Shown: positions 1-39,745 of the stretch, piece by piece
Position numbering within the stretch: the first letter of the stretch is position 1
Layout of the letters: every line of letters begins with the position of its first letter
NCBI GenBank assembly: GCA_028702535.1
Contig: JAQVOR010000015.1
Location: 1,361 to 41,105 of the forward strand
DNA length: 39,745 nt
Direction: 5' to 3'
Source of the DNA: Bacteroidales bacterium
GTDB lineage: Bacteria > Bacteroidota > Bacteroidia > Bacteroidales > ML635J-15
Position numbers and translations under genes: made by a program
The notes under the pieces: generated by a model
Database searches by the model: none
What the model was told of the DNA's origin: nothing
What the model saw: only the letters and a program-made list of their open reading frames with translations

Positions 1-2
1 TT

Positions 3-125
3 TTTGAAAGAAATAATCTTAACCAAACCGAAGTAATTGATATATCACACTTTACAAATGGTCTTTATATTGTTAATTTGCAAGCAGATAAGGGAAGTAG
101 GTCTTTGAAAGTTATGAAGGAATAA
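3..125 (+). CDS. C-terminal fragment of a secreted protein with a T9SS type A sorting domain (5' end outside window)
   Basis: Frame 3 reads FERNNLNQTEVIDISHFTNGLYIVNLQADKGSRSLKVMKE*, with the typical ..NGLYIV..(x)n..KV.. ending of a Por secretion tail. Confidence 0.7.
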   Translation, partial: FERNNLNQTEVIDISHFTNGLYIVNLQADKGSRSLKVMKE

Positions 126-417
126 AAGTCTATTGTTTGTCAATACTGTAAATTGTGAAGTTCAGAACTCCTAATTTATTCGCAAATCAGCAATACCCAG
201 ATTTAAAGATTATCCTTAAATTTGTTGTCGGATAAAATGTTTTAGTATTATTTAAAATTTGTTGTGGAATTTTGACTTTGCATTGCCGCCAAAAAAATCA
301 AATCCTATTTCTGCCAGTAAATTGGAGGCAATGTAAACGTCAGTAAATAAACGAACAAAAACTAAATTCAACTCAGGTTATTAATGTGAACTATGAATAG
401 CGAATCGTTTTCCCAAT

Positions 418-2406
418 TTAATCCAAACTCGGCATATAATCATTTGAAATGACTTTCATTTCGATACGTCTATTTTGTTGGTTCGCAGCTTCTTTTTGTT
501 CAGGTGTGAGTGTATTTATAAAATCTTCGGAAAGGACAGTTCCTCGTGGTAAAAAAGTGTATCTGAGGTCTGGAGTAGTAATTACTTTAGGTTTTGATTC
601 TCCATAACCTTTTGCAACTAGTCTTCCTCCAGGGATACCTTTAGAAGTAACATAGTTTGTAACCGATTTTGCACGTTTTTGCGACAACTCAATATTAGCT
701 TCATCTGTACCAACCATATCGGTATGGGCAGATAATTCGATTACTAAGTATGGATTATTTACCATTATCTTGATAATACTGTCAAGTACAAGTTTGGAGG
801 GTTCTGTTAAGTCCCATTTACCAAATTCAAATTCGATATTTGGGATTTCAAAAGTTTTATTAAATGATTCGAGTGTTATTTCGTAATCAAATAGTTTGTC
901 AAATTCGAGAGAGTCTGTTGTAAATCTAGATTTTCCATTAAAATAACCATCTTTTGTAACTACAAAAACATAATCGGTTTTTTGTTTTAATTTGAAGTTG
1001 AATTTTCCTTCATCTACGCTAAGAGAAGTTGTGTCTCGGAATATTGAGCCATCGCTACCAAAAAGCATTACTACGCATGAATCTAGGACTTTTTCTGTAT
1101 CAAGGTCTGTTGTGATGCCAGTGAGTGCAAATTCTAATGGCGGTTTTACGAAGAAATAGATGTCTTCACCTTTTGAGCCTTTACGGTCGGAAGTAAAATA
1201 ACCTTTATCTTCATTTTTGTAGTAATATATGCCAAAATCATTGCCATTACTGTTAAAAGGAGGTTTTAAGTTTTCCGAATCCCATCTTCCTTTTTGATTT
1301 TTGGTTGCAATAAAAATATCAAGCCCACCCATTGTTGGGTGTTTTGTTGAAGAGTAGAAAAAAGTTGAATCATTTCTCATGTATGGGAATAGTTCATCAT
1401 AAGCCGAATTTATAATATGTCCCATGTTTTTAGGTCTTGTCCAGCCTTCGTCACCATTTTCGACATACCAGATATCTGCTCCGCCAAATCCACCTTGCAT
1501 TCTTGCCGAGAAGTATATTGTATTTCCGTCTGGCGACACAGCGGGATGTCCTATTGACACAGAATCTGGCACGAGAGCAAGATTAACAGGATTCATCCAT
1601 TCTCCGTCAACTTTTTGAGCTTCGTAAATTTGGCAACCTACCTTTTTTCCTTTTTCTGCAATACATGATGTATAATAGAATTTTCGTCCGTCATCAAAAA
1701 TGCAAGGAGTACCTTCATCAAACTCTGTATTTATTGAATCTAAAGGAACAGGGTCTGTCCATTCTTGTTTGCGGTCAAATTTAGTTACATAAATATCAGA
1801 AAATTTTTCTCCAGTAATACCACTAGATCTTTTCCCTTTTGATTCATCTCTTGTAGATGAGAAATAGACATGGTCATATCCATTTTTCTCATCAACTGTA
1901 GGGCTAAAATCATTTTTTCGAGTATTAATATACTTAACTTTTTCTATTTTATATCTTGTAGGCATTTCCATCCACTGTATGGCTAATTGAGCCGATTCAA
2001 GTCCTTTTAGTGCAGTAGAATCACTAGGTGCTAAACCAAGTACCTCGTTGTAGTATTCTACGGCTTTTTCAAAATTGCCTTCTTGAATTTCAATTTCTGC
2101 TAGTTTTATTGTTGAAAATACTTTAAACTCATTATTCTTAGCACTTCTGCGGAAATTTGATCTTGCTTTTTTATAATCATTAATATTGAAGTAACATTGC
2201 CCGATTTTATAATATAAGGCATCTTTTTCTTTTTTATTTACGATTTTACCTTTCCTAATTAATGTAGTATATTCTTGAATGGCTCGATAATACTCGCCAC
2301 CTTCAAAAATCTCATCAGCTTTTTTTAGTTTTTTATCTTGTGCCTGTATTCCTGAAAATAACAGGACGAAAATTAAGCCTAAAAATATGTGTAGTCTATA
2401 ATTCAT
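418..2406 (-). CDS. OmpA family protein with N-terminal TPRs, PD40/WD40-like beta-propeller, CarboxypepD_reg-like domain and C-terminal OmpA domain (PorE-like)
   Basis: TPR-like N-term (ADEIFEGGEYYRAIQEY), repeated PD40 motifs (HPAVSPDGNTIYFSARMQGGFGGADIW), OmpA motif (IELSAHTDMVGTDEANIELSQKRAKSVTNYVTSKGI). Confidence 0.85.
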   Translation of the reverse strand: MNYRLHIFLGLIFVLLFSGIQAQDKKLKKADEIFEGGEYYRAIQEYTTLIRKGKIVNKKEKDALYYKIGQCYFNINDYKKARSNFRRSAKNNEFKVFSTIKLAEIEIQEGNFEKAVEYYNEVLGLAPSDSTALKGLESAQLAIQWMEMPTRYKIEKVKYINTRKNDFSPTVDEKNGYDHVYFSSTRDESKGKRSSGITGEKFSDIYVTKFDRKQEWTDPVPLDSINTEFDEGTPCIFDDGRKFYYTSCIAEKGKKVGCQIYEAQKVDGEWMNPVNLALVPDSVSIGHPAVSPDGNTIYFSARMQGGFGGADIWYVENGDEGWTRPKNMGHIINSAYDELFPYMRNDSTFFYSSTKHPTMGGLDIFIATKNQKGRWDSENLKPPFNSNGNDFGIYYYKNEDKGYFTSDRKGSKGEDIYFFVKPPLEFALTGITTDLDTEKVLDSCVVMLFGSDGSIFRDTTSLSVDEGKFNFKLKQKTDYVFVVTKDGYFNGKSRFTTDSLEFDKLFDYEITLESFNKTFEIPNIEFEFGKWDLTEPSKLVLDSIIKIMVNNPYLVIELSAHTDMVGTDEANIELSQKRAKSVTNYVTSKGIPGGRLVAKGYGESKPKVITTPDLRYTFLPRGTVLSEDFINTLTPEQKEAANQQNRRIEMKVISNDYMPSLD

Positions 2407-2543
2407 TTATCAATATTAATACCATAAAATCACTTTATAACGATATGGTTAAACTTTTATTACTTTTAAAATGGCAAAATTAATCTTTTATGTGGATTTT
2501 GACTAAGAAACATGAATTTATCTAAGTTTGTTAAGATATGTTT

Positions 2544-3167
2544 TTAATTCTCACTTGTAAAATATAAAGTTGACCACACAATTCCCGAAACAAATATGCC
2601 TCCCAATACACCTAATGTAGTGTTTTTAAATATTTTTTTTCTTCCAGTTGATTTGTAACCATAAACAAATAAGTCGTCGTACATTTCTGTTTCATGGTTT
2701 TTGCGAATATACGAATTGGCTGGTCTTACAAAGGCCATTCCTGTGGTGTAGATGATTGGGATTAGTAGTTTAGTTGTCCCGTTTAAAGGTAAAAACATTG
2801 AGCCACAACCGACTAGCATTCCAGAGGCAAACGCCCACCAAGGCTTATATTCTTTTAAAGAGTATTGTCGAGCCATAACTATTCTTGACATTTCGTCAAC
2901 TGTATATTCATCCTCTATAATTTGTTGATACAATACAGTGTCTTTCCCATTTAAACTTATAGAGTAAACCTTATTTAAGTCTGCATAAGATTGTTTTGTT
3001 TTCCCCTTTTTATTTATAAAACTATAATCCATGTAATTTTCATGATTATGAAAGACATAAGATTCTAATTTTATTTGATTACCATTTAATAGGTTTAATT
3101 GCATTTGTGCATTTGTTGTAACAGAGGATACGAGAATTATAACTAAAAATAGAAATGTGTTTTTCAT
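2544..3167 (-). CDS. hypothetical secreted/membrane protein
   Basis: ORF with N-terminal signal peptide (MKNTFLFLVIILVSSVTTNAQ) and two C-terminal hydrophobic segments. Confidence 0.6.
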   Translation of the reverse strand: MKNTFLFLVIILVSSVTTNAQMQLNLLNGNQIKLESYVFHNHENYMDYSFINKKGKTKQSYADLNKVYSISLNGKDTVLYQQIIEDEYTVDEMSRIVMARQYSLKEYKPWWAFASGMLVGCGSMFLPLNGTTKLLIPIIYTTGMAFVRPANSYIRKNHETEMYDDLFVYGYKSTGRKKIFKNTTLGVLGGIFVSGIVWSTLYFTSEN

Positions 3168-3183
3168 TGTTTTAAATTTTAGT

Positions 3184-3191
3184 CAAAAATA
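3184..3191 (-). promoter_or_regulatory. Bacteroidetes -7 element TATTTTTG upstream of the 2544..3167 gene
   Basis: CAAAAATA on + strand, 16 nt upstream of the start; no convincing -33 box. Confidence 0.35.
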
Positions 3192-3311
3192 TGAAAAAAT
3201 GCTTAGCGATAAAATTTTGTTAGCAAAAAAATCAAATTACTGCAAAAGTCATTCTTAAATTAGTAACATTTTTGTAATTTTACCTTTTTATAAATAGTTA
3301 ATCAAAATTTA

Positions 3312-6185
3312 ATGATAATGATAAAACAGAAATTTTCATCACGTCACATCGGTCCGCGAAAGGAAGACTATTCGGTAATGCTTGATAAATTAGGAGTTTC
3401 TTCAATTGACGAGCTTATGAATCAAATTATTCCGAGTGCTATTAGGCTAAAAAAACCATTAAATATCACTGAGGCTCTTTCGGAATACGATTATCTTGGT
3501 CGAGTAAAGGCAATTGCTGCCAAAAATAAGATTTACCGTTCTTTTATCGGAATGGGGTATTATGGAACGGCTGTTCCATCGGTAATTTTGCGTAATGTCT
3601 TTGAAAACCCAGGTTGGTACACTTCATACACACCATACCAAGCAGAAATTAGTCAAGGACGACTCGAAGCATTATTAAATTTCCAGACAGTTATAACTGA
3701 ATTAACGGGAATGGAAATAGCTAACTCTTCGCTGTTAGACGAGGGGTCGGCTGCTGCCGAAGCTATGAGTATGATGTTTGATGCACGTTCGAGGCAGGCG
3801 GTTAAAGATGGTAAAAATAGATTGTTTGTTGACGAGGATATCTTTCCGCAAACGCTTGATGTTATTCGTTTAAGGGCAGAACCTATTGGTGTTGAGGTCG
3901 TTACTGGAAAGTTTAGCGAATATGAGTTTACTGATAAAGATTTTGGAGCAGTTGTTCAATATCCTTCAGCAAGTGGGAAAATTAATAATTATTCAGCATT
4001 TACTGAAAAAGCTCATCAAAAAGATATTCTTGTTACCGCAGTTGTGGATATAATGTCTTTAGCTTTGCTTGAAACCCCTGCAAATTGGGGTGCAGATATT
4101 GCTGTTGGTTCTACTCAAAGATTCGGAATTCCAATGGGTTATGGTGGTCCTCATGCGGCATATCTTGCTACTGCTGAAAAATATCAACGAAATATGCCAG
4201 GTCGTATAATTGGGATCTCCATAGACAAACATGGTAACAGAGCATTGCGTATGGCATTGCAAACTCGCGAACAGCATATTAAACGCGAAAGAGCAACATC
4301 TAATATTTGTACTGCTCAAGCTTTATTGGCCACTATGGCTGGAATGTATGCAGTGTATCATGGCCCTAAAGGAATGAAAAACATTGCTAATAATATCTTT
4401 ATTGCAGCGAAAAATATTGCTTGTGAGTTAAATAAACTTGGGTATAAAATAGTACACGAAAATTTCTTTGACACTCTTAAAATAGAGTTACCTAAAGATG
4501 TTAAATCATCTGATATTCAGAAAATTGCTCTTGAGCAAGAAATGAACTTTGCTTATCTTGACGATAATTTTGTGAGCCTTAGTACTGATGAGGTAATAAA
4601 TCTTGGCGAGCTTAACAAAATATTGTCAATTTTTGCAAAAGCGAATAACAAGAAATTTACCGCTTTAAGCGAATTAAACAAAAATCTTGAAATAAATAAA
4701 GAATACTCACGAACTGGAGATTTTATGACGCAAGAGGTTTTTAATAAGTATCATAGTGAAACTGAAATGATGCGTTATATTAAGCGTCTTGAGAATCTTG
4801 ATATTGCTTTAAACCGTTCTATGATTTCATTGGGTTCATGTACAATGAAGCTGAATTCTGCAAGCTCAATGCTGCCTCTAAGCTGGGCTGAGTTTGGCAA
4901 TATCCATCCTTTTGTTCCAGTTGATCAAGCCGAGGGTTATCAAGCACTTATCAAGGAATTGGCAGATGACCTTAGCGAAATTACTGGTTTTGCTGATACA
5001 AGTTTGCAGCCAAATTCGGGAGCAACTGGAGAGCATACTGGTTTGATGGTCATTAGAGAATATCATATTTCGAGAGGAGACGCACATCGTAATGTTTGCT
5101 TAATACCATCGTCAGCACATGGAACAAATCCAGCAAGTGCGATAATGGCAGGAATGGACATCGTAATTGTTAAATGCGATGAAAATGGTAATATTGATGT
5201 TGAAGATTTAAGAGCTAAGGCAGTAGAGCATAAGGATAATCTTGCAGCGATAATGATTACATATCCTTCAACTCATGGAGTGTTTGAAAGCGAAATTCTC
5301 GAAATGGTGGATATTATTCATGAAAATGGTGGACAAGTTTATATGGACGGAGCAAATATGAATGCACAAGTCGGACTTACTAATCCGGGAGTAATTGGTG
5401 CTGATGTTTGCCACCTTAATTTACATAAAACATTTGCAATCCCTCACGGTGGTGGTGGACCAGGCGTTGGACCTATTGGTGTAGCTAAACATCTTGTTGA
5501 GTTTTTACCTAGACATAAGATAGTTAAAACTGGTGGTAAGAATGCTATCAAAGCTGTTTCTGCTGCTCCTTACGGTAGTGCTTTTGTTTTGCCAATCACC
5601 TATGCTTATATAAAAATGCTTGGCGAACCTGGTTTGAAACATGCGACAGAGATTGCCATGCTTAATGCAAACTATATTGCTAACGAACTAAAAGGATATT
5701 TTGAAGTCCTTTATACTGGCAAAACTGGACGTTGTGCTCACGAAATGATTTTGGACGTTACTAAGTTCAGACAAGAATATGGCGTAGAGGCAGGCGATAT
5801 TGCAAGACGTTTGATGGACTTTGGTTTTCATGCACCAACACTTTCTTTCCCTGTTCACGAAACTTTAATGGTTGAACCTACCGAAAGCGAAAGTAAAGAA
5901 GAACTTGATCGATTTATTGAGGCTATGAAGATTATTAAACAGGAATGTAACGACATTAAATCGGGTAAATTAGATAAATTAGATAACCCAATTAAAAATG
6001 CTCCACATACTCAAATCGAATGTGTTGGAAATGAATGGAAACACTCTTATAATAGAGAAAAAGCTGCATTCCCAGCCGATTGGGTAAGACTTAATAAATT
6101 CTGGCCTTTTGTTGGCAAAATTGATAACGCTTACGGCGATAGGAATTTAATGTGTACTTGTGAGCCTGTAGAAACGTACATGTAG
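3312..6185 (+). CDS. gcvP: aminomethyl-transferring glycine dehydrogenase (glycine cleavage P protein, single chain)
   Basis: SSRHIGPRKEDY, GYYGTAVPSVILRNVFENPGWYTSYTPYQAEISQGRLEALLNFQT, PLP motif HLNLHKTFAIPHGGGGPGVGPIGV. Confidence 0.97.
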   Translation: MIMIKQKFSSRHIGPRKEDYSVMLDKLGVSSIDELMNQIIPSAIRLKKPLNITEALSEYDYLGRVKAIAAKNKIYRSFIGMGYYGTAVPSVILRNVFENPGWYTSYTPYQAEISQGRLEALLNFQTVITELTGMEIANSSLLDEGSAAAEAMSMMFDARSRQAVKDGKNRLFVDEDIFPQTLDVIRLRAEPIGVEVVTGKFSEYEFTDKDFGAVVQYPSASGKINNYSAFTEKAHQKDILVTAVVDIMSLALLETPANWGADIAVGSTQRFGIPMGYGGPHAAYLATAEKYQRNMPGRIIGISIDKHGNRALRMALQTREQHIKRERATSNICTAQALLATMAGMYAVYHGPKGMKNIANNIFIAAKNIACELNKLGYKIVHENFFDTLKIELPKDVKSSDIQKIALEQEMNFAYLDDNFVSLSTDEVINLGELNKILSIFAKANNKKFTALSELNKNLEINKEYSRTGDFMTQEVFNKYHSETEMMRYIKRLENLDIALNRSMISLGSCTMKLNSASSMLPLSWAEFGNIHPFVPVDQAEGYQALIKELADDLSEITGFADTSLQPNSGATGEHTGLMVIREYHISRGDAHRNVCLIPSSAHGTNPASAIMAGMDIVIVKCDENGNIDVEDLRAKAVEHKDNLAAIMITYPSTHGVFESEILEMVDIIHENGGQVYMDGANMNAQVGLTNPGVIGADVCHLNLHKTFAIPHGGGGPGVGPIGVAKHLVEFLPRHKIVKTGGKNAIKAVSAAPYGSAFVLPITYAYIKMLGEPGLKHATEIAMLNANYIANELKGYFEVLYTGKTGRCAHEMILDVTKFRQEYGVEAGDIARRLMDFGFHAPTLSFPVHETLMVEPTESESKEELDRFIEAMKIIKQECNDIKSGKLDKLDNPIKNAPHTQIECVGNEWKHSYNREKAAFPADWVRLNKFWPFVGKIDNAYGDRNLMCTCEPVETYM

Positions 6186-6207
6186 CACTTGTGAATACAC
6201 ATAATAT

Positions 6208-6238
6208 AACGTCCTGATAATTATCAGGACGTTTTTTC
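6208..6238 (+). terminator. intrinsic terminator after gcvP
   Basis: Perfect 26-bp palindrome aacgtcctgataa/ttatcaggacgtt followed by a T run. Confidence 0.85.
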
Positions 6239-6495
6239 CTGGGTATTTGAGGGGAGAGAGTTGTGTAAACGCAATGTTTTGTAATTATATTGGTATTAAT
6301 ACCCATAAAAAAAATAGAAATATTTAAAGAGGCTCACGATAGATTTTTAATTAGTGATAAGAAAATATTATATTATTTTAGAGCAAGTCAAAATGCTTAG
6401 TTTTTTTTGCTAACCTAGGCTTTTCGCAGCAAGATACAGTTTCTGAGTCTCAAATTAAGATTGCGATTTCTCACACAATAGCTAGTCCACTAGAA

Positions 6496-7308
6496 ATGGA
6501 TTCGATTACTTTAAAGTCATATAATGATTCAATTTTTCTTAAAAATCAAGTAGATTCATTACGTAATATTAAATATGCTTTATTAGATTCTGTTGCTGAA
6601 ATTAGTACTCGTTTAATTGACTCAATTATCGACTATGGAAAAACATTTGTGGGATTAAAATATAAATATGGTGGAATTAGTCCTGCAGGATTTGATTGTA
6701 GTGGTTTTATTTTCCATATTCACAGGCACTTTAATTTGCCTTTGCAACGTGTACCGAGTGCAACAAGCTTAATGGGAGAAGTTATTCCAATTGATAGTTT
6801 ACAACCTGGAAATCTCGTTTATATTAAAACACGTGCTGCTTACAATAATACTATCGGACATGTTATGATGGTTATTGAGAAAACCGAAGATTCTTTTTAC
6901 GTAATTCATTCGGCTAGCCATGCTGGATTAGTTATTGAGAGATTTCATGATGCTCCTTATTATGTTTCAAGATATTTGTTCGCAAACCGCTTGCCCGATG
7001 AGTTTTACACTCGTGAATGGAACGACAGTTTGATGGCAAAATACAGATACCCAAATGCAGATATTTATAAGGAGTATATTGAGCCTGTTATTCCTGCAGA
7101 GCAGCCCGAAGGTACGGTCGAATTACAATATACTGTTAAACCTGGCGATGCGGTTAGTCTTATTGCCTCTTGGTATGGCCTAAAATCTATGGAAATAATG
7201 GCTTGGAACGGACTGAACTCATACAATTTGAATGTTGGTCAGAATTTAAAAATTTATGTCAAAGAGCCACTTTATAATACTTGTCATTTCTCACTTCGTT
7301 CGAAATGA
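6496..7308 (+). CDS. NlpC/P60 family peptidase with C-terminal LysM domain; N-terminus probably truncated in this ORF call
   Basis: FDCSGFIFHIH catalytic Cys, GHVMMVIE catalytic His, LysM (VKPGDAVSLIASWYGLKSMEIMAWNGLNSYNLNVGQNLKIYV). Confidence 0.85.
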   Translation: MDSITLKSYNDSIFLKNQVDSLRNIKYALLDSVAEISTRLIDSIIDYGKTFVGLKYKYGGISPAGFDCSGFIFHIHRHFNLPLQRVPSATSLMGEVIPIDSLQPGNLVYIKTRAAYNNTIGHVMMVIEKTEDSFYVIHSASHAGLVIERFHDAPYYVSRYLFANRLPDEFYTREWNDSLMAKYRYPNADIYKEYIEPVIPAEQPEGTVELQYTVKPGDAVSLIASWYGLKSMEIMAWNGLNSYNLNVGQNLKIYVKEPLYNTCHFSLRSK

Positions 7309-7313
7309 CAAGT
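7279..7313. repeat. inverted repeat overlapping the end of the NlpC/P60 ORF
   Basis: acttgtcatttc / gaaatgacaagt, 12-bp arms (7279-7290, 7302-7313). Confidence 0.8.
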
Positions 7314-7338
7314 AATATAAGAGGCTGGGAGAGAGGGG

Positions 7339-7371
7339 CTTGTCATCCCGACCGAAGGGAGGAATCTGTTT
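7339..7371 (+). repeat. dispersed repeat of cttgtcat-(n)-gaaatctgttt family, copy 1
   Basis: cttgtcatcccgaccgaagggaggaatctgttt. Confidence 0.6.
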
Positions 7372-7429
7372 AAAATAACTTGCTATTTTTTACCGTTTTC
7401 TTAATTTGCAAGCTGTGTATTTTTTTAAA

Positions 7430-7520
7430 CTTTAATAAATTAGACCTATTCTAATCAGATTTATCTGACTGGAAAATACATACTTAAACAAGTGGCTTTA
7501 GCCACATTTGTTATTTCATT
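7430..7520 (+). repeat. ~90-bp direct repeat copy A
   Basis: ctattctaatcagatttatctgactg...tacttaaacaagtggctttagccacattt, also at 7990-8082. Confidence 0.8.
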
Positions 7521-7617
7521 TTGATAATTCAAATTTCTGACCGCTCACTCGGATTGAGCTTAGAAATCGAAATACACTTGAATATTTAGGTATTTGGGAA
7601 CGCATTCATAATCCAGA

Positions 7618-7649
7618 TTTTAATTATGGCGAATTCGCCATAATTAAAA
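7618..7649. repeat. 32-bp perfect palindrome
   Basis: ttttaattatggcgaa|ttcgccataattaaaa with zero loop. Confidence 0.9.
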
Positions 7650-7673
7650 GTCAAGCTGGATTTAATAGCTATA

Positions 7674-7704
7674 AAACAGATTTCTCCCCGCCAGTCGAAA
7701 TGAC
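7674..7704 (-). repeat. dispersed repeat of cttgtcat-(n)-gaaatctgttt family, inverted copy
   Basis: aaacagatttctccccgccagtcgaaatgac is the reverse complement of gtcatttcgactggcggggagaaatctgttt. Confidence 0.6.
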
Positions 7705-7721
7705 TGCTATTAGAGGGGTTG

Positions 7722-7764
7722 GGTAGTGGCTTGGTGGCGGCAAAGCCGCCACCAAGCCACTACC
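7722..7764. repeat. GC-rich perfect hairpin, 20-bp stem, 3-nt loop
   Basis: ggtagtggcttggtggcggc-aaa-gccgccaccaagccactacc. Confidence 0.9.
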
Positions 7765-7780
7765 TCCAACATTATTACAA

Positions 7781-7811
7781 CTTGTCATTTCGAGCGCAGA
7801 GAGAAATCTGT
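7781..7811 (+). repeat. dispersed repeat of cttgtcat-(n)-gaaatctgttt family, copy 3
   Basis: cttgtcatttcgagcgcagagagaaatctgt. Confidence 0.6.
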
Positions 7812-7989
7812 TAATCTTCGATACAATTCAAATAATTTGCTACTTTTGATTTGTAATTCCACCGTTCACTCGAAATCTGTTTAAACTTTCGAGTGTAATT
7901 CAAATAATTTTCTACTTTTTTTTATAGTTCGCAACCGCTCGCTCGCTTACATTGCAATTCGAGTGTTGCTCTAATTCGAGTGTTTTTTC

Positions 7990-8082
7990 AAAACTATAAA
8001 TTAAATCTATTCTAATCAGATTTATCTGACTGCTAAACAAATACTTAAACAAGTGGCTTTAGCCACATTTATTATTCCATTC
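7990..8082 (+). repeat. ~90-bp direct repeat copy B
   Basis: Near-identical to 7430-7520, including the gtggctttagccac hairpin. Confidence 0.8.
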
Positions 8083-8136
8083 CGCTCACCCAAATCTACA
8101 ATCCGAGTGTCGTCAATTAATTATTAAAATATTTCA

Positions 8137-8172
8137 TTAAGGTGGTTGAGCGAAGTCGAAACCACCGCTTAA
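8137..8172. repeat. ggtggtt...aaccacc hairpin repeat
   Basis: ttaaggtggttgagcgaagtcgaaaccaccgcttaa; related element at 21734-21819. Confidence 0.6.
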
Positions 8173-8205
8173 TAAAGCCAAAATGTCGCAAATCCTCCGT
8201 TTTCC

Positions 8206-10350
8206 CTACAAATGATCCTCAAAATACCTTGTAACAGTTCGCATTAAATGAACTCTATCAAGTCCACGTACATTATGCTCATGTCCTGGATACACAAAAT
8301 AGTCAAGTAAAACTTTTTTCTCAACGCATTTTTGTACAAAATTTAAACTATGTTGCCAAACAACAACAGGGTCTGCTGTACCATGAATTAACATTAAACG
8401 TCCTGTGAGTTTTTCGGCTTTATTTAAAAGATTACTATTTGCATAGCCCTCTTCGTTATCTTGTGGTTTATCCATATAACGCTCGCCATACATAATTTCA
8501 TATAATTCCCAGTTTATTACAGATCCGCCAGCAACACCAACTTTAAAAATATCTGGATAATCGCACATTAATGTTGTGGTCATAAATCCGCCATAACTCC
8601 AGCCATGAGCACCAATTCTGTCCATATCAACATAACCAAGACTTTCTAAATATTCTATTCCTGTTAATTGGTCTTGAACTTCGATTGTGCCAAGTTGTCT
8701 GTGAATGATATTCTCAAACTCAAGCCCTCGGTTAGCAGAGCCTCTGTTATCAAGAGTGAACATTATATATCCTTGTTGTGCCATGTAATACGCCCATCCG
8801 CCAGCATTTAACCACGAATTTGTAATTAATTGAGCATGTGGTCCACCATAAACATAAACTATTGCAGGATATTTTTTTGTTTCATCAAAATCGGGTGGTA
8901 AAACTATTCGGTAATACAAGTCTGTTACGCCGTCATTGGCTTTTATTGTTCCTACTTCTACATTACCTAATTTAACTTCTGCAAAGGGGTTTTCTGCCTC
9001 TAAAATTGTTGAAACTGTTTTTCCTTTAGTATTGTAAATTTTGTATGTGTTTGGAACAGTAGCACTTGAGAAATTATCAATTATATATTCGCCATCAGTT
9101 GATACAGTAGCATTGTGGCTACCAGCATCTTTAGTTATTCTAATCATTGCACCGCTTGCAATATTCACTCTATAAATATCAAAATCAATTGGCGTTTCTT
9201 TATTTGCTTTGATAATCAAGTCTTTACCATCGGCAGTAAAACCATAAACTTCAATTACTTCATAATTTCCTTTTGTAATTTGTGATATTTCGTTTCCGTT
9301 CATATCATACAAATATAAATGTGAATATCCGTCTTTTCGGGTTTGCCAAATAAATTTATCGGAATCTTTAGGCAAAAAACGTGCAGGATATAATGGCTCT
9401 ACGTATTTATCGTGCTTTTCTTCAAATAGAGTTTTTACAAATTCACCAGATTTAATATTATACTGATTTAATTTCATGTGGTTTTGCTCACGATTTAAAA
9501 CTGCTATCAGAATAGATTTTTCGTCAGGTGTCCAAGCAATATTTGTTAAAAACTGCTCAACTGGCTCACCTGTTTTGATGTAATTGATTTTACCATTTGA
9601 AACATTATATATTCCAAGAGTAACTTCTTCACTTTTCATTCCAGCCATGCAATATTTTACTGGTGCAGGCTCTGCAATTCTCTTATCTGCATCTACAATA
9701 GGATAATCTGTTACCATAGATTCATCTTTGCGATAAAATGCAAGAAAATTGCCATCTGGAGACCAAAATGTTCCTTTTTCAATGCCAAATTCGTTGCGAG
9801 AAACTGTTTGTCCATAAACAATACCTTTATCCCTTTCAGAACTAACAGAAGTTACCTTTCCTTTGGAATCCATTATTGATAAATTATTGTCGATAGTGTA
9901 TGCAATCATTGAATTAGCATCGCATACGTCCATGTTTTCAGGAGTTTCGCCTAATGTGAAATATTTGTCAATTTCATTCTTTTTAACATTAAAATAAACA
10001 ATATCACTGCCATTATTAAAGCGAATTACATCTTTATTTTCCCAAGTATATGAAGGAAAATGTCGCAATTCTTTTTTGGTAGCATCAAGCAAAACCGAGT
10101 TTATTTTAGCTAAATCAATTAAGTTTGTTTCTTTCTTTAAGTTTATTGATTTCTCAATAAGAACTGTATCCTCAATATAAGTAAACATTTTTGTATCAGG
10201 TCTAAATTGTGCAGATCTGATGTATTCAGGATAATATTCTCGCCAAACACCAACAATTGCATCGTCTATTGTAAGTTCTTTGGTCTGCGAAAAACTGAGC
10301 TGTGTTGATAATAACAACAAACTAATTGCTAATAATACCGTTCTTTTCAT
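8206..10350 (-). CDS. S9 family peptidase (dipeptidyl peptidase IV-like, DPPIV N-terminal propeller + prolyl oligopeptidase domain)
   Basis: GAHGWSYGGFMTTTLM nucleophile motif, C-terminal YPGHEHNVRG, propeller N-term, signal peptide. Confidence 0.93.
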   Translation of the reverse strand: MKRTVLLAISLLLLSTQLSFSQTKELTIDDAIVGVWREYYPEYIRSAQFRPDTKMFTYIEDTVLIEKSINLKKETNLIDLAKINSVLLDATKKELRHFPSYTWENKDVIRFNNGSDIVYFNVKKNEIDKYFTLGETPENMDVCDANSMIAYTIDNNLSIMDSKGKVTSVSSERDKGIVYGQTVSRNEFGIEKGTFWSPDGNFLAFYRKDESMVTDYPIVDADKRIAEPAPVKYCMAGMKSEEVTLGIYNVSNGKINYIKTGEPVEQFLTNIAWTPDEKSILIAVLNREQNHMKLNQYNIKSGEFVKTLFEEKHDKYVEPLYPARFLPKDSDKFIWQTRKDGYSHLYLYDMNGNEISQITKGNYEVIEVYGFTADGKDLIIKANKETPIDFDIYRVNIASGAMIRITKDAGSHNATVSTDGEYIIDNFSSATVPNTYKIYNTKGKTVSTILEAENPFAEVKLGNVEVGTIKANDGVTDLYYRIVLPPDFDETKKYPAIVYVYGGPHAQLITNSWLNAGGWAYYMAQQGYIMFTLDNRGSANRGLEFENIIHRQLGTIEVQDQLTGIEYLESLGYVDMDRIGAHGWSYGGFMTTTLMCDYPDIFKVGVAGGSVINWELYEIMYGERYMDKPQDNEEGYANSNLLNKAEKLTGRLMLIHGTADPVVVWQHSLNFVQKCVEKKVLLDYFVYPGHEHNVRGLDRVHLMRTVTRYFEDHL

Positions 10351-10379
10351 TATTTTTGATTTTTATTTTGATTATTTTA

Positions 10380-10387
10380 CAAAGATA
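10380..10387 (-). promoter_or_regulatory. -7 element TATCTTTG for the S9 peptidase gene
   Basis: CAAAGATA on + strand, 30 nt upstream of the start; no clear -33 box. Confidence 0.5.
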
Positions 10388-10393
10388 TAGTTT

Positions 10394-11164
10394 ATGTTAA
10401 AAAAACTGCGAATATTACTGATTATTTTGGTTCTTTCAAGTTGTTTTTATGATTGTCAATCTAAACAATCAAGCGATAATCAAGTAAAAACTGTTGAGCA
10501 AAATTTAGTTGTTACTCCCAAAATCAAACCTGAAAGTAAAGCCGAAAAATGCTTGCAATCAATGGGTTTAGTTAATATTAAAGATTCTTTACCTAATTTA
10601 ATTATTGATTTAAAATATTCTACAACTGATAATTTTATTGGAATTGATTTTTATGGCGATATCACTAATGCTTTTGTCCAAAATGAATGTCTGATAAAAT
10701 TACAAAACGCATATCAAATCTTGCAAAATAAAAAACCTGAATATACTTTTATTGTGTTTGATGCGGTGCGAAGTCTTGAGGCTCAACAACTTATGTGGGA
10801 TTCGGTGGACGTTCCACAAAATATCAAGCATTGGTATGTTGCAAATCCAGCAAAAGGCTCTATTCATAATTTCGGAATGGCTCTCGATATCAGTATTGTG
10901 GATGATACTGGAAATGTGCTGGATATGGGAACGGAATTCGATTATTTTGGGGAACTTGCTTATCCTAATAAAACCGAATATTTTTATCAAAATGGTAATT
11001 TAAGCGAACAACAATATCAAAATCGAAATTTGTTAATGAGTATTATGGCTGATGCAGGTTTTTACGTCTCAAAAACTGAGTGGTGGCACTATAATGCTGC
11101 ATCGCTTGCTTATTCTAAAAATAAATACGAAATATTTAGCTTGAAAAATTGTGCCGATGAATAA
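10394..11164 (+). CDS. M15 family peptidase, VanX/DdpX-like D-Ala-D-Ala dipeptidase, putative lipoprotein
   Basis: FDAVRSLEAQQLMWDSV, GSIHNFGMALDISIVD, TEWWHYN zinc/catalytic motifs; lipobox-like LVLSSC. Confidence 0.85.
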   Translation: MLKKLRILLIILVLSSCFYDCQSKQSSDNQVKTVEQNLVVTPKIKPESKAEKCLQSMGLVNIKDSLPNLIIDLKYSTTDNFIGIDFYGDITNAFVQNECLIKLQNAYQILQNKKPEYTFIVFDAVRSLEAQQLMWDSVDVPQNIKHWYVANPAKGSIHNFGMALDISIVDDTGNVLDMGTEFDYFGELAYPNKTEYFYQNGNLSEQQYQNRNLLMSIMADAGFYVSKTEWWHYNAASLAYSKNKYEIFSLKNCADE

Positions 11165-12173
11165 TAACACTCATAATTATATAAGCAATTCCGATATCAA
11201 AATTGGATTGCCAGCAATTGAGTTTAAACAGTTACTCAATAATCGACGAACTATTATTATTAGTGATGAAAATCTTTTTTGTTTATATCCTCAGGTTTTT
11301 GAAGGTTTTGATAAGATTATTTTACCAAGTGGCGAGGATACAAAAAGCCTTAAAACAGTTGAGCTTTTAATTTCTGAATTTGTTAAACTTAATCTTGATA
11401 GAAATTCATTTATTCTTGGATTTGGTGGTGGGGTAATTTGCGATATTACTGGATTTGTTGCAAGTGTTTTTATGCGTGGTCTTAATTTTGGATTTATTGC
11501 TTCGAGTTTATTGGCTCAAATAGACGCTGCAATTGGCGGAAAAAATGGCGTCGATTTTGGTAATTATAAAAATTATATTGGTTGTTTTAATAATCCAGAG
11601 TTTGTTATTTGTGATCCGATTTTGCTTAAAACTTTACCAGATAATGAATATAAAAGCGGATTGGGTGAAGTGTTAAAATATGCGGTAATTCAAAGTAAAA
11701 ATGAACTGTTTAATTATCTTAATCAAAATGCTGAACAAATTCTTGCTAAAAATCAAAATTCACTTAATGTTGTGGTAAATCAATGCGTTAAAACAAAATC
11801 TGATATTGTTGCAAAAGACCCTTTTGATAAAGGTTTTAGACAAATTTTAAATTTTGGGCATAGCTTTGGACATTGCATTGAGAAAATTGAAAATATCCCA
11901 CACGGAATAGCAGTTGTTTATGGAATGAGAATCGCTTTGAAATTGGCAGTAAAAAAAGGTCTTTTAAGTTCAGATTCTCAAAATAATACTTTAAAACTCT
12001 TTGCAAAATTTGGATTTACTGAAGATATAATACTAAGTGATGAACATTTTAAAATTTTGGCAGGAGATAAAAAGAAAAATTTAGATTTAATCAAACTTGT
12101 TATAATTACAGATATTGGCAAACCAGAATTTGTAAATTTTAAAATAGATGAAATAAAAAACTTGTTAAAATGA
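11157..12173 (+). CDS. aroB: 3-dehydroquinate synthase
   Basis: LPSGEDTKSLKTVELL, LGFGGGVICDITGFVASVFMRGLNF, IGGKNGVDFGNYKN, LNFGHSFGHCIE; ATG at 11157 preferred over GTG 11151. Confidence 0.95.
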   Translation: MNNNTHNYISNSDIKIGLPAIEFKQLLNNRRTIIISDENLFCLYPQVFEGFDKIILPSGEDTKSLKTVELLISEFVKLNLDRNSFILGFGGGVICDITGFVASVFMRGLNFGFIASSLLAQIDAAIGGKNGVDFGNYKNYIGCFNNPEFVICDPILLKTLPDNEYKSGLGEVLKYAVIQSKNELFNYLNQNAEQILAKNQNSLNVVVNQCVKTKSDIVAKDPFDKGFRQILNFGHSFGHCIEKIENIPHGIAVVYGMRIALKLAVKKGLLSSDSQNNTLKLFAKFGFTEDIILSDEHFKILAGDKKKNLDLIKLVIITDIGKPEFVNFKIDEIKNLLK

Positions 12174-12364
12174 GTTTTGATAAAGTAAATACTGTTTGTA
12201 AGAAAATTATTGTTGTTGAAGTCTTTGATAAGAAAAAGTCAAAGACAAGGCTTTCGAAACTTTTGAAATCAAGGAGTTTACATTTTGTACATGACTGTTT
12301 CAAAAGTGAGAGTAACGAAGTATTTGACGTTTTCTTGCAAAGACTAAATATAAAAACACAATGA
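12170..12364 (+). CDS. 64-aa hypothetical protein between aroB and aroA, overlapping both by ATGA
   Basis: ATG 12170 overlaps the aroB TGA; its TGA 12362-12364 overlaps the aroA ATG 12361. Confidence 0.5.
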   Translation: MSFDKVNTVCKKIIVVEVFDKKKSKTRLSKLLKSRSLHFVHDCFKSESNEVFDVFLQRLNIKTQ

Positions 12365-13593
12365 TAACTGCACCATCTTCAAAGAGCTATGAACAAAGAC
12401 TTCTTGTCGCTGCACTTTTATCACGTGGCGAATGTATTTTGAAAAATTCTGGTAATTGCGATGATATAATAGCTGCACGAGAAATCGTAAAAAAATTAGG
12501 ACTTGAAATTACAGAGACAAATAATAGCTTGATACTTAAACCTGCTGCAGTATCTGATTCTAATGAGATTAATTGTGGCGAATCAGCAATGAATGCGAGA
12601 TTGTTTGCTCCAGTTTCATGTTTATTTAAGAATCATTTTACGCTCACAGGCAGCGGTAGTTTGCTTAGCCGTCCTATTGCGACAGATTTTTATATTTTTA
12701 AGCAAATGGGCTGCATTATTGATGACAAAAAGCATTTGCCAATTAATTTTGAAAATGCTCAATTAAAATCTGGAACTTATAATATTGATGGCAGTAAAAC
12801 ATCACAACTTATTAGTGGATTAATGATGGCTTTGCCTGTTATGTCGGGCAATTCCGAGTTAATTGTGCATAATCCTGTAAGTTTGTCGTATATTTATCTT
12901 ACACAGCAAATTATGGCTGATACAGGTGTGAAATCTAATATTATTACAGATAAATCTAGAAATTTAATAATAAATATTCCTGGAAATCAATCATATATTG
13001 CTGGAACATACATAATTGATGGCGATTGGAGTGGAGCAGCAAATTTTTTAGTCGCTGCCGCAATTTTTGGAAATATAGAAATTAGCGGTTTGTCAATAGA
13101 CTCAAAGCAAGCAGACAAAAACATTTTAAAAATATTTGATCTTGCAAATGTAAAATATCAAATTGAGGATAATAAAATCACTGTCAATAAATCAAAAATT
13201 GTTGCCTTTAACTTTGATGCTACAAATTGCCCAGATATTATTCCTATTGCAATTGTTTTGGCATGTTTTGCAGATGAACAAAGTGTGATTTTAGGTGCAA
13301 ATAGATTAAAGCATAAAGAAAGTTCCAGAGCCGAAGTTATGAAAACAGAATTAGAAAAAGCTGGTATATCAATCGAAATATTGAATGATAAAATACATGT
13401 AAATCCTGCAAAAGAAATTAAACAAACCGATTTTGATTCTCATAATGACCACCGTATTGCAATGGCTTTATCTATTTTGAGTATTTCAATAAATTCTGAT
13501 TCTATTATCAAAAATAAAGAATGTGTGGCAAAATCTTATCCTAATTTCTACAAAGATTTTTGTATATTTGTTAAGGATATTGAAAAAAAATAA
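12361..13593 (+). CDS. aroA: 3-phosphoshikimate 1-carboxyvinyltransferase (EPSP synthase), divergent
   Basis: APSSKSYEQRLL, GSGSLLSRPI, DGSKTSQLISGLMMALP, LKHKESSRAEVMKTELEKAG, HNDHRIAMAL. Confidence 0.92.
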   Translation: MITAPSSKSYEQRLLVAALLSRGECILKNSGNCDDIIAAREIVKKLGLEITETNNSLILKPAAVSDSNEINCGESAMNARLFAPVSCLFKNHFTLTGSGSLLSRPIATDFYIFKQMGCIIDDKKHLPINFENAQLKSGTYNIDGSKTSQLISGLMMALPVMSGNSELIVHNPVSLSYIYLTQQIMADTGVKSNIITDKSRNLIINIPGNQSYIAGTYIIDGDWSGAANFLVAAAIFGNIEISGLSIDSKQADKNILKIFDLANVKYQIEDNKITVNKSKIVAFNFDATNCPDIIPIAIVLACFADEQSVILGANRLKHKESSRAEVMKTELEKAGISIEILNDKIHVNPAKEIKQTDFDSHNDHRIAMALSILSISINSDSIIKNKECVAKSYPNFYKDFCIFVKDIEKK

Positions 13594-13608
13594 TTGTATT
13601 TAAATTAA

Positions 13609-14679
13609 ATGAATGTTTTAGCTAAATATCAACTTTATGATGACCCATTAAGTCTGTTTTCAAAGATGATTGATGATATTATGGCCGCTCAGCACAGCAT
13701 TTATTTACAAACATTTAGATTTGCAAATGATTTTATTGGAAAGAGGTTTAGGACAGCTCTGAACAGAAAAATAAAAGACGGTGTTAAGATTGTGGTGCTT
13801 ATAGATTCGTGGGGAACTGGTGTAAATGAGTCGTTTTTTAGAGAAATGATTGATTTAGGTGCTAAAGTAAAATTCTTTCAAAAAATAAAATTTAGTTTTG
13901 ATATTTTTTCAAGAAATCACAGACGTAATCATCGTAAATTGCTGATTATCGATAATAATATTTCTTATATAGGTTCCTTAAATATTACAACATATTGTCT
14001 TAATTGGCGTGAGTCCGCCTTGCGTATAACGGGTAATATTGCTAATGAGTTTGTGAAAATTATTGAGGACGATTTTAAAATGTCGAATAAGGTTTATCAA
14101 AATAAGCGTGTTAGCACCGAAAAAATATCTAAAAACGGAATAAATATAATTCGAGATGTGCCAGGAACATTTCAACAGCCTGTTCGCCAAGCATATATAG
14201 ATGCTATCAATTCTGCAAAAGAAGAAATCATTATCGAAACTCCATATTTTCTTCCTGCAAGTTTATTACGTAAAAGCATTTATAAAGCGGCAGAAAGAGG
14301 AGTGAAGATTAAAATTTTAATGCCCCGACATTCTGATGTGATGCTTTTTGATATTTTACGAAATAGATATCTTGGAAAATATCACAAGAAAAATATTTCT
14401 ATCTTACTATACATGCCTGATAATCTGCATGCTAAAGTTTTTTTGGTGGATAATAAGTACTTTTTAACAGGTTCCAGTAACTTTGATTATCGCAGTATGC
14501 AATTTATGCACGAGATAAATATTGATGGAGAACAAAAAGAAATTGTCAGTTTATTAAAATTACACTTAGATGAAACCATAAGAGATTGTGAACCATTTGA
14601 TTATGAAGATTGGAAAAAGAGATCTGTGTTTCTAAAAATAAATGAAGCTTTGTTTGTGCCTTTTAGGCATTTGTTTTGA
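13609..14679 (+). CDS. phospholipase D-like protein, probable cardiolipin synthase
   Basis: Two HKD-type motifs: HRKLLIIDNNISYIGSLNI and HAKVFLVDNKYFLTGSSNFDYRS. Confidence 0.88.
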   Translation: MNVLAKYQLYDDPLSLFSKMIDDIMAAQHSIYLQTFRFANDFIGKRFRTALNRKIKDGVKIVVLIDSWGTGVNESFFREMIDLGAKVKFFQKIKFSFDIFSRNHRRNHRKLLIIDNNISYIGSLNITTYCLNWRESALRITGNIANEFVKIIEDDFKMSNKVYQNKRVSTEKISKNGINIIRDVPGTFQQPVRQAYIDAINSAKEEIIIETPYFLPASLLRKSIYKAAERGVKIKILMPRHSDVMLFDILRNRYLGKYHKKNISILLYMPDNLHAKVFLVDNKYFLTGSSNFDYRSMQFMHEINIDGEQKEIVSLLKLHLDETIRDCEPFDYEDWKKRSVFLKINEALFVPFRHLF

Positions 14680-14868
14680 GATGTAGTTATCATATTTTTG
14701 TTTTAAAATTTTAAATGAAAATAACAGATTTAAATGACTTGATATTTTTTTAATTTGAAATTTTAAGCTTGTCAAAGAAACACAAACATTTGTTTTAATT
14801 TCAATTGTATATGACCTACAGACAAAATATTTTAAGAGTTATCTGTTTTTATTGATATATATATATAT

Positions 14869-14980
14869 ATGTCCTAACGGACAACATTTTTATCTTCTGT
14901 CTTATAACCTGTTAGCCCATAGGGCTTTAATTTTAATAAAAATAATCATAGTATCATTTTTACTTTGTCCGTTAGGACAT
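14869..14980. repeat. inverted-repeat-bounded intergenic element
   Basis: atgtcctaacggacaa (14869-14884) and ttgtccgttaggacat (14965-14980), 16-bp perfect arms, 80-nt spacer with agcccatagggct. Confidence 0.75.
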
Positions 14981-15160
14981 AAACATTTTTATTAATAACC
15001 ACCTTCAAACTCCTAAGCTTAAGGAAACTATATTGAACATAAATCAGATTTTTTTGCCAACAATATGCAAAACAATTCTATCTTAAACTAATTCTAAAAG
15101 TATTGATATACAGAGGTTAATAATAAATATCTGGGCAATATCAAACAATAATAAAACCCC

Positions 15161-15193
15161 ATTGATTTATTTCCGATTTTTTTTCTACATTTG
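15161..15193 (+). promoter_or_regulatory. putative promoter for aroC
   Basis: ATTG-N21-TACATTTG (TAnnTTTG) upstream of ATG 15211. Confidence 0.55.
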
Positions 15194-15210
15194 TTTAAAA
15201 CTTAAAACAG

Positions 15211-16170
15211 ATGAATTCGTTTGGCAGCAAATTTAGGATTAGTATTTATGGCGAATCGCACGGAGAAGAGGTGGGTGTGATTATTGACGGATGTCCTCCT
15301 GGTATTAAATTATCGATAGATGATTTTGAAAAAGATATTGCACGCCGAACCCCAGGACAAGTTGGAACATCAGATAGAATAGAATCCGACAAACCGCTTA
15401 TTAAAAGTGGTATTTATAATGGTTTTACAACAGGAACGCCAATCGCAATAGCATTTTTTAATAATAATTTTATCTCCGAAGATTATAATTTTGATGGATT
15501 TTATCGTCCCGGACATGCTGATTTTACTGCAAATATAAAATATAATGGGTTTAATAATCCACTTGGAGGCGGACATTTTTCGGGTCGTCTAACATTGCCA
15601 TTGGTTGCAGCTGGAGTGATTGCAAAAAAGATATTGCAAAATATTAAAATCCAAGCAAAACTTATCGAAGCTGGAGGAAATAAGGAAATCGAAAAAGCTG
15701 TAAAAATTGCAATAGAACAAGGCGATTCTATTGGTGGAATTATCGAATGCGAGGCTACAAATGTAAAAGCTGGTTATGGAGAACCATTTTTTGACTCGGT
15801 CGAATCTGTAATTTCTCATCTTGCTTTTGCAATACCTGGACTTAAAGCAATTGAGTTTGGCGAAGGATTAAACGCTGCAAAATCGAAAGGTTCAGAGTTT
15901 AATGATGTTTTTATTGATAAAAATGGAACTACTGCAACAAATAATTCAGGCGGAATAAATGGTGGAATTTCAAATGGAAATACAATTTATTTTAGATTGT
16001 ATTTTAAACCGTCGTCAAGCATTAGCAAAGCACAGACCACATATAATTTTAAAACTAATCAAATGGGCGAGTTGAAGATTAAAGGGCGACATGATGCTTG
16101 TTATGCTTTAAGAGTGCCAGTTATTGCTGAAGCTATCACTGCAATTGCTTTAGCGAGTTTTTATCAATAA
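15211..16170 (+). CDS. aroC: chorismate synthase
   Basis: MNSFGSKFRISIYGESHGEEVGVIIDGCPPGI, ARRTPGQ, RPGHADFT, GGGHFSGRLT, KGRHDACYALRVPVIAEA. Confidence 0.96.
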   Translation: MNSFGSKFRISIYGESHGEEVGVIIDGCPPGIKLSIDDFEKDIARRTPGQVGTSDRIESDKPLIKSGIYNGFTTGTPIAIAFFNNNFISEDYNFDGFYRPGHADFTANIKYNGFNNPLGGGHFSGRLTLPLVAAGVIAKKILQNIKIQAKLIEAGGNKEIEKAVKIAIEQGDSIGGIIECEATNVKAGYGEPFFDSVESVISHLAFAIPGLKAIEFGEGLNAAKSKGSEFNDVFIDKNGTTATNNSGGINGGISNGNTIYFRLYFKPSSSISKAQTTYNFKTNQMGELKIKGRHDACYALRVPVIAEAITAIALASFYQ

Positions 16171-16181
16171 AAATATATGAT

Positions 16182-18986
16182 ATGAAAAGTTTTCTGACAG
16201 AAGTTGCCGAACATATTTTAAAAGAATTTCCAAATACAAGAGAACTTGAAATAATTGTCCCAAATCGTAGAACAGGCTTGTTTTTACGAAAATATTTAAC
16301 CCAGCTTACCGATAAAACAATTTGGCTTCCGAAAATAACTCCGATACAAGATATTTTTTATGATAATTCCGAACTTGTTGAGGCCGAAGATATTACGCTG
16401 ATATATAAATTGTATAAAGCTTTTATTAAGCATACTGGTTCTAAGGAAAGTTTCGACGATTTTTATTATTGGGGCGAAATAATATTAAATGATTTTGATG
16501 ATATTGATAAATATCTTGTTGATGCTCAAAAAATGTTTGACACTATTGTTGACATTAAAGAAATAGATCAAAAATTTGACGGTTACGAGGAAGAGGCTAT
16601 CGAAATCATTAAAAAATTCTGGTATAATGTAAATCAAGCGAAAATTAGCACACATAAACAGAGTTTTTTGGAATTGTGGCGAGCAATGTTTAACATTTAC
16701 TCAGATTTTAAACAAGAATTACGCAAGGATAATATCGCCTATCAAGGCATGATTTACAAAGATGTTGCAGAGTCGATTTCTACAATAAATTTCACATCGC
16801 CCGATTGTGTTGTTGTCGGATTTAATGCTTTAAATAAATGTGAGAAACAATTACTTAATGTAATAAAATCAAGCTCAAATACACGATTTTTCTGGGATGC
16901 AGACCAATATTATCTTAAAGATAAATATCAAGAAGCTGGCAGGTTTATTCGAGAAAATATACGTAAATATCCACCATATTCGGATATAGGAATTGTTGAT
17001 TATATCAATACTATTCTTAAAGATATTGAAGTAATAATGGCTCCTTCTCCAATAAGTCAGGTAAAACTTATTCCCGAAATTCTCGACAAGTGGCAAAAAG
17101 AAGATGACTTTGACTTACAAAAAACGGCAATTGTACTTGGCGACGAAAATCTTTTAATTCCTTTGATGTATTCAATCCCAGAAAGTATAGAGTCATATAA
17201 TGTGTCCATGGGGTTTCCTGTTAAAAATACTATGTCGGCCGCATTTGTAAATCATTTGATGATGTTGCAACAACGGTATAGAACTAAAGATAGCAGTACT
17301 AAATTTTATTTTAAAGATGTTTTTGCAATTTTAAATCATAGCTTTATTAAGCTTATTGATGGGAGCAAAGCTGCCGAATTGAAAAATAAAATCACAAAAG
17401 AAAAAACGATATATGTTGATGCAGAGGAATTTGAAGATAGCGAAATATTAAAGTCAATTTTTTGTCCAAAAAACGAAACCCTTGCTTTGTTTGCAACATA
17501 TTTACCAGAGATTTGTTCTCAAGTTTTAGCAAAAATATCGTCTTCTGATGATTTTATTTTAGAGGCAGAGTTTCTAAACCGTATTCTTGCAAGACTAATA
17601 GCTTTAAAAGATTGTATTAGTGATGAGCAAATTCAATTTGAATCAAATAATATCTATTTAAAGCTTGTAAATAATTTTATGCGTAGCTTAAATTTAGCTT
17701 TTGAAGGAGAACCTTTAAATGGATTGCAAATTCTTGGATTTCTTGAAACTCGTTCCTTAGATTTTGATAGAGTGATAATGTTGTCGTTAAATGAAGGCGT
17801 TTTTCCTAAAACATCTGTAAGTCAAAGTTTGATTCCATATAATTTACGCAAATTCCACGAGCTACCATCAATTGAATTTAAAGACAGTATTTTTGCTTAT
17901 TATTTTTACAGACTTTTGCAGAGATCAAAAGAAATTAAAATTATTTATAGCTCTCAGTCGGGAGAGGGTGCATCGGAGGCATCCAGATTTATTTCACAAA
18001 TAAAATATGAACTAAAACAAGATATAAAGTTTGTTAGTCGAGCTTATAAAATTGGAATAGACTCTGGCAAAATAAATGTTGGACAAAAAAGCGAAAGAGT
18101 AATTCAAAAAATTAGAGAGCATCTTACCTCTGGAGTTAGTCCTACAGCGATAAATAAATATTTAGATTGCAAATTCAAGTATTATCTACATTATATTGAG
18201 GAAATAAAAGAACCCGATAAACTCGAAGAAGAAGAAGATGCTGCATTTTTTGGAAGTCTTTTTCATCAAATTATGCAAAATGTTTATGCTCCATTTATTG
18301 GTAAAGACTTAATTGATAAGGATTTTGATGGTTTTGATGACGCTTTTATAAATACTCAAATGCGAGCAGCTATTAGAACGGTTTTTGACTTAAAATCGGA
18401 AACTGAAATAGATGAATTTGAGAATAAAATAATTGTTGAGATTATCAAAAAATATGTAAAACTAACTCTAAGATACGATAAGAAAAATTTGCCTCTCACA
18501 ATTATTGAATTAGAAGAGCAAAATGATTTTAAACTTGATTTACCAGCCTTTAATTTTACTGTTAATATTAAAGGAGATATTGACCGAGTTGACAGACAAG
18601 GTGAAATCTATCGTGTTTTAGATTATAAAACTGGTAAAACAAATACTAATTGCAAATCCATTAGTGAGCTTTTTGAACCTGATCGAAAATATGATAAAGG
18701 AATGATTACGCAGATATTATTATATGTCTTAATGTATGGAAAAGATAGTAATCTCGCAATATGCCCTGGTATAATAAATATTAATAATTTGGACGGGAAT
18801 TTCGATTATCGTGTTAAAATAAATCGTAAAACAATAAATATCTTTGATTCCGAGCTTAAAGATGAATTAAAATCTGCTTTGCAAGATGTGTTTGAAGAAA
18901 TGTTAAATAAAGATATTGAATTTACTCAAACATCAAATTTGGACAATTGTGGATTTTGCCCGTATAAAAATATTTGTAATAGATAG
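16182..18986 (+). CDS. PD-(D/E)XK nuclease family protein, AddB-like
   Basis: VPNRRTGLFLRKYL N-term; C-terminal nuclease FHQIMQNVYAPF, GDIDRVDRQGEIYRVLDYKTGK; Fe-S-type cysteines (YLDCKFKYYLHYI ... CGFCPYKNIC). Confidence 0.88.
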   Translation: MKSFLTEVAEHILKEFPNTRELEIIVPNRRTGLFLRKYLTQLTDKTIWLPKITPIQDIFYDNSELVEAEDITLIYKLYKAFIKHTGSKESFDDFYYWGEIILNDFDDIDKYLVDAQKMFDTIVDIKEIDQKFDGYEEEAIEIIKKFWYNVNQAKISTHKQSFLELWRAMFNIYSDFKQELRKDNIAYQGMIYKDVAESISTINFTSPDCVVVGFNALNKCEKQLLNVIKSSSNTRFFWDADQYYLKDKYQEAGRFIRENIRKYPPYSDIGIVDYINTILKDIEVIMAPSPISQVKLIPEILDKWQKEDDFDLQKTAIVLGDENLLIPLMYSIPESIESYNVSMGFPVKNTMSAAFVNHLMMLQQRYRTKDSSTKFYFKDVFAILNHSFIKLIDGSKAAELKNKITKEKTIYVDAEEFEDSEILKSIFCPKNETLALFATYLPEICSQVLAKISSSDDFILEAEFLNRILARLIALKDCISDEQIQFESNNIYLKLVNNFMRSLNLAFEGEPLNGLQILGFLETRSLDFDRVIMLSLNEGVFPKTSVSQSLIPYNLRKFHELPSIEFKDSIFAYYFYRLLQRSKEIKIIYSSQSGEGASEASRFISQIKYELKQDIKFVSRAYKIGIDSGKINVGQKSERVIQKIREHLTSGVSPTAINKYLDCKFKYYLHYIEEIKEPDKLEEEEDAAFFGSLFHQIMQNVYAPFIGKDLIDKDFDGFDDAFINTQMRAAIRTVFDLKSETEIDEFENKIIVEIIKKYVKLTLRYDKKNLPLTIIELEEQNDFKLDLPAFNFTVNIKGDIDRVDRQGEIYRVLDYKTGKTNTNCKSISELFEPDRKYDKGMITQILLYVLMYGKDSNLAICPGIININNLDGNFDYRVKINRKTINIFDSELKDELKSALQDVFEEMLNKDIEFTQTSNLDNCGFCPYKNICNR

Positions 18987-19047
18987 TTAGTTTTTGAAAA
19001 ATATATAATATATTGCAACAAAAATCGTATTAATTAAATTTCATATT

Positions 19048-19632
19048 ATGAAAAGGAAATATTTATTATTGGGTTTAGTTTTAACTTTTGTGTTGTTTGC
19101 GTGTAATAGTTCAAAAAACGAAACCCAAGAAGAAAAAGAAGTTATTTGCGGAGTAGAAAATTCTATCGCAATAAGTGTGCAAGATTATTATCATTCAATG
19201 TCTGATACTTTGGTTTATAGCACTCCTGAATTTAATGTTGTAAATTCCGATTATAAATGGATTAATGATTCTACCATTACTCTAAAACTTTCGAATTACG
19301 ACCCAATGAAACTTGTTGGAGCAAGAACACAAGAGCAAATGGATATCAATATTGAAATTAATGCAAGAAAGGACGAAAAGCTTGAACCGGGATATTATGG
19401 ATATCACGAATACGAAACAGGTAAATGGAGCCGCGTTACTCTAAATACTGCCTATGGTACGGTTTGGTTTAACTGGATTTCTGGAATGCCTAAACAGGGT
19501 GGCGTTACTATTGAATACATTGGAGAAGACGCTATTTGTGGTACAATAAACCTCAATAATGAAAAGCCTGAAAATGATATGATTGGCATTGTAAGAGTTA
19601 ATGGCACATTTGTACATAAAAACACGAAATAA
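19048..19632 (+). CDS. hypothetical lipoprotein
   Basis: Lipobox MKRKYLLLGLVLTFVLFACNSS; no recognised domain. Confidence 0.65.
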   Translation: MKRKYLLLGLVLTFVLFACNSSKNETQEEKEVICGVENSIAISVQDYYHSMSDTLVYSTPEFNVVNSDYKWINDSTITLKLSNYDPMKLVGARTQEQMDINIEINARKDEKLEPGYYGYHEYETGKWSRVTLNTAYGTVWFNWISGMPKQGGVTIEYIGEDAICGTINLNNEKPENDMIGIVRVNGTFVHKNTK

Positions 19633-19704
19633 ACTTTAATCAACTAAATTATTTCTATCTTATCTTGAGTTTTATACTTTTATTTTTAGTCAAACATAAA
19701 AAAC

Positions 19705-19749
19705 ATAATTAAGTCCGCAAAACTTTATTACTTTTGCGGACTTAATTAT
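19705..19749 (+). promoter_or_regulatory. 18-bp perfect hairpin directly upstream of the typA start, overlapping a -7 box
   Basis: ataattaagtccgcaaaa-ctttattac-ttttgcggacttaattat; TACTTTTG at 19729-19736; ATG at 19754. Confidence 0.7.
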
Positions 19750-19753
19750 TTTA

Positions 19754-21568
19754 ATGGAAGATATTCGAAATATTGCAATAATAGCACACGTTGATCATGG
19801 AAAAACCACTTTGGTTGACAGAATTTTACATCAGGTTCAAACTTTTAGAGACAATCAAAATCCAGGAGAACTTATTCTCGACAGTAATGATTTAGAACGA
19901 GAAAGAGGGATTACCATATTGTCAAAAAATGTTTCTGTCAGATATAAAGAAACAAAAATTAATATTATAGATACTCCTGGTCACTCAGATTTTGGTGGTG
20001 AGGTAGAGCGAGTATTAAATATGGCTGATGGTGTTCTTCTTATAGTTGATGCTTTTGAAGGACCAATGCCTCAAACCCGATTTGTATTGCAAAAAGCATT
20101 AGAACTTAATTTAAAGCCAATTGTCGTTATTAATAAAGTTGATAAACCGAATTGTAATCCAGAACTTACTCAAGAAAAAGTGTTTGATTTGATGTTTTCG
20201 CTTGAAGCTACCGAAGACCAGTTAGATTTTCCAACTGTTTATGGCTCGGCAAAACATGCTTGGATGGGACCCGATTTTGATAAACCAACAATAGATGTTA
20301 GTTACCTTCTTGATGTTATTCTTGATACGATAAAACCAAACGAATATCCAAAAGGAAACTTGCAAATGAGAATTACTAGCTTAGATTATTCGTCTTATAC
20401 TGGTAGAATAGCGGTTGGTAAAATAACACGTGGGTCAATTCAAGCTGGTACAAATGTCTCGGTGGCAAAAAGAGACGGAACAATTTCTAAAGCTACTATC
20501 AAAGAACTTTATCTCTTTGAAGGACTTGCTAAAGTGAAAACAAAAAAACGTATTGAGGCTGGTGAAATCGTAGCAATTTTTGGCATAGATGTTTTTGATA
20601 TTGGAGATACTGTTTGTGATTATGAGTTTCCTGAAGCTTTAAAACCTGTTAAAGTTGATGAACCCACAATGAGTATGCTTTTTGCAAGTAATGATTCGCC
20701 GTTTTTTGGAAGAGACGGTAAACTTGTAACATCAAGACAATTAAGAGAACGGCTTTTTAAAGAAATTGAGAAAAACCTTGCCTTAAAAGTCGAAGAAACA
20801 AACTCGGCTGATAAATTTGTAGTATATGGCAGAGGGATTTTGCATTTATCGATATTAGTTGAAACCATGAGACGCGAAGGTTTTGAGCTTCAGTTAGGAC
20901 AACCGCGTGTTATTGTTAAAGAAGTGGACGGAGTTAAGTGTGAACCTATCGAGTATCTTACTGTTCAAGTTCCCGACCAATTCTCAGGAAAAGTAATAGA
21001 TTTTGTTACACAGCGAAAAGGTGAAATCCTTAATATTGAAGTTAAAAATGATAGAGCAAATCTTGAGTTTTATATTCCTTCGAGAGGTCTAATCGGAATT
21101 AGCAACATCTTATTAACAGCAACCGAAGGTGAGGCAGTGATTGCTCATAGATTTAAAGCTTTTGAAGCTTGGCGAGGTGATCTTGGGATTAAAAGAAATG
21201 GATCGCTTATTGCAATCGAAACTGGAACAGCAATTCCATACTCTATTGATAAACTGCAAGACAGAGGTACGTTTTTTGTTTTTCCAGGTGAAGAAATTTA
21301 TGCCGGCCAGATAATTGGCGAAAATACACGTCAGGCTGACATTGGGATTAATATTACTAAAACCAAAAAGCTAACTAACGTTCGTGCTTCGGGAACTGAT
21401 GATAAAGTTGCAATTTCGCCTCCTGTTAAATTCTCATTAGAAGAAGCTATGGAATATATTGCCGAAGACGAAATGATTGAAGTTACACCAAAATCAATGC
21501 GTTTGCGAAAAATCCTTCTTAACGAGCACGATAGAAAAAAACAGTTGAAAGAAAATAGTAATAATTAG
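19754..21568 (+). CDS. typA: translational GTPase TypA/BipA
   Basis: NIAIIAHVDHGKTTLVDRILHQ, ERERGITILSKNVSV, IDTPGHSDFGGEVERVLNMADG, VINKVDKP. Confidence 0.97.
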   Translation: MEDIRNIAIIAHVDHGKTTLVDRILHQVQTFRDNQNPGELILDSNDLERERGITILSKNVSVRYKETKINIIDTPGHSDFGGEVERVLNMADGVLLIVDAFEGPMPQTRFVLQKALELNLKPIVVINKVDKPNCNPELTQEKVFDLMFSLEATEDQLDFPTVYGSAKHAWMGPDFDKPTIDVSYLLDVILDTIKPNEYPKGNLQMRITSLDYSSYTGRIAVGKITRGSIQAGTNVSVAKRDGTISKATIKELYLFEGLAKVKTKKRIEAGEIVAIFGIDVFDIGDTVCDYEFPEALKPVKVDEPTMSMLFASNDSPFFGRDGKLVTSRQLRERLFKEIEKNLALKVEETNSADKFVVYGRGILHLSILVETMRREGFELQLGQPRVIVKEVDGVKCEPIEYLTVQVPDQFSGKVIDFVTQRKGEILNIEVKNDRANLEFYIPSRGLIGISNILLTATEGEAVIAHRFKAFEAWRGDLGIKRNGSLIAIETGTAIPYSIDKLQDRGTFFVFPGEEIYAGQIIGENTRQADIGINITKTKKLTNVRASGTDDKVAISPPVKFSLEEAMEYIAEDEMIEVTPKSMRLRKILLNEHDRKKQLKENSNN

Positions 21569-21733
21569 TCTTTTTTAAGCTTATTTTTTTAGAACTTAAT
21601 ACAGTAATTTCGGCTTCGTTCATCGCTTTGCGGTTAAGTTTTCTGTTTTTCTTATTCTTTAAAGAAAAACTTCCTTTCAAATAACTCCAATCTGTCGAAA
21701 CCGATTACAAACCTAACGTTTACTAAAATTAAA

Positions 21734-21819
21734 GGTGGTTGAGGGTTTTAAAAGGAGACTTCGAGCCGTTTTGGCTCGCCAAAACCCTCAGCCTTCTTTT
21801 AAAATGTCTCAAAACCACC
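21734..21819. repeat. complex inverted repeat with competing pairings
   Basis: ggtggtt/aaccacc, gagggtttt/aaaaccctc, cgagcc/ggctcg, gagac/gtctc. Confidence 0.7.
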
Positions 21820-21880
21820 GTGTTTTGTGTTCCGTGTACGCTTGCAACTCATCGCTTTACACTTAAAGATTTTATGAATT

Positions 21881-24800
21881 TTAAAAATCCGTACTTAGTG
21901 ACAAGTAAAACATTCGATCTTGAATAATATTGTTTTCTATTCCCCATGCCCAATCTGCACGAATAAAGTAGCCAAATAGTTTTGTTCTCATGCCAAAGCC
22001 ATAACCTGAAACAATAGGAAAATTATCATTATGGATAATAATTGTAACAGGATTATTCTCGTAGTAATCGTTTTCGTAAGCATTGTTTCCGCCAAAAGGA
22101 CTTAATCCAGTCCATGCACTTCCAATATCAAAAAAGCCTATAAATTGAAAGTGTTTTATAAAATCGCTGTTAATAGGTCTTTTATAAATATATGAGAAAA
22201 TTGGCCATCTAATCTCTGCGTTAAATACTGCAAAGTTTGTCCCATTTCGAATATTTTGTGAGAAACCTCGCAAATTTGTGGCAACTGCCTGATAAGCATA
22301 ATTTACTGTCGGGTCAATGCGAATATTATCATTAAATGTTGGTTTTTTTGCCGAAAGATTAATCCAATTGTCGATACCTCCAAGATAATAAATAAGCTTT
22401 GCTTTACCAAACGAGGCACTTGTGGCAAAACGTGCTGCAAAAATCAGATTCTTATGAATGGGCTTATAATATCTAAGGTCAGCACCTGTTACTAACATAT
22501 CTGTTTCTTTCTTGTCTAATTGTTTAAATACTTCAGCAAAAGCTTTCATTCTAAAACCATTTAAAATGTTGGTTGATATTTCTTTTGTATTATCAAAAAT
22601 ATATTCTGCTTTTAAACTTGCCCAATAGTCGTATTGCTCTGGTGCCAAGAGGCTTTGATAATCGACAGAAAGTATTGAATTGTGGTTTTGTCTTAAATTA
22701 CCAGTAAATTGAAAAGCATCTACTTGAGAGAGTGGATACCTCATTACATAAAATGCTTCGTGAGTAAATGTTTTAACATACGAATAGCCTTTAAAATTAT
22801 TTAGAGCTTGACGATGTAGTATAAGTTGTTTATTCCAACGTTTTTTTAGATTTTCAAAACTTAGTAAATACTCATTACTGTCGAAGTTCCCTGCAAATCG
22901 AAAGCCCGCAGTAATACGGTAGTCTTCAAATAAATCAGAAGTCCCAAGCTTAAAAATAAGATTAAAGCCAGGATTAAAATAAAAAGCCGAACCCGTAAAT
23001 GTTTGATACGAATTGCTTAAAAATCCATAATCAATTTGTGAAACAAGATAATTCGTGTAAAAAGATGTCTGATATTTACCAGTACGCGGCTCTTTGGCTC
23101 TGCCGTCAGCTTCAAATTCATTATCTTCAGTTACTACATCGTCAAGTAATTCGGCCTCAAAAATATAATTGTTGATGTTTATTGGCTGCTCCCGTTTATT
23201 AACAGGCAATTTTGATAATGAATCAATTTCTAATTCTGGCTTTGTTACTTTCTTTACTGTTCTTTGTGTAGCTTTTTCATAGCTTGTTTTGAACATAGTT
23301 TTAGAGCTACTGCTAATGGGTAAAGGAAGCGTCTCATTATGTAGAAAATCAAACTTAATTTCATTTTTATAGAGAAAAGTATTTGCATCCGAAAACTTTG
23401 TCAATCCGAGTTCGCGTATATTGTATGAGTAATTTGTGAGTTGAGACTTGTTTAGATAAAATCTGTAATGAGTGGTAGTATCAATAAAACTTATCGCAGA
23501 GTCTATATTTGCAGAATACAAGTTGTTTATTCCGTTCTCGTCAGATAAAAAAATATAAGAATTGTTTGTAAATCCAGGTTGAGTCTCGGAGGATAGTTTC
23601 GAGTTTGTTATTTGACTGATTTTTTTTGACGCAATGTCGTAAACAAAAATGTCCGTATGCTTTTGTGTTGGAAGAAAATTATTATCTCGGTCGCCTAACT
23701 GTTCAGTATCTCTGTGGCTGCTAAATATAATTTGTTTCGAATTATTAATGAAAATCGGGCTAAAATCATCGGCATAATCCCGGGTAATATTAACAAGAGT
23801 ATTGGCTGTGATATTAAAAATGAATAAATCAGATTGTCCGTTGTTAAAGCCTGCCAGAACTAAACTTAATCCATCATTTGAATAATCAAACGAGCTCATT
23901 TTTTCGAGTGCAGTCATTTGAATTTCTTTAATATCTTCGGTTTCAAAATTATAAGTAGTATAATAAATTTCTCCATTTTTTTCAATTACAAAACCTAACA
24001 ATTTTCCTGTGGGATGCCAACGTAATACAGGATAAGTATAATCTATTATCTGGTCTAATTTATGTTCACGTCTAAAAACAGTTTTTGTTTTTCCGCTTTC
24101 GATATCTTTGACTTTTATCCAGTATTTACCAAGTTTGTTTTCGACCCATGCAATTTTGTTAGCATTTTCGGAGAACTGTAATTGATAATATTCTACGTTT
24201 CGGCGATTGCGTTTTAATAAGTTTTTGCTCTCGGGTTTTGTAGTTGTAAGGTCGAAGGTCTCATATTGCATTTTGTAGTACATATTCCAATTGGCTTGCA
24301 ACATTGTGAGCGAGCTTCCCAACACATACAAAAATCCACTTTCCATATTTTTTGTTACTCGTGTTAGATAAACAATATTTGGAATAACTTGCGGACTGTA
24401 AGTTGATGCAATATAATTCCAAATAGCCATTCCTGCAATTTCGGCATCTTTACCTGTGAGTTGATTAAAATTATCAAAATCTCCCGACAATATTCCCATT
24501 TTTGTCTGCTCATCTATTTTAGTGTCCCAATCTTGAGAAACGTAAGCGATTAATCCTTTAATATACCACTCGGGCATTGTTATTAGAGTGTTGTTTGCAA
24601 TTTTATTTTTTAGATCAAGTCCATAAAGCATTTCGTTAAGGATAATATTGGCAATAGCAGCTTTTACCTGTTGTTCAAGGCTCGCAATATCTCCTTCCAC
24701 ATAAATAAATGCAATATTGTCAACAACTTTTGTTACGCCACCAATATTATATTGAGCATCGCCCGTATTTAAACCAATATTACTTTGCCTAAAATCCGAA

Positions 24801-25093
24801 AGGTTTTGATATATCACAAAAACAATCCTTTGATTTAATTGATGCTCGAAAAATGTTTCTGTTTTTATTAGGTAATTATTGGCAATTGTAGCTATTTCGA
24901 GAGCAATATCTTTACTCCCTGCATAAAAATAAGTGTCAAATTTTTGATATCTAAAGTAAAACCAGTCAAATTCATCATATTGCACACGATTTTTACCGAA
25001 CTTCATTTGATGCCCGTTATAAAACTGTGCCGATGCAGAAACTGACAAAATAAATCCTGCAAAAACCACCAATATTTTTATGAATTTACTCAA
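21881..25093 (-). CDS. large outer-membrane protein: TolB-like beta-propeller plus C-terminal BamA/D15-type barrel
   Basis: Signal peptide; propeller repeats (FSPIFINNSKQIIFSSHRDTEQLGD); C-terminal barrel region with GFGMRTKLFGYFIRADWAWG. Confidence 0.8.
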   Translation of the reverse strand: MSKFIKILVVFAGFILSVSASAQFYNGHQMKFGKNRVQYDEFDWFYFRYQKFDTYFYAGSKDIALEIATIANNYLIKTETFFEHQLNQRIVFVIYQNLSDFRQSNIGLNTGDAQYNIGGVTKVVDNIAFIYVEGDIASLEQQVKAAIANIILNEMLYGLDLKNKIANNTLITMPEWYIKGLIAYVSQDWDTKIDEQTKMGILSGDFDNFNQLTGKDAEIAGMAIWNYIASTYSPQVIPNIVYLTRVTKNMESGFLYVLGSSLTMLQANWNMYYKMQYETFDLTTTKPESKNLLKRNRRNVEYYQLQFSENANKIAWVENKLGKYWIKVKDIESGKTKTVFRREHKLDQIIDYTYPVLRWHPTGKLLGFVIEKNGEIYYTTYNFETEDIKEIQMTALEKMSSFDYSNDGLSLVLAGFNNGQSDLFIFNITANTLVNITRDYADDFSPIFINNSKQIIFSSHRDTEQLGDRDNNFLPTQKHTDIFVYDIASKKISQITNSKLSSETQPGFTNNSYIFLSDENGINNLYSANIDSAISFIDTTTHYRFYLNKSQLTNYSYNIRELGLTKFSDANTFLYKNEIKFDFLHNETLPLPISSSSKTMFKTSYEKATQRTVKKVTKPELEIDSLSKLPVNKREQPININNYIFEAELLDDVVTEDNEFEADGRAKEPRTGKYQTSFYTNYLVSQIDYGFLSNSYQTFTGSAFYFNPGFNLIFKLGTSDLFEDYRITAGFRFAGNFDSNEYLLSFENLKKRWNKQLILHRQALNNFKGYSYVKTFTHEAFYVMRYPLSQVDAFQFTGNLRQNHNSILSVDYQSLLAPEQYDYWASLKAEYIFDNTKEISTNILNGFRMKAFAEVFKQLDKKETDMLVTGADLRYYKPIHKNLIFAARFATSASFGKAKLIYYLGGIDNWINLSAKKPTFNDNIRIDPTVNYAYQAVATNLRGFSQNIRNGTNFAVFNAEIRWPIFSYIYKRPINSDFIKHFQFIGFFDIGSAWTGLSPFGGNNAYENDYYENNPVTIIIHNDNFPIVSGYGFGMRTKLFGYFIRADWAWGIENNIIQDRMFYLSLSTDF

Positions 25094-25196
25094 AATCTTA
25101 CTTTAAATATAATCCTGCAAATTACTAAAACTTGTAAACAGAGCAAAATATTTTTTATCTGGACACTTAATTTAATCATATTTCAAACTTTATTCC

Positions 25197-25204
25197 TATT
25201 TTTG
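25197..25204 (+). promoter_or_regulatory. -7 element TATTTTTG for 25230..26555
   Basis: TAnnTTTG 25 nt upstream of the ATG; no strong -33 box. Confidence 0.4.
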
Positions 25205-25229
25205 TTTTAATTAATCAAAATAATGGAAC

Positions 25230-26555
25230 ATGAAATACTTAAAAATTGTTTTAGTGATTATGTTGTTTTTTTCTGTTTCTATGCAAGCACAAGAGACAAC
25301 AGAAAAAGCAGAAAATGTTAAAACTGGGTGGAACTTTGGTCTATTACCAGTTGTGTCGTACAATTCTGACCTCGGTTTCCAATATGGAGTGCTAACCAAT
25401 TTCTACAATTATGGTGATGGATCGAATTTTCCAAAATATATGCATTCACTTTATGCAGAAGTTAGCCGTTACACCAAAGGTTCTGGTATTTATCGGGTTT
25501 TTTATGACTCTGAATTTTTAGTTCCTAAAATTAGATTGACGGCAGATTTATCTTATTTGCCCGATCAGGCTTTAGATTTTTATGGTTTTAATGGATATGA
25601 TGCGGTTTATGATTCTGATTTTAGCGATGATGAATCTTTATATTACAAAACAAGAATGTTTTACAAGCATAAAAGAAATATTTTACGGTTTAAACTCGAT
25701 TTTCAGGGCAAAACTCCAGTAAAAAATCTTAATTGGGCAGTTGGATATAATTTTATGGATATTCAGATTGGAGCTGTGCCTATTGATAAATTAAACCAGG
25801 GTAAAGATTCTGCCGATATGCTTCCTAGTGTAAATAGTTTGTATGATAATTATATTGAATGGGGAATAATAAAACCCGAAGAGGCTACAGGAGCAATGCA
25901 CAACAGTCTTAAACTTGGTTTGGTTTATGACACTCGTGATAATGAGCCTTGTCCAATGAAAGGTCTTTGGTCTGAGTTGGTGTTGTTTAATAGTTTTAGT
26001 TCAGATTTTACATTTGGAAAATTAGCAGCAACACATCGTCAATATTTTACAATAGTCGATAAACAGTTGTCATTTGCATATCGCATTGGTTATCAGGGGA
26101 TTGTTTACGGTGACGCTCCGTTTTATTTATTGCCATATATGATTTATTCTTACATGCCTTCGTCAACTGTTGATGGATTAGGTGGAAGCAAATCGGTGAG
26201 AGGTATGATAAGAAATAGAACAGTTGGCAAAGGAAACGCTTTTGCAAATCTTGAATTTAGATACAAATTTGTAAGATTCCGCTTTATAAAACAAAATTGG
26301 TATGCTGCATTAAATCCTTTTCTTGATGCCGGAATGGTTGTGCAAAAAATAGATATAGATAAATCAAATATTCCGAACGATGTATTTCAGGCACAATATT
26401 TTGCTACTAATACAGAAACTGTTCATTTAACTTACGGTTGTGGACTGCATTTAGCGATGAACGAAAATTTTGTTATTGCAGCAGATATTGGATTACCTGT
26501 TAAAGCTGCCGACGGTAAAATGGGTGTTTATATTGGAATGAACTGGTTGTTTTAA
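25230..26555 (+). CDS. BamA/TamA-family outer membrane beta-barrel protein
   Basis: Signal peptide, LVYDTRDNEPCPMKGLWSEL, GGSKSVRGMIRNRTVGKGNAFANLEFRYKF. Confidence 0.8.
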   Translation: MKYLKIVLVIMLFFSVSMQAQETTEKAENVKTGWNFGLLPVVSYNSDLGFQYGVLTNFYNYGDGSNFPKYMHSLYAEVSRYTKGSGIYRVFYDSEFLVPKIRLTADLSYLPDQALDFYGFNGYDAVYDSDFSDDESLYYKTRMFYKHKRNILRFKLDFQGKTPVKNLNWAVGYNFMDIQIGAVPIDKLNQGKDSADMLPSVNSLYDNYIEWGIIKPEEATGAMHNSLKLGLVYDTRDNEPCPMKGLWSELVLFNSFSSDFTFGKLAATHRQYFTIVDKQLSFAYRIGYQGIVYGDAPFYLLPYMIYSYMPSSTVDGLGGSKSVRGMIRNRTVGKGNAFANLEFRYKFVRFRFIKQNWYAALNPFLDAGMVVQKIDIDKSNIPNDVFQAQYFATNTETVHLTYGCGLHLAMNENFVIAADIGLPVKAADGKMGVYIGMNWLF

Positions 26556-26700
26556 AACTGTTTTCAGTTCACGGCGGATTTGTACAAAAAGAATCATATA
26601 CCGTGGTCTTTTATTGTGTTTCATTCAATTTACACAAATTTAAAGTTGTTTACAGTACACGAATAATTTTTAATCGTAAACAAATAATCGTGAAATGTTA
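26556..26700 (+). repeat. dispersed 3'-flanking repeat, copy 1 (unexpanded heptad)
   Basis: ttttcagttcacggcggatttgtacaaaaagaatcatata...aaagttgtttacagtacacgaata; homologous to 37460-37640. Confidence 0.7.
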
Positions 26701-26904
26701 ATCTGTTCGTCTGCGATGCAGTACATCGCATTCAAACAAATGAACTTTAGAACTGCAAACCGAACTAAAGATATAATTTAAATAATTTACTATTTGTTTA
26801 ATTTATAATCCCTTCCCATACCCAGTTTTTCCTCAAAATTTAGGCTTGCCTGCTGGTACAACACCACCAGTTTTATCAGTACGAAATTTTGTTCTTACTC
26901 CTAT

Positions 26905-26960
26905 TGCGATGCATTGTGATGCAGCTTGCCAGCACTGAGCAACGCCGAAGTGTCGAACTG
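26905..26960. repeat. modular repeat (gcgatgca / cttgccagcactg / gagcaacgccgaagtgtcgaa)
   Basis: Shares phrases with 30349-30446. Confidence 0.6.
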
Positions 26961-27006
26961 AGTTTTTATCGAAGTGTTCGTCATTCCTCATTATTATTAT
27001 TTTCTT

Positions 27007-27044
27007 AAAAAAAGCCGGCTACTAATTAGTAATCGGCTTTTTAC
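27007..27044. terminator. bidirectional-type terminator downstream of the serA-like gene
   Basis: aaaaagccggctactaattagtaatcggctttttA, A tract on the left and T tract on the right. Confidence 0.7.
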
Positions 27045-27102
27045 TTTATATAACACATTTTAAAGATAGTGTGTTTTTACAAAATATCTTTAATTGATAT
27101 TT

Positions 27103-28026
27103 TTATTTGTTTACTTTAAAGGTATCGTCTCCTTTTTCGATGAAATTTATAATTTGGTTAATTCCAGCGATACCAGCATTAATATTAGCTTCGGCAGTTT
27201 GAGCTCCCATTTTCTTGGGAGTAAAGAAGAATTTTCCAGGATATTTGTTTGCTATTGTTTCTGCACAATCTGGAGCAATATCAGATAAGTACTTAAAGTC
27301 TGGTCTTGCTTCCATTAAGCTAAGTAGTTCTGCTTCGTGAATTACTTCTTTTCTGGCGGTATTAATTAAAACTGCATCTTTTGGCATTAACGAAAGTAAA
27401 TCTTTATTTATCGAATTCCTTGTTTTATCGTTTGCTGGTATATGTAGTGAAACATATTGGCAGTTTTTATAAAGTTCTTCAACTGATTTTACTGCTGTAA
27501 CACCGTCAGCTTCAATATCGCTGTCTTTAACAAATGGGTCGAAAGCAAAAACTTTCATATTAAATCCTTTTGCAATTTCTGCAACATATTTTCCAACATT
27601 ACCATAGGCATGAATTCCGAGAGTTTTTTCTCTTAGTTCGCTACCTGCTTTGCCGTCAAATCCACCTCTTGCTGTAAATAACATCATGCCAAAAGCAAGC
27701 TCTGCCACTGCATTTGAGTTTTGCCCTGGCGTGTTCATTGCTACTATATTGTTTTTTGTTGCTGCCTCTAAGTCAATATTGTCAAATCCAGCACCAGCTC
27801 TAACAACGATTTTTAGTTTTTTTGCTGCATCAAGAACTTCTTTGTCAGCTTGGTCACTTCTAATAATCATTGCATCAACATCTGCAACAGCATTTAATAA
27901 TTGCGATTTTTCGGTGTAGTTTTCAAGTAAAATAATTTCATAACCTGCTTTTTGAGCGATATTTTTGATACTATCAACTGCTTCTTTAGCAAAAGGTTTT
28001 TCGGTTGCAATAAGTACTTTTTTCAT
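27103..28026 (-). CDS. serA: D-3-phosphoglycerate dehydrogenase-like 2-hydroxyacid dehydrogenase
   Basis: VRAGAGFDNIDLEAATKNNIVAMNTPGQNSNAVAELAFGMML, GIHAYGNVGKYVAEIAKGFNMKVFAFDPF, LINTARKEVIHEAELL. Confidence 0.85.
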   Translation of the reverse strand: MKKVLIATEKPFAKEAVDSIKNIAQKAGYEIILLENYTEKSQLLNAVADVDAMIIRSDQADKEVLDAAKKLKIVVRAGAGFDNIDLEAATKNNIVAMNTPGQNSNAVAELAFGMMLFTARGGFDGKAGSELREKTLGIHAYGNVGKYVAEIAKGFNMKVFAFDPFVKDSDIEADGVTAVKSVEELYKNCQYVSLHIPANDKTRNSINKDLLSLMPKDAVLINTARKEVIHEAELLSLMEARPDFKYLSDIAPDCAETIANKYPGKFFFTPKKMGAQTAEANINAGIAGINQIINFIEKGDDTFKVNK

Positions 28027-28065
28027 ATTGTATAAATTTTAATGTTTTAACTTTTTGATTAGTTT

Positions 28066-28096
28066 CAAAGATATTTATTCCTTGACTAACTGCAAA
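28066..28096 (-). promoter_or_regulatory. putative promoter of the serA-like gene
   Basis: On the minus strand TTTG-N19-TATCTTTG. Confidence 0.65.
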
Positions 28097-28153
28097 ATTA
28101 TTATCTATATTATAAAACAGGTTTTAAAAATTACGGTTATTTTTTATTTTTTA

Positions 28154-28185
28154 TTTGGATAGTTGTTATTGATTGTTTATTTTTG
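28154..28185 (+). promoter_or_regulatory. putative promoter of the alpha/beta hydrolase
   Basis: TTTG-N20-TATTTTTG. Confidence 0.65.
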
Positions 28186-28197
28186 TTCAAAACAACT

Positions 28198-28992
28198 ATG
28201 ATGATTAATTATACTAAATACTTTAAATCGACCTCTTTGCCTTGGGTTACGTTTATCCATGGGGCTGGAGGAAGTTCGAGTATTTGGTTTCGGCAAATCA
28301 AATCATTCGCTAAAAAGTATAATGTTTTGTTAATTGACCTTCGTGGACATGGAAACTCAAAAACGAATGTTTTGCATGGCATGCGAAAAAAATATACATT
28401 AGATAATATAGCACTTGATGTTCTTGAAGTAATGGATTATGAAAAGATAGAAAAATCTCATTTTGCTGGTATTTCTCTCGGTACTATTGTTATTAGACAA
28501 ATTGCCGAAGACCATCCCGAACGTGTTGAGTCTATGATCATGGGCGGAGCAATTATGAAACTTAATGTCCGTTCGCAGATATTAATGAGAATTGGCTTTA
28601 TATTTAAGTCAATATTCCCCTATTTGTTTTTGTATAAGTTTTTTGCGTTTATTATAATGCCGAAAGATACCCATAAAGAATCTCGCAACCTTTTTGTTCG
28701 TGAGGCAAAAAAATTATATCAACAGGAATTTATTAAGTGGTATAAAATGACTGCCGACATAAACCCTATACTTAGGCTTTTTAGAAATATTGAACTCCCT
28801 ATTCCTACTTTATATATTATGGGCGAAGAAGACCACATGTTTTTACCCTCAATTCAACAACTAATGAAAAAACATACAAGTTTTTCTAAACTAATTATTG
28901 TAGAAAATTGTGGTCATGTCGTTAATGTCGATAAACCCGAAATCTTTAATACAGAAGTTTCCAATTTTATTAATGGACTTAGTTCAGTATAA
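28198..28992 (+). CDS. alpha/beta hydrolase
   Basis: FIHGAGGSSSIWFRQ, HFAGISLGTIVIRQIAE nucleophile elbow, VENCGHVVNVDKPE; TTG start of the supplied ORF at 28183 lies inside the -7 box, so ATG 28198 preferred. Confidence 0.85.
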   Translation: MMINYTKYFKSTSLPWVTFIHGAGGSSSIWFRQIKSFAKKYNVLLIDLRGHGNSKTNVLHGMRKKYTLDNIALDVLEVMDYEKIEKSHFAGISLGTIVIRQIAEDHPERVESMIMGGAIMKLNVRSQILMRIGFIFKSIFPYLFLYKFFAFIIMPKDTHKESRNLFVREAKKLYQQEFIKWYKMTADINPILRLFRNIELPIPTLYIMGEEDHMFLPSIQQLMKKHTSFSKLIIVENCGHVVNVDKPEIFNTEVSNFINGLSSV

Positions 28993-28999
28993 GATACGT

Positions 29000-30259
29000 C
29001 TAAATTATAACTTTGTAAGTTTTATCCCCTACAATCAAAACATAAACTCCTGCATTAACTCCCGAAACATCAATTACATTGTTTTTAATTATTGATTGTT
29101 TGATTAATTTGCCATCAGCAGAATAAAGTCTGTAATTTTGTTCTTTATGATTACTAATTCGAATTATACCATCTTTTATAGGATTTGGGTAAATTTTGCT
29201 GTTTTCGGAAATAGAATTATCGAGTCCAGTAACACTAATATATTCTGTTCTACAAATTGTTTTTGAAATACAGCCATTATCTTTGTATCCAGTTAAGCAA
29301 ATATTATATTCACCTACGTCAGGGTATGAATGGCTAAGTACGTTAAATGGAGGATATTCCCATTGGTTTTCACCATCACCAAATTCCCAGTAGCATGAGT
29401 CTGCATTTTCACTAATATTATAAAAATAAGCACTCACGTTTTTGGTTAATTGTAAAAGTTGAAAGTCAACTCTTAGTGTAGTTGTATCTATCAGCCAAAT
29501 GTCGAGGCTATCGTTTACTACTGCCCAAGCCGCAGTTTGTAAAATTGCTGCATTTTCGGGAGTAATACTTGTTGGGTAATCTGCTCCTTCGGGGCTTTTG
29601 TTAAATAATGTTGCGTAAAAAGTGCAGGCTGCAAGATATGTTCCGTTATTGGAAGGATGACTTTCGTCAGATTGGTATAAATCTATTGTAGGATGATTAT
29701 CACGTATTGATTTCCAAACCATTCCAACAGGTGAAACTATTCCATCATTTAATTCTGCCATTTCTACATAACTCTGACGTAAACGCCACTGCATACCTTC
29801 ATAAGTACAAAGAGGAGGATAGCTAGCACAATTTCCAGCATCTCCATTTTCTCTACCCCAAGTCATAAAAAATACTGGTGTAGTACAAATGCTGTTGCTT
29901 TTTATCGAATCGCATAGTATTGCAGCGTAAGGGTACGATTCATTCTCAACTTGTGCTGGAGGAAAAGAAGGTAGTTGACTTTGCTCTTGTAAAATAACAT
30001 AATCCCATTCTCTACTTATAATGTAGTTTAAGCTTGTTGAGTTCGTGCAATGATTTGAGAATGTATATCCTCCAGGTGAATTGGAAAGCACTTCTATTGC
30101 ATCACCTTTTGATGTCGCAATTTGCTTTAATGCTTGCTCCACTCCGCCATTATAATGGGTGTAGGAATTTCCTAAAAACAAAACTGATTTGGTTTGTGGT
30201 TCTTGAGCAATAACAAAATATGAAATCAGCATTAAAATTATTGTGAAAATGTTTTTCAT
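29000..30259 (-). CDS. secreted SGNH-like (DUF4886-type) protein with PKD-like domain and T9SS type A sorting tail
   Basis: Signal peptide; SVLFLGNSYTHYNGGVEQAL; DYVILQEQSQLP; DESHPSNNGTYLAACTFYATLF; CYWEFGDGENQ..SHSYPDVGEYNICLTG; IYPNPIKDGIIRI...NAGVYVLIVGDKTYKVII. Confidence 0.8.
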   Translation of the reverse strand: MKNIFTIILMLISYFVIAQEPQTKSVLFLGNSYTHYNGGVEQALKQIATSKGDAIEVLSNSPGGYTFSNHCTNSTSLNYIISREWDYVILQEQSQLPSFPPAQVENESYPYAAILCDSIKSNSICTTPVFFMTWGRENGDAGNCASYPPLCTYEGMQWRLRQSYVEMAELNDGIVSPVGMVWKSIRDNHPTIDLYQSDESHPSNNGTYLAACTFYATLFNKSPEGADYPTSITPENAAILQTAAWAVVNDSLDIWLIDTTTLRVDFQLLQLTKNVSAYFYNISENADSCYWEFGDGENQWEYPPFNVLSHSYPDVGEYNICLTGYKDNGCISKTICRTEYISVTGLDNSISENSKIYPNPIKDGIIRISNHKEQNYRLYSADGKLIKQSIIKNNVIDVSGVNAGVYVLIVGDKTYKVII

Positions 30260-30348
30260 AAAAAAAGTTTATTTATATATATAAGCTATAAGGACGGTAA
30301 AATATTGATTGGGTTGTTTTATTTTTTAGCATTACTTTAAGATTTCGA

Positions 30349-30446
30349 CCGACTTGTGCTGAGCTTGCCAGCACTGCGATGCACTGCGATGCACTGAGCC
30401 TGCCGAAGTGAGCCTGCCGAAGTGAGCAACGCCGAAGTGTCGAAGT
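30349..30446. repeat. modular tandem/dispersed repeat cluster
   Basis: gcactgcgat x2, gagcctgccgaagt x2, gagcaacgccgaagtgtcgaagt. Confidence 0.75.
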
Positions 30447-30507
30447 AAGGGAAAAATCTCATTACTGTATAATCCAAGTTTAATAATTAGCAGATAAAAA
30501 AAATAAG

Positions 30508-31647
30508 TTAAACTTTCTTTTTTCTAAAAATCCTTTTGTTTATTACCTTAATATCAAGCAAAATAATTACGATTATTAGTAGCATCCATGGGATAAAAGT
30601 AAATGAAATATTTTGAGGGAGAATGCTTTGTAAGGAAATAAAAAGTATGATTATTATTAAATATGCAAGTTTGAGATAATCATGAAAATTTCGTTTTCGG
30701 CAAATAATCAGCACAAATGCTGGTAAAGTCCAAAGTACATTCAAATTGCTTCCCATTGCAAGGTGCAACGAATAAACATTAAGGAAAAAAAGAAGCAGTC
30801 CTAATAAAGTGAATATTATCGAAATTGTGTATAAAACTATTTTGCGTGTTTTCGATAAAAAACTAAAAGCAATTAATAATAATACAATTATCCACGGGCT
30901 TAGATATGAAAAGTTAAACTTTGTTTCCTTTTCGGGAGTTGCATCTAATAAGACATAGCTTTTTTGAGCAAATTCAGAATCTTCAAAAAAATCGTAAATA
31001 TAAACAGGCAAAAACATATAGTCGGAGGGGCTTGCAGCTTTGTCGGTTTCCATTCCAGTAGCAAGGTTAATTCCCAAATCTATCCAATAGTTTTTTGAAA
31101 TAAAAGGTTTTAATAATTGCCTAAAATATTGTCCAGAGAAGCCCGATTTGTCAAAATTTATGCGGTTGTCCGTAGCATCTTCTATGATATCACGTATTTT
31201 TGTAGCACAATTATTTTTTAGAAAATCATAGCGATAATATCTTGCCGAAGTCGTATAGCATGTTTCAAGTAAATTTGCCATTTTTACTTTTTCTTCGTAA
31301 GTAAGATTTAAAACTTGCTCATGAATTGTTCTTTTTGTCTCAGAAGAAACATATACAAAGTAATCAAAATCGTCAATTGACAGACAATAGTCAAGGTCGC
31401 CGTGGATAAACTTTAGATAGAAATTCGGTGTGTTAAAGTTAAATGTTCCGTAGTTGTAAACTCTATCTATATGTAGCGAGTCGTCCTTTATTCGTATTGC
31501 TGTATGTCCAAAATAAGCATACAATTCATCGCCAGCATCTTGCGTAAGAAGCGATACTTGTGCGTCTCGAGATAGAGCAAACGTGTTTGCACTTATGAGA
31601 ATTAACAATAAAATATTTGATGCAATTTTCTTCATTTTTTTCTTCAC
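30508..31647 (-). CDS. DUF4105 (Lnb N-terminal periplasmic-like) membrane protein
   Basis: VSLLTQDAGDELYAYFGHTAIRIKD, YNYGTFNFNTPNFYLKFIHGDLDYCL, KNNCATKIRDII; C-terminal TM helices. Confidence 0.78.
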   Translation of the reverse strand: MKKKMKKIASNILLLILISANTFALSRDAQVSLLTQDAGDELYAYFGHTAIRIKDDSLHIDRVYNYGTFNFNTPNFYLKFIHGDLDYCLSIDDFDYFVYVSSETKRTIHEQVLNLTYEEKVKMANLLETCYTTSARYYRYDFLKNNCATKIRDIIEDATDNRINFDKSGFSGQYFRQLLKPFISKNYWIDLGINLATGMETDKAASPSDYMFLPVYIYDFFEDSEFAQKSYVLLDATPEKETKFNFSYLSPWIIVLLLIAFSFLSKTRKIVLYTISIIFTLLGLLLFFLNVYSLHLAMGSNLNVLWTLPAFVLIICRKRNFHDYLKLAYLIIIILFISLQSILPQNISFTFIPWMLLIIVIILLDIKVINKRIFRKKKV

Positions 31648-31653
31648 TTTTTT

Positions 31654-34101
31654 TTATTCTTCAATATAAACACGTTTTATCCTTTCAGAAATACCAGAAA
31701 TAACTTCATAAGGAATTGTGTTTAAGATTTTTGCCATTTTAGAAATATTGTTTTGATTCCCAAAAACAATAACTTCATCTCCAACATTGGCATTTATTTT
31801 TGTGATTTCGACCATGCACATATCCATACAAATATCGCCTATTGTGTATGCTTTTTGTCCATTAATCATAAAATACCAGTTTCCATTACCAAGTCGTCTG
31901 TCAATACCGTCTGCATAACCAACTGGTATAGTGGCTGTTTTGATTTGTGCGTTAGTTTTCCCTGAACGATTATAACTAATGCTTTCGCCCGCTTCTACAT
32001 TATGTATTTGTGAAATAACTGATTTAAAAGTCGAAACTTGTTCGGCTTTATCTGTTATATTTTCTAAAAGACCATATAAACCAATTCCAAGGCGTACCAT
32101 TTCAAATTGATATTGTGGGAAACGAATTATTCCTGCGGAATTTAAAATATGACGAATAGGTTTATGCCCAGTTATTGAGCTAATTTTATCGCAAATTTCA
32201 ACAAATAATTCTGCTTGTTTATGAGTAAAATTGTCGAATTTGTTACTATCGCTACCTGCAAGGTGTGAGAAAACGCTAAGGATATTTATTTTACCAGACT
32301 CTTTTACAATTTTGCAAAATTCTGAAACTTCATTTTCGTTAATTCCCAATCTGTTCATACCAGTATTAATTTTAATATGAACAGGAAAGTTTTTTGTTTT
32401 ACTCGATTTTAACTCTTTTTCAAGTTCTGAGAGCAGTCCAATAGAATAAATTTCTGGCTCTAATGCGTAATCAATCATAGTTTTAAAATCCTTAGCCGAA
32501 GGATTCATAACCATTATGGGTGTAATAATTCCTCTTTTACGTAATTCGACTCCTTCGTCTGTATATGCAACTGTTAGATAATCGATTCGGTTGTGTTGCA
32601 AAAATGCAGAGACTTCGCGATATCCAATTCCGTAGGAGAACGCTTTTACCATTGCCATAATTTTTGTTTGAGGCTCAAGTATTGAGCGAAAATATAGCAG
32701 GTTTTCACGCATTAGACTTAAATTAATTTCAAGATACGATTCATGAGATTTTGATTGTAATATCTTTGAAATATCTTCAAATTTAAAATTTCGTGCCCCT
32801 TTTAATAAAATTGCAGAATTATCAAAATTAGAGTGGACAATATTTGTTAAAAAATCTTCGGTGCTTGGATAAAAGTCTGTGTTTTGGCTAAAATATGATT
32901 TGTATTTCCTAATCGTTTCTCCAATAGCTATTAGTTTATTGATGTTTTTCTCGGCTATTAGTTTACTGACACTTTTGTAGAATTTATTTTCATCATCTGA
33001 GTTTTGCAAAATATCTGACAAAATCAAAATTGAGGTTTTATTAGCTTTTTTCTGATTTAGATAATCAAGAGCTATTTCCAAAGAATTTATGTCGCTATTA
33101 TAGCTATCATTTATTAGAATACTATTATTTATTGCATCTATAGTCTGTAATCGCATTTCAACACCTGACAAACTCAAAAATCTTTTAATTATTTGCTTGT
33201 CAGGTTTTGGAAATAAATGTGTGATATATGCAAAACAAGTTATAGCGTTTTCAATCGAGCCGTCATCTGTAAAAGGGATTTCTATTTCATATTTATCGTT
33301 ATTAAAAACAATAAAAATTTTAGAGTTCGAATGATGTTTTTCAATTTTATTTATCAGAATACTCGCATTTTTTTCGGTATCTGACCATGTTATGCACTTA
33401 GTGTTTTTATTTTTCAGATGATTTTTGTAATCATATTTACATATTACGGTGTTGCAATTAGCAAAAAGCTTAAATTTCTCAGTGATTTTATGGTTTTCTG
33501 AAGAAAAATTTGCCTGATGTGCAGCTCCAATATTAGTGAATACCCCTACATTGGGTTTTATAATTTTTTCTAAGCATTCCATTTCGTTAGGTTCCGAAAT
33601 TCCAGCTTCGACAATTGCAATATCAGTAGAATTATTGATAAGCCATAAAGATAACGGGACACCAATTTGCGAGTTATAACTTTTTGGACTGCGAGTAATA
33701 TTATAGTATGGCGATAAAATATGAGAGAGCCATTCTTTAACAACAGTTTTACCGTTACTGCCAGTAATTGCAAGTAAAGGTTTTTGATATTTTGAGCGTT
33801 TTAGAGCAGCCAGTAATTGTAGTGCATTTACCGAATTGCCAACAAGCAAAAACGATGCTTGCGGATAATTCTCTGTTTTTATTTTTTTACTGATAATAAA
33901 CGAGCGTATTCCTTTTTCGTATAGTTCGGGTATAAAATTATGTCCGTTGTGTTGTTTGCCGTTTAGGGCAATGTAAAGGCTTTCGTGATATTTAACAATT
34001 TTGCGGCTGTCAGTTAAAAGTTTATCAAATTCATTATCAGGATTTCCGTAGAACTTTCCGTCAAGTATTTTTGCGATATCTATTAACTTAAATTTTAACA
34101 T
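31654..34101 (-). CDS. bifunctional UDP-N-acetylmuramoyl-tripeptide:D-alanyl-D-alanine ligase / alanine racemase
   Basis: MurF half LLAITGSNGKTVVKEWLSHIL, ILINDSYNSD; Alr half MAMVKAFSYGIGYREV, HIKINTGMNRLGI, RLGIGLYGL, GYADGIDRRLGNG. Confidence 0.93.
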   Translation of the reverse strand: MLKFKLIDIAKILDGKFYGNPDNEFDKLLTDSRKIVKYHESLYIALNGKQHNGHNFIPELYEKGIRSFIISKKIKTENYPQASFLLVGNSVNALQLLAALKRSKYQKPLLAITGSNGKTVVKEWLSHILSPYYNITRSPKSYNSQIGVPLSLWLINNSTDIAIVEAGISEPNEMECLEKIIKPNVGVFTNIGAAHQANFSSENHKITEKFKLFANCNTVICKYDYKNHLKNKNTKCITWSDTEKNASILINKIEKHHSNSKIFIVFNNDKYEIEIPFTDDGSIENAITCFAYITHLFPKPDKQIIKRFLSLSGVEMRLQTIDAINNSILINDSYNSDINSLEIALDYLNQKKANKTSILILSDILQNSDDENKFYKSVSKLIAEKNINKLIAIGETIRKYKSYFSQNTDFYPSTEDFLTNIVHSNFDNSAILLKGARNFKFEDISKILQSKSHESYLEINLSLMRENLLYFRSILEPQTKIMAMVKAFSYGIGYREVSAFLQHNRIDYLTVAYTDEGVELRKRGIITPIMVMNPSAKDFKTMIDYALEPEIYSIGLLSELEKELKSSKTKNFPVHIKINTGMNRLGINENEVSEFCKIVKESGKINILSVFSHLAGSDSNKFDNFTHKQAELFVEICDKISSITGHKPIRHILNSAGIIRFPQYQFEMVRLGIGLYGLLENITDKAEQVSTFKSVISQIHNVEAGESISYNRSGKTNAQIKTATIPVGYADGIDRRLGNGNWYFMINGQKAYTIGDICMDMCMVEITKINANVGDEVIVFGNQNNISKMAKILNTIPYEVISGISERIKRVYIEE

Positions 34102-34121
34102 TATTGATTTTAAACTAAATC

Positions 34122-34703
34122 TTAAGATTCTTTATTTTCTACGTTAAAGCATCTGCGGCACAAAGGTTCGTAAATATCTTTTTCTCCAAGCATAACAATA
34201 TTTTTGCCAGCTGATTTACGATGGCTAAATTGTGCTAATTCGCCACAGTGCATACATACTGCATGAACTTTAGTTACATATTCGGCAACTGCAAATAATG
34301 CTGGCATTGGACCAAAAGGACGACCAGCAAAATCCATATCAAGACCTGCAACAATTACTCTAATGCCCATATTTGCCATTTTTACGCATACTTCAACTAT
34401 CCCGCTATCAAAAAATTGAGCTTCGTCTATGCCGACAACATCAACTTCTCCTATTAATAATAAGATATTTGATGACGATGGCACAGGAGTAGAGCGTATT
34501 GATGTCGAATTATGCGAAACAACTTCATCTTCGCTATATCTTACATCTATTCCAGGCTTAAATATCTCAACATTTTGCTTCGCAAACTCTGCACGACGCA
34601 ACCTGCGGATAAGCTCTTCAGTTTTACCTGAGAACATAGATCCAGCGATAACTTCTATCCAGCCATTTTTCGGTTCACCTTTTCTCGATTGTTCAAGAAA
34701 CAT
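34122..34703 (-). CDS. tdk: thymidine kinase (type II)
   Basis: [37 protein letters not shown], zinc ligands CMHCGE...CRRCF. Confidence 0.96.
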
Positions 34704-34718
34704 TCTAAATAATTTTTC

Positions 34719-34726
34719 TAATTTTG
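34719..34726 (+). promoter_or_regulatory. -7 element TAATTTTG upstream of the 34765 gene
   Basis: TAnnTTTG 38 nt upstream of ATG 34765. Confidence 0.35.
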
Positions 34727-34764
34727 TAAAAAATATTAATTACAAATTTATAAAATTATTTTGC

Positions 34765-35508
34765 ATGGAAAACTTATTAACTATAAAAGAAAAAATAAAA
34801 AATGTAAATTATATTTTACAGAAGATAGATAAAGACGGTTTGAGTCTTATAGAAAAGGATATTATTTTGCAGGAACTCAGAGGCTTATACACCTTAGTAA
34901 CTGATTTGAATATATCTGTGCAAGAAACTGAAAAGCCTGTTGATAAAATTCAGAAAATTGATGCACCAACAGTACAAAATCAGAAAAAAACAATAGCCGC
35001 AGATACAACTGAAAATATCGTTGAGTTTCTTGATAGCAGCTCTATAGAGGATGAACCAAAAGAACTTGAAGTTGTAGAAGCTCCTGTTAAAATAGTTGAC
35101 GATACACCAGCTAAGCCAAAACTTGTAAAATCAGAACCAGCTCAGCAAAATTTGTTTGGAAACAATGGACAAACTGCCGTAGTTACCATTGGCGAACAAC
35201 TTGGTCAACATAAAACATCGCTTAACGAAAGTTTTTCAACAGGGGCAAATACAAATGATATTTCAAGTAAATTCGGTCAAAAACCCATTTCTGATATCAA
35301 AGCTGCAATTGGAATTGGAGACAGATTTTTGTACATTAGGGAGTTGTTTAATGGCAATAATGATGAGTTTGAAGAAAATATTATTCATTTAAACTCTTTA
35401 AATTCTTTCGAAGAGGCTAATAATTATCTTAAAGAGAAATATAATTGGGACTATTCACAAGAAACTGTTTCAAATTTTATTAATGTAGTTAAAAGAAAAT
35501 ATTTGTAA
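34765..35508 (+). CDS. hypothetical protein, disordered linker with C-terminal helical domain
   Basis: ATG 34765 (MENLLTIKEKIKNVNYILQ); the supplied ORF from 34429 runs antisense through tdk and is not the real 5' end. Confidence 0.7.
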   Translation: MENLLTIKEKIKNVNYILQKIDKDGLSLIEKDIILQELRGLYTLVTDLNISVQETEKPVDKIQKIDAPTVQNQKKTIAADTTENIVEFLDSSSIEDEPKELEVVEAPVKIVDDTPAKPKLVKSEPAQQNLFGNNGQTAVVTIGEQLGQHKTSLNESFSTGANTNDISSKFGQKPISDIKAAIGIGDRFLYIRELFNGNNDEFEENIIHLNSLNSFEEANNYLKEKYNWDYSQETVSNFINVVKRKYL

Positions 35509-36792
35509 ATGTTGTTAAAGATACGTTTGAACATACTGTTTTTTGTATTTTTAAGTTTTTCGGTTTTAAGTACTGCTCAAAATAAGGAAAAAACTTATGA
35601 TAGAATAGAAATTCTTACATCGCCCGATTATCATGGCAGAGGTTATGTTAAAGATGGTTGTGGAAAAGCTGCTGATTATCTTGCTGGCGAAATGCAAAAT
35701 ATTGAATTAAAATATTTTAGTGAGAATTATTTCCAGAAATTTGAGTTTAATGTTAATACTTTTCCAAATAAATTATCTGTAAAATTAGATAAACAAAAAT
35801 TGGAACCAGGTGTAGATTATCTGATTGGCCCTGCTACTCCAAGTATAAATCAAACTTATCAGCTTTATCTTCCCGATTCTGTTTTATTAAATGATACAAC
35901 GGCATTTAAAAAATTGTTAAAATCTAATGATTTTAGCAATAAAATGTTGGTTGTCGATTATGCTGAGACCGAAAACATAGAAATAAAGAAATTCTACATC
36001 AATATTATGTTAAGAAATACTGCTTTTGGAGGCATTGTGGAGCTTATTCCTGATGAACTAATGTGGGCAGTTCGTACTTTTCAGCAAGATTTTCCAGTAG
36101 TAAAAATTAAACGAGAGGCATATAATCGAGATGCCAAAGAATTAAAACTTAATGTAAAAACAAAATTCATTGAAAACTTTGAAGCAAAAAATGTAATTGG
36201 ATATGTAGAAGGTAAAAATACAGATGAATTTATTGTATTTTCGGCTCATTATGATCATCTTGGACGTATGGGTAAAAAGGTCTATATTCCTGGTGCTCAA
36301 GATAATGCAAGCGGAACCGCAATGTTGTTAGATATCGCCGAATATTATATGGAAAATCAGCCAGAACGTTCTGTCGTTTTTATGCTGTTTGCTGGAGAAG
36401 AGGCTGGATTGCTTGGCTCAATAAACTATGTTTTAAACCCATTATTTGACTTGTCTAAAATTAAAATGGTAATAAATCTTGATTTGGTTGGTACAGGAGA
36501 CGATGGAATTACTGTCGTAAATGGTGCTAATCCTGATTATTCTGCAATTTGGGATAAAATAGAACAATTAAATATTGAGAATGAATATTTCACTACCATA
36601 AAAGCACGTGGCGAAGCTGCGAATAGCGATCATTATCCTTTTCATGCTGTTGGAATTCCTGCAATTTTTATTTATACAATGGGAGGTCAAACTTATTATC
36701 ATAACCCAAAGGATAAATTAGAAACACTTACTTTTACAGGCTATGATGCACTTTTTAAACTTTTATTAAATTTTGTCGAAGAATATGAGTAA
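35509..36792 (+). CDS. M28 family zinc peptidase
   Basis: Signal peptide; FSAHYDHLG, PGAQDNASGTAMLLDIAEY, LFAGEEAGLLGS, NSDHYPFHAVGIPAIFIY. Confidence 0.92.
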   Translation: MLLKIRLNILFFVFLSFSVLSTAQNKEKTYDRIEILTSPDYHGRGYVKDGCGKAADYLAGEMQNIELKYFSENYFQKFEFNVNTFPNKLSVKLDKQKLEPGVDYLIGPATPSINQTYQLYLPDSVLLNDTTAFKKLLKSNDFSNKMLVVDYAETENIEIKKFYINIMLRNTAFGGIVELIPDELMWAVRTFQQDFPVVKIKREAYNRDAKELKLNVKTKFIENFEAKNVIGYVEGKNTDEFIVFSAHYDHLGRMGKKVYIPGAQDNASGTAMLLDIAEYYMENQPERSVVFMLFAGEEAGLLGSINYVLNPLFDLSKIKMVINLDLVGTGDDGITVVNGANPDYSAIWDKIEQLNIENEYFTTIKARGEAANSDHYPFHAVGIPAIFIYTMGGQTYYHNPKDKLETLTFTGYDALFKLLLNFVEEYE

Positions 36793-37459
36793 ACTTTATC
36801 TTGTTCCAACACCAATCGGTAATCTCGAAGATATGACTTTGAGAGCTATCAGAATTTTGAAAGAAGTTGATTATATTCTTGCCGAAGATACACGAACTTC
36901 TGGTTTTTTACTCAAGCATTTTGAAATAGAAACCAAGATGTATAGCCATCATAAATTTAATGAACATAAAGCTGTCGAACATATTGCAGATAAAATTAAA
37001 AACGGAGAATCTTATGCTTTAATATCTGATGCTGGAACACCATCAATATCTGATCCCGGGTTTTTATTGGTAAAAACTTGTATCGAAATGGGAGTAGAGA
37101 TTGAATGTTTGCCAGGAGCAACAGCATTTGTTCCAGCTTTAGCCGTTTCGGGATTACCATCCGACAGATTTTGTTTTGAGGGATTTATACCTCACAAAAA
37201 AGGCCGAAATAAAAAAGTTCAAGCATTAATTGATGAGGAGCGAACAATGATATTTTATGAATCGCCATACAGATTATTGAAGTCTCTGGAATTGTTTATC
37301 GAATACTTTGGTAAAGATAGAAAAGCATCAGTTTCAAGAGAAATTTCAAAATTATACGAAGAAAACGTCCGAGGAACACTACAAGAATTACATGCTCATT
37401 TTAGTACAAAAACTATTAAAGGTGAAATTGTAATTGTAGTTGGTGGAAAAAACGGTTAA
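36785..37459 (+). CDS. rsmI: 16S rRNA (cytidine(1402)-2'-O)-methyltransferase
   Basis: MSKLYLVPTPIGNLEDMTLRAIRILKEVDYILAEDTRTSG, ALISDAGTPSISDPGFLLV, GATAFVPALAVSGLP; ATG 36785 overlaps the M28 stop. Confidence 0.96.
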   Translation: MSKLYLVPTPIGNLEDMTLRAIRILKEVDYILAEDTRTSGFLLKHFEIETKMYSHHKFNEHKAVEHIADKIKNGESYALISDAGTPSISDPGFLLVKTCIEMGVEIECLPGATAFVPALAVSGLPSDRFCFEGFIPHKKGRNKKVQALIDEERTMIFYESPYRLLKSLELFIEYFGKDRKASVSREISKLYEENVRGTLQELHAHFSTKTIKGEIVIVVGGKNG

Positions 37460-37469
37460 AGTGTTTTCT

Positions 37470-37532
37470 GTTCACGGTTCACGGTTCACGGTTCACGGTT
37501 CTCTGTTCTCTGTTCTCTGTTCTCTGTTCACA
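37470..37532 (+). repeat. heptanucleotide tandem array (GTTCACG)4(GTTCTCT)4GTTCACA
   Basis: Nine consecutive 7-mers read directly. Confidence 0.97.
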
Positions 37533-37625
37533 TCGGATTTGTACAAAATGAATCATATTCCTTGTTTATTTATTAGATCTGCAAAAATTTAGAGTTGTTC
37601 AGAGTACATGTATTATTCAGATAAT

Positions 37626-37639
37626 AGTGAACAGTGAAC
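37626..37639 (-). repeat. heptad repeat (AGTGAAC)2 = (GTTCACT)2 on minus strand
   Basis: agtgaacagtgaac. Confidence 0.85.
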
Positions 37640-37703
37640 TGTTCCTCGTGTTCTTTGTGGTTTTCTCTTTGTGTCCACTTCGATAAAAACTCACTTTGAC
37701 AAG

Positions 37704-37717
37704 TCATCACTCATCAC
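37704..37717. repeat. heptad repeat (TCATCAC)2
   Basis: tcatcactcatcac. Confidence 0.8.
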
Positions 37718-37832
37718 TTTTTCTTATGTGTAACTTTTTTTTGCGTTTTAAGTTTTTTTTATTTATCATTTGTTTAAATGTTTTATAATAAACACATCTC
37801 TTCCAATTCACTTAAATCCATCGGAATCGACT

Positions 37833-37853
37833 ACTGAATACTGAATACTGATT
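37833..37853. repeat. heptad repeat (ACTGAAT)2ACTGATT
   Basis: actgaatactgaatactgatt. Confidence 0.85.
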
Positions 37854-38015
37854 ACTTTTTTTCTGCGTTCATCTGCGAAATCTGCTGGATTTGCGTGAAA
37901 CTCTTCACACTTCGACAGGCTGCATCGCACTATATCGCTTTTTGTTTGATTTTTTTGTTCACTTTGACATTTAGCTTCGCCAATGCATTGTTTTACGGTT
38001 AAGCTTTTTTTTATT

Positions 38016-38047
38016 TTTGATAAATATATGAAAAATTATTACTTTTG
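38016..38047 (+). promoter_or_regulatory. putative promoter of the YkuD-like gene
   Basis: TTTG-N20-TACTTTTG, 88 nt before the ATG. Confidence 0.6.
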
Positions 38048-38134
38048 TTTAGTAAAATCATTGCTTTGATTTATGATAATTAGCCAAAGATTGTCTCAAT
38101 ACGCTCAAAATCTGTTCGTAATAAATTCTGAAGT

Positions 38135-39526
38135 ATGAAAAAAAGTCTGTTTTATAGGTGGCTAATTTTTTTGTGTTTTTTCGGGATTGCTGCTATCTAT
38201 TTTTCATATTCTCACTCTATTTCGCCCTTGAAAAACAACGTGTTTTGTTGTTATGATACAATTTATCATAATTATGATACAAGTTTTTATCAACCTCCCC
38301 CCGAATATAAGCCTAAACCAATTGCAAGCTTAAGTTTGGAAGAATTGTGGTCATATTATTTGATAAATCCTTGCTATTTACCTCTAATTAAAGATTCTGC
38401 ATTATGGGAACCAGGTAAAAACATTGGTTTTGATTATGCTGATTTATTCAACGACTCGCTGCCTTTTGACCATAATTACAGAAATAGGTATTTGGTTGGA
38501 GATTTTAATGTTATTGATAGGAATGGAAATTCAAATCCGCTACAAGAAATTTATCCTCATATTAAAAACTTGCTGGAGTTTAATAGCACACCAATTAATA
38601 TTTTAAGACGACTTGATTCCTTAAAATATGGCACCAAAGCTTATGACTCGGTGTTATTAGAAATAGATACTGTTATGAGTGCAGAATCTGCAAGTATATT
38701 TAAGAATTTTCTTTTGAAAGTCTGGAGTTATAAAATGTTGCCGATTTCACGTGATTATTCTTTTTATTGGAGTTCGCTGTTTTCTGCTGGACAGTATGTC
38801 GTTTTGTGTGAGGCTTGCGAAGATACTTTAGTTATGATTGGAAAGTTCGCAACATCGGCAAAACGTTTAAATATTGGGCATCGTACAAATGAGGCAGAAC
38901 TTATTTCGGAATATTATTACACAGATTTGCCTATTGGAAGATACAGGAATTATTATGCTGGTCTTAATACTATTAGCTCTAAACACTGGGAATATGGCCG
39001 CTTTTACAATCAATTAGATAAACAACGAGATGAGGAACTTGGTGGCGGGCATAACCGGATTGTGATGTATCGTAATAAAGTAGAACTTTCAAACTTTATG
39101 CTTTTAGTACCACATCCCGATTATCCTAAAGCTATGAAAAACAACGGAATACACGAAGTCGCTCTTAGCGATGTAGCCAGAGGAATGCTTGGTACTGCAA
39201 ATAGTGTAGGGTGTTTGAGAGTATCCGATTTTGCTGCAAAATTTATAAGATGGTGGACACCCCAAGATTGTAAGCTATTTATCGCTTATAATGATACATG
39301 CTATGATAATCAAATTAATTATGAAGGAAATATCCTCGATTATTTGCCTTTTAAAAACGAAGAAGAAGGACTTGCTTTTCGAAAGTGGATTAACACTTTT
39401 TATCCATTTTATGCAAAAATACTTGAAATTGACGAAGAAGGCAGTTATCGAAATGGATATGTTATAGACGGATATTATCACTTTAAAGATGAGTATGATA
39501 AATATCTGATAGGCAAGTCATTATAG
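38135..39526 (+). CDS. L,D-transpeptidase (YkuD-like) with extended N-terminal region, membrane-anchored or secreted
   Basis: NNGIHEVALSDVARGMLGTANSVGCLRVSDFAAKFI resembles H-x(n)-S-x-G-C-x-R; N-terminal hydrophobic helix. Confidence 0.7.
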   Translation: MKKSLFYRWLIFLCFFGIAAIYFSYSHSISPLKNNVFCCYDTIYHNYDTSFYQPPPEYKPKPIASLSLEELWSYYLINPCYLPLIKDSALWEPGKNIGFDYADLFNDSLPFDHNYRNRYLVGDFNVIDRNGNSNPLQEIYPHIKNLLEFNSTPINILRRLDSLKYGTKAYDSVLLEIDTVMSAESASIFKNFLLKVWSYKMLPISRDYSFYWSSLFSAGQYVVLCEACEDTLVMIGKFATSAKRLNIGHRTNEAELISEYYYTDLPIGRYRNYYAGLNTISSKHWEYGRFYNQLDKQRDEELGGGHNRIVMYRNKVELSNFMLLVPHPDYPKAMKNNGIHEVALSDVARGMLGTANSVGCLRVSDFAAKFIRWWTPQDCKLFIAYNDTCYDNQINYEGNILDYLPFKNEEEGLAFRKWINTFYPFYAKILEIDEEGSYRNGYVIDGYYHFKDEYDKYLIGKSL

Positions 39527-39548
39527 TGACGAAATAAAATGGTAGTTT

Positions 39549-39625
39549 GTTCCGAGTTCCGAGTTCCGAGTTCCGAGTTCCGAGTTCCGAGTTCCGAGTT
39601 CCGAGTTCCGAGTTCCGAGTTCCAT
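39549..39625 (+). repeat. heptanucleotide tandem array (GTTCCGA)10 + GTTCCAT
   Basis: Ten perfect consecutive 7-mers, then one variant. Confidence 0.97.
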
Positions 39626-39745
39626 CCGCACCGCTCGCTTCGAATCTTCAATCCGAGTGTCTTTTTACTAATCCTTTTGCTCTGATTTGCAATGTCCTTT
39701 TTACTTTGTCATGTTTACTCGCTGTACTCACTTCGACAGGCCATT

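Follow-up and report, generated by a model that had tools for sequence, protein, structure and literature searches.

A two-copy spacer repeat and a class of post-stop heptad arrays in a Bacteroidales genome

Two intergenic regions in the window (the whole stretch of 39,745 nucleotides that was analysed) contain copies of a repeat located downstream of a stop codon, and in the second copy a tandem array of heptads is found at the left edge. A preliminary description of this DNA had seen in them one mobile or structured element of the 3´ UTR, whose edge seeds heptad expansion. Here, two separate phenomena had been merged, a two-copy core and a class of heptads. Probably, the two-copy repeat goes back to a 3´ spacer that was duplicated locally long ago and is decaying neutrally, combined in copy 2 with the expansion by slippage of a heptad located after the stop codon. 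The features are listed in Table 1.

Table 1. Genes, repeat copies, heptad arrays and predicted terminator in the window.
Feature	Coordinates	Strand	Location and details	Basis
Omp85-superfamily (BamA-like) gene	25230..26555	+	precedes copy 1; stop TAA at 26553-26555	PF01103, E 2.8e-11
Copy 1 of the two-copy repeat	26558..26711	+	3 bp past the Omp85/BamA-like stop	alignment to copy 2; ORF end at 26555
Predicted bidirectional intrinsic-terminator hairpin	27009..27042	.	in the spacer where the BamA-like gene and the D-2-hydroxyacid dehydrogenase gene converge	
rsmI-like gene (TP_methylase)	36773..37459	+	precedes copy 2; stop at 37457-37459	PF00590, E 4.9e-33
Heptad array GTTTTCT (GTTCACG)4 (GTTCTCT)4 GTTCAC	37463..37532	+	sense, 3-11 bp past the rsmI stop	TRF, lag-7 scan, orientation table
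Copy 2 of the two-copy repeat	37517..37647	+		alignment to copy 1
Heptad array (GTTCCGA)10.7	39549..39623	+	sense, 22 bp past the stop of the gene at 38135-39526; without core	TRF, lag-7 scan

The presence of homologous sequences after the BamA-like gene and after rsmI had been described before and was confirmed. In the best local alignment the two intervals share about 74% identity with a score of 94, compared with a maximum of 35 among 300 dinucleotide shuffles, and BLASTN with each copy against the whole genome gave E-values of 2.8e-13 and 3.4e-11. The alignment is interrupted by one gap of 10 bp and several smaller ones; despite the moderate overall identity, identical blocks of 15 and 9 bp are retained in the core. 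This core comprises about 110 bp, and the copies are located 11 kb apart on one contig in direct orientation. Both are found 3´ of stop codons, copy 2 (counted with its heptads from 37463) starting 3-11 bp past the end of rsmI, and both are opened by a GTTTTCW GTTCACG unit. At the left end of copy 1, GTTTTCA GTTCACG (about two heptads) is followed by the core, starting with CGGATTTGTACAAAAAGAATCATAT. Copy 2 consists of the last two heptads of the array, the core starting with CGGATTTGTACAAAATGAATCATAT and the right end GTGAACAGTGAACTGTTC. The difference in heptad number that had been pointed out likewise stands: TRF calls GTTCACG/GTTCTCT with 8.9 units at 37470-37531, that is an array of about nine heptads in copy 2, and copy 1 is unexpanded.

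How often the core occurs bears directly on the proposal that it is mobile. The preliminary description had suggested a profile search for multiple copies and had itself taken the finding of only two as evidence against its reading; exactly two were found. In the genome (an assembly of 3.49 Mb in 239 contigs), BLASTN with each copy returned only the other copy above noise, and a sequence-only covariance model built from the two sequences recovered them with E-values of 3e-34 and 6e-32, followed by a third match at E 0.09. A profile search of 198 relatives gave a best E-value per genome of 9.6e-4, which is the chance level over 198 genomes, and BLASTN against 393 genomes drawn from the order found nothing at E <= 1e-4. 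There was no BLASTN match to the core in plasmids; in phages the matches were short and chance-like (38 bp, 84%, E 0.03), and viral contigs did not contain an exact 25-mer of the repeat. The core is missing from the spacers that follow the orthologues of rsmI and of the Omp85 gene in about ten genomes of the same genus, so that orthologous sites without the core, as asked for earlier, do exist. This absence is no demonstration of mobility; the spacers of the relatives have diverged too far for a precise empty site or a target duplication to be delimited.

The ends of the two copies give a similar picture. The inverted heptads said to bound each copy are present at the positions given, TTCACG at 26568 and CGTGAA at 26689 in copy 1, and CTGTTCAC at 37524 and GTGAACAG at 37627 in copy 2. 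However, chance accounts for the 6-mer pair of copy 1 (P 0.35), and the 8-bp pair at the core edges of copy 2 is marginal (P 0.04). The alignment places the two right-hand motifs at different, non-equivalent positions, and no terminal inverted repeat is conserved between the two copies. Inverted heptads flanking arrays were found at 1 of 17 arrays in a sample of the same genome, copy 2 being this single case, and they are present at some sites in the relatives G012 and G003.

A MITE or another mobile intergenic element would therefore be an improbable source of the repeat, even though the intergenic position, the orthologous sites without core, the tandem array at one edge and the 8-bp inverted pair that encloses the copy 2 core would all suit it. 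There is also a precedent in the Bacteroidales, the MITE/minisatellite BrickBuilt of Porphyromonas gingivalis, which likewise is intergenic and places a tandem array beside non-repeat sequence (PMC4596501). BrickBuilt is present in 19 copies in one strain, has a unit of 23 nucleotides, ends in inverted repeats, which measure 12 bp in the best-preserved copy, and shows 4-bp target duplications at some sites (PMC4596501). In contrast, the repeat described here has two copies, a heptad unit and two inverted pairs that are not homologous to each other, no target-site duplication was recognised at either copy, and no autonomous partner was found in relatives or plasmids.

The second part of the earlier proposal, a structured element, is not supported either. 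Copy 1 does not fold better than its shuffled versions (z -0.84). Copy 2 reaches a z of -4.8, but this value drops to -1.53 without most of the heptad array, showing that the fold is mainly derived from the array. In a consensus structure, both partners differ between the copies in 3 of 25 pairs; in this comparison of two sequences, such counts also turn up in 49 of 500 shuffles. Neither copy has an Rfam match at the gathering threshold; below it, the best match of copy 2 has an E-value of 0.27, and the matches near copy 1 cover the terminator region only. It is very unlikely that the core is the remnant of a gene or of a structured RNA such as a riboswitch or an sRNA, duplicated at two gene ends. 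The pairs changed on both sides and a short reading frame shared by the two cores (LYKxNHIP) could be taken as traces of such an origin; the former are also reached by part of the shuffles, and the latter is shared only via near-identical DNA, contains one difference that alters a residue and shows no coding signature. The two-copy repeat is established neither as a MITE nor as a structured RNA.

A repeat shared between spacers is not unusual in this genome. In a sample of 580 kb with 243 spacers of 60 bp or more, 100 have a repeat in common with another spacer, making up 184 pairs, and the best-match identities lie between 65 and 100%; these counts are indicative only, since heptad content guided part of the sampling and chance BLAST hits the other part. 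In addition, short dispersed motifs, such as those resembling CACTTCGATAAAAACTCA, link the spacers of both copies to other spacers. Because the spacers are so rich in shared repeats, a diverged two-copy repeat is ordinary here, and we class the pair as an ordinary case of spacer duplication.

Several other spacer repeats were observed in the window. A dispersed one of about 100 bp at 255-367 has, within the part of the genome that was sampled, at least 8 other copies with 79-91% identity. One spacer contains two direct copies of 100 nucleotides (7435-7534 and 7996-8095, 86% identity) with a GTGGCTTTAGCCAC palindrome, and more repeats are located between them. The repeat at 30347-30457 is rich in TGAGCCTGCCGAAG and GCACTGCGAT units and is found on at least 7 other sampled contigs with up to 98% identity.

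The heptads form a class of their own. Among the intergenic tandem arrays of three same-genus genomes, 34 had a lag of 7, compared with 14 for lag 8, 2 for lag 6 and 1 for lag 9; all lags other than 7 and 8 gave at most 5 arrays each. The pattern GTTCWCN was matched 48 times in this genome and 45 times in its nearest relative, G010, compared with 0 to 5 times in each of 24 other same-genus genomes, and the reversed pattern, used as control, gave no matches. For 30 GTTCWCN arrays the nearest gene 3´ end could be assigned; 28 of these have the sense orientation and 2 the antisense one (binomial P 9e-7), using gene calls from heuristic ORFs and the nearer 3´ end where two flank an array. Arrays starting less than 25 bp from the stop codon are sense in 15 cases and antisense in none, and for less than 60 bp the ratio is 20:1. 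The loci in this genome and the nearest relative (L286, L300, L304, L310, L398, L399, L404, L406-L410, L370, L372 and the rsmI array of the window) are mostly independent of each other, since only two orthologous pairs were found among 20 array-bearing gene ends. Among the heptad families, the rule of sense orientation after the stop is strong only for GTTCWCN; the GATGACG and GAAGACG families are found in both orientations and can adjoin intrinsic terminators.

With these data the idea that the edge of the core seeds heptad expansion has to be given up. Heptads follow many other genes that lack the core, and a profile search beside the other GTTCWCN arrays did not find it (the best matches, with 9.8 and 8.8 bits, owe their score mostly to the heptads). 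Arrays are found where there is no core, and in copy 1 the core stands without an array; the heptads are therefore not seeded by the core.

The regular placement of the GTTCWCN arrays could also point to a function. The sense arrays might be a lineage-specific signal for 3´ ends, acting in transcription termination or in the protection of mRNA 3´ ends, for example as rut-like sites with pyrimidines for loading of Rho or as sites for an RNA-binding protein; the core would then be a captured part of a 3´ UTR travelling with the array. The strict sense orientation close to the stop codon and the UC and WC steps contained in each sense unit would agree with this. In a crude scan, intrinsic terminators were present at 1-3 of 23 array-bearing gene ends and at 36 of 152 control ends, a depletion that is suggestive only, with a Fisher P of 0.05 to 0.42 depending on the treatment of two doubtful matches. 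However, rut sites are described as unstructured RNA, rich in C and poor in G, in which YC dimers are spaced by 9-13 nucleotides (PMC9160355), whereas the units found here have a period of 7 nucleotides and a C content equal to or slightly above that of G. Moreover, the GATGACG and GAAGACG families, which can lie near intrinsic terminators, contain no YC steps, and the arrays show no conservation between orthologous genes. Taken together, we regard such a signal as unlikely.

Heptads with a comparable location (GGGAATC and GGGGA(C/T)T) have been described in Xanthomonas, which has GGGAATC, and in Nostoc, which has related ones; they are intergenic, tandem, restricted to lineages and variable in length (Rehm et al. 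2015, PMC4692102). At the 3´ side of genes they are mostly located less than 50 bp past the stop on the coding strand, with no function described; many occur as convergent inverted pairs and few between divergent genes (PMC4692102). The Xanthomonas repeats also have an antisense placement on the upstream side of genes. The GTTCWCN arrays share the sense placement downstream of the stop codon, and convergent inverted pairs are likewise found, here in G012 and G003. In contrast to the Xanthomonas and Nostoc heptads, the units GTTCWCN and GTTCCGA are not G-rich and lack the G-tracts required for G-quadruplexes (GTTCACG, GTTCTCG and GTTCCGA contain no tract of three G on either strand), the lineage is Bacteroidales, and many of the arrays have greater length and variety. 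We therefore file the GTTCWCN heptads as a new instance of tandem intergenic heptads with sense placement after the stop, outside the G4 subtype. Since the unit is not G-rich, formation of G-quadruplexes is not the common cause of this placement. The placement rule of the Xanthomonas G4 heptads thus recurs with a non-G4 heptad in Bacteroidales and is separable from G-quadruplex formation, which makes it testable whether post-stop heptads are generated by a mutational process acting where genes end, or have a role in 3´-end formation.

Another heptad, TAACTGA, forms direct repeats in Beggiatoaceae, Cyanobacteria and some Bacteroidetes (MacGregor 2015, PMC4679880). Both repeats are intergenic direct repeats of heptads with a patchy distribution that includes Bacteroidetes; in the Guaymas Maribeggiatoa genome TAACTGA is mostly located just upstream of start codons (PMC4679880), whereas the GTTCWCN arrays come after stop codons.

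A neutral duplication together with slippage, the reading that we prefer, would proceed as follows. The core would go back to an old duplication of a spacer at a gene end, and its two copies, having no function, would have decayed neutrally to the present identity. The GTTCACG/GTTCTCT heptads would belong to a lineage-specific class that arises right after stop codons in sense orientation, and their number would change by replication slippage, reaching about nine units in copy 2 and staying at about two in copy 1. Slippage at a period of 7 bp has been proposed as the cause of heptad abundance in work cited in PMC4679880 and PMC4692102, and following this proposal for heptads in general, expansion and contraction by slippage is most likely for the class described here. 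Two observations count against a neutral duplication: the shared start with GTTTTCW GTTCACG after the stop shows more regularity than a random duplication would call for, and an inverted pair lies at the core edges of copy 2. Since the two identical blocks persist, weak constraint on the core is possible, as far as two sequences can tell.

In several relatives (L210-L213, L218) an intrinsic terminator is located about 30-125 bp past the Omp85 stop, followed by the convergent D-2-hydroxyacid dehydrogenase gene. In the window the predicted terminator hairpin (-15.2 kcal/mol, z -4.8) lies about 450 bp from the stop. Compared with the short distance in the relatives, this spacer has grown, and copy 1 belongs to the added material.

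In G012 (L211) and G003 (L212) the same spacer carries heptads after both convergent stops, both in sense orientation (GATGACG and GTCAGAG; GAAGACG). Because both stops carry sense heptads, the spacer forms a large inverted repeat around the intrinsic terminator. Heptads of further sequence were observed elsewhere. At L250 (G000:C149, 65-287) a TAAACCC/GAAACCC array has a unit shared with plant-type telomere repeats, a likeness that is probably a coincidence. Finally, one spacer (L302, G000:C138, 141-700) contains several adjacent heptad families (GTGATWC, GAATACC, GAGAACC), several of them in arrays.
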